The notes under the pieces: model-generated
Seen by the model: the letters and a program-made list of their open reading frames with translations, nothing else
Databases searched by the model: none
What the model was told of the DNA's origin: nothing
Assembly (NCBI RefSeq): GCF_018853465.1
Contig: NZ_JABBOU010000068.1
Span: 1 to 59,573, forward strand
Length of the DNA stretch: 59,573 nt
DNA from: Acidithiobacillus montserratensis
GTDB taxonomy: Bacteria > Pseudomonadota > Gammaproteobacteria > Acidithiobacillales > Acidithiobacillaceae
Reading direction: 5' to 3'
In this document: piece by piece, positions 1 through 59,573 of the stretch
Numbering within the stretch: the first letter of the stretch is position 1
How the letters are laid out: each line of letters begins with the position of its first letter
Program-made: the position numbers and the translations under genes

Positions 1-325
1 CCACCGCCAGCTCCAGCACGCCGAGAATGGCAATGGCCAGGCCCAGAGGCAGATAACTCAGGAAACCCTCCTTGAGGCGGGTCAGATTAATATCCAGCAT
101 CATCACCACAAAAAGGAAAAGCACCATGACCGCGCCGACATATACCAGAATCAGTACCAGCCCCAGAAACTCAGCCCCCAGCAAAATAAATAGGGCGGCA
201 GCATTAAAAAAGGCCAACACCAGAAAAAGCGAGGCGTATACCGGGTTTCTCGCGGTAATCACGGCGGTTGCCGAAGCCAGTAATATGGCCGAAAACAGAT
301 AAAAAAGGATGGTGGTTATCAACAT
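1..325 (-). CDS. nuoJ: NADH-quinone oxidoreductase subunit J, partial
   Basis: Membrane-arm subunit of complex I, involved in proton translocation. The first 108 residues can be read from an ATG at 325; the 3' end lies beyond the left edge. The translation is almost entirely hydrophobic, with the typical NuoJ pattern of a first helix (MLITTILFYLFSAILL), the NPVYASLFLVLAFFNAA segment, and the LILVYVGAVMVLFLFVVM helix that carries the conserved pi-bulge region. It follows nuoI by 15 bases on the same strand, as in the standard nuo order. nuoK to nuoN would be expected just outside the window. Confidence 0.93.
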   Translation of the reverse strand, partial: MLITTILFYLFSAILLASATAVITARNPVYASLFLVLAFFNAAALFILLGAEFLGLVLILVYVGAVMVLFLFVVMMLDINLTRLKEGFLSYLPLGLAIAILGVLELAV

Positions 326-340
326 GTTCTCATTATCCTG

Positions 341-832
341 TCAACGATATGCGCGGTCTGCTTCGCGATCCGCTGCCAATTCCGCTTCCAGTCGATCGCC
401 ATTCGCCAGGAGCATATCCTTGGTATAAATCAGATCACCGCGAATTTCGCCGTGATAAGACAGCACCCGACTTTCGACGATGGAATCCACCGGACAGGAT
501 TCCTCACAGAGGCCGCAAAAAATACACTTGCTGAGGTCAATATCGTAGCGGGTGGTGCGCCGGGTACCGTCACTGCGCTGTTCACTCTCAATGGTAATAG
601 CCATGGCCGGACAGACAGCTTCACATAATTTGCAGGCAATGCAGCGCTCCTCCCCGTTTTCATAACGACGCAGGGCATGCAAACCACGAAAACGGGGAGA
701 TTGCGGCGTTTGTTCTTCAGGATACTGCACGGTAATTTTGGGCGCAAAAAAATATCGGCCGGTCAACTGCATACCACGCAGCATTTCGGTCAGAAAAAAA
801 GTCTTGAACCACTGCTTTGGACGAATGTGCAT
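341..832 (-). CDS. nuoI: NADH-quinone oxidoreductase subunit I
   Basis: Peripheral-arm subunit carrying two [4Fe-4S] clusters (N6a and N6b) that pass electrons towards NuoB. Both ferredoxin motifs are visible: [12 protein letters not shown] and [12 protein letters not shown]. The start is placed at the ATG at 832, giving 163 residues beginning [20 protein letters not shown] ribosome site lies seven bases upstream, inside the end of nuoH; the longer open frame upstream has no family counterpart. It lies between nuoH and nuoJ. Confidence 0.97.
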
Positions 833-842
833 CTTGTTCTCC

Positions 843-1871
843 TCAGCGCAGAAGGGCACGCATGGGTGTTTCCAGGGCAATACCCACCACCACAATCCAG
901 GCAATGGTCACCGGAATGAAGACTTTCCAGCCCAGACGCATGATCTGGTCATAACGATAACGGGGAAAAGTAGCCCGTATCCACAAAAACACATAGAGCA
1001 GAAAAGCGGTTTTGAGCAACAACCAGACCAGGCCCGGTATCCAGGTCAATAGCGGCGTGTTGATGGGCGCATACCAGCCGCCCAGAAACAGTACCGTAGT
1101 CAACAGGGAAACAAAAATCATGTTGGCGTATTCGGCCAGGAAAAACAGGGCGAAGGCCATACCGGAATATTCCACATGAAAACCGGCGACAATTTCCGAT
1201 TCCCCTTCTGCCACGTCAAATGGCGCACGGTTGGTTTCTGCCACACCGGAGATGAAATACACCAGGAAGAACGGAAAAAGTGGCAACCAGTACCAGGACC
1301 AGAAGCCCCCGCCGGCCTGGGCTTCGACAATTTTGCTGAGATTGAGGGTCTGGGCCAGCATCAGCACTCCGACCAGGGCAAAACCCATGGCAATTTCGTA
1401 GGCAACCAGCTGCGCAGCCGCGCGCATGGCTCCCAGGAAGGCGTATTTGGAATTGGAAGCCCAGCCGGCGACGATGATGCCATATACACCCAATCCGGCA
1501 ATGGCCAGCACATACAACAATCCGGCATTCATGTTGGAAATGGCCACATCCGGACCAAAAGGCACTGCCGCCCATACCAACAAAGCCGGAACAAAGGCCA
1601 GCACCGGTGCTGCCAGAAACAGGAAGCGATTGGCATTGGTGGGGATGATGACTTCCTTGAACATCAATTTCAGGGCGTCGGCAATGGGCTGCAACGAACC
1701 CCGGAAGCCGACACGATTCGGCCCCAGGCGCACCTGCATGTAGCCGATGACCTTGCGCTCGGCCAGGGTAAGATAGGCAACCCCCAGCAGCAAGGGAACA
1801 ACGACAATGACGATTTTGATAATCGACCAGAGTACCGCCCACCAGCCGGTATGGAAAAAGTCCTGCATCAT
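843..1871 (-). CDS. nuoH: NADH-quinone oxidoreductase subunit H
   Basis: Membrane subunit that links the peripheral arm to the proton-pumping arm and forms much of the quinone-binding chamber. It has 342 residues, close to the family length, with many hydrophobic helices and the conserved segments [18 protein letters not shown] and [20 protein letters not shown], which belong to the quinone-site loops. Its ATG overlaps the nuoG stop codon by four bases (ATGA), so translation is probably coupled. A second ATG follows directly, so the true N-terminus may be one residue shorter. Confidence 0.97.
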
Positions 1872-4225
1872 GAGGCCCTCAGGCTTTTCGTCTGGCGCTC
1901 AGGCAGAGCCGCCATGACCACCGAGCAGGGAGTATAAGCCGCACCCAGCACGGCAGTTTCGGAATATCCCAGGGGAACCCAGATACAGCCCAAAGGAATA
2001 TGAGTGTCCAGTTCCAGCGCCAGGGTCACTTTCCCCGCTGCCGTACTCACTTCCACTACATCTCCTTGAATACCTGACTGATGAGCCTGCTGCGGATGCA
2101 TTCTGGCGCGCAGCGGGTTATGCAAGGGAGCAGCGCGGCGGACCAGCGGATCACCCTGATAGATAGGCCAATCACCGAGGCGCAATAATGGACCGGCAGG
2201 AAGGGCTTGTGCAGCATGGATGGGCGGGAAAGCCTGAAAAGGTGGAATGTCCATGCCATAGTCACCCACCGCATGTTGCCAGGCGGCACTGACTTCGCTG
2301 AGCTCGCTGTACTGAAAATCGGGCAATTTCAGACTGTCTCCCAGCACCCGCAGGATTTTCCAGCCCGGCCGCGCTTCACCGGGCAATTTCACGGCTGCAC
2401 GGAAAGACTGCAAGCGCCCTTCATTATTCACATAAGAACCCGAACCCTCGGCAAATGCCGCCATGGGCAGAATCACATCGGCATACTGCCGGGCCTCCTG
2501 GGCAAAATGGCTGATACTCAGGACAAACTCGGCATTGGCCAGACGCTGAACGGCTTCAGCGCCGCGCATACTATCCACACCGGGCTCTACGCCGAACAGG
2601 ATAAAGCCCTGCATTTCAGCTTCCCAATACGCATCTGCAGGCAAACCTGCTGCGTCCAGAGGATGACCGCCGGGGCCACGTTGCGGCACACAACCGCTCA
2701 ACCAGGCGCCCGCACTATTGGCTTCTTCGGCCAGCCAGCCAATCCGGCCACCGGCCAACTCGGCAATACTTTCCACCTGGGCCAGCAAATCAGCCGCCTG
2801 GGGATGATGCAACAAGGCACTGCCAATCAGAATCAAGGGATTGTCGGCAGCCGCCAGCTCCCGGGCCAGCACCGCCAGAGGATCGTTCTGTGGCGCCTCA
2901 TGCAGGTGCGCAAAATGTTCAGCCAAGTGCTGATACAGGTGGCTATCTGCACCAGCCTCAGCCACCAGTTGCGTGACTGGAAAGTTGAAATCCTGGTGAA
3001 TACTGTCGATGCTCACCACTTTCCCGCCGTTCAAAACCGCCTTGCGCAAACGGTGGTTGGTCAGGGGCTGCTGATGTCGGGTGAAAGCATGACAGAGCAC
3101 AATCAATGGCTCTCTTTCCAGTTCTTCCAAAGTCATGTTGAGCGCGGGATAAAGCGGCATAGCTGCATCCGCCCGGAAATCCTGCTGGTGCAAGCGATGG
3201 TCGAGATGCGGGCTACCCAGCCCGCGCAGCAAGGCCTGAAAGAGGAAAAGTTCTTCATTACTGGATTGTCCAGAGATCAGTCCTGCCAGTTTGTCTGCCC
3301 CGTGACGGGCCAGCAGCTTTTCCAGACCGGCCAAAGTCGCTTCCAGGGCTTCCGCCCAGGAAACTTCCGCCCATTCCCCATCCGCCTTGCGGAGCAAAGG
3401 CTGGGTCACCCGATCGGGTGCATTCAACCCGGTGTAGGCATAGCGCCCCTTGTCGCAAATCCATTGTTCGTTGACCGCTTCATGATTACGCGGCAAGACC
3501 CGCAGGACTTCCTTGCCCAGACTTTGCACGTCGGTGTTGCACCCGGTGGAGCAATGGGGACAAATCCCCGGGGTATGCTTCAACTCCCAGGAACGCGCCT
3601 TGTAGCGGAATGGTTTACTGGTGAGCGCTCCAACCGGACACAAATCAATCATGTTGCCGGAAAGCTCGGATTGCACGGCCTTGGCCACATAAGTGCCAAT
3701 AGCCATGTGCTCGCCGCGCCCGGTAGCACCCAGCTCCTTGATACCGCCAATTTCCTGACCGAAGCGCACACAGCGGGTACACTGAATACAGCGGGTCATT
3801 TCGGTGGTAATCAGGGGGCCGATGTCTTTGTCTTCGACCACCCGCTTTTCTTCCTGATAATGGCTGTGGGGGTTGGCGAAACCCATGGTGATGTCTTGCA
3901 GAGGACACTCGCCACCCTGATCACAAATGGGGCAGTCGAGAGGATGATTGATCAGCAAAAACTCCAGAACACCCTGCTGGGCCATTTTGGCCTTACGCGA
4001 GGCCGTGGCGATTTTCATCCCGTCGGCCACCGGGGTCGCACAGGCCGGCAGGGGTTTGGGGGCCTTTTCCACATCCACCAGACACATGCGGCAGTTGGCA
4101 GCGACGGAGAGTTTGGGGTGATAGCAGAAAAAAGGAATATAGATTCCCAGCGACTCTGCCGCCTCCATGATGGTGGTGCCTGCGGCCACCTCGATGGACT
4201 GTCCGTCTATTTCAATATGTGGCAT
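1868..4225 (-). CDS. nuoG: NADH-quinone oxidoreductase subunit G
   Basis: Large iron-sulfur subunit of the NADH-dehydrogenase module, 785 residues. The N-terminal ferredoxin-like domain shows the [2Fe-2S] Cys set ([15 protein letters not shown]) and the His/Cys cluster region [22 protein letters not shown] motif follows. The downstream molybdopterin-oxidoreductase-like domain begins with CPHCSTGC and a later WICDKGRY, the four-Cys pattern that binds the extra N7 cluster in E. coli and Thermus. The C-terminal half resembles formate dehydrogenase but is structural. It overlaps nuoF by one base and nuoH by four. Confidence 0.97.
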
Positions 4226-5508
4226 CAGTGCTCCCCCATACTGATCATGCAGCGCTTGTGCTCAATGTGATATTCATATTCCTCACGAAACAGCTTGATG
4301 GAACTCACCACCGGTGCAACCCCACCATCAGCCAGGGCGCAGATAGTCCGCCCTTCAATACGCGATCCCACGTCCAGCAATAATTGCAGGTCTTCTTCCC
4401 GACCCTGGCCGTTTTCCAGGCGGTGCATCACCCGCCATAACCAGCCCATGCCTTCCCGGCAGGGCGTACACTGACCACAGGATTCATGCATATAAAAGCG
4501 GGCAATGCGCTCAACGGTACGCACCATGCAAACACTGTCGTCCATGACAATGACCGAACCGGCGCCCAAAGCGGAACCCGCCTTGGAGATGGAGTCATAA
4601 TCCATGGTCACATCCATCATCACTTCTCCAGCAATCATTGCAGTACTGGTTCCACCGGGAATGACCGCTTTCAGTTGGCGCCCGGGACGCAGCCCACCGG
4701 CCATCTCCAGCAGCTCCCGAAATGGCAGGCCCATGGGCACTTCATAATTGCCAGGCTTCTGCACCTGGCCAGTGACCGAAAAAATCTTGGTTCCGCCGTT
4801 ATTGGGTTTACCCAGATTCAAAAACCATTCGCCACCCTTGGTGATAATGTCCGGCACCGAGGCAAAAGTTTCGACATTATTGATGGTGGTGGGACGGCCA
4901 TAAAGCCCGTAACTGGCCGGAAAGGGCGGCTTGAAGCGCGGTTGGCCCTTCTTACCCTCCAGGGCTTCCATCAGCGCCGTTTCTTCGCCGCAAATATAAG
5001 CGCCGGCGCCGCGATACACATAAAGATCAAAGGAAAAGTTCGTACCCAGGATGTTCTTGCCCAGATAGCCGGCAGCATAGGCTTCCGCCAGCGCGCCTTC
5101 GACAATGTTGATGGGCTCGATGAATTCGCCACGAATAAAAATATAACCGGCCGTAGCGCCCATGGCGTAGGCACCGATAATCATACCCTCAATCAGCCGA
5201 TGCGGTTCATAACGCATGATGTCCCGATCCTTGCAGGTCCCGGGCTCACCTTCGTCGGCATTACAGAGCAGGTATTTAGTCCCGCTGACCCCCTTGGGCA
5301 TGAAGCTCCATTTCAGTCCGGTGGGGAAGCCAGCCCCACCCCGTCCGCGCAGGGCGGATTTTTTCATCTCGGCAATGATCTGTTCGGGGGCCATGGGCTC
5401 CTGCAGCACCTTGCGCAGGGCATCGTAGCCACCCGTTCCGGCATAGACCGACAATTTATGGGAGTCTGGCACACCACGATTTTTCAGAGTCACGCCATTA
5501 ACGTACAT
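4225..5508 (-). CDS. nuoF: NADH-quinone oxidoreductase subunit F
   Basis: NADH- and FMN-binding subunit with the N3 [4Fe-4S] cluster; it accepts the hydride from NADH. Visible motifs are the glycine-rich FMN/NADH loop [23 protein letters not shown], and the cluster motif [10 protein letters not shown] with a later TICALADG Cys. I chose the ATG at 5508 (427 residues, [13 protein letters not shown]) because a GGGAGG site lies just upstream; the frame could extend to 5535. It overlaps the end of nuoE by 11 bases. Confidence 0.96.
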
Positions 5509-5989
5509 CTGTAGAACCTCCCCGCAATTCGGCAATCAAGGCATCCAGGCTTTCCGGAGTGAGATTTTCGTAGTAGCGATCACCCAACTGCAGCATGGGG
5601 GCATCTTTGCAGGCGCCCAGACATTCCACTTCTTGGAGGGTGAATAAACCATCTTCTGTCGTTTCGCCCAGACCAATACCCAGTCTTTCACTGAGGTGAC
5701 GAATCATCCGGTCGGAACCATTGAGAAAGCAGGACACGCTACCGCACACACAGAACTTGTGACGACCCACAGGCTTGAGGTCATACATGGTGTAAAAAGT
5801 AGCCACTTCAAAGGCCTGAATGGGCGGCAAGTCCAACAGATTGGCGACATAGGTGATGACTTCATCACGCAGGTAGCCCTGCTCTTCCTGGGCAATCCGC
5901 AACGCAGCCAGGAGGGCCGAACGGGATTCTTCGGGCGGATACTTGCTGCGCTCAAAAGCAATAGCTTCCAGGGACTTTTCCGATAACAT
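5498..5989 (-). CDS. nuoE: NADH-quinone oxidoreductase subunit E
   Basis: 24-kDa-type subunit with the N1a [2Fe-2S] cluster in a thioredoxin-like fold. The four Cys ligands are visible as CVCGSVSC and, 35-40 residues later, CLGACKDAP. The length of 163 residues is normal. The ATG at 5989 is preceded by CAGGTAG. It lies three bases after the nuoD stop and runs into nuoF. Confidence 0.96.
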
Positions 5990-5992
5990 GAT

Positions 5993-7246
5993 CTACCTGT
6001 CAATCTCGCCGAAAACAATATCCATGGTGGACAGTATCGCCACCACATCTGCAATCATGTGGCCCTTGGCCATTTCATCCATAGCCGCCAGGTGAGAAAA
6101 ACCCGGGGCGCGAATTTTCATCCGGTAGGGTTTGTTGGCCCCGTCAGAAATCATGTAAATGCCAAATTCACCCTTGGGTGCCTCGACAGCGGTATAAACT
6201 TCGCCGGCAGGTACCGACATACCTTCAGAAAACAATTTGAAATGATGAATCAGGGCTTCCATGCTGGTCTTCATTTCTTCGCGCGGCGGTGCGGCGACCT
6301 TGAAGTCATCGCTGATCACCGGGCCCGGATTTTTCCGGAGCCAATCCACACACTGGGCAATAATCCGGTTGCTTTGCCGCATTTCGGCGACCCGCACCAG
6401 ATAACGATCATAACAATCACCCGTACTGCCCACAGGAATCTCAAAATCCAGGTCGGCATAGGCCGCGTAAGGCTGGGTCCGCCGCAAATCCCAGGCAACC
6501 CCCGAAGCCCGCAACATGGGACCTGTAAATCCCAGTTGTACGGCTCTTTCCGCATCGACGACACCAATGCCCACGGTGCGCTGTTTCCAGATCCGGTTGT
6601 CGGTCAACAGGGTTTCGTATTCATCCACATAACCCGGAAAGCGGCGGGTAAAATCTTCAATAAAATCGAGCACCGAGCCCTGACGATTGGCATTGAGGGA
6701 TTCCAGGCGCCGCGCATCCCGATAGGGCGAGGCCACGTACTGGGGCATCTGTGCGGGAAGATCGCGATACACTCCTCCGGGACGGTAGTAGGCGGCGTGC
6801 ATCCGCGCTCCCGATACCGCCTCATAAACGTCCATGAGGTCTTCCCGCTCGCGAAAGCAATACAGGAAAACGCTCATGGCGCCTACATCCAGAGCATAAG
6901 CACCCAGCCAGAGCAGATGGTTGAGTACCCGGGTGATTTCATCAAAAAGAGTGCGGATATACTGGGCACGCCTCGGCACTTCCAGACCCAGTAACTTTTC
7001 AACCGCCAGGCAGTAGGCATGTTCGTTGCACATCATGGACACATAGTCGAGGCGATCCATGTATGGCAGATTCTGCAAATAGGTTTTGTTTTCCGCCAGT
7101 TTTTCGGTAGCCCGATGGAGGAGACCGATATGGGGGTCGGCGCGCTCGATGACTTCGCCGTCCAGCTCCAGTACCAGGCGCAACACCCCGTGAGCCGAGG
7201 GGTGTTGCGGCCCGAAGTTCATGGTGAAATTATTGATTTCTGGCAT
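5993..7246 (-). CDS. nuoD: NADH-quinone oxidoreductase subunit D
   Basis: 49-kDa-type subunit, homologous to [NiFe]-hydrogenase large subunits without the metal ligands; it lines the quinone site with NuoB. The N-terminus [20 protein letters not shown] is the family signature. The ATG at 7246 gives 417 residues, the usual length for a separate NuoD, and has an AGAGGGG site upstream. A longer open frame to 7402 runs over nuoC and is rejected. It overlaps the 3' end of nuoC by 17 bases; nuoC and nuoD are separate genes here, not fused as in E. coli. Confidence 0.97.
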
Positions 7247-7838
7247 GATAGCGCCCCTCTTCTTCACTGCGGATGATGCGCGGCACCACGACTCTTTCTT
7301 CGGTGCGGGTGGGTTCGTAAATGACCCGGCCCTGATCGGCGTCATAACGCATTTCAACGGTGCCCACCAAGGGAAAATCCTTGCGGAAGGGATGACCCAC
7401 AAACCCGTAATCCGTCAGAATCCGCCGCAGGTCGGGATGACCATCAAATAAAATTCCGTAAAGATCAAAGGCCTCTCTTTCAAACCAGTTGGCTGCCGCC
7501 CAGATATCCACCACCGAAGGCACTATAGGCAACTCCGTATCGGCATATACGCGCAGCCGGATACGCTGCCGATGAGGCAGGGAAAGCAGGTGATACACCA
7601 CGGCAAAGCGCGGCCCTTCCCAGCTGCCATCGCCATACTCCGAGTAATCAACCCCACAAACATCGATGAGCATGTCAAAACGACAGGCGGGGTCATCACG
7701 CAGCCAGACACAAGTCGCGTGCAATGCTTCCAGGGCCAGCTCCACAGTCAGCTCAGCCCGCTCCAGACGGGTTTCGTGCAGACTATTCCCCAGTTTTGCG
7801 CTCAGTGTCTGGCGCAGATTTTCGAGTGCGTCAGTCAT
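7230..7838 (-). CDS. nuoC: NADH-quinone oxidoreductase subunit C
   Basis: 30-kDa-type subunit of the connecting module. The conserved block [22 protein letters not shown] is split across residues of the C-terminal half, followed by [15 protein letters not shown], both diagnostic of NuoC. It has 202 residues. It starts three bases after the nuoB stop. Its final residues overlap the start of nuoD. Confidence 0.97.
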
Positions 7839-7841
7839 GGC

Positions 7842-8318
7842 TCACCTGGCTATGGTATTGGTGCGACGGATTTTTTTCTGCAACTGGATGAGGCCGTACA
7901 GCAGGGCCTCAGCGGTTGGCGGACAACCGGGCACATAAATATCTACCGGTACAATGCGATCACACCCGCGCACAATACTGTATGAGTAATGATAATACCC
8001 CCCGCCGTTGGCGCAGGATCCCATGGAAACCACCCAGCGTGGCTCCGGCATCTGGTCATAAACCTTGCGCAAGGCCGGTGCCATTTTGTTGACCAGGGTG
8101 CCAGCCACAATCATGACGTCCGACTGGCGGGGACTGGGACGGAAGACAATACCAAAACGGTCCAGATCATAACGCGCAGCCCCGGCATGCATCATTTCCA
8201 CAGCACAGCAAGCCAAACCAAACGTCATGGGCCAGAGAGAACCGGTTCGGCTCCAGTTGACCACGGTATCTATGCTGGTGGTCACAAAGCCTTTCTCGAG
8301 GATACCTTCTATTCCCAT
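7842..8318 (-). CDS. nuoB: NADH-quinone oxidoreductase subunit B
   Basis: Subunit holding the terminal N2 [4Fe-4S] cluster next to the quinone site. The ligands appear as the tandem Cys pair in [10 protein letters not shown], the Cys of [10 protein letters not shown] and that of [15 protein letters not shown] chose the ATG at 8318 (158 residues, [11 protein letters not shown]) because an AAGGAG site lies eight bases upstream. The ATG at 8339 has no such site. It overlaps the nuoA stop by 10 bases. Confidence 0.97.
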
Positions 8319-8665
8319 TCCAAGGCTCCTTTTTTCCATTCATAGATAAAACCAACCACCAGAATGGCGAGAAAAATCATCATGGCCAGAAAGCCCATCA
8401 TGCCTATCTGGTCAAAAACCACCGCCCAGGGGAACAGAAAGGCAATTTCCAGATCAAAGAGAATGAAGAGAATGGCCACCAGATAATAACGCACATCAAA
8501 TTTGACGCGCGCGTCTTCAAAAGCCTCAAAGCCACATTCATAGGGCGAGAGCTTTTCGCTATCCGGTTTATGTGGTCCGAGCGAGGCTCCCATCAGTAAT
8601 GGGACCACACCGACCACCAGTGCCACCACAATAAAGATGAGCACGGGTAAATAGTGGTTCAACAT
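8309..8665 (-). CDS. nuoA: NADH-quinone oxidoreductase subunit A
   Basis: First gene of the nuo operon; membrane subunit of complex I with three helices. The conserved loop [21 protein letters not shown] (positions about 39-59), containing the Cys that switches accessibility between active and deactive enzyme in related complexes, is complete, and [12 protein letters not shown] follows. The ATG at 8665 gives 118 residues and has GGAGGAG upstream. The 106 bases upstream are very A+T-rich and probably hold the nuo promoter, but I could not fix one pair of boxes. Confidence 0.96.
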
Positions 8666-8771
8666 CCCCAACACTCCTCCACCCAAATATGGACCTGAGA
8701 CAGCCTTTCCAGAATCCGCTATAAATTAATTTTCTTATATATAAATCAGTGCCCTGGTATATTCCAGAGAC

Positions 8772-8793
8772 AAAAAAACAGCCCTATAGGCTG
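8772..8793 (-). terminator. Rho-independent terminator after tRNA-Leu
   Basis: On the minus strand a hairpin with stem CAGCC/GGCTG and a five-base loop is followed directly by seven T residues. It lies five bases beyond the tRNA-Leu CCA end, so it should end the ftsH-to-tRNA transcript and separate it from nuoA. Confidence 0.85.
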
Positions 8794-8798
8794 CAATT

Positions 8799-8883
8799 TG
8801 GTGCCGAAGACCGGATTCGAACCGGTACAGCTTGCGCCGCCGCCCCCTCAAGACGGTGTGTCTACCAATTTCACCACTTCGGC
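8799..8883 (-). tRNA. leuU: tRNA-Leu (anticodon GAG), CCA encoded
   Basis: Folded by eye: acceptor stem GCCGAAG pairs with CTTCGGC, the T arm carries GGTTCGAATCC, and the 5-bp anticodon stem CCGTC/GGCGG holds the loop TTGAGGG, giving anticodon GAG at 8847-8849. The long variable arm fits a class II leucine tRNA, and CCA is encoded. It follows secG by 37 bases on the same strand, the same neighbour as leuU in E. coli, so it is probably cut from the secG transcript. Confidence 0.95.
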
Positions 8884-8920
8884 CGAAGTCTTAAAACTTT
8901 CTCATGACCTGCCAGTTACG

Positions 8921-9355
8921 TCAAGGCTTCTCAGGTGATTTTGCAGCAGAAACCGGTGTTGCCGACTTCGGCTTCTGTGCAGGGCTTGTCAGTGCGGGAG
9001 CGGCTGATGTAGCTGCGGCTGCGGCGGGCTGGGTACCGGGCGCATTACTGACGGGTTTCACCGGCATAGTGCTGGTCACAGGAGCCTTACTCGGCAAGAC
9101 AATCCCAGAAGTCATGCTGGACGCGGCGTGATCCGAAAGATAAGCCAGACCCAGACTGTTCAAAAAGAAAATCGCCCCCACTACTGCGGTGGTATGGCTC
9201 AGAAAGTTGCCTGCACCCTGGGCGCCGAATACGGTTTGCGAACCGCCTCCACCAAAGGCAGCGCCCATATCCGCTCCCTGCCCCTTTTGAATCAGGACCA
9301 AGCCCACAAGTACAACGCAGATAATGACCTGAAACACCAACAACGCGGTGTACAT
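8921..9355 (-). CDS. secG: Protein-export membrane protein SecG
   Basis: Small subunit of the SecYEG translocon. Two transmembrane helices are visible (about residues 3-21 and 52-70), joined by the conserved glycine-rich loop LIQKGQGADMGAAFGGG. A long Ala/Pro/Lys-rich tail makes it 144 residues. The ATG at 9355 has GAGGAGG seven bases upstream; the TTG one codon earlier is less likely. It starts three bases after the tpiA stop and is followed by tRNA-Leu. Confidence 0.95.
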   Translation of the reverse strand: MYTALLVFQVIICVVLVGLVLIQKGQGADMGAAFGGGGSQTVFGAQGAGNFLSHTTAVVGAIFFLNSLGLAYLSDHAASSMTSGIVLPSKAPVTSTMPVKPVSNAPGTQPAAAAATSAAPALTSPAQKPKSATPVSAAKSPEKP

Positions 9356-9358
9356 CAA

Positions 9359-10132
9359 TCAACCTCCTCGCTCTGCCGACTCGGCAGCACGACAAATCTG
9401 GATAAATTCTCCGGCGATCAGGGATGCTCCGCCTACCAGGGCACCATCAATATCGGCCTGATTAAACAGCGCTGCAGCATTATTTCCCTTGACGCTGCCT
9501 CCGTACAACAAAATGATCCGCTTGGCCAATTGGCTGGAATAACCGGCGATCAGGTTGCGGATAAAAGCATGCACAGCCTGGGCCTGTTCCGGGCTGGCAC
9601 TCAGCCCCGTACCAATAGCCCAGATAGGTTCATAGGCAATAATCAGGTTGGGCTGGCTGGCCTCCCGATTCAAGAGGGGTAATATGGCTTCCACTTGGCG
9701 CTGCAGGACTTGTTCCGTTGTCCCCTGTTCCCGCTCTGCCGCACTTTCGCCCACGCAAACCACGGGTATCAAGCCCGAAGTCAGTGCTGCCTTGACCTTG
9801 TGAGCGACCAGATCATCACTTTCTGCAAAAATCTGTCTTCTTTCCGAGTGGCCCACCAAAACGTAGCGACAACCCATATCCCTGAGCATCGCTCCCGATA
9901 TTTCACCGGTATAGGCACCATTGGCCTCCCAAAAAAGATTCTGCCCGCCCCAACGTAACGCCGTGCCTTTGGCTTCCTGGGAAACGGCATGCAGTAGAGT
10001 AAAGGGCGGAAACAGCACTACTTCCGGACGCATCTGTTCCAGCCCGGCGCTGAGAATGGCTTGGGTAAGATGGACCGCATCGGCACTGAGGCCATTCATC
10101 TTCCAGTTTCCGGCAACCATGGTGGGACGCAA
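9359..10132 (-). CDS. tpiA: Triosephosphate isomerase
   Basis: Interconverts dihydroxyacetone phosphate and glyceraldehyde 3-phosphate, for glycolysis, gluconeogenesis and the Calvin cycle. The catalytic Lys (GNWKMNG), His (VGHSERR) and Glu (AYEPIWAIGTG) are all present. Start choice: a TTG at 10132 gives MRPTMVAGNWKMNG, matching the family N-terminus, and has GGAAG seven bases upstream. The ATG at 10156 adds eight residues but has no ribosome site. It lies between glmM and secG, as in Pseudomonas. Confidence 0.95.
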   Translation of the reverse strand: MRPTMVAGNWKMNGLSADAVHLTQAILSAGLEQMRPEVVLFPPFTLLHAVSQEAKGTALRWGGQNLFWEANGAYTGEISGAMLRDMGCRYVLVGHSERRQIFAESDDLVAHKVKAALTSGLIPVVCVGESAAEREQGTTEQVLQRQVEAILPLLNREASQPNLIIAYEPIWAIGTGLSASPEQAQAVHAFIRNLIAGYSSQLAKRIILLYGGSVKGNNAAALFNQADIDGALVGGASLIAGEFIQICRAAESAERGG

Positions 10133-10200
10133 ATCGAATCTTCCTTTTTCAGCCATATGTCATAATCATCAAATGTGCGACTGAGTGTAAAGACTCGCTG

Positions 10201-10228
10201 GGCAGTGGTCAATTTTGACAGCACTGCC
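10201..10228. promoter_or_regulatory. 28-base inverted repeat between glmM and tpiA
   Basis: Arms GGCAGTGGTCAA and TTGAC-AG-CACTGCC pair almost completely, with a two-base bulge and a two-base centre. It lies in the 96-120 bases between glmM and tpiA. No U-run follows on either strand, so a simple terminator is unlikely. It could be an RNA-stabilising or processing hairpin, or a protein operator; no function is assigned. Confidence 0.5.
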
Positions 10229-10252
10229 TTTGACATTCATTGTCTGGCAGGC

Positions 10253-11593
10253 TCACCCTGCTGCGAGGATCTCCAACTCTGCTGCCAGTTTTCTGGCAAC
10301 CCGGTCTGCCAGTTCCGCCGATTTCGCTTCCACCATGATACGCAGCAGAGGCTCTGTACCTGAGGGCCGGACCAGCAGGCGGCCCTGGTCGGTCAGAGCC
10401 TGTTCCGCCGCCGCAATGTACTTTCGGGCTGCCGGATGATCGAGCAACTGTCGTGCATCTGCCAGCCGAACCCCAATCAGCACCTGGGGGTAAGGTCGAT
10501 AGCCGGCGCGCAGCTCTGCCAGACTTTTGTGCTGTCTGCGCATAATGGCCAACACCCGCAAGGCCGCCAGTATGGCATCCCCTGTCGTATTGGCGGGAGT
10601 GATAATATGCCCCGAAGATTCCCCACCCAAAGTAAAACCATGCTGCTGCATGGCTTCCAGTACATAGCGGTCACCCACGGCACTGCGTACAAAAGGCACC
10701 CCCAGATCAGCCAGACTCTGTTCCAGGGCGAGATTGCTCATGAGCGTGCCCACCACGCCCGATAAAGCATTCTGTTGTTGCATATCCCGCGCCAATAACC
10801 AGATGAGTTCATCACCATCCAGCACTTCGCCTTTTTCATCTACCAGAATCAGGCGATCGCCATCCCCGTCAAAAGCGATGCCGAGGTCTGCCCCGCTACT
10901 ACGCACCGTATCCTGGAGAATTTCCGGGCAGGTCGAGCCGACTCCTGCATTGATGTTGATGCCATCAGGTTCTACACCCAACAACGTCAGCGCGGCACCC
11001 AACTCCCGGAACACCATGGGACCCACCTTGTAATTGGCGCCGTGGGCACAGTCCACCACCAGATGCAGGCCGCGCAAATCCAGATTGGCCGGAAAGGTGG
11101 TCTTGCAAAACTCCACATATCGACCGGCGGCATCATCTATCCGCCGCGCTTTGCCCAGTTGCTCGGAAGCCGAAACCAGCATGGGTCGATCCATCCAGGC
11201 TTCGATAGATTCCTCCTGGGCGTCGGGTAGCTTGTAGCCGTTTCCGGAGAAAAACTTGATGCCATTATCCTGATAGGGATTATGGGAAGCACTGATGACA
11301 ATGCCAGCATCGGCGCGCAGAGTACGGGTCAGATAGGCAATGGCCGGTGTGGGCAAGGGACCAACCAGCAACACGTCTACCCCGGCGCTGGCAAGACCGG
11401 ACTCCAAGGCGGATTCCAGCAAATAACCGGACAGCCGCGTATCCTTGCCTATGACCACCCGGGGACGCCCGCTTACTCCGGCGGTCAGCACATGCCCCGC
11501 TGCCCAACCCAGCTTCAATACCCATTCCGGATGAATCACCGAATCGCCAACCCGGCCTCTGACGCCATCTGTGCCAAACCACTTTCTGCTCAT
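10253..11593 (-). CDS. glmM: Phosphoglucosamine mutase
   Basis: Converts glucosamine 6-phosphate to glucosamine 1-phosphate for UDP-GlcNAc, peptidoglycan and LPS. The active-site phosphoserine loop (GIVISASHNPYQDNG), the metal loop (AFDGDGDR), the sugar loop (GGESSGH) and the phosphate-binding RPSGTEPLLR are all visible. It has 446 residues, normal for the family. Its ATG overlaps the folP stop (ATGA), and the order ftsH-folP-glmM matches E. coli. Confidence 0.97.
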   Translation of the reverse strand: MSRKWFGTDGVRGRVGDSVIHPEWVLKLGWAAGHVLTAGVSGRPRVVIGKDTRLSGYLLESALESGLASAGVDVLLVGPLPTPAIAYLTRTLRADAGIVISASHNPYQDNGIKFFSGNGYKLPDAQEESIEAWMDRPMLVSASEQLGKARRIDDAAGRYVEFCKTTFPANLDLRGLHLVVDCAHGANYKVGPMVFRELGAALTLLGVEPDGININAGVGSTCPEILQDTVRSSGADLGIAFDGDGDRLILVDEKGEVLDGDELIWLLARDMQQQNALSGVVGTLMSNLALEQSLADLGVPFVRSAVGDRYVLEAMQQHGFTLGGESSGHIITPANTTGDAILAALRVLAIMRRQHKSLAELRAGYRPYPQVLIGVRLADARQLLDHPAARKYIAAAEQALTDQGRLLVRPSGTEPLLRIMVEAKSAELADRVARKLAAELEILAAG

Positions 11594-12455
11594 GGAGTTA
11601 TCCTCAAGGACTGCGCTGCGCCCTGTTCTTGTATACCTGTCCAGACCCTGATGGCCTGCACTGTTTCTGCGACATCATGGACCCGCAGCACCTGGGCACC
11701 ATGGGCCACGGCCCACAGTGCGGCGGCAATGCTTCCCCCCAGCCGCCGGGCGGCCTCCGACACCCCCGACAGGGTACCAATCATGCTTTTCCGCGAGACA
11801 CCGACCAGAATCGGTATTCCCCAGGTCTGCAAATCTTCCAGATTTTGCAAGAGCAGGCAGTTACCCTGCAAATCCTTGGCAAAACCCAACCCGGGATCCA
11901 GCAGCAATTGCTCGCGCTGAATACCGGCTGCTTCACAAGCCGATATTCTTTCCCGGAAAAAATCCTGTACCTCGCCGAGCAGATCAGTATAGCGGGTTTG
12001 CCCCTGCATATTCCTGGGTGTGCCGCGCATGTGCATCAAACAGACAGGAATCTGCAACTCCGCGAGCAGCGCCAGGGAATCGGGATCGCCGCGCAGTGCC
12101 GTCACATCATTCATCAGGCCAGCCCCCAAAGACCAGGCTTCGCGCATGACCGATGCCTTGTAGGTGTCTATGGAAACCGGCAAAGGCACTGCAGCCATTA
12201 CTGCTTCAACAACCGGCAGCAGACGCTCCATTTCTTCACTGGCAGATATGGCGGGAGCGCCGGGACGGGTCGATTCAGCACCAATATCAATGATGTCAGC
12301 ACCACTCTCCCAGATCTGGCGAGCGCGCATGACGGCCTGATCCCGACGAATAAAAGCGCCGCCATCGGAAAAAGAATCAGGGGTAACATTCAAAATCCCC
12401 ATAACACAAGGGCGCCCCAAATACAGCGGGCGCCCATTGCAGTTCAGCGTTACGG

Positions 12456-12459
<4 letters not shown>
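11590..12459 (-). CDS. folP: Dihydropteroate synthase
   Basis: Condenses p-aminobenzoate with dihydropterin pyrophosphate in folate synthesis; it is the sulfonamide target. The signatures GILNVTPDSFSDGG and DIGAESTRPGA are present, with LMHMRGTPRNMQ and the C-terminal VGVSRKSMIG loop. It has 289 residues. It starts with TTG, which overlaps the ftsH stop as TTGA; no ATG is available before the conserved GILNV block, so translational coupling to ftsH is likely. Confidence 0.96.
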
Positions 12460-14381
<1,922 letters not shown>

Positions 14382-14477
14382 AAGTTACCCCCCGCAAGGG
14401 AGAATTTGGACCTGATTCAAGATGGACAGACACTTTGATGTTAGCCCCCTGTAAAGCTACTGACAATAACCTTTTTT

Positions 14478-15923
14478 TCATCCCTGGGTTCCTCCGACCG
14501 TCAGGTCGCGTATTTTGAGGGTAGGCTGACCGACCCCTACCGGCACGCTCTGACCATCCTTGCCACAAGTGCCTACGCCTGTATCTAATTGGAGATCATT
14601 GCCGATCATTTCAACCCTGGTCAGCACATCCGGTCCATTGCCAATCAAGGTCGCCCCTTTTACCGGCCGGGTTATTTTACCATTTTCAATCAGATAGGCT
14701 TCTGATGCGGAAAAGACAAATTTGCCGTTGGTAATATCCACCTGACCACCACCAAAATTGACTGCATACAGCCCACGGCGGACGCTGGCAATGATTTCCT
14801 GAGGATCCCGATCACCCGCGCGCATGTAGGTATTGGTCATCCGTGGCATGGGCAGATGCGCATAGGACTCGCGGCGACCATTGCCCGTCGAACGGGTACC
14901 GGTCAGACGGGCATTGAGGGTATCCTGGAGATAACCCTTGAGGATGCCGTCTTCAATCAGAGTAGTGCATTGGGTGGGCGTACCCTCGTCGTCCACATTG
15001 AGACTGCCCCGGCGATTTTCCAGAGTGCCATCGTCCACCACCGTTACCCCCGGCGCCGCCACCCGCTCACCGACCCGGCCACTGAAGGCGCTGGTACCCT
15101 TGCGATTGAAATCCCCTTCCAGACCATGGCCGATGGCTTCATGCAGGAGGATTCCCGGCCAACCCGGACCCAGCACCACGTCCATACTGCCGGCCGGGGC
15201 GGCTTCGGCCTCCAGGTTGACCAGCGCCTGGCGAGCGGCTTCCCGGGCGAAATCTTCCGCCATCTGCCCTTCCAAAAAGTGCTGATAATCAAAGCGACCA
15301 CCACCGCCAGCACTACCCTGCTCCCGTCGCCCGCCCTGCTCGGCAATGGCTGAAACATGCAGACGCACCAACGGCCGCACATCTGCCGCCATGGTGCCAT
15401 CCAGCCGCGCCACCAACACCGCTTCGAAGCGCGCACTGAGGCTGGCCATGACCTGAACAATACGCGGATCCACCGCCCGCGCGGCGCGCTCTACCCGCTC
15501 CAGCAAGGCAATTTTTTCTTCGTTGGGAATGGAAGCCAGTGGATCGGTGGGCTGATACAGAGATAGACCCTGACGTCGTTGCCAGACCAGCCCCCTGTTT
15601 TCTCCACTTTGATGGACAATGGCCCGGGCCGCGTCAGCGGCTGTCAACAGGGCATCCACGGCAATTTCATCCGAATAGGCTAGCCCCTGCCTCTCACCGT
15701 TGATGGCGCGCACGCCCACCCCCTGCTCGATGGAATGACTACCGCTTTTGACCACCCCTTCTTCCAGACTGAAACCTTCGCTGCGGCTGTATTGAAAATA
15801 CAAATCCGCATCATCCAGAGCCCGGTGCGATAATCGGCCAAACACTTTTTCCAGCTCCCCTTCGCTGATGCCGCCGGGTGCAAACAAAGTGGCGCGTGCT
15901 ATATCCAGGGTTGAAGCTGTCAT
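14478..15923 (-). CDS. tldD: Metalloprotease TldD
   Basis: Catalytic subunit of the TldD/TldE (PmbA) protease, which trims unfolded peptides and matures some microcin-type peptides. The zinc motif appears as [11 protein letters not shown], with the further Cys of the family near the C-terminus (VGTCGKDGQ). It has 481 residues. The ATG at 15923 has AGGAAGGA upstream. It diverges from nrdA across a 320-base regulatory region. No pmbA lies in the window. Confidence 0.96.
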
Positions 15924-16060
15924 ATTTGATCCTTCCTAAGCATATCTATGGGCTCAGTATGCGCCCAAGAACCCGTTTAGAACAAGTCCAGTTTTATTGA
16001 TGGGAAATCTCATCCCCGAAAACATCTCGAAATCCTTGAAAAATGATTGTGCTGGCCACC

Positions 16061-16103
16061 TTATCCACATCTTGTCACACAGTTATCCACGCTCTCATCC
16101 ACA
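16061..16103 (+). promoter_or_regulatory. Three DnaA-box-like sites upstream of nrdA
   Basis: TTATCCACA at 16061-16069 is a perfect DnaA box. TTATCCACG (16083-16091) and TCATCCACA (16095-16103) each differ at one base. All three face the same way and lie just upstream of the nrdA promoter. DnaA boxes also lie upstream of nrdAB in E. coli, where DnaA controls transcription. Function here is inferred. Confidence 0.65.
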
Positions 16104-16145
16104 ATATGTAGTTGACAACAGCTTCAGCAGGACTATATTTAGTAG
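16099..16145 (+). promoter_or_regulatory. Tandem NrdR boxes over the nrdA promoter
   Basis: Two 16-base sites, 16099-16114 and 16130-16145, have cores CAATATGTAG and CTATATTTAG. Each matches the NrdR core CWATATATWG at 9 of 10 positions. Their spacing is 31 bases, about three helical turns, as is usual for paired NrdR boxes. The first touches the -35 and the second covers the -10, so NrdR binding should block RNA polymerase. Confidence 0.8.
16112..16139 (+). promoter_or_regulatory. sigma70 promoter of nrdAB
   Basis: TTGACA at 16112-16117 (perfect -35), 16-base spacer, TATATT at 16134-16139 (-10). Transcription should start near 16146, leaving a leader of about 98 bases before nrdA. Confidence 0.8.
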
Positions 16146-16243
16146 GTGAGGCGTCTGGCAAGCATTTGTTTTCCCGGGTGCCCGTCGCGTGTCCTGCACG
16201 CCGCTCTTTCCTGGCCCCTTTCGCCCTGCTTCGGAGTCTTCAC

Positions 16244-19096
<2,853 letters not shown>

Positions 19097-19116
19097 GCAG
19101 AGGAGAATGTACCATT

Positions 19117-20232
19117 ATGTTGAATTTTGAAAACAGTTTGCGTCCCGAGCCGCTGCGCAGCAGCAGTCTGAATGATTTGCCGGAGTCCTTGCCCGAAGAT
19201 GAAAGCATCCGCTTCGCCCGGGTACGGGCCGAGGACAAGCGCATCATCAACGGCCGCGCCGATGTCAATCAACTGGTGCCATTCAAATATCAGTGGGCCT
19301 GGGACAAGTATCTGGCGGCCTGCGCCAACCACTGGATGCCCCAGGAAATCCAGATGTCCCGGGATATTGCCCTGTGGAAAGATCCCAAAGGTCTCACCGA
19401 AGATGAACGGCGGATCGTCAAGCGCAATCTCGGCTTTTTCGTCACCGCCGACAGTCTCGCCGCCAACAATATTGTGCTGGGCACCTATCGCCACATCACC
19501 GCACCTGAATGCCGGCAATACATGCTCCGTCAGGCCTTTGAAGAAGCCATTCACACCCATGCCTATCAGTACATTGTGGAATCCATTGGTCTGGATGAGG
19601 GAGAGATCTTCAACATGTACCACGAAGTACCGTCGGTACGTGACAAGGACCAGTTTCTCATGCCCTTCATCGATATTTTGGCGGACCCCCACTTCAAGAC
19701 CGGCACTCTGGAAAATGACCAGAAACTGCTGCGTTCCCTGATTGTTTTTGCCGCCATCATGGAAGGTACTTTTTTCTACGTCGGTTTCAGCCAGATTCTG
19801 GCCATGGGTCGGCAGAATAAAATGGTCGGCGCTGCCGAGCAGTATCAGTACATTCTTCGCGACGAATCCATGCACTGCAATTTTGGCCTGGATCTGGCCA
19901 ACCAGATCAAGGCCGAAAACCCGCAGCTCTGGACGGAAGCCTTCCAGCAGGAAATTATCGACCTGATCCGGCGCGGGGTGGAACTGGAATGTGCCTACGC
20001 CGACGACACCATGCCGCGTGGCGTGCTGGGCCTCAATGCCCCGATATTCAAGGATTACGTCAAATTCATCGGTAACCGGCGTCTGGTCCAGCTGGGCCTG
20101 CCCCAACAGTATCCAGGCGTGCAAAATCCCTTCCCCTGGATGAGCGAAATGATGGATCTCAAAAAGGAGAAAAACTTTTTTGAAACCCGGGTGACGGAAT
20201 ATCAAACCGGGGGGGCGCTGAGCTGGGATTGA
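19117..20232 (+). CDS. nrdB: Ribonucleoside-diphosphate reductase, beta subunit
   Basis: Radical-generating subunit (R2) of class I ribonucleotide reductase, 371 residues. Predicted metal ligands are D112, E143, H146, E216, E250 and H253. The radical Tyr is Y150 in EEAIHTHAY. The surrounding blocks ([27 protein letters not shown]) recall the chlamydial R2 group, but that group has Glu and Phe at the D112 and Y150 positions, so this enzyme should use a Tyr radical. The C-terminal tail that docks into NrdA is present. It is co-transcribed with nrdA. Confidence 0.97.
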
Positions 20233-20458
20233 TGCATATAGAAGGCAAAGCCGCCTTGGTGTGATTACTGGGAGCGCGACTGAATCTAGGAGTTTGGACG
20301 GTTTACCGGGAGTTTTCGGACTGTTTTCTATCTGGATAAATTTAAGCTGTCCTAAAAATTTAGGCACCGGCAGATGCATATAAAGAAACAATGCACTGAT
20401 TTTTGGTTCTATTGAATTAGAAAGTAGGGTATGGGTGGACTTTTGCAGTCTAAATTAC
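20233..20458. other. Non-coding stretch before the integron cassettes
   Basis: A+T-rich stretch with no convincing gene. It contains the perfect inverted repeat CCTAAAAATTTAGG (20351-20364) and a 10-base direct repeat GATGCATATA at 20231-20240 and 20373-20382. No attI site or integrase gene is recognised, and no terminator with a U-run after nrdB is clear. Confidence 0.4.
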
Positions 20459-20465
20459 GTTAGGC
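20459..20465 (+). other. Integron core site GTTAGGC at the start of cassette 1
   Basis: The sequence fits the GTTRRRY crossover core. Recombination would occur between G20459 and T20460. It is the exact reverse complement of GCCTAAC at 20745-20751, the matching end of the attC of the same cassette, as expected for one excisable cassette. Confidence 0.6.
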
Positions 20466-20491
20466 TGTGCTTGCAGAATTTGGAGGCTTTC

Positions 20492-20713
20492 GTGGCAAAG
20501 AAGGAAACACCAAACGATCTCCATTGGCAGCACTTGGCTGATGAGCAAGTCAAAAACGAATACACCGCGTTTCTAGCGGCCGAGCAGTTGGAGCGAACGC
20601 CCCACTCAGGACATTTGTTTTCATTGCGCAAAAGAACAAATGGCTACCGGGAGAAAACGGAGCGAGAACTAATATTGCTGGTCGCTGGTGAACTTCCCTA
20701 CATGTATGACTGA
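20492..20713 (+). CDS. Hypothetical protein in integron cassette 1
   Basis: Unrecognised 73-residue, highly charged soluble protein beginning VAKKETPNDLHWQ. No signal peptide or membrane segment is seen. The GTG start at 20492 is favoured because GGAGG lies seven bases upstream and because it falls inside the cassette. An open frame to 20435 would cross the cassette boundary at 20459. The gene fills the space between the core site and attC1, the usual layout of a one-gene cassette. Function unknown. Confidence 0.6.
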   Translation: MAKKETPNDLHWQHLADEQVKNEYTAFLAAEQLERTPHSGHLFSLRKRTNGYREKTERELILLVAGELPYMYD

Positions 20714-20744
20714 ATCAGTTGCTCAACAAGATGTCGCTGGCACA

Positions 20745-20852
20745 GCCTAACAATTCGTTCAAGCCGAGACCGCTTCGCGGCCTCGACGCTGCGTCGGAAA
20801 TTGTCACATCGTCAAGGCCGCAAAGCGGTCCGGCTTAACTCAGGCGTTATCC
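20745..20852 (+). repeat. Integron attC site 1 (long, 108 bases)
   Basis: Begins with the inverse core GCCTAAC and ends at the core GTTATCC (20846-20852). Inside, arms TTCAAGCCG and CGGCTTAA pair, and a second pair (GACCGCTTCGCGGCC / GGCCGCAAAGCGGTC) matches at 14 of 15 positions, so the single strand folds into a long imperfect hairpin. The flanks AACAATTCGTTCAAGCCG and CTTAACTCAGGCGTTA are typical of mobile-integron attC sites. The last six bases belong to the next cassette, which explains the departure from GTTRRRY. Confidence 0.85.
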
Positions 20853-20865
20853 CACAGGGAGAAAT

Positions 20866-21657
20866 ATGAAGCGCTACGAAGAAAGCCTGTTTACAGTTCG
20901 GTTCGTCGGCCCGAAACTCGATACAGTTGGCGTTGGAATTTATGATCTTGGCTTAACACTCGTGGCATTTCAGCGCCTTGTGCACAAGGCTTATTTAGAA
21001 AAAACCGATAACATTCGTAAAGGTGCATTCCCTGATAAGAATCAACGCCAAGAACTTTCTCTACAAATTGGAGAAAGACGCCGCGAATCGGATGCATTTG
21101 GGTTAATACCAATCATTACAAACCCAATGACACTTCAAACCCTAACGTACTGCGCTAACGCCGCATTCAACGGGGTTGTTGGTTATTACTCTGGCAAGGT
21201 CATAGAGCGACTGCGAAACGAAAATGACGAAACAAAAAAACTGTTTATCGGTTCCATTTACTCAGAAGTGACTAACATTGTTGGCCGCATTGACGGTAGG
21301 GCGGCGATTCACGGCATAGAAATAAATGCTCCTTCCTTGCCAAACGCCCAACCTCTTCTATTTGATGAAGCAAAAAAAGAACAAATTAATTCTCTTCGTA
21401 ACGAGTATTTTCTTGGCGAAGTTCAAGAAATTACTGGTGAAGTATTCAAGCTCTACCCAAATAGCGGAATCGTTGCAATTCGAAAATCCAAGAGGGGAAA
21501 ATGCACGGTATTTCTTAAGCCCGACCTATTCGACAAAATTCGATATGCGGAGCCAGGCCAAAACAAAGTGAAGTTCACTGGCCGCCCTCGCTACGCGCTT
21601 GGTGTCGAAACCAAAGCGATAACGGAATTTGAGGCTTATGCAATTGAGTTCGCATAG
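20866..21657 (+). CDS. Uncharacterised 263-residue protein in integron cassette 2
   Basis: I do not recognise this family. It starts 20 bases after the cassette junction with AGGGAG before the ATG. The protein looks soluble overall. An N-terminal beta-rich stretch (FTVRFVGPKLDTVGVGI) leads to a helix (LTLVAFQRLVHKAYL), with a Gly/Tyr-containing hydrophobic stretch near 106-118 and a basic C-terminal part. Codons are visibly more A+T-rich than in the flanking housekeeping genes, consistent with transfer. It ends directly at attC2, so it was mobilised as a single cassette. A role in phage defence or stress would be speculation. Confidence 0.75.
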   Translation: MKRYEESLFTVRFVGPKLDTVGVGIYDLGLTLVAFQRLVHKAYLEKTDNIRKGAFPDKNQRQELSLQIGERRRESDAFGLIPIITNPMTLQTLTYCANAAFNGVVGYYSGKVIERLRNENDETKKLFIGSIYSEVTNIVGRIDGRAAIHGIEINAPSLPNAQPLLFDEAKKEQINSLRNEYFLGEVQEITGEVFKLYPNSGIVAIRKSKRGKCTVFLKPDLFDKIRYAEPGQNKVKFTGRPRYALGVETKAITEFEAYAIEFA

Positions 21658-21700
21658 GGCTAACCCGCCGTTCGAGAGCCGCTTAATTTAGGCGTTGAGC
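21658..21700 (+). repeat. Integron attC site 2 (short, 43 bases)
   Basis: Begins GGCTAAC (one mismatch to RYYYAAC) and ends with a perfect core GTTGAGC (21694-21700). The stop codon of the 263-residue gene lies at its left edge. It keeps TTCGAG and CTTAA half-arms with a very small loop and is shorter than most attC sites. Cassette 2 starts TTATCC and its inverse core should read GGATAAC; the observed site differs at one base, which supports pairing of the two ends. Confidence 0.6.
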
Positions 21701-21778
21701 ATCTAGTTGGACATTTCCCCTTCACTCGGCACCAAACCCGCAGTATAACTTTATAATATCTTTACGGAGACATTAGCC

Positions 21779-22003
21779 ATGGGAAATCAACTCGAATTGC
21801 TCGAAGCCGAAGCCTTGAAACTAACTGCAGGGGAGCGCGCAGCTTTCGCTCAGCTATTGCTCGCTAGTTTCGACGAAGATAACGAGATTGAGGAAGCGTG
21901 GGCCGCCGAAACCGAACGCAGAATTGCTGACATCGAATGTGGGGTATTGCAAGTCATTCCAATTGCTGACGCTCTTGCACAGGTCCGTGCAGCGCTGAAG
22001 TGA
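21779..22003 (+). CDS. Addiction-module antitoxin (TIGR02574-like)
   Basis: 74-residue acidic, helical protein beginning MGNQLELLEAEALKLTAGER and containing AFAQLLLASFDEDNEIEEAW, the pattern of small addiction-module antitoxins paired with RelE/ParE toxins. A GGAG site lies 10 bases before the ATG. A TATAAT at 21752-21757 may be its own -10 box. Its TGA overlaps a GTG start of a toxin reading frame by four bases, the usual arrangement, but that toxin is cut short. It is the first gene of cassette 3. Confidence 0.75.
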   Translation: MGNQLELLEAEALKLTAGERAAFAQLLLASFDEDNEIEEAWAAETERRIADIECGVLQVIPIADALAQVRAALK

Positions 22004-22074
22004 GGCTCGTCGTAACTCCACCGGCGCTCGCCGAACTGCACTGTCAAGATGGCGGTTTTCACTCTTCAAGTTAA
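22000..22074 (+). pseudogene. Truncated RelE/ParE-type toxin
   Basis: A GTG start overlapping the antitoxin stop opens a frame reading [14 protein letters not shown], a typical RelE/ParE N-terminus. After about 14 residues the similarity ends and the frame closes at 22072-22074. A normal toxin has 90-105 residues, so the catalytic part is missing. The break lies near 22041, where the DUF167 remnant begins. Confidence 0.65.
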
Positions 22075-22183
22075 AGTGAAGCCTCGGTCCAAGAGGTCTG
22101 CCTTCATACAGCAGTCGGATGGCTCGTGGATAGCTCAGCTCAAGTCTCCACCCGTGGATGGCAAAGCCAATGCTGAGCTACTG
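22049..22183 (+). pseudogene. DUF167 (YggU-like) protein, 5' remnant
   Basis: The first 45 codons from the ATG at 22049 read [16 protein letters not shown], then [20 protein letters not shown], which is the conserved N-terminal half of the DUF167/YggU family. The similarity then stops; a full protein would have about 90-100 residues. The open frame runs on to 22399 but overlaps the rhodanese gene in another frame and looks random. No ribosome site precedes the ATG. It is probably the product of a deletion that joined it to the toxin fragment. Confidence 0.65.
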
Positions 22184-22201
22184 CATCTCCAGCAGAGCAA
22201 C

Positions 22202-22210
22202 TGCTATAAT
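22202..22210 (+). promoter_or_regulatory. Extended -10 promoter before the rhodanese gene
   Basis: TGCTATAAT provides a perfect -10 (22205-22210) with the TGN extension. The -35 region is poor, as is common for extended -10 promoters. Transcription would start about 50 bases before the rhodanese ATG. Confidence 0.5.
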
Positions 22211-22265
22211 TTGATGATAGCTGGAGCGGCACAATACTTAAAAGCAGCCACAAACGGAGACAAAA

Positions 22266-22733
22266 ATGACCATGACAGCAAACATGACGAGCACCGAAAT
22301 TCTCGAAAAAGCTCACGAACGTGCCCAGGCGGCTGGCAAGCGCCATGCCGGGGATCTGACTCCGGAAGAGGCTCACGCCCTGCTCCGCGACCATCCTGAA
22401 GCCATGCTGGTGGATGTACGTTCCCACCCGGAACTGGATTTTGTCGGCTTCATTGAAGGAAGCAAGCATATTCCCTGGCAAAATTATCCCGGCATGACGC
22501 CCAACCCGGACTTTGACCAACAGATAAAGGAAACGGCCAAGCCAAAGCATCTCCTGCTGCTCTTATGCCGTACCGGAGGGCGTTCCCTGGCGGCTGCCGA
22601 ACATCTGGCCGACTTGGGTTATCAGCACTGCTACAACATTCTGGGGGGTTTTGAGGGCAAGCACGACCCCCAGGGTCAGCGTGGCAAGGTGGAGGGCTGG
22701 AAAGCCAGCGGATTACCCTGGAAGCATAAATAA
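22266..22733 (+). CDS. Rhodanese-like sulfurtransferase
   Basis: Single rhodanese domain, 155 residues, probably cytoplasmic. It transfers sulfane sulfur to a thiol acceptor. The active-site loop is CRTGGRS with the catalytic Cys, preceded by a hydrophobic strand (KHLLLLL). The substrate-strand [20 protein letters not shown] block is the classic rhodanese entry motif. GGAG lies nine bases before the ATG at 22266. It stands alone between the cassette region and the fpg-like gene. In a sulfur oxidiser it could take part in sulfane-sulfur handling, but no hdr or dsr partner is nearby. Confidence 0.9.
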
Positions 22734-22805
22734 AGCCCCCCAGGGCGATCCGGTTCGGCGCGGGGCAAACTCATACGCGACCCGGAAAGCTGGACAAAGT
22801 CAGAC

Positions 22806-23609
22806 TTATTGTTGACAGACCGGACAAAACAACGCGGTTTTACCACCCACCGACAAGGTCTCCAGAGCTCCGCCGCAACCCGGACAATGATTGTCTTCCC
22901 GGTGCCGGGTGAGGAAGGTTTTGGGAAGCAAATTGGTTTTGGCCTGACAGCGTACCGCCCGGTCCAAAACCTTCGGGATCTGTTCCAGAAAGCGGTCGCG
23001 CTCTTCGTCACTGAGGCTGGGAGCCGTGCGATCGGGGCGCAGGCGCGCCTGATAGAGAATTTCGTCAGCCCATACGGCACCGATGCCCGGAGTAAAGGCG
23101 TCGTCCAGCAGAATATTGCGCAGGGCACTGCGCCGCCGCGAAAGGGCCTCGCGCAAAACACTCAACCCCTCCCCTTGCACCATCAAGGGATCCGGTCCCA
23201 GCTTGGTCAGAAAATCCACATCACTATTTTCATCGAGCATGCGCAGACGATTGCCCAACTGGGTTCCATGCAGGCGCAGACGCTGGTGACCATTGATCTG
23301 GATTTCCAGCACCGCCCGGACTTCTTCTTCACTTTCGGCCTGCGCCGGCCCGCGCTCCAGCTCGACACTGAGTTCGCCGCCCAGCTGCATGGCGAGAATA
23401 TCCTTGCGCGCCAGTTCCAGGAACAGGTACTGACCATAACGATGCAAATCAGTAATGGGCTTGCCTTTGAAAGCCGCTTCCTCGATGCCTGCCGCATCTG
23501 CCTGCAGTTCTCCTTTGGCATTATGCAGCTGCAACACATTCACCCGCTTGTTGAGGATATTGCGGCGTAATTTTTGTCTGAGTAATTCCAGTTCTGGCAA
23601 TTCAGCCAT
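22806..23609 (-). CDS. Fpg/Nei-family protein lacking canonical catalytic residues
   Basis: It has the whole layout of formamidopyrimidine-DNA glycosylase: N-terminal domain, H2TH domain (about 130-220) and a C-terminal zinc finger with C242, C245, C262 and C265. Key residues differ by comparison with E. coli Fpg: the catalytic N-terminal Pro is Ala2 (MAELPELEL), the Lys of the RRAKYL block is Gln60, the Asn of GVGN is Ala178 (PGIGAVW), and the zinc-finger Arg is Lys257. Glu3 remains. It has 267 residues, with a GGAGAAAGC ribosome site. It may bind damaged DNA without lyase activity, or use other chemistry. It diverges from leuS. Confidence 0.85.
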   Translation of the reverse strand: MAELPELELLRQKLRRNILNKRVNVLQLHNAKGELQADAAGIEEAAFKGKPITDLHRYGQYLFLELARKDILAMQLGGELSVELERGPAQAESEEEVRAVLEIQINGHQRLRLHGTQLGNRLRMLDENSDVDFLTKLGPDPLMVQGEGLSVLREALSRRRSALRNILLDDAFTPGIGAVWADEILYQARLRPDRTAPSLSDEERDRFLEQIPKVLDRAVRCQAKTNLLPKTFLTRHREDNHCPGCGGALETLSVGGKTALFCPVCQQ

Positions 23610-23784
23610 GCTTTCTCCATAGGTAATTTTTTAATTCCGGTTACTGACTAGTCTAACCTGCGCACCATCACGCGCCAATGGCAAAGCCTCAAAAGCCCCC
23701 ATTTCGTCCCGGAAGATTGCGCCACTCCGGTGCCTGTGGCAACCTTTGTGCCACTTCAACATATCGGGCTGAACGACAGATTTC

Positions 23785-26250
23785 ATGGATATTCCCGCCT
23801 ATTCTCCCCAGGACCTTGAGCCTGCGGTACAAAAACGCTGGCAAGACCAGCAGATATTCCGCGCCCCCGGCGTACCCGGCAAAGACAAGTTCTATGCCCT
23901 GGCCATGTTTCCCTATCCTTCGGGACAACTGCACATGGGCCATGTGCGCAATTACAGTATTGCCGACGCCATTGCCCGTTATCAACGCATGCGCGGGAAA
24001 GACGTACTCCAGCCCATGGGTTGGGACGCCTTTGGCCTGCCTGCGGAAAATGCCGCCCTGAAAAATGGCCTGGCGCCTGCCCAGTGGACCATGGACAACA
24101 TCGCCCACATGCGCGGTCAACTCCAGCGCCTGGGCTTGGCCTATGACTGGTCACGGGAGCTGGCCACCTGCACCCCCGACTACTATCGCTGGGAACAATG
24201 GCTGTTCATCAAACTCTGGGAAAAGGGACTGGTTTATCAAAAGCTCAGCACCGTCAACTGGGACCCGGTGGATCAAACGGTCCTCGCCAACGAACAGGTC
24301 GTGGATGGTTGTGGCTGGCGCTCCGGGGCACCCGTCGAGCGGCGTGAAATTGTGCAGTATTTTCTGCGCATTACTGCTTATGCCGAAGAACTGCTGGAGG
24401 GTCTGGATACCCTGATGGAAGGCTGGCCGGAACAGGTTCTGACCATGCAACGCAACTGGATTGGCCGTTCCGAAGGCGCGGAAATCCATTTTCCCCTGTG
24501 CAGCGGAGAGGGTGTCATCAAGGTCTTCACAACCCGTCCTGACACGCTGATGGGCGCTACCTATCTGGCCGTAGCACCGGAACATCCACTTGCCGTGCAA
24601 GCGGCAGAACACAACAAGGATCTGGCCGAATTTCTGGAACGCTGCCGTCACGGTTCAGTTTCAGAAGCGAGCATCGAAACCCAGGAGAAGGAAGGTCATC
24701 CCCTCGGCATTCTTGTCCAGCATCCTTTAACGGGCGCAGAACTGCCGGTCTGGGCGGCCAATTTTGTACTGATGGGATATGGCGAGGGCGCAGTAATGAG
24801 CGTTCCGGCCCATGATCAGCGCGACTTTGAATTTGCCCGCAAATATCGTCTGCCGATTCAGGTCGTCATCGCCGCAGACAGCGCCGTTCCAGCCGCAGAT
24901 ACCATGACAGAAGCCTACACTGGCGCAGGCATCCTGGTGCATTCAGGCCCCTTTGATGGACTCGACAATGAAGCGGCCAAAAGCCGCATCACCCGGGCAG
25001 TCAGTGAAAGGGGACTGGGGCAGAAAACCGTCAATTATCGCCTGCGCGACTGGGGCATTTCCCGGCAGCGCTACTGGGGAACGCCCATCCCCATGATTCA
25101 TTGCGCACATTGTGGGATTGTGCCGGTTCCTGAAGCGGACTTGCCGGTGCGCTTGCCGACCCATTATCAGCTCAAGGATCCCCGTTCGCCCTTGCTGGAT
25201 GACCCGGAATTCCTGAATGTACCCTGCCCGCGTTGTGCGGCTCCGGCCCGCCGGGAAACCGACACCATGGATACTTTCGTGGAAAGCTCCTGGTATTACG
25301 CCCGCTTTGCCTGCCCGGATGCCGAAAACATGCTCGATGAACGGGCGGCACAATGGTTGCCGGTGGACCAGTATGTGGGCGGCGTCGAACATGCCGTGCT
25401 GCATTTGCTCTATGCCCGTTTTTTCAACCGCCTGCTGCGGGATGTGGGGTTACTGCCCACCGACAAGGCCCACGATGAACCGTTCCGGCAATTGCTCACC
25501 CAGGGCATGGTCTTGAAAGACGGCAGCAAAATGAGCAAGTCCAAGGGCAATACTGTGGACCCCCAGGGACTCATTGATCGCTATGGAGCGGATACCGCGC
25601 GTCTTTTCATTTTATTCGCGGCCCCTCCCGAACAGCATCTGGAATGGTCCGATGCAGCGGTCGAGGGTGCTCATCGTTTTCTCAGCCGCATCTGGCGCCT
25701 GGTCCATGAATACGGGGCCGATACCCTGCCCATACCAGCGGAATTGTCGACTGAGGCAAGAGATTTGCGCCGGGCGGTGCACCAGTGCATCGAACGGGTC
25801 AGCCGCAACATGGAAGGTCGGTATCATTTCAACGTGGCCATTGCCGCCATCATGGAACTGAGCAACAGCCTCATGAAAATCACTCCCGAGGCCAGCGCTG
25901 ACCTGCGCGCGGTTCTGGGAGAGGGACTGCGCGCCATCGTTCTGATGCTTTCGCCTTTTGCCCCTCACCTGACTGAAATACTCTGGGAATCTTTGGGTCA
26001 AAAAACCCCGCTCACCCAGACCGGCTGGCCGGAGGCCGATCCCGAAGCATTGCAATCGGACATCCTGACCCTGGTCATTCAGGTCAACGGCAAGCTGCGG
26101 GAACGTATGGAGTTTCCTGTAGGAGCAGATAATGACAGCATCGAAAAAGCCGTACTGTGTAGCCCCGCCATGCAGCGCCATCTGGAAGGCAAAACCGTGC
26201 GCAAGGTCATCGTAGTGCCGGGCCGTCTGGTCAACCTGGTGCTGGGATGA
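23785..26250 (+). CDS. leuS: Leucyl-tRNA synthetase
   Basis: Class I synthetase that charges tRNA-Leu, 821 residues. The HIGH-type motif appears as [15 protein letters not shown] and the KMSKS loop as [11 protein letters not shown]. The inserted editing domain carries [12 protein letters not shown], and the C-terminal tRNA-binding part ends in [15 protein letters not shown]. It starts the leuS-lptE-holA run, a conserved group; its last bases overlap the lptE ATG (ATGA). A small hairpin (GTGGCA/TGCCAC, about 23738-23756) lies in the leader; no leader peptide is clear. Confidence 0.98.
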
Positions 26251-26765
26251 GCTGGCTGCGCCAGCGCTGGGCTTACTGGCTCATCAGCGGGCTCTTGCTC
26301 GCCCTGGCGGGTTGCGGGTTTCATCTGCAGACGGGAGCGAGCATTCCACCCAGCCTGCAGGGCATCCGTGTCTCCGGTAGCGGCCCCAGTGGCGGCGCCC
26401 TGGCTCAAGCCGTGCATCGGGAATTGCAACGGGAGGGCAATATTGGTCGCAACGATGGTCCGCTCCTGCAAATTGACAATGCCTATGTCTCCCAGCGCAT
26501 CATCAGCATCAGTCCCAGCAGTGGGGTTGCCCTGGAATTTCTGGATACCCTGCATGCGCAATTCAGGGTGATGGATCAGCAGAAAAAAGTGCTTTTGCCT
26601 GTCCAATCCCTGCTGGTGGAAAACAGCTTCAGTTATAACAGTGGCAACCCCCTGGCCACCAATGAACAGCAGATTCGTGTCGAGCGACTACTAATGGATC
26701 AGGGTGCCCGGCAGATTCTCCGGCGGGTGCTGAACAGTCCGGCCGTCCGCCAGCCCCGTAACTGA
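26247..26765 (+). CDS. lptE: LPS-assembly lipoprotein LptE
   Basis: Outer-membrane lipoprotein that plugs LptD and helps insert lipopolysaccharide. A signal peptide ends in the lipobox LAGC with the lipidated Cys at residue 23. The mature part shows the LptE pattern [19 protein letters not shown] and a C-terminal [18 protein letters not shown]. It has 172 residues. The position between leuS and holA is the standard one in gamma- and betaproteobacteria. Confidence 0.92.
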
Positions 26766-26767
26766 AA

Positions 26768-27799
26768 ATGCGTCTTAAACCGGGGCAGTGGTCGGCACAT
26801 CTGCAGGGCAAGCTGGCGGCGCTTTACGGGCTGTTCTCCGATGAACCCCTGCTCCTGCAGGAAGCCGAAGACGCTCTTTGCGCGGCGGCGGCAGCCCAGG
26901 GTTTTGCCCAGCGCCAGCGCCTGAATCATTCTGCCGCACCCTGGGAAGCCCTTCGGGATGAACGGGATGCCGGCTCACTGTTTGCTGAACCACGGCTGCT
27001 GCTCCTGCGCCTGGACAGCATCAAAATCTCTAAGGAAGGGACCGGCGCCCTGCAATACTGGCTGGCTTCGCCAGCCCCTGATGCATTGCTCGTTCTCAGT
27101 GGTCCACGCCCCGATGCCAACACCCAGAAAACCACCTGGTTCAAGGCCCTGGAAAGTCAGGGACAGACTCTGTTGTTGTATCGCCCCGAAGGAGCAGACT
27201 GGATCCGCTGGATTGAGCAACGCCTTGCCCTGCAAAAAATCTCCGCAGATCGCGACGCCATCCAGTTGCTGGCGGACCTCGGTGCCGGCAATCTCAGCGC
27301 CTGCCATCAGGCCATTTTGCGTCTGCAACAAATTCATCCCGGCCAGACCATCGATGCCCGGGCCATTCGCCATGTGCTGGCTGATAGTAGTCAGTTCACG
27401 ATTTATGATCTGGCCGATGCCAGCCTCCGCGCCGAAGCGCCACAGATTCTGCGCATTATCGACCGTCTGCGCAGTGGCGACGGAGAACCCGCCCTCTGCC
27501 TCTGGGCATTGCACAAAGATTTGCGCATTCTCGCTGAGTTGCGCGGTGGACATATGGACACTGAACAGTTTTTTCGCCAGAACCGGATTTTTCCCCCGCG
27601 ACAGGACTGGTTGCGGCATGCGGCCAAGCGCTTGAGCGGCGCGTCACTGCTGGCCGGGATTCGCGAATGCCTCGACATTGACGCGCGCATCAAGGGTCAG
27701 GATCCTACGCCCATCTGGCCGGCATTGACCGATTTATGCCTGCGAATTGCCGGAAGCGCCGCAGATCGGCACAATAGAGAGAACATCCGCGCGAACTGA
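26768..27799 (+). CDS. holA: DNA polymerase III subunit delta
   Basis: Clamp-loader subunit that opens the beta sliding clamp, 343 residues. The N-terminal AAA-like part includes LYGLFSDEPLLLQEAEDAL, and the following RLDSIKISKEG and LLVLSGPRPD segments fit HolA. The C-terminal collar domain includes LWALHKDLRILAEL. It starts three bases after the lptE stop. In E. coli nadD follows; here proA does, after an 88-base gap. Confidence 0.92.
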   Translation: MRLKPGQWSAHLQGKLAALYGLFSDEPLLLQEAEDALCAAAAAQGFAQRQRLNHSAAPWEALRDERDAGSLFAEPRLLLLRLDSIKISKEGTGALQYWLASPAPDALLVLSGPRPDANTQKTTWFKALESQGQTLLLYRPEGADWIRWIEQRLALQKISADRDAIQLLADLGAGNLSACHQAILRLQQIHPGQTIDARAIRHVLADSSQFTIYDLADASLRAEAPQILRIIDRLRSGDGEPALCLWALHKDLRILAELRGGHMDTEQFFRQNRIFPPRQDWLRHAAKRLSGASLLAGIRECLDIDARIKGQDPTPIWPALTDLCLRIAGSAADRHNRENIRAN

Positions 27800-27887
27800 T
27801 CCCCACGCTACGGCCTCGCAGCGCCATAGCGGATCTTCGCTGATCTCATGTCCGCCAGATGGCAGACACCGCAGAGGAGAATGAATC

Positions 27888-29144
27888 ATGGAGTTACACC
27901 AGGAAATGGAAAAAATCGGCGAACGGGCGCGCATAGCCCAACGTCGCCTGCAAAGTGCAGATAGCGCCGCCAAGGACCAGGCCCTGCGACTGATGGCGGA
28001 GTTCTTGCGCCGCGATGCCGATAATTTGCAGCGCGCCAACCGCAAGGATTTACGCAGTGCCGAAGAAGCCGGTAAAGATACCGCCTTCATCGATCGCCTG
28101 CGTCTTGATGATGCGCGCATTGAAGCAATGGCCCAGGGTCTTGAACAAATCGCGGCCCTCCCCGACCCGGTGGGGGAAATCACGGATTTGCGCTATCGCC
28201 CCAGTGGTATCCAGGTGGGCCACATGCGCGCTCCGCTGGGGGTGATTGCCATGATTTACGAGTCCCGCCCCAATGTCACGGCAGACGCAGCGGGGCTTTG
28301 CGTCAAGTCAGGAAATGCCGTCATCCTGCGCGGCGGTTCGGAGTCCCTGCACAGCAACATGGCCATAGCCGAGCGCCTGCGGGCAGCCCTGGGCAAGGCC
28401 GGTTTACCCCTGGATCTGGTGCAGTACGTCCATACCGCCGATCGCGAGGCGGTTGGCTTGCTGATCAGCATGGATAAGTATGTGGACGTGATCATTCCAC
28501 GCGGCGGGAAAAGTCTGGTCTCCCGCATCAAGTCCGATGCCACCGTACCCGTCATCATGCATCTGGATGGCAACTGCCATGTGTATGTGGATGCCGAAGC
28601 CGATGCCCGCAAAGCTCTGAAGGTGGTGGTCAACGCCAAAACCCAACGCCTCGGCACCTGCAATACGGCCGAAAGCCTGCTGATCCATCAAAGTCGCCTG
28701 GACGATTTGCTGCTGCCCATCGTCCAGGCTCTGCAGGAAAAAGGCATCGAAGTACGGGCCTGCGCGCGCAGCCTGCCCATGCTACCCGGTGCGGTGGCCG
28801 CCAGCGAGGAAGACTACGCCACCGAATATCTGGCCCCCATCATTTCTCTTAAGATAGTGGACGATCTCGATGCGGCCATCGCCCACATCAATCGTTATGG
28901 GTCGCAGCATACCGAATCCATCCTGACCGAAAACTATACCCATGCCCGCCGCTTTCTGCGCGAAGTCGATGCCAGCTCGGTGATGGTCAATGCCTCCACC
29001 CGCTTCGCCGATGGTTTTGAATACGGTCTGGGTGCGGAGATCGGCATTTCCACCAATCGCCTGCATGTCCGTGGTCCGGTTGGCCTGGAAGGACTGACCC
29101 TGCAAAAATGGATTGTTCTGGGAGATGGTCATATCCGCGCCTGA
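27888..29144 (+). CDS. proA: Glutamate-5-semialdehyde dehydrogenase (gamma-glutamyl phosphate reductase)
   Basis: Second step of proline synthesis: NADPH-dependent reduction of gamma-glutamyl phosphate. The catalytic Cys is in [12 protein letters not shown]. The NADP-binding region ([16 protein letters not shown]), IPRGGKSLV and the C-terminal [20 protein letters not shown] are family signatures. It has 418 residues, with AGGAG eight bases before the ATG. proB is not nearby. The end of the gene overlaps birA. Confidence 0.97.
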
Positions 29145-30108
29145 AGCCCCCACTGCGGCACTGCAACAGCTGCTGGAGAATCTGGGTCATAGTCCGTCTG
29201 TGGCTGCTGCCACGCTGGCTGAACCCCACGCACTATTGCAGGAAGCCCATCATTGGGGCATCCCCCTGCGCCGGTCTGATGATAGCCTCTCTCTGAAATA
29301 TCCCCACGCGCCTCTCAGTGCTGCGGAAATTGCGGATGGTGCGGGTATTCCCGAAAGCCGCATCCGGGTTCTGCCAGCCTGTGCCTCGACCAATACGGAA
29401 TTGTTCAACAGCCCGAGCGACCTGGGTATTTGTCTGGCGGAAAGCCAGTGGGCCGGACGGGGACGCAGAGCCCGCCATTGGTCTTCGCCATTCGGCCTGC
29501 ACCTGGCTATGAGCATGGCCTGGTCACAAAACACTCGGATCAATCCCGCCCTAACCCTGGTCGCCGGTCTCAGCGTATTTCAGGTACTGAAAAATAGCGT
29601 CAAGGGGCTCTGGATCAAATGGCCCAATGATATTTGGGTCAACGATCGCAAGCTGGGCGGTATATTGCTGGAAACCCGACGCCTCACCCAGCAATCCCTG
29701 CCAGATGAAACCAAGCTCCATGCATCCCCATCCCATGCGGCCAATCTGCTGGTGCTGGGACTGGGACTGAATGTACACCACGACGCTTCCCTGCCGGACA
29801 GCGCCGTGAGCCTTGCACAACTCCATGTCAACCTTTCGCGCAGCCAACTGGCAGGGCAGATTCTGCAGCGCTGGCAGGCAGATTTTGCCCGCTTTGACCG
29901 CGAGGGCCTGCAAGCCTTCCTGCCTCTTTGGACAGAAGCCGCCGCCCCCATGGTGGATGCAATCGTTCAGATCAGTGACGCCTGGGGTCATTATCCCGCT
30001 CAGGTCAGGGGCATCGGAGCAGATGGCCGGTTGCAGGTCCAGGAGTCCGGCAAGGCTCCGGTCTGGCTGAGTGCCGGCGACGTCAGTCTGCGCCCGCTGG
30101 TATCATGA
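29125..30108 (+). CDS. birA: Biotin-protein ligase BirA
   Basis: Attaches biotin to acetyl-CoA carboxylase (BCCP). The biotin and ATP loop is [14 protein letters not shown], and [19 protein letters not shown] carries the catalytic Lys. The C-terminal SH3-like domain is present. The N-terminal 65 residues fit the place of the BirA DNA-binding domain ([16 protein letters not shown] resembles the wing) but the recognition helix is not clear. The start is uncertain: ATG at 29125 (327 residues) or TTG at 29113. Both overlap proA. coaX follows after 10 bases, a common pairing. Confidence 0.9.
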
Positions 30109-30118
30109 TGGTGACCGC

Positions 30119-30841
30119 ATGCTATTGATCGCCGTAGGCAATACCCGGACTCTGCTGGCCCATAGCGGAGATGGCCAGCAATTCCAAAGCATCAGCGTGG
30201 CTACTGCCTTGCATCCTGCCCACATTTTGCAACAGTGGGAACAGATCTGCCCCGTGCGGGAAGAAGATGTTTTTGCCCTGGGTGGCGTCGTTCCCGAGGC
30301 CATGCAGCACTGGCGCGAACTATTACCGCCTGGCCGCTTGCGGGAACCCGATCTGGCCGTATTTCAGCGACATATTCCCAACAACTACACGCCCGCTGAG
30401 AGCCTGGGTTTTGACCGCCGCTGCTGCCTGCTCGCGGCAGCCCGGGATTTCCCCTCCCAAAGCAGCATCATCATCGACATGGGTACGGCCATTACCATTG
30501 ATTTATGGGCCGAAGGACGCTTTCAGGGGGGAAGAATCCTGCCGGGAATTACCATGAGCCTGCACGCCCTTTACCTGGGTACTGCCCTGCTTCCTGACAT
30601 GGAACTACCCATACCGGCGCCGGAACTGGGCAATAATACCGGCACAGCCATCCAGTCCGGGGTCTTCCATCTATTTGTCGATACTTTGCAGGGCGCTATC
30701 CAGCATTTTCAGCGCATATCCCCGGACGCACAGGTATTGCTGACCGGAGGCGATGCCGATCTTTGGCAGACACAGATTCCCGGCAGTCGCCATGTACCGG
30801 ATTTGCTGCTGCGGGGATTTTATGGATGGTTGCAGGGCTAG
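30119..30841 (+). CDS. coaX: Type III pantothenate kinase, first motif altered
   Basis: Predicted first enzyme of coenzyme A synthesis, ASKHA fold, 240 residues. Strong motifs: GFDRRCCLLAA, IIIDMGTAITIDLW with the catalytic Asp, GGRILPGITMSLHAL and NNTGTAIQSGVFH. Motif 1, usually DxGNT, reads LLIAVGNTRTLLA, so the conserved Asp is Ala. The Lys or similar polar residue often found after NTR is also missing. The start at 30119 is chosen because LLIAVGNT normally lies at the very N-terminus. Activity cannot be judged from sequence. Confidence 0.88.
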   Translation: MLLIAVGNTRTLLAHSGDGQQFQSISVATALHPAHILQQWEQICPVREEDVFALGGVVPEAMQHWRELLPPGRLREPDLAVFQRHIPNNYTPAESLGFDRRCCLLAAARDFPSQSSIIIDMGTAITIDLWAEGRFQGGRILPGITMSLHALYLGTALLPDMELPIPAPELGNNTGTAIQSGVFHLFVDTLQGAIQHFQRISPDAQVLLTGGDADLWQTQIPGSRHVPDLLLRGFYGWLQG

Positions 30842-30940
30842 TCATGGCCCGAAAATGATGTCTAGCTGCTGGCACTCATGCCTTATCATTTTCCCTATTT
30901 TCCTCTTGGCGTTTGCCGCGCCCCCATGTAGGCTACTCCC

Positions 30941-31828
30941 ATGACCCAGCCCTTCCAGCGCGTTCTGCTCGTCAGCAAATACCGGGATCCTTCGGTGCTA
31001 CCGGGGTTACGGAAATTGCGCGACTTTATTCAATCCCAGGGCCTTGAGGTTTTCATCGAAACCCAATGTTCCCATGAAATCAATGACGATCTGGGTCTGC
31101 AGCTGTTAGCCTTTGCGGAAACCCGGGCAGAAACTGATCTGGTCATCGCTATCGGTGGTGATGGGACACTCCTGGGTACCGCCAGAAATACTGCCAGCAA
31201 TGGTGTAGCCATTCTCGGGGTCAACCAGGGACGCCTCGGTTTTCTGGCAGATCTCTCCATAGAGCAAATAGAAACAGCGCTTCCGCCAATTCTGGAAGGC
31301 CACTACCAGCAGGATCAGCGCCGGGTATTGCACGCAGAATTGTGGCGCGATCATTCACAAATCCACAGCGGCCTGGCCATCAACGAAATCTTCATTCACA
31401 AAGGCTGCGGTGAAAGCATGATCGAACTGGGCGTCCACATGGATGGCCGGTTTGTCTATACCCAGCGCGCAGATGGCGTCATCATCGCCACCCCCACTGG
31501 CTCTACTGCCTATGCCCTGTCCGCCGGTGGCCCCATCTTGTCCCCCAGTCTGGAAGCCTTGTTGCTGGTTCCCATCTGTCCGCACACCCTTACCGCACGA
31601 CCTTTGGTAGTAGCCGACAGCGTTGAAATTCGGGTGCGCCTGACCGCCTGCCGTCATCCCGCCGCACTCAGTCTGGATAGCCATAGCAGCTTCCCTCTGG
31701 CTGTCGGTGATGAAATGCGCATTCGCCGCGCCCCTTGTACGGCCCGTTTTATTCATCCGGAAGAAAAAAACTTCTTTCAGATACTCCGCGAAAAACTGCA
31801 CTGGGCCGAAACTCCGGGAGAAGATTGA
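30941..31828 (+). CDS. nadK: NAD kinase
   Basis: Phosphorylates NAD+ to NADP+. The catalytic GGDGT motif is at residues 72-76, followed by LGVNQGRLGFLADL and the NAD-binding TPTGSTAYALSAGGPI. It has 295 residues. It follows coaX after 99 bases with no terminator, and its stop codon abuts the recN ATG. nadK-recN is a common gammaproteobacterial pair. Confidence 0.96.
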   Translation: MTQPFQRVLLVSKYRDPSVLPGLRKLRDFIQSQGLEVFIETQCSHEINDDLGLQLLAFAETRAETDLVIAIGGDGTLLGTARNTASNGVAILGVNQGRLGFLADLSIEQIETALPPILEGHYQQDQRRVLHAELWRDHSQIHSGLAINEIFIHKGCGESMIELGVHMDGRFVYTQRADGVIIATPTGSTAYALSAGGPILSPSLEALLLVPICPHTLTARPLVVADSVEIRVRLTACRHPAALSLDSHSSFPLAVGDEMRIRRAPCTARFIHPEEKNFFQILREKLHWAETPGED

Positions 31829-33508
31829 ATGTTGCTCAGTTTACAGGTGCGCAATTTTGCCCTGATTGACAGTGTCAGTATTGATCTGGAACCCGGCCTG
31901 ACCGTTCTGACCGGCGAAACCGGTGCCGGAAAATCCCTCTTGGTCGATGCCATTGCCCTGCTGCTCGGTGACAAGGGCCACGCAGACAGTATCCGCCACG
32001 GCGCCGAACAGGCCGAAATCAGCGCAGAATATGCTCTGGATCCAGAGCATGAAGCCCGCCACTGGTTGCGTGAACAGGATATGGACAGCGCTGAGGGCAT
32101 CTGTGTGCTGCGCCGGGTCATCCAACGCAATGGTCGCAGCCGCGCCTTCATCAACGGTAGCAGCGTCACCCTCACTCAGCTTCGGGAATTAGGTGAACAT
32201 CTGATCGAGTTGCTGGGTCAGCATGAACACCAGAAACTGCTCCATCCTGACCGGCAACTGGCGCTTCTGGACCGGTTTGCCGGATCCACAGAAATCCTCG
32301 ATCAGGTGGCTGACAGCCATCAGCAGTGGCGGCAACAAGCCCGGCGCTGTGAAGATTTGCGCACGCAGCAAACCCATCAGAACGAGCAGGCCGACTGGCA
32401 ACGCTTTCAATTGCAGGAGCTGGAAGCCGCAGCACTGCAGGAAGAAGAGTGGGACAGCCTGCGCAGTGAAGAACAACGGCTCGGCGCGGTCGAAAAGCTG
32501 CGCGAACATGTGCAGGCCGCCCTGGATCGCCTGGAAGGCGAGGCCTGCCCGGCCAGCCGGGCACTGGCAGAAGCTCAGCGGCATCTCAGTGTAGCCAGTC
32601 AACATGATCAGTACTTGCAGGAAAATGCCGAATTACTGAACGGCGCTCTGATTCAAACCGAAGAAAGTATCGCCAGCCTGCACGCCTATCTCGCCGATCT
32701 GGAAGCGGATCCGGAAAGGCTGGAAAATATTGCTCGCCGCCTGCAACAACTGCAGGATCTGCAGCGCAAGTATCATTGCGACCTGGCGGGTCTGATCGAC
32801 AAACGCAACACCCTGCGCCAGGAACTGCAGGGCAGCGAAGACTTGGAGAGTCAGTTGCGCAGCGCCAAAGAGGCGCTGCTGCAGGCTAAAACCGCTTATA
32901 TCGCGCACAGTCGCGCGCTCAGTTCAGCTCGACAAGCCCAACAGCAGGCTCTGGCAGCAGCCGTGGCCGGGCAGATCCGGCAACTGGGGATGCCCCACGC
33001 CGAAGTGGAATTACGTCTGCAGAGTCATCCCGAAGATGAAAAAATCTGGCGCAGTCATGGCTGGGATCAGGCCGAAATCTGGATTACCGCCAATCCCGGG
33101 CATCCGCCCCAACCCCTGGCTAAAGTGGCTTCCGGGGGGGAACTGTCGCGCATCAGCCTGGCCTTGCAGGTCATTCTCGCAGCACCCGAGCGCATGGACA
33201 CCCTGATTTTTGATGAAGTGGATGTGGGTATTGGTGGAGCGGTGGCCGAACGGGTAGGTCGCCTGCTGCGTCGCCTCGGCACCCGCCAGCAGGTTCTTTG
33301 TGTCACTCATCTGGCCCAGGTCGCGGCCCAGGGCCACCAGCACCTGCACATCGAAAAACAGATTATCGATGGACAGACCCTCAGCAATATCCAGCGCCTG
33401 CCAGAGAGCCAGCGCCAGCTGGAAATCGCCCGCATGCTGGGCGGTATTGATCTCAATGCCGCTGTACGCGAAGCAGCGGCGACACTGTTGGCCAATGTGG
33501 ACGACTAA
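31829..33508 (+). CDS. recN: DNA repair protein RecN
   Basis: SMC-like ATPase for double-strand-break repair and sister-chromatid cohesion, 559 residues. Walker A (GETGAGKSLLVDAI) is near the N-terminus; the ABC signature (KVASGGELSRISLAL) and Walker B (LIFDEVDVGIGG) are near the C-terminus. The middle is a long coiled coil rich in Gln, Glu, Leu and Arg. The start directly follows the nadK stop. No clear LexA box is visible upstream. Confidence 0.96.
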   Translation: MLLSLQVRNFALIDSVSIDLEPGLTVLTGETGAGKSLLVDAIALLLGDKGHADSIRHGAEQAEISAEYALDPEHEARHWLREQDMDSAEGICVLRRVIQRNGRSRAFINGSSVTLTQLRELGEHLIELLGQHEHQKLLHPDRQLALLDRFAGSTEILDQVADSHQQWRQQARRCEDLRTQQTHQNEQADWQRFQLQELEAAALQEEEWDSLRSEEQRLGAVEKLREHVQAALDRLEGEACPASRALAEAQRHLSVASQHDQYLQENAELLNGALIQTEESIASLHAYLADLEADPERLENIARRLQQLQDLQRKYHCDLAGLIDKRNTLRQELQGSEDLESQLRSAKEALLQAKTAYIAHSRALSSARQAQQQALAAAVAGQIRQLGMPHAEVELRLQSHPEDEKIWRSHGWDQAEIWITANPGHPPQPLAKVASGGELSRISLALQVILAAPERMDTLIFDEVDVGIGGAVAERVGRLLRRLGTRQQVLCVTHLAQVAAQGHQHLHIEKQIIDGQTLSNIQRLPESQRQLEIARMLGGIDLNAAVREAAATLLANVDD

Positions 33509-33630
33509 TACCCGGGTCACTACTGCGCGCCTGTAGCCGATCTTCTACACTAGGCCGGAGCACAAGGGTCGCATACACTGACTGGCAAACAGTAGTGAAA
33601 AATGTCAGGGTGCTGGACATGGTGGAGTGA

Positions 33631-35142
33631 ATGGCAACGGATTTCATGGAAAAACTCGGGACAGAACGGGACTCTAGGGCTCCTCAGCACAAAACGCAGG
33701 GTAAGGCCATTTCGATTCCCCGGCGCGTACTGCTTTTTGCCATCCTCATCCTCTTTCTGGTTGCCGGCGTGGTATGGGTAGCCGTCAAGGCTATCCATAC
33801 CCTGGGTAACAGCAGCAACACCCTGGTTACCGTTGGGCTACCGCTGCAAAAGCAATTGCTCGAAATTCATGGAGAGCAACGTCAGGCTGAATTTTATCAG
33901 GATCTGGCCCGCATACTTCCCCATGCCGGCTATGAAAAAACCTTTGCCAAGCTCATTGCCCACGAACAAACGATCTTGCGGACCATCCAGACCAGCGCAA
34001 CGGCCTATCCCGCCCTGAGCAGCGCGCTGGAACAATTGCAAAACAGTCTGAACCATTACGTTCAAAGCGCCGCTACAACTTCCGACTTGGGACATGCTGC
34101 AGCGCCCCAGATCCCAAATACCAAGGCATTGGTTGAAAAAAGTTTTCAGCAAGTGCATCGAGCCATGCAGAACTTGCTGCAACAGCAGGGAGAGGCAGCG
34201 GCAGCAGCCCGCGACCAGGCCGTAGAGCTGCTCTATGCCTTGGTCGCCATTACCGCCCTGCTCAGCCTGTTGATCCCCTGGCGAGTGGCCACTGCATTGA
34301 CCCGACCCCTCCGGGATTTTCGTCTGGCCCTTGAGGACATCGGTGCCGGCAAATTTACTCATGTGGCCAGTGATGGTCCCCAGGAATTGCGGGATCTTGC
34401 CCGCAGCATTGAAAGCATGCAGGCCCGGCTCCGTGAAGAAGAACGCCTGCGCCATCAATTTCTCAGCCAGGTTTCCCATGAACTGAAAACACCCTTGGCT
34501 TCTGCCCGGTCCGGCAGTGAACTGTTGCTCAGCGAGCGCATCGGGCCACTGCTCCCACGGCAGCGCGAGGTCCTCGAAATCGTGGTGCGCCAGGTCAAGG
34601 AATTATACGCGGCCATTCAGGAAATGCTCGATATGCATGCCTTGCAGGCGCAGTCTCTGGAGTTTTCGCCGCAAATGGTTGCCGTGTCCGAAATTCTTGA
34701 TGACCTGCACAAGCGCATGCGGCCATTGACGGAAAAAAAACAGCAAACCCTGCTTTGCAGCAGCAGTAACGACAAGCTGGAGGTTTATGCCGATCCACAA
34801 CGCCTGCGCCAGATTCTCAGCAACCTGGTCAGCAACGCCCACAAATACAGCCCTGCCGGCGGAAAAATCCGTGTCCATGCCATGAGCGATGAGCAGGGCG
34901 TACTGTTCCAGGTGGAAGATGAGGGACCCGGAATTCCCGAAGCTCTGCTGGAGCGGGTATTTGAACGCTTTTATCAAGTGCCGGTCAGTAATAGTCTACC
35001 CAGAGGAACCGGCCTGGGATTAGCCATCACCCGCGAACTGGTGGCCGCCCAGAACGGCTGGATCAGGATTCAGAACCGTTCACAGGGAGGGCTCCAAGCT
35101 GAAATCTGCTTACCATCCTCCGCACAAAAGGCCCCCTATTAA
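33631..35142 (+). CDS. glrK: GlrK/QseE-type sensor histidine kinase
   Basis: Membrane sensor of a two-component system, 503 residues. Transmembrane helices at about 31-53 and 199-216 enclose a helical, Gln-rich periplasmic domain. A HAMP linker follows, then HisKA with phospho-acceptor H283 (VSHELKTPLAS) and the HATPase domain (N402 in LVSNAHKYSP, then EDEGPGIP and GTGLGLAITREL). The gene order kinase, lipoprotein, sigma54 regulator matches glrK-qseG-glrR of enterobacteria. The stop overlaps the next ATG (TAATG). The stimulus is unknown. Confidence 0.88.
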   Translation: MATDFMEKLGTERDSRAPQHKTQGKAISIPRRVLLFAILILFLVAGVVWVAVKAIHTLGNSSNTLVTVGLPLQKQLLEIHGEQRQAEFYQDLARILPHAGYEKTFAKLIAHEQTILRTIQTSATAYPALSSALEQLQNSLNHYVQSAATTSDLGHAAAPQIPNTKALVEKSFQQVHRAMQNLLQQQGEAAAAARDQAVELLYALVAITALLSLLIPWRVATALTRPLRDFRLALEDIGAGKFTHVASDGPQELRDLARSIESMQARLREEERLRHQFLSQVSHELKTPLASARSGSELLLSERIGPLLPRQREVLEIVVRQVKELYAAIQEMLDMHALQAQSLEFSPQMVAVSEILDDLHKRMRPLTEKKQQTLLCSSSNDKLEVYADPQRLRQILSNLVSNAHKYSPAGGKIRVHAMSDEQGVLFQVEDEGPGIPEALLERVFERFYQVPVSNSLPRGTGLGLAITRELVAAQNGWIRIQNRSQGGLQAEICLPSSAQKAPY

Positions 35143-35666
35143 TGTCGCACATGCTCCTTCAGGGACGCTGGCTGGTGGGATTGAGCGGCCTCTTGCTGCT
35201 CAGTGCCTGTGTCGCCATGCCGGCACCGCCTCCGCCACCCCATAAGGTGGCGCTGCCAGATCTGAGCAACGCCTCCAGAACCACGCTGCTTCAGGCTCTC
35301 CACAATTGCGGGATGGCCAACTCCCTGGCCTGTGCCCGGATCCATCTGGCCCTGGCGAACAGCTACTTGCGTAGCGGCCCCCTCAACAAAACCGCTTTGG
35401 GTAATGCCGACCGTGAACTGGAGCTGGCAGCCCAAAATCAGGATATGGCCATCCAGACCTTGCCTTTGCGGCGTACCGTGCAAGCCCTGCTGGAAAACCA
35501 GATGCTGCTGCACCAGTGCCAATCCCGCATGCAGCACAGCCAGCTACAAACCCGGGCGGCACAACAAGCGGCCAGCGCCGCAGAATCACGCCTGCAACAA
35601 CTGGAAACTCTGCTCCAGCAACATGCGGAAAAATCCCTGAAAACGCCTGATCAGCGAAAACCCTGA
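35142..35666 (+). CDS. QseG-like outer-membrane lipoprotein
   Basis: 174 residues with a signal peptide and the lipobox LLSAC (Cys23); a Pro-rich spacer follows, then helical repeats and a C-terminal coiled coil (QLQTRAAQQAASAAESRL). It lies between the GlrK-type kinase and the GlrR-type regulator, overlapping the former by one base. Sequence similarity to enterobacterial QseG is weak by eye, so the name rests on position and type. ATG at 35151 is another possible start. Confidence 0.75.
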   Translation: MSHMLLQGRWLVGLSGLLLLSACVAMPAPPPPPHKVALPDLSNASRTTLLQALHNCGMANSLACARIHLALANSYLRSGPLNKTALGNADRELELAAQNQDMAIQTLPLRRTVQALLENQMLLHQCQSRMQHSQLQTRAAQQAASAAESRLQQLETLLQQHAEKSLKTPDQRKP

Positions 35667-35667
35667 G

Positions 35668-37056
35668 ATGCCTGAAATCATGCCCACTATTCTCATTATG
35701 GATGATGATCCGGATTTTTTGCGGCTGCTGGGTTTATGGCTGGAAAGTGAGGATTATCGGGTACTGAGCAGTCATGATCCGCAGCAAGGACTGGATCTGC
35801 TCGATCAGGAAAGCGTGGAATTAGTGATCACTGATTTGCGCATGCCGGTCATGGATGGCATGGCCGTTCTGCAAGCCGTCCAGACCCGGGACCCCGATTT
35901 ACCCGTCATCCTGCTGACCGCCCATGGCAGCATTCCCAATGCCGTTGAGGCCATGCGTGCTCAGGCTTTCGGATATCTCAGCAAGCCCTTCAGCAATGAA
36001 GAATTGCAAACCCTCTGTACTGCGGCGCTGGCGCAACGCCATGCCAGCCGCGAGTTGGGTAAATTGCGTGCGGAACTGCGTGCCCAGACGGGACAGAGCA
36101 TTCTTCACCGCAGCCCGGTCATGGCCAGTCTGGTAGATGAGATTTCGCGGATAGCAGCCTCCTCGGCCAGCGTTTTCCTTTCCGGAGAAAGTGGCTCCGG
36201 AAAGGAACGGGTCGCCCGCGCCATTCACGAAGCCAGCGCCCGTCACAATCAACCCTTTGTTGCCGTCAATTGCGGGGCCATCCCCTCGGAATTGGCCGAA
36301 AGTGAACTGTTTGGCCATGTCAAAGGCGCTTTTACCGGGGCCACTCAGGATCATGTCGGCCTGATTCGCAGTGCTGACCGAGGGACCTTGTTTCTGGATG
36401 AAATCGGCGACCTCCCTCTGGCCGTACAGGTCAAACTCCTGCGAGTGCTGCAGGAAGGTACCTTGCGGCCGATTGGTGGCAAAACCGAAATATCCGTGGA
36501 TTTACGCATCATCAGCGCTACGCATCAGGATATTCATGCCCTCACGGCCAGCGGCGCCTTCCGTGAAGACCTGTATTATCGCCTGCACGTCATCCCCCTG
36601 CGGGTGCCCAGCCTCAGCGAACGCCCCGAAGATATCCTCTTGCTGGCCCAGCATTTTCTGGATCGGGAAAGTCAGCGTCTGGACCGCAACATCCTCGGCT
36701 TTAGTCCCGAGGCCATGGATAAACTGATGCAAAGGCCCTGGCCCGGCAATGTGCGGGAACTCGAAAACGCCGTCAGCTTTGCCGCCGCCGTCACCGAAAA
36801 AGGCTGGGTCGCCGGTGAAGCCATTCCCGATGCCGGACGGCAAGGCGGATCCAGCGCCTTTCCGCCTCTGCAGGATGCCAAAACAGCCTTTGAACGGGTG
36901 TATCTGGAAAACCTGCTGCGCGCCACCGACGGCAACATTTCCCGGGCAGCGCGTATTGCCGGTCGGCATCGCACCGATCTTTACAAACTCATGCGCAAAC
37001 ATGGTCTGGCTCCGCAACTTTTCAAAAACCTGGAAGAACGCGATGACCTTTCTTGA
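35668..37056 (+). CDS. glrR: Sigma54-dependent response regulator GlrR/QseF type
   Basis: 462 residues in three domains. The receiver domain has acidic residues DDD at 12-14, the phosphorylation site D56 (VITDLRMP) and K106. The AAA+ domain has Walker A GESGSGKE (173-180), the sigma54-contacting GAFTGA loop (220-225) and Walker B LFLDEIGD. A Fis-type helix-turn-helix (NISRAARIAGRHRTDLYKL) ends the protein. It should activate RNA polymerase with sigma54 when phosphorylated by the kinase upstream. Its targets are not in view. Confidence 0.93.
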   Translation: MPEIMPTILIMDDDPDFLRLLGLWLESEDYRVLSSHDPQQGLDLLDQESVELVITDLRMPVMDGMAVLQAVQTRDPDLPVILLTAHGSIPNAVEAMRAQAFGYLSKPFSNEELQTLCTAALAQRHASRELGKLRAELRAQTGQSILHRSPVMASLVDEISRIAASSASVFLSGESGSGKERVARAIHEASARHNQPFVAVNCGAIPSELAESELFGHVKGAFTGATQDHVGLIRSADRGTLFLDEIGDLPLAVQVKLLRVLQEGTLRPIGGKTEISVDLRIISATHQDIHALTASGAFREDLYYRLHVIPLRVPSLSERPEDILLLAQHFLDRESQRLDRNILGFSPEAMDKLMQRPWPGNVRELENAVSFAAAVTEKGWVAGEAIPDAGRQGGSSAFPPLQDAKTAFERVYLENLLRATDGNISRAARIAGRHRTDLYKLMRKHGLAPQLFKNLEERDDLS

Positions 37057-37113
37057 TCATCCGCAGATTTCGGGCAATTATGGTGTAAGTCACTTTTTTA
37101 ATTCGGCATCCTT

Positions 37114-37803
37114 ATGACGCTACCGGTACCCGTTTCGCCAAAATCCCGTTTTCAGCATTGGCATCTGCGCCGCTGGTTTGCCCAGGGGCTGCTCATTTCC
37201 CTGCCCATTGGTCTGACCATTTATGTGGTTCTGTGGATTGGCGGCTGGTTGAACAACCTTTTTGAAGCACCCATCAAGGCCCTGTTTGGCATCGATATTC
37301 CCGGCCTGGGACTGGTACTGACCTTGCTGACCATTCTGGGGGTCGGGTTTCTCGCTTCCCATGTTCTGACTGCCTGGATTTTTGAATGGCTGAACAAGGC
37401 GCTGGCGCGCATCCCCGTACTGCACAGCCTTTACAGCACCATCCAGGAAACCGTGGGTTTACTGTTCGGCGGTGCCGACCGGGGCTTTCGCAGCGCGGTT
37501 CTGGTGCGCCAGGGTGGCGATATGGGGTATATCATCGGGCTGGTTACCCGCGACAGTCTGCACGAGCTGCCCCATCTTCCTGAAGATTGCGTCGCGGTTT
37601 TCATTCCCATGAGCTATGGCGTTGGCGGATTCACCTGCCTGATCCCCCGCGAAAAAATCATTCCACTGCCCGACATGACCCCGCAACAGGCTTTGCGCTT
37701 TGCCATGGCCGGCGGGGTGGGTGGCGGAAAAGTCTCCCGGGAAAGACCTGGGAACAACATCACTCCGGAAATCGCTGAATCTGATACTGACCGACTCGCA
37801 TAG
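37114..37803 (+). CDS. DUF502 family membrane protein
   Basis: 229-residue inner-membrane protein with two N-terminal helices (about 24-46 and 60-82). The conserved DUF502 blocks follow: IPVLHSLYSTIQETV, the VLVRQGGDMGYIIGLVTRD stretch, and VAVFIPMSYGVGGFTCLIPREKI split around residues 150-172. Family function is unknown; homologues are found in many proteobacteria and as plant COV proteins. It lies 57 bases after glrR on the same strand and may be co-transcribed. Confidence 0.88.
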   Translation: MTLPVPVSPKSRFQHWHLRRWFAQGLLISLPIGLTIYVVLWIGGWLNNLFEAPIKALFGIDIPGLGLVLTLLTILGVGFLASHVLTAWIFEWLNKALARIPVLHSLYSTIQETVGLLFGGADRGFRSAVLVRQGGDMGYIIGLVTRDSLHELPHLPEDCVAVFIPMSYGVGGFTCLIPREKIIPLPDMTPQQALRFAMAGGVGGGKVSRERPGNNITPEIAESDTDRLA

Positions 37804-37819
37804 GTCCAGACACAACGCT

Positions 37820-37849
37820 TTGCGGCCAGCGGGTGGTCTTGGTTATACT
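37820..37849 (+). promoter_or_regulatory. Possible sigma70 promoter of galU
   Basis: TTGCGG at 37820-37825, 18-base spacer and TATACT at 37844-37849. The -10 is good and the -35 matches at three bases. It starts the galU-rfb run about 20 bases before the ribosome site. Confidence 0.45.
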
Positions 37850-37875
37850 CGTCTCATTCATAAAGGAGATGAACC

Positions 37876-38784
37876 ATGGCTGAAGTCCGTAAAGCAGTTT
37901 TCCCCGTAGCTGGATTAGGTACCCGTTTTTTGCCTGCCACCAAAGCCAGCGCCAAGGAAATGATGCCGGTTGTGGATAAACCCCTCATTCAGTACGCCGT
38001 CGAAGAAGCCATTGCGGCGGGCTGTGATCAACTGATTTTCATCAGTGGTCGCGGCAAACGCGCCATTGAAGATCATTTTGATGTATCTTACGAACTGGAA
38101 AACGAGCTGGAAAAACGCGGCAAAAAAGCCCTCCTGGAACAAGTCCAAAGCATTTTACCCAGCCATGTCAGCACCATTTTTTTACGTCAGCCTTATCCGC
38201 TGGGCCTCGGTCATGCGGTGCTGATGGCCAAACCGGTGGTGGGTGATGAACCTTTTGCCGTACTGCTGGCCGACGATCTCATGCTCGGAGAGCCGCCCGT
38301 ACTCGCACAGATGGTCGAACAACACCATCGTTATCAGGCCGGGATTCTCGGCGTCGAAGAAATCCCCCGTGAACACTCCACCCGCTACGGCGTGGTCGAT
38401 GCCCGCCCCTGGGACGAGCGGATTTTCCAGGTCAGCGGTATTGTTGAAAAGCCCAAGCCGGAAAAAGCCCCTTCCAATCTGGGCGTCGTGGGCCGCTATA
38501 TTCTCCCGGCCCGCCTCTTTCATTTTCTGGAAAAAACCCAAAAAGGTGCCGGAGGTGAAATTCAGCTGACCGATGCCATCGCCCATCTCCTCAATGAGCG
38601 CCAGGTGCTGGCCTATCGTTTTGCTGGCGAACGCTTTGATTGTGGTGACAAATTGGGCTATCTCAAGGCGACTATTGCCTTCGGCAAGCTGCACCCCGAA
38701 GTGGGTTCTGATTTTACCGAGTACATGAATGGCCTCTGTCAGAGCCGTGGCAAAGTCGATGCCGAGAGCGGCAATGCAGCGTAA
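37876..38784 (+). CDS. galU: UTP-glucose-1-phosphate uridylyltransferase
   Basis: Makes UDP-glucose for exopolysaccharide, LPS and glycogen-type metabolism. The nucleotide loop [20 protein letters not shown] is split around residues 9-28, and [12 protein letters not shown] follows. [20 protein letters not shown] and the sugar-binding [12 protein letters not shown] are family features. It has 302 residues. AAAGGAG lies eight bases before the ATG. Its last bases overlap rfbA. Confidence 0.96.
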
Positions 38785-39658
38785 GGGTATTCTCCTTGCC
38801 GGGGGTTCCGGCACCCGTCTGTATCCCCTCACCCAGGCTGTCAGCAAACAGCTCATGCCGGTGTATGACAAGCCACTGATTTATTATCCTCTCGCTACGC
38901 TGATGCTGGCCGGTGTCCGCGCGATCCAGATTATTTCCACCCCCAATGATCTGCCGCGTTTTCAGCAGTTACTGGGGGATGGTCAGCAGTGGGGTCTGGA
39001 GTTCAGCTATGCCGAACAAGCGCGGCCGGAGGGTCTCGCCCAGGCTCTGCTCATTGCTGAGGCATTTCTGGCGGGTAGTCCTTCGGCGCTGGTCCTCGGT
39101 GATAATGTATTTTACGGCCATGACCTCAGTGAATCCCTGCAGCAATGTAATCAGGCGGAAAATGGTGCGACAATTTTTGCCTACCACGTCGCCAATCCCA
39201 GAGCCTATGGCGTGGTGGAATTCGACCAGCAGGGCATTGCCATCGGTCTTGAAGAAAAGCCGGCCAAACCGCGTTCTTCTTACGCCGTCACCGGACTGTA
39301 TTTTTATGATGCTGATGGCAGCCGCATGGCCCGGGAAATCCGCCCTTCGGCACGCGGAGAACTGGAAATCACCGACCTCAATCGTCTGTATCTCGAGCAA
39401 AAACGCCTGCATGTGGAAGTCCTGGGGCGGGGAACAGCGTGGCTGGATACGGGCACCCATGCTGATCTGCTCAATGCCGGACAGTTCATTCGTACCCTGG
39501 AAGAGCGTCAGGGTCTGAAAGTCGCCTGTCCCGAAGAAATCGCCTATCGCATGGGTTACATCGATGCCGATGCCTTGATCCGCCTGGCGGAACCTCTGAA
39601 AAAAAGTGGTTACGGTGAATATCTGCTGCGCCTTCTCGAAGAAGGAAGTCTGTTTTGA
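38774..39658 (+). CDS. rfbA: Glucose-1-phosphate thymidylyltransferase
   Basis: First step of dTDP-L-rhamnose synthesis. The nucleotide-binding motif is [16 protein letters not shown], then DKPLIYYPL and [12 protein letters not shown]. It has 294 residues from the ATG at 38774, which overlaps the galU end by 11 bases; the longer frame from 38729 has no family support. It is followed by rfbC with a TTGA overlap. Confidence 0.96.
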
Positions 39659-40203
39659 ATATTGAAAAATTACGCATTCCCGAAGTTTTGCTCATCACCC
39701 CCAGGGTATTTGGGGACAGCCGGGGATTTTTCATGGAAAGCTGGAACCAGCGGCAGTTTGCCGAGGCCGGATTGAAGCTCGATTTTGTACAGGACAACCA
39801 CAGTCGCTCCCAACAAGGGGTACTGCGCGGCCTGCACTACCAGATTCAACAGCCCCAGGGGAAACTGGTGCGGGTGGTTTCCGGAGCTGTTTTTGACGTG
39901 GCCGTTGATTTACGCCGCTCATCACCCACTTTCGGGCAGTGGGTCGGCGCCACCCTCTCTGCGGAAAACCACCAAATGCTCTGGGTACCTCCGGGTTTTG
40001 CCCACGGCTTTTACGTCCAGAGTGACGTTGCCGATTTTCTCTATAAAACCACCGAATTTTATGTCCCGGAAGCCGAACGCTGCATCATCTGGAATGATCC
40101 CGACATTGCCATCACCTGGCCCATACCGGCAGATTCAACGCCGCAGTTGGCCGCCAAGGATGCCGCCGGTTCTGCTTTCAACAAGGCAGATACCTATTCG
40201 TGA
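39655..40203 (+). CDS. rfbC: dTDP-4-dehydrorhamnose 3,5-epimerase
   Basis: Third enzyme of the dTDP-L-rhamnose pathway, 182 residues. The cupin core shows the catalytic His in [16 protein letters not shown] and the Tyr/Phe region GFAHGFYV. The TTG start at 39655 overlaps the rfbA stop and is preceded by GAAGGAAG; no better start exists before the conserved [14 protein letters not shown]. Its genes are followed by two genes not usually found in rfb operons. Confidence 0.95.
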
Positions 40204-40266
40204 CCTCTTCATTGTCTGCGCAAAGGGCGGTATCATCGCCCACTTTCCCGAGGAGCAGCGGTATCC

Positions 40267-40599
40267 ATGATCATCATTGACGGGGTAACCGAAAGCGGGG
40301 GGAAGTTCCGTCCCTCGGCCTGGGCAGAAATGCTTATTGAAGGGGTGGGCCTCGCCCATTTCGGTCCTGACCACAAAATTCATTATCTCCCCCTGATTGA
40401 ACCAGCCAACATCAACGGCAATGCAGCCATCATCATGGATGAAAGCCTGGAAGAAATCCGTCCCGAGGCCTTTGCGGAAATCATGCGCTTTGCCGCCGAA
40501 AACCGTTTGCAGGTTCGTCATGAGGAGGGTAGCATCAGCGACCGTCAAAAAAGTCCTGGCCGTCGACGGGCGCGTCCGGCGCAACGGCGTCCTTCCTGA
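40267..40599 (+). CDS. DUF3579-like small protein
   Basis: 110 residues, soluble. The first 85 resemble the DUF3579 family as I remember it (MIIIDGVTESGGKFRPSAWA, then HFGPDHKIHYLPLI and ESLEEIRPEAFAEIM). The last 20 residues are Arg-rich (SPGRRRARPAQRRPS) and may bind nucleic acid or membranes. It lies 63 bases after rfbC, and its stop overlaps the next ATG by one base (TGATG). Function unknown. Confidence 0.7.
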   Translation: MIIIDGVTESGGKFRPSAWAEMLIEGVGLAHFGPDHKIHYLPLIEPANINGNAAIIMDESLEEIRPEAFAEIMRFAAENRLQVRHEEGSISDRQKSPGRRRARPAQRRPS

Positions 40600-41105
40600 T
40601 GACGAAGCGTCCCGAAAAATCCAGTCGGATCCGTTTTGCCTGGGCGCTGGGCGCAGTGATTGTCCTCTATGGCGTGCTCAGCATTCTTCTCAGCGTCCAT
40701 GTCATCGATCAGCAGAGCAGCGCCCGCACGGACCTCTATGCCGCCCTGGAAACCATCGATCAGTTGCACCGGGAAGCCATGGCTTCGGCCAGTTCAGCAG
40801 ATGCCCGCAATGCCATTGCCAGAGCCTGGCAGGATCATCGCGCCTTTGCCGCCACAAGCCCGCAACAAGCCCAACTGATTGCTGACCAGCTCATCACCCG
40901 CCTGAATCAGGAATATCCCCATCCTGCCTGCGGGCAAACACGCCCTGCTTTTGTGGCCGCTGCGGCCCTCCCCAAGCAGCGCGCCTGCATGGTGGCAGTG
41001 GGCGTCAAACATCATCAGGTCCGGGTGACGGGTTATGATACTCAGGGTATGCCCATGGATAACTTTTATGAATTTCTCTACGCGCCAACAGGCCGTTCTG
41101 ACTAA
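40599..41105 (+). CDS. Hypothetical single-pass membrane protein
   Basis: 168 residues. A basic N-terminus (MTKRPEKSSRIR) precedes one transmembrane helix (about 13-36), so the rest is probably periplasmic. The middle is Ala/Gln-rich and helical, and two Cys (CGQ and RACMV) could form a disulfide. I do not recognise a family. It is translationally coupled to the DUF3579-like gene and followed by rfbD after 33 bases. The setting suggests a link to surface polysaccharide, but nothing in the sequence proves it. Confidence 0.75.
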   Translation: MTKRPEKSSRIRFAWALGAVIVLYGVLSILLSVHVIDQQSSARTDLYAALETIDQLHREAMASASSADARNAIARAWQDHRAFAATSPQQAQLIADQLITRLNQEYPHPACGQTRPAFVAAAALPKQRACMVAVGVKHHQVRVTGYDTQGMPMDNFYEFLYAPTGRSD

Positions 41106-41138
41106 ATAAACGGACGCAATCAACAAGGGAGAAAGGGT

Positions 41139-42008
41139 ATGCAGCGTGTCCTGCTTTTCGGATCTCATGGTCAGGTGGGCTGGGAGCTTCAGCGTCAGCT
41201 TCCTGAATCTGTTGAACTGCTGGCCCTGTCCCGTGCCCAGGCAGACATCAGCAACCAGGAACAGATCTCCGGGATAGCCGCCTCGTTTCATCCCGACCTG
41301 ATCATCAACGCTGCTGCCTACACGGCGGTGGATCTGGCCGAATCTGAGTCGGAAAAAGCCTACGCCATCAATCGTGACGGAGCCGCCCATTGCGCCGTAG
41401 CTGCTGCAGAACAGGGTGCCCGACTCATTCATCTGTCCACCGATTTCGTCTTTGATGGCCACCGACCCACCCCCTACCCTACCGACAGTCTGCGCCGACC
41501 ATTGGGGGTTTACGGTGCCAGCAAGGCGGCTGGGGAGGTCGAAGTGGAGCGCATCCTGGGCAGTAAGGTGCTGATTCTCAGAACCGCCTGGGTGTATAGC
41601 GCCCACGGTAAAAACTTTGTGAAAACCATGTTGCGGCTGATGAAGGAAAAAGAAAGCCTGGGCGTGGTGGGAGACCAACTGGGCAGCCCCACTTGGGCGG
41701 CGGGACTGGCCGCAGCCATCTGGCGGGCAGGCGAAGAACCCGGATTCCACGGCATTCAGCACTGGACGGATGCGGGCGTGGCTTCCTGGTATGACTTTGC
41801 CGTCGCCATTCAGGAAGAAGCCCTGGCCCTCGGGCTGCTGTCTCGCGCCATTCCTCTGCAGATGATTGCCAGTAGCAGCTATCCTACCCCCGCCCGTCGC
41901 CCTGCCTGCGCAGTACTGGATAAAAGTGCCAGTTATGCCGCACTGGGGGCTGCGCCGCACTGGCGGCAGGCCCTTCGCCAGATGCTGACCGACAACGATT
42001 CAGAATAA
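41139..42008 (+). CDS. rfbD: dTDP-4-dehydrorhamnose reductase
   Basis: Last step of dTDP-L-rhamnose synthesis, a short-chain NAD(P)H reductase. The nucleotide motif is LLFGSHGQVGWELQ, the catalytic YGASKAAGE supplies Tyr and Lys, and LSTDFVFDG is the family strand. It has 289 residues. AAGGGAG lies upstream. rfbB follows after 20 bases. Confidence 0.95.
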   Translation: MQRVLLFGSHGQVGWELQRQLPESVELLALSRAQADISNQEQISGIAASFHPDLIINAAAYTAVDLAESESEKAYAINRDGAAHCAVAAAEQGARLIHLSTDFVFDGHRPTPYPTDSLRRPLGVYGASKAAGEVEVERILGSKVLILRTAWVYSAHGKNFVKTMLRLMKEKESLGVVGDQLGSPTWAAGLAAAIWRAGEEPGFHGIQHWTDAGVASWYDFAVAIQEEALALGLLSRAIPLQMIASSSYPTPARRPACAVLDKSASYAALGAAPHWRQALRQMLTDNDSE

Positions 42009-42028
42009 ATACGGGAGATCTCACCCCC

Positions 42029-43156
42029 ATGAGCACATCATCCATTGCCGAAAAACGCTTGCTGGTCACCGGTGCCGCCGGTTTCATCGGCAGTAATTTC
42101 TGTCATCACTGGCTGGAGACCCACCCCCAGGGAACACTGATCGCCTACGATGCTCTTACCTATGCCGGCAATCTCCACAATCTGGAGGGACTGGGAAAGT
42201 ACCCCGGTTTCCATTTTGTGCATGGCGATATCAATGACGCCAGGCTGGTAGAAAACAGCCTGCGCAGCCATGCCATTAACGTCATCGTGCATTTTGCGGC
42301 AGAAAGTCATGTGGACCGTTCCATTCATGATCCCGACGCCTTTATTCAGACCAACATCGTCGGCACCCACACTCTGCTCAAGGTCGCCAAGGCCCTCTGG
42401 CTGGACGGCCCGGAGGGTCCCATTCCCCATCGCTTTCATCATATTTCCACCGATGAGGTGTATGGTACCCTCGCCCCCCGGGATCCGCCTTTCCGCGAGG
42501 ACACCCCTTATGCCCCCAATTCTCCCTATGCTGCCAGCAAGGCCGGTTCAGATCATCTGGTCCGCGCCTATCAGCATACCTATGGCCTGAACACCACCAC
42601 CAGCAACTGCTCCAACAATTACGGTCCCTTCCATTTTCCGGAAAAACTCATTCCCCTCATCATCGTCAACATTCTGCACAACAAGGCCCTGCCCATTTAT
42701 GGCGATGGTCAGCAGATTCGCGACTGGCTCTATGTCGAAGATCACTGCCGGGGAATCGCGGCCATTCTCGAACGGGGTCAGGAAGGCGAGAGCTACAATA
42801 TTGGCGGCTGTAATGAGTGGGCCAATCTGGACATTGTGCAACTCATCTGCCGGAGCATGGATGACCTGTTTGCTGGCCAGCCACGCTGGGCTATCCAATA
42901 TCCCCAGGCTGCCCCCGCGCTGGGACGCAAAAGTGCTGAGCTGATCGAATACGTCCGCGACCGGCCCGGCCATGACCGCCGTTATGCCATAGATGCCCGC
43001 AAAATCACCCGCGAACTGGGCTTTGCGCCCGCCGTGGATTTTCCCACCGGCATCCAGGACACCATCCTCTGGTATCTGGAGCATCCCCAGTGGTGGCAGC
43101 AAGTCATGGATGGCAGTTACCGGAACTGGCTGGATCAGCAGTACGGAACAGAATGA
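42029..43156 (+). CDS. rfbB: dTDP-glucose 4,6-dehydratase
   Basis: Second step of the dTDP-L-rhamnose pathway. The NAD loop is LLVTGAAGFIGSNF, the catalytic triad region is HISTDEVYGTL and SPYAASKAGSDHLVRAY, and NCSNNYGPFHFPEKLIP follows. It has 375 residues, slightly longer than usual. It ends the galU-rfb run and converges on def with 43 bases between them. Confidence 0.96.
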   Translation: MSTSSIAEKRLLVTGAAGFIGSNFCHHWLETHPQGTLIAYDALTYAGNLHNLEGLGKYPGFHFVHGDINDARLVENSLRSHAINVIVHFAAESHVDRSIHDPDAFIQTNIVGTHTLLKVAKALWLDGPEGPIPHRFHHISTDEVYGTLAPRDPPFREDTPYAPNSPYAASKAGSDHLVRAYQHTYGLNTTTSNCSNNYGPFHFPEKLIPLIIVNILHNKALPIYGDGQQIRDWLYVEDHCRGIAAILERGQEGESYNIGGCNEWANLDIVQLICRSMDDLFAGQPRWAIQYPQAAPALGRKSAELIEYVRDRPGHDRRYAIDARKITRELGFAPAVDFPTGIQDTILWYLEHPQWWQQVMDGSYRNWLDQQYGTE

Positions 43157-43199
43157 GAGCCATAGCCCTCCCGCCCAGCAATACCCAACACCTTATGAT

Positions 43200-43709
43200 C
43201 TATCGGGATTTCTGGTAATTCTTGCGTCGGAACAAGTCGGTTTTGCGCGACACCAAACGATCCAGAAACAAAAATCCATCAAGATGATCCATTTCGTGCT
43301 GCACGGCCCGGGCTTCAAAGCCTTCACATTCGTAACTGCGCTCGCGGCCGAATACGTCCTGAGCCTGCACCTGGATGCGTTCGGCGCGGATCACATTGCC
43401 GGTGAAATCCGGCACGGACATGCAACCCTCACGACCCACCACCATGCCCTCCCAGGCCAGCAGTTCAGGGTTGATGAGTACCATCAAGCCATGACAATCC
43501 TCACCCAGTTTGGGGCGCATATCGACGATCACGATACGCTGGGGATGATCTACCTGCGGAGCGGCAATACCCACCCCTCCGGGACCGGCATACATGGTTT
43601 CTGTCAGATCGCTGACAAATTTTTGCAGTGCATCATCAAAAGCCTGCACAGGTTCGGCCTTGCGCTGTAGACGAGCATCGGGATAGGTCAGAATGGACAG
43701 AACCGCCAT
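43200..43709 (-). CDS. def: Peptide deformylase
   Basis: Removes the formyl group from the N-terminus of new proteins. The three motifs are GVGIAAPQV, EGCMSVP with the metal Cys, and QHEMDHLDG with the catalytic Glu and two metal His. It has 169 residues. Its ATG overlaps the gcvR-like stop by one base. It lies at the end of the rluD-mtn run rather than beside fmt, so another def may exist elsewhere. Confidence 0.96.
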   Translation of the reverse strand: MAVLSILTYPDARLQRKAEPVQAFDDALQKFVSDLTETMYAGPGGVGIAAPQVDHPQRIVIVDMRPKLGEDCHGLMVLINPELLAWEGMVVGREGCMSVPDFTGNVIRAERIQVQAQDVFGRERSYECEGFEARAVQHEMDHLDGFLFLDRLVSRKTDLFRRKNYQKSR

Positions 43710-44230
43710 CAGAAAACCGCCGCTTCCAGGGGATGTACGCCCACCTCGACGCCTTCTTTTTCGCGTAAGGGCAGGACCGCCTGACGCACGCTCTCGATAC
43801 CATCAGGAGCATAACCCTGAATGACCATGACATAGAGAGGACGCTCGGCACTGCCGGAACTTTCACTTTCCAGATCAATCACATTAAAGCCGATGGCAGC
43901 TAGGGCACCAGTTACCCCGGCGACAATGCCGGGATGATCAGCACCGTAAACCGTAACCCGGGTATTGGGAAGATCTGCCGCAACGGCCACGCTGGAAATA
44001 GGATCCAGATGCACCCGCAAATTCAGGCGTTTGATGGCGGGGTCCAGGGCCATTTCCACCGAACCCAGATCACGGCTGTAATCGATGACCTGCATGATGG
44101 TGAAATACCCGCCCAGACGCATCATGGAGGCATCACCAATGGAGCAGTCCGCCGTAAACAGCGCCTGGGTGACGGCTGCAACAATTCCGGGGCGATCTTC
44201 GCCAATCACAGTGAGAAGCGCTTGACTCAT
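43709..44230 (-). CDS. ACT-domain protein, GcvR type
   Basis: 173 residues with two tandem ACT domains: LLTVIGEDRPGIVAAVTQAL at about 5-24 and VTVYGADHPGIVAGVTGAL in the second half. This is the layout of GcvR, which binds glycine and holds back GcvA in E. coli. The ATG at 44230 is chosen because AGGAGTT lies upstream and it overlaps the mtnB stop (ATGA). No gcvA is nearby, so the partner is unknown. Confidence 0.88.
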   Translation of the reverse strand: MSQALLTVIGEDRPGIVAAVTQALFTADCSIGDASMMRLGGYFTIMQVIDYSRDLGSVEMALDPAIKRLNLRVHLDPISSVAVAADLPNTRVTVYGADHPGIVAGVTGALAAIGFNVIDLESESSGSAERPLYVMVIQGYAPDGIESVRQAVLPLREKEGVEVGVHPLEAAVF

Positions 44231-44850
44231 ACCTGAACTCCTATAGTTTTGGCCTGTACGAGATAACGAAAACAATATTCCAGCAATTCCAGATGATGTC
44301 GAGCGGTCAGCAGGTCCTGTCCCCAGGCGGTCACCCCGTGCTGGTGAATCAGGGCACCGGGTACCCGGGGAAGGGATTGCGCAAAGGCCGCATCCATATC
44401 CTCGGCAATCCGGGCCACATTATGATGATTGGCAAACACCGGAAGATCCACTTCGGGTTCCGCATCGGGAACGCCCAAGCCCTTGAGCATCTCCAAGGGC
44501 GGCAAACGCAATTGTCCATTTCTGGCAAAATGCCCGCAGAGATTGGCTTCAATGGAATGCACATGAAAAATCACGCGGGCCTCGGGAACATGTCCATAAA
44601 TTACCCGATGGATGGCCGTTTCTGCCGAAGGTTTGCGGTCAGCAGGCGCGGCCAGCACTTCCCCCTGCAGGTTCACGGACACAAAATCATCCAGCGTCAG
44701 CAGCTCCTTGGGACGCCCGCTGGCGGTAATCCAGAAGGCAGCATCGGACACCCGGGCTGATAAATTGCCAGCGGTTCCCAGCATCCAGCCCCGTTCTTGA
44801 AAACTCCGCGCCGCGCGCGCCAATTCCTGGCGTAAATCTTCACTGTGCAT
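44227..44850 (-). CDS. mtnB: Methylthioribulose-1-phosphate dehydratase
   Basis: Class II aldolase-type zinc enzyme of methionine salvage; it dehydrates methylthioribulose 1-phosphate to 2,3-diketo-5-methylthiopentyl 1-phosphate. Zinc ligands are seen as HVHS and IHQHGVTAWG. The N-terminal GTAGNLSAR and the ITASGRPKE loop fit the family. It has 207 residues. It overlaps mtnX by 11 bases and the ACT-domain gene by four. Confidence 0.92.
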   Translation of the reverse strand: MHSEDLRQELARAARSFQERGWMLGTAGNLSARVSDAAFWITASGRPKELLTLDDFVSVNLQGEVLAAPADRKPSAETAIHRVIYGHVPEARVIFHVHSIEANLCGHFARNGQLRLPPLEMLKGLGVPDAEPEVDLPVFANHHNVARIAEDMDAAFAQSLPRVPGALIHQHGVTAWGQDLLTARHHLELLEYCFRYLVQAKTIGVQV

Positions 44851-45496
44851 AACTTTGCTCCTGCCACCATCCCTGTTTTGCCAGTGCTACATGGACATCA
44901 TCGAAGGTTTCAAAAGGTATGAAAGCCTTGCCTTCCGCCTCCAGATACTGGGCCAGACGATCCCGGGCACAAACCAGCGGACAGTCTCTGGCCACCCGCA
45001 GATCGGTAATGGAGTCCCCGATACACACGGCGGTAGCCGGATGATAGTGGTCGAGGACCTGACGCTTGGCGACCAGCTCCTGGGCATCCTGCCAGGGTGA
45101 AAAAACCCGCAGGTTCGGTCCGGTAAGGTCCACTTCCAGACCATGAATGGCGTGAATAGCCCTGCGGTAAGGGGCCAGAACGATTTCCGCCATGCGCGTA
45201 AAACCGCCGGTGACGACAATAAACGGGACTTCGGCCTGACGGGCGGCATCCAGCAGGATAGCCAGGCCTGGGCGCAAGACGGTATCGCGCACGAAATCTT
45301 CCATTTCCGGCCAGCGCCGGGAGGGAATACCTTCCAGTATGCGGGGCAGGCCTTCCCGCAGATTCAAGCGCTGGGCATAAATTTCCGGCAGAATGGCGGC
45401 GGCGGACTCGGGCGCAAAATGGCGCATCAAGGCAACAAATATTTCTGTTTCCGTAATGGTACCGTCAAAGTCGCAAAAAATAGCCTTGGCGAACAT
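44840..45496 (-). CDS. mtnX: 2-hydroxy-3-keto-5-methylthiopentenyl-1-phosphate phosphatase
   Basis: HAD-family phosphatase of methionine salvage; it removes phosphate from the MtnW product to give the acireductone. The catalytic Asp pair lies in FCDFDGTIT, motif II is VVTGG, and motif III/IV is CIGDSITDLRVA. It has 218 residues. The ATG at 45496 is preferred to 45511 because GGGGGA lies nine bases upstream. It overlaps the mtnW stop by one base. Confidence 0.9.
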   Translation of the reverse strand: MFAKAIFCDFDGTITETEIFVALMRHFAPESAAAILPEIYAQRLNLREGLPRILEGIPSRRWPEMEDFVRDTVLRPGLAILLDAARQAEVPFIVVTGGFTRMAEIVLAPYRRAIHAIHGLEVDLTGPNLRVFSPWQDAQELVAKRQVLDHYHPATAVCIGDSITDLRVARDCPLVCARDRLAQYLEAEGKAFIPFETFDDVHVALAKQGWWQEQSYAQ

Positions 45497-46668
45497 CAGG
45501 CATTCCCCCATTTTTCGACGGCCGCGCGCAAGGGACCGGCAGGTAGGTCGGAAAGCTGGCAGGAAGCACCTTCCTGCCAGCGCTCCAGCCCTTCGTGGAA
45601 GGCCAACACACCACTGGCTGGCCCCATGGGATGATCCATGATGCCCGTTCCGGCATTGAGAATAACGTCCTTTCCGTAATCTTTGAGGATGGCTCCCAGC
45701 ATACCGGGATGCACGCCCGCCGACGGTACCGGAGCCACGCCCCGGGCCCGCAAGGCCTGAACAATGCCCTGCTCATCGGCTTCCGGAAAAGGCAGGCTGC
45801 CATAATGGGCAGGATACAGCACCGCATCGGCACCCGCGTAGGCCATGACTGTGCCCAGCAGGGCGGGATAGGCAAAACCATGATCCGGGGCGGCGCACCA
45901 GGCACCCGCTAGGGCGGGGTGGGCAAAAATCGGGACGTTCACTTCCGGATCAGCGGCCAGCGCTTCCAGCATGGGAAATCCGTAGGCCAGCACATTCAGG
46001 AGCAGGGCATTGGCACCCCGTGTCACCAGTTGCCGGGCGAGTTCCTGCACCTGTCGGGCATCTCCGGAAAGATTCATGGCATACAGCAGGTCCCGTCCGG
46101 TTCGATCCCGGCGCGCTTCGATAATCGGTGCGCAGGCTTCCCAGCGGGCCAGGGTGGCTGCCGAGGGAAGATCGGGCAGAATTTCATCATCCTTGATGAT
46201 ATCCAGGCCCGCCATGGCCACTTCGGCAAGAATTTCAGCGTGGTCCTCGGCACTCAAACCCAGGGCAGGCTTAAAAATAGCCATGACCAGGGGACGTTCT
46301 GCCACATGGAGTTTTTTGCGGATACCCGCCAGACCAAAACGACAGGCCTGCCCATAATCCACAGGCAGGCGGATGGCCATGACCTTGGCCGGACCGGCCA
46401 GGGAATATTTGCCGAAAATCATGGTCAGGAGACTGCCCATGCGGCCATCGACGTTTTCTGCCGGGAAAGCGATGGTAGCGAGCTGCCGCCCGGTGGGTAA
46501 GCTGCGAATATCCCGCAGCTCAGCCAGATGCCCACGAAGTTGCGCTTCCCGGTGCTGAAAGCGGGCGTCCCAGCTTCCCGCCGTCTGCCCGATGGCGATG
46601 GCCTGGGCCTGACGGACGGCATCCACACCCGCAGGGAATTGGTAATCCACCTCAATAACGTGGCTCAT
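45496..46668 (-). CDS. mtnW: RuBisCO-like protein, 2,3-diketo-5-methylthiopentyl-1-phosphate enolase
   Basis: Form IV RuBisCO homologue of 390 residues, acting as an enolase in methionine salvage. Compared with true RuBisCO, the Lys of the KPKLGLS loop is kept (K133) but the second Lys is A135. The carbamylated Lys and metal acids are kept (K159, D161, E162 in IIKDDE). H249 is kept but the next Arg is Pro, and the mobile-loop Lys is missing. It therefore should not fix CO2. Neighbours mtnD, mtnX and mtnB give the role directly. It overlaps mtnD by four bases. Confidence 0.93.
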   Translation of the reverse strand: MSHVIEVDYQFPAGVDAVRQAQAIAIGQTAGSWDARFQHREAQLRGHLAELRDIRSLPTGRQLATIAFPAENVDGRMGSLLTMIFGKYSLAGPAKVMAIRLPVDYGQACRFGLAGIRKKLHVAERPLVMAIFKPALGLSAEDHAEILAEVAMAGLDIIKDDEILPDLPSAATLARWEACAPIIEARRDRTGRDLLYAMNLSGDARQVQELARQLVTRGANALLLNVLAYGFPMLEALAADPEVNVPIFAHPALAGAWCAAPDHGFAYPALLGTVMAYAGADAVLYPAHYGSLPFPEADEQGIVQALRARGVAPVPSAGVHPGMLGAILKDYGKDVILNAGTGIMDHPMGPASGVLAFHEGLERWQEGASCQLSDLPAGPLRAAVEKWGNA

Positions 46669-47216
46669 GGGCGGGCGAAATCCTGCAGGGGGCGATCAGT
46701 GTACAGGGGTGTCCAGCCGCCCCGGGCGCTGAAATAGCGTACCGCCTTGATACGCTGCCGCTGATTGAGACGAAACCAGTGTTCCACATGGGCAGGCACA
46801 TGAATGTAATCACCTGCCACCACGGTCAACTCTACCTGGGAGTCATCGGGCAATACGAAACCAAACACTCCCTCGCCATCGACAATATACCGGACCTCTT
46901 CATCATCATGGGTGTGGATACGATGAAAACGGGTATTGAGGGCCTCCAGCTGAGGATGCCCCGGGTAGAGCACAACCAGATCCCGTTCCTGATAGCCTTT
47001 TTCTGTCTGCAGGCGCTGGAAAACGTCATCCAGCCCTTCCAGCAGCCGAGCCTGTTCGGCGTCATCCAGTTCGGGTGCGGCCAGCAAGGCAAGGGTCTGC
47101 CCATCAGTCGGCACGGGCAGGGTTTCGAGTATGACCCCCAGCCCTGCCAATACTTCAGCGATGGTCGCCGGATCTGACACCAATGCCGGATCGCCGGCTC
47201 TGCGCAACGTCGCCAT
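46665..47216 (-). CDS. mtnD: Acireductone dioxygenase
   Basis: Cupin metalloenzyme, 183 residues, that converts the acireductone to the ketoacid precursor of methionine plus formate (iron form), or gives CO in the nickel form. The ligands appear as IHTHDDEEVR (two His and Glu) and the later His of HVPAHVEHWF. Its stop overlaps the mtnW start. It follows pgeF by six bases. Confidence 0.95.
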   Translation of the reverse strand: MATLRRAGDPALVSDPATIAEVLAGLGVILETLPVPTDGQTLALLAAPELDDAEQARLLEGLDDVFQRLQTEKGYQERDLVVLYPGHPQLEALNTRFHRIHTHDDEEVRYIVDGEGVFGFVLPDDSQVELTVVAGDYIHVPAHVEHWFRLNQRQRIKAVRYFSARGGWTPLYTDRPLQDFARP

Positions 47217-47222
47217 AATGAT

Positions 47223-47972
47223 TCATTCCCTCCAGAGCAAAGATGCCATTCGTCCAGTTATGCCATCACGTCGGTACGAAAAAAAATCGCTGTCACTGAA
47301 AGTACACCGGTCCCCGCCATAAATGGCGGTAACCCCAACGCGCTGCAGACGCTGCCGGGCCAGCTGGTAAATATCGGCCCACCAGCGATCCCCCTGACCC
47401 GGCCGAAAGGCACTGTCGGAACCGGGGTCCTCCGCCAGAAAAGCGGCCCGCAATTCCGGGCCCACCTCAAAAGCCCCGGAGCCAATGGCTGGCCCCAAGT
47501 ATATCAGAACTTCCTCACCGGGCACCCCCAGAGCGGCCACGCCTTTTTCCAGAATCCCGGCCAGCAATCCCCGCCAACCCGCATGGAAAGCCGCAAGATG
47601 CTGGCCATCACGACTGCAGGCCAGTACCGGCAGACAGTCAGCCGTGAGCACCGCCAGCACCGGTCCGGCAACATGAGTCACCGCCCCATCGGCCACAGCG
47701 GCAGAACTGACATGGGAATCAGCGGGTATCTGCAAGAGGTCCGTACCGTGCACCTGCCGCAACCACTGCGGCTCCTCCGGCAAGCTCAGCAACTCGACGA
47801 GATACTGCCGGTTTTTCGCCACCGACTCGGGATCATCCCCCACATGATCACCCAGGTTGAAGCTGTCATAAGGGCCATCGCTGTATCCACCGTGGCGCAG
47901 GGTAAAAGCACTGCGAACGCCTTTGGGCAGAGGCCAGTCAGGTATCTGGATGGAATCGGAGTCAGCGTGCAC
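47223..47972 (-). CDS. pgeF: PgeF/YfiH laccase-domain protein
   Basis: 249 residues of the DUF152 (LACC1-like) family. Zinc-site motifs are RQVHGTDL, LTADCLPVL and FHAGWRG. In E. coli PgeF edits peptidoglycan precursors; bacterial and human relatives also have purine nucleoside and methylthioadenosine phosphorylase activity. The GTG start at 47972 overlaps rluD by 11 bases. The rluD-pgeF pair beside bamD is conserved from E. coli, but here the mtn genes follow directly. Confidence 0.93.
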   Translation of the reverse strand: MHADSDSIQIPDWPLPKGVRSAFTLRHGGYSDGPYDSFNLGDHVGDDPESVAKNRQYLVELLSLPEEPQWLRQVHGTDLLQIPADSHVSSAAVADGAVTHVAGPVLAVLTADCLPVLACSRDGQHLAAFHAGWRGLLAGILEKGVAALGVPGEEVLIYLGPAIGSGAFEVGPELRAAFLAEDPGSDSAFRPGQGDRWWADIYQLARQRLQRVGVTAIYGGDRCTFSDSDFFSYRRDGITGRMASLLWRE

Positions 47973-48921
47973 GGCGGACCTGCCGCAACAGATCCAACAG
48001 TTTTTCCATGTCCTCGGGAAGCGGGCTTTCCCAGCTCATGAGTTCTTCGCTTTCCGGATGATACAACTTCAGCCGCCAGGCATGCAGGGCCTGCCGCCGA
48101 AACTGCTGCCAATACGCCAAGCCCTCGGCATCCAGCCCCTGGGGCACGGTCATCCGCCCCCCATAAACGGGATCGCCGACCAGAGGATGACCAATATGGG
48201 CCATGTGTACGCGAATCTGGTGGGTCCGCCCGGTGGCCAGACGCAAGCGCAAATAACTATGGCGGGGAAAGCGTTCGACCAGGCGAAAGTCCGTCTGGGC
48301 AGGACGACCATCTGCCCGAACGGTCATCCGCAAGCGATCATGGGCATGCCGGCCGATGGGTTCATCCACCCGTCCACCGCCGGTCATCGGGCCATTGACC
48401 AAGGCCAGATATTCGCGGTGCATGGTATGGTCACCCAACTGATCAATGAGGGACTGCCGCGCCATCTCGGTTTTGGCAACCACCAGCAGCCCGGTAGTGT
48501 CTTTGTCGAGACGATGGACAATGCCACCACGGGGGAGATAGGCATTCTCCGGCAAATGCCCCAGCACACCGTTCACCAGCGTACCGTCCGCATGTCCCGC
48601 ACCAGGATGGGTCAACTGCCCGGCCGGCTTGTGCAGGACCAGAATCTGCGCATCTTCAAACACAATATGCAGGGGAATATCCTGGGCCACCCAGACGCTG
48701 GGTTCATTTTCCGGCCAGTCAATATCTACCGCCTCGCCGCCCTGAATACGCAGGCTGGGTTTTTCCGCCGTGCCATTCACGCGAATATACCCGTCTTTCA
48801 GCAGGGCCTGGATCCGGCTACGGCTGACATCCGGAAGCAGGGCACTCAACACCGCATCCAGTCGTTCACCGGCTTGATCCACTGGCAAAATCATCGGAAG
48901 TCCCGTAGTATCATCGCTCAT
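47962..48921 (-). CDS. rluD: 23S rRNA pseudouridine synthase RluD
   Basis: Modifies helix 69 of 23S rRNA (positions 1911, 1915 and 1917 in E. coli). An N-terminal S4 domain (RIQALLKDGYIRVNG) precedes the catalytic block GGIVHRLDKDTTGLLVVAK with the active Asp. RLATGRTHQIRVHM is the third signature. It has 319 residues. It heads the rluD-pgeF-mtn run and diverges from bamD with only 28 bases between starts. Confidence 0.95.
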   Translation of the reverse strand: MSDDTTGLPMILPVDQAGERLDAVLSALLPDVSRSRIQALLKDGYIRVNGTAEKPSLRIQGGEAVDIDWPENEPSVWVAQDIPLHIVFEDAQILVLHKPAGQLTHPGAGHADGTLVNGVLGHLPENAYLPRGGIVHRLDKDTTGLLVVAKTEMARQSLIDQLGDHTMHREYLALVNGPMTGGGRVDEPIGRHAHDRLRMTVRADGRPAQTDFRLVERFPRHSYLRLRLATGRTHQIRVHMAHIGHPLVGDPVYGGRMTVPQGLDAEGLAYWQQFRRQALHAWRLKLYHPESEELMSWESPLPEDMEKLLDLLRQVRRAR

Positions 48922-48949
48922 GGCTCGCCACTATAGACTATTGTCCTTC

Positions 48950-49696
48950 ATGCGCAAACGCTTACTTATTAGTTGTTGTTTCACTGCCCTTCTGGCCGGT
49001 TGTGCCAGCAATCCCCACAAAGATGATCAGTCTGCACTGAATCATGAATCCGCCGCTGCCATGTACCAGCCGGCCAAACAAGCCATGGAACGCGGCGATT
49101 ACAGCTCGGCCATTCGTCACTACGAAGAGCTGGAAACCCGCTATCCTTATGGCCCTTATGCCGAACAAGCGCAACTGAATACGGCGTACAGCTACTACAA
49201 GAGCGGAGATTCGGAGGCGGCTGCGGCAGCCGCCGAGCGCTTCATCAAATTGCATCCGGCCAATCCCCATGTGGATTATGCCTGGTACCTGAAAGGCATT
49301 GCCTATTATGAAGGCATTCAGGGTGCCGAATGGAACCCCAAACCGGCCGAAGAAGCTTTCAACGCGCTTGACACCCTGGCACGGCGCTGGCCAAACAGCC
49401 CTTATGCTGTCGATGCGCGCCTGCGCATGGCCAAAATCATCGATATTCTCGGCAAGCGCAATCTGGATATCTGCAAATTTTATTATGTGCGCCACGCCTA
49501 TGTGGCCGCAGCCAATCGCTGCAACACTGTCGTGACCCGCTTCCAGCTCAGTCCGGCAAGGCAGGAGGCCCTGTATTATCTGGTCCGCTCCTACCGGCAT
49601 CTGAACCTGCAGAATCAGGCCGAAACCGTGCGCAAGGTGCTGGCCTATAATTATCCCCAAAGCCGGTATCTAGGGGATCTCGGCAAAAACGGCTAG
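48950..49696 (+). CDS. bamD: Outer-membrane assembly lipoprotein BamD
   Basis: Essential lipoprotein of the BAM complex for beta-barrel insertion. The signal peptide ends in LLAGC with Cys18. Five TPR-like repeats follow, for example AIRHYEELETRYPYGPYAEQ and RFIKLHPANPHVDYAWYLKG. It has 248 residues from the ATG at 48950. The ATG at 48920 would add ten residues before the signal peptide and overlap the rluD start, so it is not preferred. It is divergent from rluD as in other proteobacteria. Confidence 0.94.
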   Translation: MRKRLLISCCFTALLAGCASNPHKDDQSALNHESAAAMYQPAKQAMERGDYSSAIRHYEELETRYPYGPYAEQAQLNTAYSYYKSGDSEAAAAAAERFIKLHPANPHVDYAWYLKGIAYYEGIQGAEWNPKPAEEAFNALDTLARRWPNSPYAVDARLRMAKIIDILGKRNLDICKFYYVRHAYVAAANRCNTVVTRFQLSPARQEALYYLVRSYRHLNLQNQAETVRKVLAYNYPQSRYLGDLGKNG

Positions 49697-49706
49697 TACA
49701 AAATTT

Positions 49707-49732
49707 GCCGGGCTCCACTCACTGCGCCCGGC
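49707..49732. terminator. Hairpin between convergent bamD and glnB
   Basis: Perfect 7-base stem GCCGGGC/GCCCGGC with a 12-base loop. On the minus strand it is followed by AAATTTTG, a weak U-run, which would suit glnB. On the plus strand there is no U-run. It lies 10 bases after bamD and 19 bases after glnB in their respective directions. Confidence 0.6.
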
Positions 49733-49751
49733 AGCGTTGTAACAGCCCGAA

Positions 49752-51737
<1,986 letters not shown>

Positions 51738-51738
<1 letters not shown>

Positions 51739-52610
51739 CAGCCCTCCAGCAAGGCCGCAGCCCGCGCACCCAGCTCCGCCGGAGAATGCACACAATGTAC
51801 ACCGGCGGCTTCCAGAACCGCATATTTGGCCGCAGCTGTGCCGGCATTACCATCAATAATCGCCCCGGCGTGCCCCATACGCTTGCCCTTGGGCGCCGTG
51901 GACCCGGCAATAAAAGCGACCACCGGCTTGCGCACCTGGGACTGGATGAATTGGGCCGCTTCTTCCTCCATGCGCCCACCGATTTCCCCGACCATGATAA
52001 TCAGTTCGGTTTGCGGGTCCGCTTCAAAAAGCGCCAATACTTCGACAAAACTCATGCCAATCAGGGGGTCACCGCCAATACCCACACAGGTACTCTGACC
52101 CAAACCCAGACGTGTGGTCTGCTCCACGGCTTCATAGGTCAGGGTTCCGGAACGGGAGACAATACCGACCTTGCCGCTGCGGTGGATGGAGCCGGGCATG
52201 ATCCCGATTTTCGACTGCCCCGGAGTAATGATGCCCGGACAGTTGGGACCGATCAGACGCACGGACGAACCCGCCAGATAATGTTTGACCATGAGCATGT
52301 CATGCACGGGAATGCCCTCGGTAATGCAGACAATCAACTCGATGCCGGCAGCGGCCGCTTCGATGATGGCATCGGCGGCAAAGGGCGAAGGCACGTAAAT
52401 GACACTGGCCTCGGCACCTGTTTCACGCACCGCATCTACCACCGTATCAAATACCGGCAAGTCCAGATGACGACTGCCGCCTTTGCCGGGAGTCACTCCA
52501 CCGACCATCCGCGAACCATAAGCTATGGCCTGCTGGGAGTGAAAGGTTCCCTGTTTGCCAGTAAAGCCCTGGCAGATAATGGGGGTATCGCGAGACAGCA
52601 ATATGCTCAT
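51738..52610 (-). CDS. sucD: Succinyl-CoA synthetase, alpha subunit
   Basis: Catalytic alpha subunit, 290 residues. The CoA-binding Rossmann part ([18 protein letters not shown]) and [12 protein letters not shown] are family signatures. The phosphorylated active-site His is in [10 protein letters not shown]. Its ATG overlaps the stop of a small membrane-protein gene (ATGA), which separates it from sucC. nadE follows with a one-base overlap. Confidence 0.97.
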
Positions 52611-52951
52611 ATATGCACCAAAATCAGAATCAGCAGCAAAATTATCACGGCGTCACCCACTAACAGAAGCAGTATGTAGGGATTACGTCGCACTGGGGGA
52701 TGGACTCGATTCAGGGCTGTCCGCAAATCCGCGAGGTCCTGCCGGAGACGCTCCAGGTCGTCCACCTGGGCCACGGTTTTCAGGCGCTCATCAAGAATCT
52801 GGTCGAGCAGCACGGCCATTTCCGCCATACGCTCTGCCGATTTTTGATCGGCCCCCCGTTTGACGTAGACATCAGCCAGACGAGTAATCAACGGACCGGA
52901 ATTGCGCAATACCGGCCACAAGCGCTGCAACCAGAGAATATTGATGGACAC
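52607..52951 (-). CDS. Hypothetical tail-anchored protein between sucC and sucD
   Basis: 114 residues, not recognised. The first 70 residues are helical and charged ([20 protein letters not shown]). A coiled-coil stretch ([19 protein letters not shown]) follows, then one hydrophobic C-terminal helix (about 92-113, rich in Leu and Ile) that could anchor the protein in the membrane with the rest in the cytoplasm. The GTG start at 52951 comes one base after the sucC stop. Its stop overlaps the sucD ATG by four bases, so it should be made together with both subunits. Confidence 0.75.
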
Positions 52952-52952
52952 C

Positions 52953-54116
52953 TTAGCCCTGAGCAGCCGCCACGGCCTTCACAGCAGCATCGGTCAGCCC
53001 ATCGGCCGTTATCAATGAAAGACCGCTCTCCTGCAACAAAGCCATTCCTTCCTCCTTGCGGGTACCCTCCAGACGCACTACCACCGGCAGATGAATACCC
53101 ACCTCGGCGGCCGCCTGAATAATGCCTTCCGCCAGCAAATCACAGCGGGTGATGCCGCCAAAAATATTCACCAGAATCGCTTTCACCCGGGTATCCGATA
53201 AAATCAGCTTGAAAGCCTGGGTCACCTTGTCGGCTGCCGCACCACCGCCCACATCAAGGAAATTGGCGGGTTCACCCCCATGCAGTTTGATCATGTCCAT
53301 GGTCGCCATGGCCAGTCCGGCGCCATTCACCATGCAACCGATATTGCCGTCCAGGGAAATGTAGTTGAGTCCAAACTGTCGGGCGGTGATTTCCCGCCCA
53401 TCCTGCTGGGTGGAATCAAACAGCTCGTCGGATTCCGGGTGCCGATACAAGGCATTGTCATCCATGACCAGCTTGGCATCCAGGGCCAGAAGACGACCAT
53501 CACTGGTGACTACCAAGGGATTGATTTCTACCATCAGGGCATCCAGCTTCAGGGCCAGGCGATACATGCCCTGCATGATCCGGGTCAGTTGCTGCACCTG
53601 GCTGGCATCCAGACCAAACTGGAATCCCAGCTGCCGGGCCTGGAAGGGCAGAAATCCACTGCGCGGATCCACCACCAGCTTGATCAGGGCTTCGGGTCGC
53701 GTGGCGGCCAGTTCTTCAATGTCCACACCCCCTTCCCGGGTGGCGAGAAAGGTCATCCGCGCCTGACCGCGATCCACCAGCAGCGCCAGATAGAGTTCCC
53801 GGGCAATACTGCTGGGTTCTTCAATCAGCAAAGCCGCCACATGCTGCCCCTGGGAACCGGTCTGAGCCGTCACCAGTCGCTTGCCAAGCAACTCCTGGGC
53901 AGCCTTTTCCACAGCGGCAACACTGTGGACGACCCGCACTCCACCAGCCTTGCCCCGCCCTCCGGCATGGACCTGGGCTTTTACCACCCAGGCCGGACCA
54001 CCCAATTCACGGGCCTGATTGACGGCCTCTTTCACAGAGAAGGCAGGTATGGCACGCGGAACCGGGACCCCTTCTTCAGCCAACAATCGCTTGGCCTGAT
54101 ACTCATGCAGATTCAT
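52953..54116 (-). CDS. sucC: Succinyl-CoA synthetase, beta subunit
   Basis: ATP-grasp beta subunit, 387 residues, ADP-forming type. MNLHEYQAKRLLAEEGVPVP, KAQVHAGGRGKAGGV and MVNGAGLAMATMDMIKLHGG are diagnostic. With SucD it interconverts succinyl-CoA and succinate with ATP formation. It lies 10 bases after icd. No 2-oxoglutarate dehydrogenase genes are in this cluster. Confidence 0.97.
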   Translation of the reverse strand: MNLHEYQAKRLLAEEGVPVPRAIPAFSVKEAVNQARELGGPAWVVKAQVHAGGRGKAGGVRVVHSVAAVEKAAQELLGKRLVTAQTGSQGQHVAALLIEEPSSIARELYLALLVDRGQARMTFLATREGGVDIEELAATRPEALIKLVVDPRSGFLPFQARQLGFQFGLDASQVQQLTRIMQGMYRLALKLDALMVEINPLVVTSDGRLLALDAKLVMDDNALYRHPESDELFDSTQQDGREITARQFGLNYISLDGNIGCMVNGAGLAMATMDMIKLHGGEPANFLDVGGGAAADKVTQAFKLILSDTRVKAILVNIFGGITRCDLLAEGIIQAAAEVGIHLPVVVRLEGTRKEEGMALLQESGLSLITADGLTDAAVKAVAAAQG

Positions 54117-54126
54117 GCCAATTCCT

Positions 54127-55416
54127 TCAAAAACGCCGGATCAGTGCTGCCGTAAATTCAGTGGTCGGCAATGCCGGCACATCCCCGCGCAAGGTCGCCA
54201 GATCGCCGGTCACTTCGCCCGCAGCTATGGCCCCGTTCATGGCCTCGACAATGGCCTTGGCGGCTTCTTTCCAGCCCAGATGTTCCAGCATCATGACCGC
54301 CGACAAAATCAGGGAGCTGGGGTTGGCCTTACCCTGACCGGCAATATCGGGGGCGGTTCCGTGGGTGGCCTCAAAAATGGCATGAGTGTCGGAAAGATTC
54401 GCGCCCGGCGCCATGCCGATGCCACCCACCTCAGCGGCGAGGGCATCGGAAACATAATCGCCATTGAGGTTCAGGGTGGCTACTACCGAGTAGTCTTCGG
54501 GGCGCAGCAGGATCTGCTGCAGAAAATTATCGGCAATGACATCCTTGATGATGAGTTTGCCGTCGGCTACTGCCCGGGCTTCTGCCTCTTGCGCAGCCGC
54601 CTTGCCTTCGGCCTTGCTGATGGCGGCCTTCTGCTTCCAGGTGAATACCTGTCCGGCAAATTCCCTTTCCGCCAGCGCGTACCCCCAGTCACGGAACCCC
54701 CCTTCGGTGAACTTCATGATATTGCCTTTATGCACCAGACTGACCGAGGGTTTGCCCTGCTCCAGGGCGTACTGGATGGCCCGCCGGATCAGTCGCTCCG
54801 AACCCTCCAGGGAAACCGGCTTGATACCGATGGCCGAACTGTCGGGAAAGCGGATTTTTTTGACGCCCATTTCTTCCCGAAGAAAACGGATGACTTTTTC
54901 AGCTTCGGGACTACCCGCCGGCCATTCGATACCTGCGTAAATATCCTCGGAGTTTTCCCGGAAAATGACCATATCCACTTTTTCGGGATGGCGCATGGGA
55001 CTGGGCGTGCCCGCGAAGTAGCGCACCGGCCGCGAACAGACATACAAATCCAGATCCTGACGCAGAGCGACATTCAGGCTGCGAATGCCCCCACCCACCG
55101 GAGTTTCCAGAGGTCCTTTGATCGCCACCTTGTATTCCCGGATGGCAGCCATGGTTTCATCGGGCAGATACTGGCCTTCGCCATAAAGCTGCACGGCTTT
55201 TTGCCCGGCATACAACTCCATCCAGGCAATCTGCCGCTGGCCGCCATACACTTTCTGCACCGCTGCGTCGACGACACTGCGCATAGCCGGGGTTACGTCG
55301 CAACCAATACCATCCCCTTCTATAAAGGGAATGATGGGCTGGTCGGGCACCTGCAATACCCCGTCGCAGACGGTCAGGGGACTTCCATTTGAGGGCTTGT
55401 GGATATGCGTCGTCAT
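54127..55416 (-). CDS. icd: Isocitrate dehydrogenase, predicted NAD+-specific
   Basis: Oxidises isocitrate to 2-oxoglutarate. It has 429 residues; the substrate Ser is S113 ([11 protein letters not shown]). The coenzyme pocket is the notable part: where the NADP+ enzyme of E. coli has K344, Y345 and V351 (TAPKYAGQDKV), this protein has D357, I358 and A364 ([11 protein letters not shown]). The positions of Y391 and R395 are also changed. These are the classic NAD+-specific residues. The ATG overlaps the acn stop by four bases. Confidence 0.95.
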
Positions 55417-57350
55417 GATACCTGCTCCAGTTGTTCACTCGCCCAGGACAAGGCACCACCCTTCAAAATCAGTTCGAGATCCCGATCGCTGGCCAGTTGC
55501 GGCATGACTTCAATATCCAGACCCTGGGTGTCATCGCGGAGCATCAGGGACTTTGCCAGAGCCAGTCCGGTCAGATCGAGACTGAGCTGATCACCCGCCT
55601 TGACCTTGGCGTAATCCTCGGCGTGCACAAAAGTGAGGGGCAAAATCCCGAAATTAATGAGATTGGCCAGATGAATCCGCGCAAATGACTGCACCAGCAC
55701 CCCCCGCACCCCCAGATAGCGCGGCGCCAGGGCCGCATGTTCACGGCTGGAACCCTGACCATAATTATGCCCGGCCACAATAAAACCACCACCGGAAGCC
55801 TTGGCGCGACTCGGGAAGGTTTCGTCCACCATATGGAATACAAATTCGGAAATGGCGGGCAGGTTGGAACGCAGGGGGAGCACCTTGGCCCCCGCCGGCA
55901 TGATGTGATCGGTGGTGATGTCGTCGTCGAGACGGATCAGCACCTCGCCTTCCAAGCGCGCCGGGGCCGCCTTCCCAGTCGGCAGCTTCGCAATATTCGG
56001 GCCACGGATGATTTCCACGTCACTGCCTTCAGGAGCCGGGGCGAGCACCATGCGATCATCTACCAGAAACTGTCCGGGCAGGGGCACATGAATGGGGGCC
56101 AGTCCCAAGTCGCGGGGATCGGTAATTTCGCCAGTCAAGGCACAGGCCGCACAGGTTTCCGGGCTGGCCAGATAGACTTCGGCGTTTTTGGTGCCGGAAC
56201 GTCCGTAAAAGTTGCGGTTGAAGGAACGGACGGAAACCCCCTGGGTCGGCGGCGCAAAACCCATACCGATGCAGGGACCGCAGGCCGATTCGAGAATGCG
56301 CGAACCGGCGCCAATGAAGTCCAGCAAGCCGCCATCCTTGGTGACCATTTCCATGACCTGACGGGAACCCGGAGATACCCCCAGACTGACGCCATCGGCA
56401 ACCACCTTGCCCTTGAGCATCTGTGCCACGGTCATCAGGTCGGTATAAGAAGAGTTGGTGCAGGAACCGATGGCCACCTGAGCGACCTTGGTACCTGCCA
56501 CTTCCCGCACCTTTTTGACATTATCGGGGCTGTGGGGACAGGCAATCAAGGGTTCGAGGTTGTCCAGATCAATTTCCAGGACCTCGTCGTAATTGGCATC
56601 AGTATCAGCCACCCATTCGGACCAGGTCGTCTCCCGACCCTGTGCCGTCAGGTAGCTTTGGGTCACAGCGTCGCTGGGGAAAACGCTGGTAGTGGCCCCC
56701 AGTTCCGCGCCCATATTGGTAATGGTGGCGCGCTCGGGCACACTCAGATGGGCAACGCCCGGGCCGAAATATTCAAACACCTTGCCTACCCCGCCTTTCA
56801 CGGTTTTGCGGCGCAATACTTCGAGAATAATATCTTTGGCGCTGACAAAGGGCTGCAATTTTCCGGTCAGTTTGACGCCCACTACTTCGGGCATATTCAG
56901 GTTGAAAGGTAAACCGCCCATGGCCAGGGCAATATCCAGCCCGCCCGCGCCAATGGCCAGCATCCCTGCCCCCCCAGAAGTCGGGGTATGGGAGTCAGAA
57001 CCCAGCAAGGTGCCTCCCGGCTTCGAAAAGCGTTCCAGGTGAACCTGATGACAAATGCCATTTCCCGGACGGCTGAAATGCACCCCGTACTTGGCGGCAA
57101 AGCTCTGCAGGAAACGGTGATCATCGGCGTTTTCAAAGCCAGACTGCAGCATGTTGTGATCCACATAGGAGACTGACAGCTCGGTACGCACCCGGGGCAG
57201 ACCCAGGGCCTCAAACTGAAGATACGCCATGGTCCCGGTAGCATCCTGGGTGAGGGTCTGATCAATACGAATTGCTATCGGACTACCCGCCTTGAGGGAA
57301 CCACTCACCAGGTGGGCGGCAATAATTTTCTGGGTGACGTTCATAGCCAT
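55413..57350 (-). CDS. acn: Aconitate hydratase, short (about 645-residue) type
   Basis: Iron-sulfur enzyme interconverting citrate and isocitrate. The [4Fe-4S] ligands are the Cys of AIGSCTNSS and the pair in [11 protein letters not shown]. Substrate motifs include [21 protein letters not shown] (about residues 116-136) and [17 protein letters not shown] in the swivel domain. The 645-residue length is shorter than E. coli AcnA and fits the mitochondrial-like/putative aconitase subgroup. CAGGAGATC precedes the ATG. It heads the acn-icd-sucC-sucD-nadE-glnB run. Confidence 0.95.
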
Positions 57351-57493
57351 GAGCTGATCTCCTGAGCTGGAATTTGCGGTCGGGAACTGTGCTTGACTCC
57401 ATCATCGCAAATGCAAAGGCCGACGCCAAGCATTAGTAATACCTTTATCTGCCCAAACGGCCCGTTTTTCGCACTGGCAAATCAGGAAGCTGG

Positions 57494-58894
57494 CTACATC
57501 CAGGTCATGGCATGGCGCAAGCGGGCCAGGGTTTGGTCCTTACCCAGGAGAGCCAGGGTCGTATCAATCGGCGGAGAAACCGCCCGACCTGCCACAGCCA
57601 CCCGCAGCGGCTGGGCGATTTTCCCCATTTTTCCCTCCGCATAACTGACTGCCAACTCCTGAATAGCACTGTGAACGGCGGCTGCCGTCCAGACCGGCAA
57701 AGCCTCCAGGTGATGGATCAGACTGTCCAGTAAGACAGCCTGTCCTTGCAGATGTTTTTCCACATCCTTGCTGTCGCCAGATACGGGAGCCACATAAAAC
57801 ATGCTCGCGGCAACGGCCATTTCGACCAGCGTCTTGGCCCGCTCCTGCAACAAGGCAACCACCGCTGACAGCTCCGGCCCGCGAGTGAGGAGTGCTTCCG
57901 TAATACCCTGGGCATCCAGATATGGCCGCAGATGCTGCGCCAATCCTTCAGGGCTCAGGCGTTGCATATGCTGGGCATTGATCCATAACAATTTTTCCGG
58001 ATTGAAAGCGGAAGCGGCCTTGTTGACCGCGTCAATCCGGAAAAAGGCGATCATCTCTTCGCGACTGAAGACCTCCTCGTCGCCATGGGACCAGCCCAGA
58101 CGGATCAGGAAATTGAGCAGCGCATCGGGCAGAAAACCCTGTTCCCGATATTCCAGCACGCTGACAGCGCCATGACGTTTGGACAGCTTTTGCTTGTCCG
58201 GACCGAGAATCATGGGCACATGAGCGTAAACCGGCAACTCGGCGCCCAAAGCCTGCAAAATCTGCATTTGTCTCGGCGTATTATTGAGATGATCATCGCC
58301 ACGAATCACATGGGTGATGCCCATATCCCAGTCATCCACCACCACGCAAAAATTGTAGGTGGGCGTGCCGTCGGAGCGGGCGATAATCAAATCATCCAGC
58401 TCGCTGTTCTGGAAGCTGACCCGGCCATGGATCAAGTCTTCGACCACCGTTTCCCCGGTATCCGGACTGCGAAAGCGAATCACCGGAGACACCCCCTCGC
58501 GCGCACTGCTCCGCGTCCGGCAGCGGCCGTCATAGCGCGGCTTTTCGCCCCGGGCACGCTGCTCTTCGCGCATCGCATCCACTTCTTCGCGACTGCAATA
58601 GCAGTAGTAGGCGCTGCCCTCTTTCAGCATCTGCGCCAGCACTTCCCGATAGCGGTCCATACGCTGGGTTTGGTAAAAGGGTCCTTCGTCCCAGTCCAGC
58701 CCCAACCAGGCCATACCCTCCAAAATAGCTGCCGTTGCTGCGGGCGTGGAACGCTCCAGATCCGTATCTTCAATGCGCAACACAAAACGCCCGCCTAAAC
58801 GACGGGCATGTAACCACGAATAAAGGGCGGTACGCACTCCACCAATATGTAAATAACCGGTGGGGCTGGGTGCAAAACGGGTACGAACAGACAT
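57494..58894 (-). CDS. gltX: Glutamyl-tRNA synthetase
   Basis: Class I synthetase for tRNA-Glu, 466 residues from the ATG at 58894. The HIGH-type motif is FAPSPTGYLHIGGVRTAL and the KMSKS-type motif is DKQKLSKRHG. A Cys cluster YYCYCS with GRCR fits the bacterial zinc-binding insert. Acidithiobacillus is known to have two GluRS enzymes with different tRNA preferences; which one this is cannot be told here. The gene stands alone, 143 bases from acn. Confidence 0.96.
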   Translation of the reverse strand: MSVRTRFAPSPTGYLHIGGVRTALYSWLHARRLGGRFVLRIEDTDLERSTPAATAAILEGMAWLGLDWDEGPFYQTQRMDRYREVLAQMLKEGSAYYCYCSREEVDAMREEQRARGEKPRYDGRCRTRSSAREGVSPVIRFRSPDTGETVVEDLIHGRVSFQNSELDDLIIARSDGTPTYNFCVVVDDWDMGITHVIRGDDHLNNTPRQMQILQALGAELPVYAHVPMILGPDKQKLSKRHGAVSVLEYREQGFLPDALLNFLIRLGWSHGDEEVFSREEMIAFFRIDAVNKAASAFNPEKLLWINAQHMQRLSPEGLAQHLRPYLDAQGITEALLTRGPELSAVVALLQERAKTLVEMAVAASMFYVAPVSGDSKDVEKHLQGQAVLLDSLIHHLEALPVWTAAAVHSAIQELAVSYAEGKMGKIAQPLRVAVAGRAVSPPIDTTLALLGKDQTLARLRHAMTWM

Positions 58895-58989
58895 GGGCAA
58901 TCTACCTGCAGCAATAAGCAAAGCCAAAGCATAACAGGCCAGCCCTGCATCCGGTATCCTTCAGCGCAGCGAACAAGGGATGGACTTCC

Positions 58990-59032
58990 GTCAAAAAGTC
59001 GTTTGACTCGAGACGCGGGTTTTGCTTACTAT
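58990..59032 (+). promoter_or_regulatory. Possible promoter with overlapping inverted repeat before mltD-like gene
   Basis: TTGACT at 59003-59008, 18-base spacer, TACTAT at 59027-59032. The inverted repeat GTCAAA-N6-TTTGAC (58990-59007) overlaps the -35 and could be an operator. The remaining part of the 253-base gap between gltX and the next gene shows no other clear feature. Confidence 0.4.
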
Positions 59033-59147
59033 CCCTTAAGACAGCAAGCAAAGCCTATACCAAGCTGCTGTTTATGAATGATATCTGTGATGGGTAACGT
59101 CTGCGGGACGCCCGATTGTGGATTGCACCCGCCCTGGAAGGAGCAAC

Positions 59148-59573
59148 ATGAACAAGCGAATTATCGCTATCGCCACTGTAGTGGCGCTAGGGAGCATTCC
59201 TATGGCTTGGGCAAACAGTCAAATCATAGGCCTGCCACAAAGTGACTTGCAGAATTCAGCCCCGGTTGCTACAGCTGCCGTCAGCAATCCAGACACTTCT
59301 GGCGACAGCCTTGCTGCGACACTTCAGCAATTTGAAGCGGCAGGCGCATTTGGTGACCAGAGCGGCTCAGGTAACGTTTGGACGACCATTGACCAGGGCT
59401 TACGACTCAGCAATGTGTCCCGGGTTGAAGTAGATAAATGGCGTACCTGGTTTTTACAGCATCAAGGCAAACTCGAACAAATCCTCGGTAATTCCCGCCC
59501 CTTCCTTTACTATGTAGTCAATGCAGTTTCCCAGCGGGGCCTGCCCATGGAACTGGCTCTGTTGCCGGCCATT
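59148..59573 (+). CDS. MltD-like membrane-bound lytic transglycosylase, partial
   Basis: The first 142 residues are visible, the rest lies beyond the right edge. An N-terminal signal peptide (MNKRIIAIATVVALGSIPMAWA) suggests export. The last part reads VDKWRTWFLQHQGKLEQIL, then RPFLYYVVNAVSQRGLPMEL and LALLPAI, which is the start of the MltD catalytic domain just before the Glu of the ExS motif. GGAAGGAG lies five to six bases before the ATG. No lipobox is seen, unlike E. coli MltD. Confidence 0.85.
   Translation, partial: MNKRIIAIATVVALGSIPMAWANSQIIGLPQSDLQNSAPVATAAVSNPDTSGDSLAATLQQFEAAGAFGDQSGSGNVWTTIDQGLRLSNVSRVEVDKWRTWFLQHQGKLEQILGNSRPFLYYVVNAVSQRGLPMELALLPAI

Follow-up and report, generated by a model that had tools for sequence, protein, structure and literature searches.

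How does a small group of integron cassettes come to stand in a genome without an integrase beside it? We asked this of a cluster on a 59,573-nt stretch of Acidithiobacillus montserratensis DNA (NZ_JABBOU010000068.1, positions 1 to 59,573; henceforth the window). It is flanked on one side by nrdB (19117-20232) and on the other by a rhodanese gene (22266-22733), after which comes a mutM-like gene. A preliminary description had correctly placed the cluster between these two genes and had offered two origins for it, namely insertion by an integrase acting in trans or descent from an integron since lost. Our analysis of the cassettes, of the DNA that precedes them and of 16 further genomes of the genus leads us to conclude that the cluster is very probably an eroded resident integron of the genus, consisting of an intI stub, an attI and two to three captured genes.

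Cassettes and attC sites

To locate attC sites we used a covariance model of our own in place of IntegronFinder's (R1, built from 21 attC sites in the arrays of three congeners, G001, G003 and G007, none of them from the window), which was run on the window with filters off; it replaced a simple pattern finder that had missed attC1 while giving many matches on both strands. With this model, the long hairpin that had been read as an attC was found exactly where it was described: attC1 (20745-20852, forward strand, 108 bp) scored 41.7 bits (E 3.7e-7 over the window and 1.8e-5 over the A. montserratensis genome), and its bottom strand folds at -37.2 kcal/mol (z -8.60 against shuffles; top strand z -5.99). 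The second, short attC (attC2; 21658-21700, forward strand, 43 bp) is weaker. Its 23.6 bits correspond to E 0.0041 over the window, in agreement with the earlier claim, but to E 0.198 over the genome, and its fold is no more stable than those of shuffled sequences (z +1.09 bottom, +0.82 top). Given the genome-scale value, support for attC2 is mostly positional: the junction is plausible in that homology between the following cassette and relatives starts at or near its core. In the genome-scale searches the best 150 of 1298 first-look candidates were scored for A. montserratensis and 150 candidates for each genome of the genus, making all attC counts lower bounds; at the gathering threshold, the only Rfam match in the window was a tRNA. 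The cluster had been labelled CALIN-type. Under the customary definition, which asks for attC sites with no intI close by, that label is correct, with the reservation that of the two attC which IntegronFinder 2 demands as its default minimum one is strong (attC1) and the other (attC2) stands at E 0.0041 over the window but at 0.198 over the genome.

As in a complete integron, the attC-bearing cassettes all point in one direction. Cassette 1 (20460-20846, forward strand) extends between the recombination points of the attI core and the attC1 end, and cassette 2 (20847-21694, forward strand) between the attC1 and attC2 ends. By reading, the start of cassette 1, GTTAGGC, is the exact complement of its R'' box, GCCTAAC, and cassette 2 shows one mismatch, both as first described. 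The cassette 1 ORF (20492-20713, forward strand; 73 aa, GTG start) has no known family above cut-off and three listed homologues, 63-96% identical. The cassette 2 ORF (20866-21657, forward strand; 263 aa) has 41 homologues, 15 of which are 72-95% identical over 89-100% of the query, and it too belongs to no known family: up to E 0.1 it matched nothing in Pfam, PADLOC or PHROGs, and its single NCBIfam match was far below cut-off. When its predicted model (pLDDT 90.7) was compared with the PDB, nothing matched at E<=0.001; the best-ranked structures were partial matches, many of them OB-fold proteins. Scanning genome contigs for this family yielded five relatives, 41-49% identical, with no convincing attC neighbours (a single 12.7-bit match); in plasmids the family had no match. 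When every first-look candidate was scored, neither cassette was found in any of the 16 congeners, where the sole matches to either were attC1 pieces of 30-37 bp in G001, G003 and G015. This runs against the possibility, raised at the outset, that the cassettes are a fixed part of the locus.

The two cassettes first reported are followed by a third that had been overlooked, which we recognised by homology in relatives. Cassette 3 (21695-22041, forward strand) has its 3' end cut off and carries no attC. Four relatives (G001, G002, G013 and G014) contain DNA that is 92-95% identical to it, starting near the core GTT and ending near 22041, and G005 matches part of it at 93%. The homology begins at the core or within a few bases of it in G002 and G014, with GATTGGG and not GTTGGG aligned before the shared part in G014. 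Against G013 the BLAST match starts 20 bp later owing to a small gap, the core being present in the alignment; against G001 its start is shifted 13 bp the other way by the similarity of the attC ends. Cassette 3 contains the antitoxin-like gene of a toxin-antitoxin pair (21779-22003, forward strand; PF09720, Pfam E 1.2e-11; TIGR02574, NCBIfam E 2.6e-8), and by reading the homology of the partner gene directly 3' of it stops after about 14 codons. Right after the cut lies an N-terminal fragment of a DUF167/YggU gene (22049-22180); the stretch 22030-22270 had no DNA match in the 16 other genomes.

Since the rhodanese-mutM stretch is 74-81% identical in the same genomes in which cassette 3 is 92-95% identical, this cassette has moved between species. 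The occurrence elsewhere of a protein 95% identical to that of cassette 2 suggests that this cassette may have moved as well.

The head of the cluster and its counterparts in the genus

The window had been described as containing neither intI nor attI. There is indeed no intI gene, but the DNA between nrdB and cassette 1 carries both an attI and the first codons of an integrase. The intI remnant (20270-20331, reverse strand; 62 bp), recognised by DNA homology to the 5' ends of relatives' intI and by its translation, amounts to about 20 N-terminal codons. Alignment places it in the intI reading frame, with the former start codon now ATA and a translation that reads IENSPKTPGKPSKLLDSV where the relatives' intI have MENSQATPSTPPRLLDQV. 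The rest of intI, which a complete integron would have beside attI, is absent at this locus. In the alignment the homology carries on from the stub into the intergenic leader between intI and attI (20332-20448, no strand assigned), which is homologous to lineage-A leaders: in global alignments of 20269-20465 with 10 such leaders, identity was 66-71% and z 12.4-16.1 against 200 letter shuffles, and three leaders of a related type gave z 3.5, 7.0 and 5.2 by the same procedure. BLAST pieces between 20270-20465 and the relatives' intI-start/attI regions reached 67.5% over 197 bp and 71.6-73.9% over 70-97 bp. By homology the leader would hold the promoter of intI and presumably one that serves the cassettes too; no sigma-70-like match was found in it.

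The leader is followed by 20449-20465 (forward strand), which by homology to the relatives' sites is an attI, as a complete integron would have. It reads TCTAAATTACGTT followed by AGGC, and its core GTTAGGC, already noticed in the preliminary description, is intact at 20459-20465. Allowing up to two mismatches, the pattern TTCGTTCAAGCCGA matched 21 times in the A. montserratensis genome and 14 times in the control, and the copy in the window was the sole exact one.

The site is one of a series. Across the 17 genomes of the genus set (A. montserratensis included), the exact 13-base attI core TCTAAATTAYGTT occurred in 14 places in 11 genomes, and its reversed control in none of the 17. At 11 of the 14 cores an attC of at least 20 bits lay within 1.5 kb downstream; two others were about 100 bp from a contig end and one had an attC 2.8 kb away. 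The state of intI beside each core was determined by tblastn, the queries being one integrase of lineage A and that of lineage B (the latter is discussed below). Same-lineage intI was full-length at five cores (G002:C23, G003, G011, G013 and G015), broken at four (G005, listed with 7% contamination, G007 and twice in G016) and missing at five (G002:C11, G004:C31, G008:C264, G000:C70 and the window, whose stub is visible at the DNA level only). The genus thus offers a graded series of sites with the same attI core, from full intI through broken genes and a stub to none, and on these counts the window would represent a late stage of recurrent integrase loss. In the window, in G008 and in one of the G016 leaders, the intI ends fall within a few codons of each other, but the flanks differ, and we do not claim a common point of deletion.

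At G002:C11 the leader is adjoined by a different type of tyrosine recombinase (PF00589), which shares 38% identity with IntI over 53 residues. A related leader, AATTTAGGCGATGTGGGTAG...CTAAATTACGTT, occurs without an adjoining integron integrase at different loci in G002, G004 and G013 (L139:4526-4656, L140:4709-4825, L141:4988-5039, L142:4141-4190 and L150:1924-1972). It is followed by attC matches at L139, L140, L141 and L150 and ends at the contig end at L142, and at L140 it is adjoined by a PF00589 recombinase of the other kind. In G016 (L147:860-1135), an attC-like end (GGCGTTAGAG) is followed at once by an attI leader whose core is worn, as if this leader were inside an array.

Comparison of the locus itself gave a less uniform picture. 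By alignment, G010 has a worn stub and an attI-like core 3' of nrdB (one mismatch in 13), which would support decay, and no stub or attI was found in the 330 bp 3' of nrdB in G001, G009, G015 or G016; the G006 contig ends too soon for this comparison. Since G001, G015, G016 and G009 are among the closest by nrdB, the history of the locus is not one of simple shared loss. Among the 13-17 candidates scored per genome, nrdB and the rhodanese gene lay at most 15 kb apart on one contig in three of the 16 relatives (G001, G015 and G016), with other ORFs in the interval, and attC matches were found upstream of the rhodanese gene in G015, G016 and G010. An empty nrdB-rhodanese site, proposed earlier as a check, was seen in none of the relatives compared.

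Taken together, the remnant of intI and the attI are homologous to the integrons of relatives, and by that homology the cluster is a decayed resident integron, possibly a sedentary chromosomal one: its neighbours are nrdB, the rhodanese gene and the mutM-like gene, but the best PLSDB matches to nrdB, at 81% identity, are on Acidithiobacillus caldus plasmids. From nrdB toward the rhodanese gene, its original order would have been intI (in reverse), leader, attI and cassette array, the cassettes having been captured at attI by the cognate integrase before that integrase was lost. A deletion toward nrdB would then have taken all of intI but the 20 or so codons of the stub, which came to lie near the 3' end of nrdB; the array would have been cut within cassette 3 by a separate, second event. 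The cassette genes may still be read from the leader. Against this reading we count the small size of the stub (62 bp), the short and weak attC2, the lack of a promoter-like match in the leader, the four genomes with closely related nrdB but neither stub nor attI, and the mismatch in the G010 core. Of the two origins first offered, the attI and the 20-codon stub decide for a lost integron as that of the site.

A second integrase lineage and alternative origins

A genome-wide search for intI, suggested in the preliminary description, returned 15 matches to TIGR02249, all on contigs other than that of the window, where there was no match at E<=0.001. One integron integrase exceeds the TIGR02249 cut-off and is split by the assembly into C171:3-794 (343.8 bits, positions 1-264) and C146:41313-41579 (positions 227-315); the ends of these contigs share exactly 116 bp, the integrase is free of stops and an enolase gene adjoins it on C146. 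The other 13 matches score lower and are taken to be other tyrosine recombinases. It follows that the absence of an integrase is true of the window, not of the genome. The integrase belongs to another lineage (B): over 264 residues its identity to the full-length integrases of lineage A is 55.7-56.8%. In G009 it has a relative that is broken into two pieces, 88.6% and 93.9% identical. Comparison with G009 DNA indicates that the lineage-B attI core ends in GTGCAGTACAATTTACGTT; by reading, 15 of 19 bases are as in the attI of the window. The gene after the lineage-B attI on C171 (L010:1204-2888) is split between two overlapping reading frames and is AIPR-like, with a weak MzaE match (E 4.5e-5, far below cut-off). 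At C150:4694-6799 several matches to tyrosine recombinases follow one another on the same strand, possibly as a recombinase trio.

The genome also holds other cassettes without an adjoining integrase. A second integrase-less attI platform (C70, about 33269-34137; L114:2270-3138) has a leader with an exact TCTAAATTACGTT, one glutathione-transferase-like cassette and one weak attC (20.9 bits); its neighbours are a gene of the FUR family and one for a penicillin-binding transpeptidase. Matches to these flanks are separated by 57-78 bp in G001, G006, G010 and G015, by 0.9 kb in G016 and by 2.8 kb in G009, which has a different cassette, starting GTTAGCG, at the same left flank. On C9 (2640-5400; L115), an integrase-less cassette cluster with at least three attC (48.5, 42.4 and 24.8 bits) lies beside ssb and uvrA, and a single attC match (28.2 bits) was listed on C45.

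The presence of a second integrase lends itself to an alternative that we consider possible but rather unlikely, namely that the attI of the window is a living platform lacking an integrase of its own, in and out of which the lineage-B integrase beside enolase moves cassettes in trans. The stop-free state of that integrase, the likeness of its attI to that of the window and the movement of cassettes between species (the contrast between cassette 3 and the rhodanese-mutM stretch) all speak for it. So does the 15-base attI stretch, whose conservation exceeds that of the remaining leader DNA in nine of nine integrase-less leaders compared (P 0.011 to 0.33 each), in tests that are weak and not independent, with two leaders found via the motif and G013:C120 left out. 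On the other side, integrases usually favour their own attI, the array in the window is short and cut, and G004 has integrase-less attI leaders and at least 15 attC but no intI match at E<=1e-30, meaning that such leaders persist also where no integrase is found. On the reading of an eroded integron, the array would now be static unless the second, different integrase can use the attI and attC of the window; with this integrase in the genome, the cassettes themselves may have arrived by action in trans.

A broader version, in which integrase-less attI leaders are dispersed satellite platforms served by one integrase of the same genome (here that of lineage B) and the leader itself is mobile, seems to us less probable again. 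Its pointers are the sites on C144 and C70 in the A. montserratensis genome, the related leaders, which G002 and G004 have at several loci and G013 at the end of a contig, the closely spaced C70 flanks in four relatives and the G016 leader that follows an attC-like end; the G004 leaders without an intI match and the PF00589 recombinase beside the leader at G002:C11 argue against it. A further alternative is that an integrase acting in trans used an attG-like secondary site that resembles attI by coincidence. This would accord with the cassettes on C9 that have no adjoining intI, but we reject it as very improbable: the insertion point is the attI of the genus, the stretch of nearly 200 bp up to and including the core shows homology to the intI-attI leaders of 10 sites, which in our view amounts to a refutation, and the reversed motif is absent from all 17 genomes. 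That the hairpins and cores arose by chance or belong to some other repeat is least credible of all and is rejected on the E value and folding of attC1 and on the start of cassette 3 homology at or near the core, even if attC2 alone falls short at genome scale and folds poorly.

Relation to known systems

In the open-access literature searched (subscription papers being mostly outside its scope), we found no apparent integron study on Acidithiobacillus attC and no description of this locus, of an attI heading such a cluster in the genus or of its coexistence with a second integrase lineage. Integron integrases have been listed for the genus in work on Acidithiobacillus ferrooxidans IO-2C (PMC6736930), in a passage that describes no attI, attC or decay.

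With its attC sites, same-direction cassette genes and lack of a nearby intI, the cluster resembles a CALIN, and according to one proposal CALINs are degraded integrons (PMC9024848). It differs from CALINs as usually seen in that the head of the cluster, an attI and an intI remnant, is visible. Such a head would normally escape notice, since IntegronFinder detects attI only in class 1 integrons, according to the same source. Here the genus-specific attI motif lets the origin of an integrase-less cassette cluster be read directly rather than guessed.

Loss of intI with retention of cassettes is already known. The Treponema phagedenis integron remnant likewise has attC and cassettes without intI (PMC3607928); intI in Treponema integrons reads toward attI, unlike the stub described here, which reads away from it as in typical integrons. 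In Xanthomonas, according to PMC12444791, integrons at ilvD lost intI via frameshifts, stops and large deletions while their cassettes stayed, and the A. montserratensis cluster is similar in having an ancestral integron, a lost intI and cassettes left behind. It departs from the Xanthomonas case in that the genome also carries a second integrase lineage and a second integrase-less attI platform (C70). Such an orphan attI alongside an integrase of foreign lineage in one genome is less usual, and it makes action in trans on an orphan attI testable.
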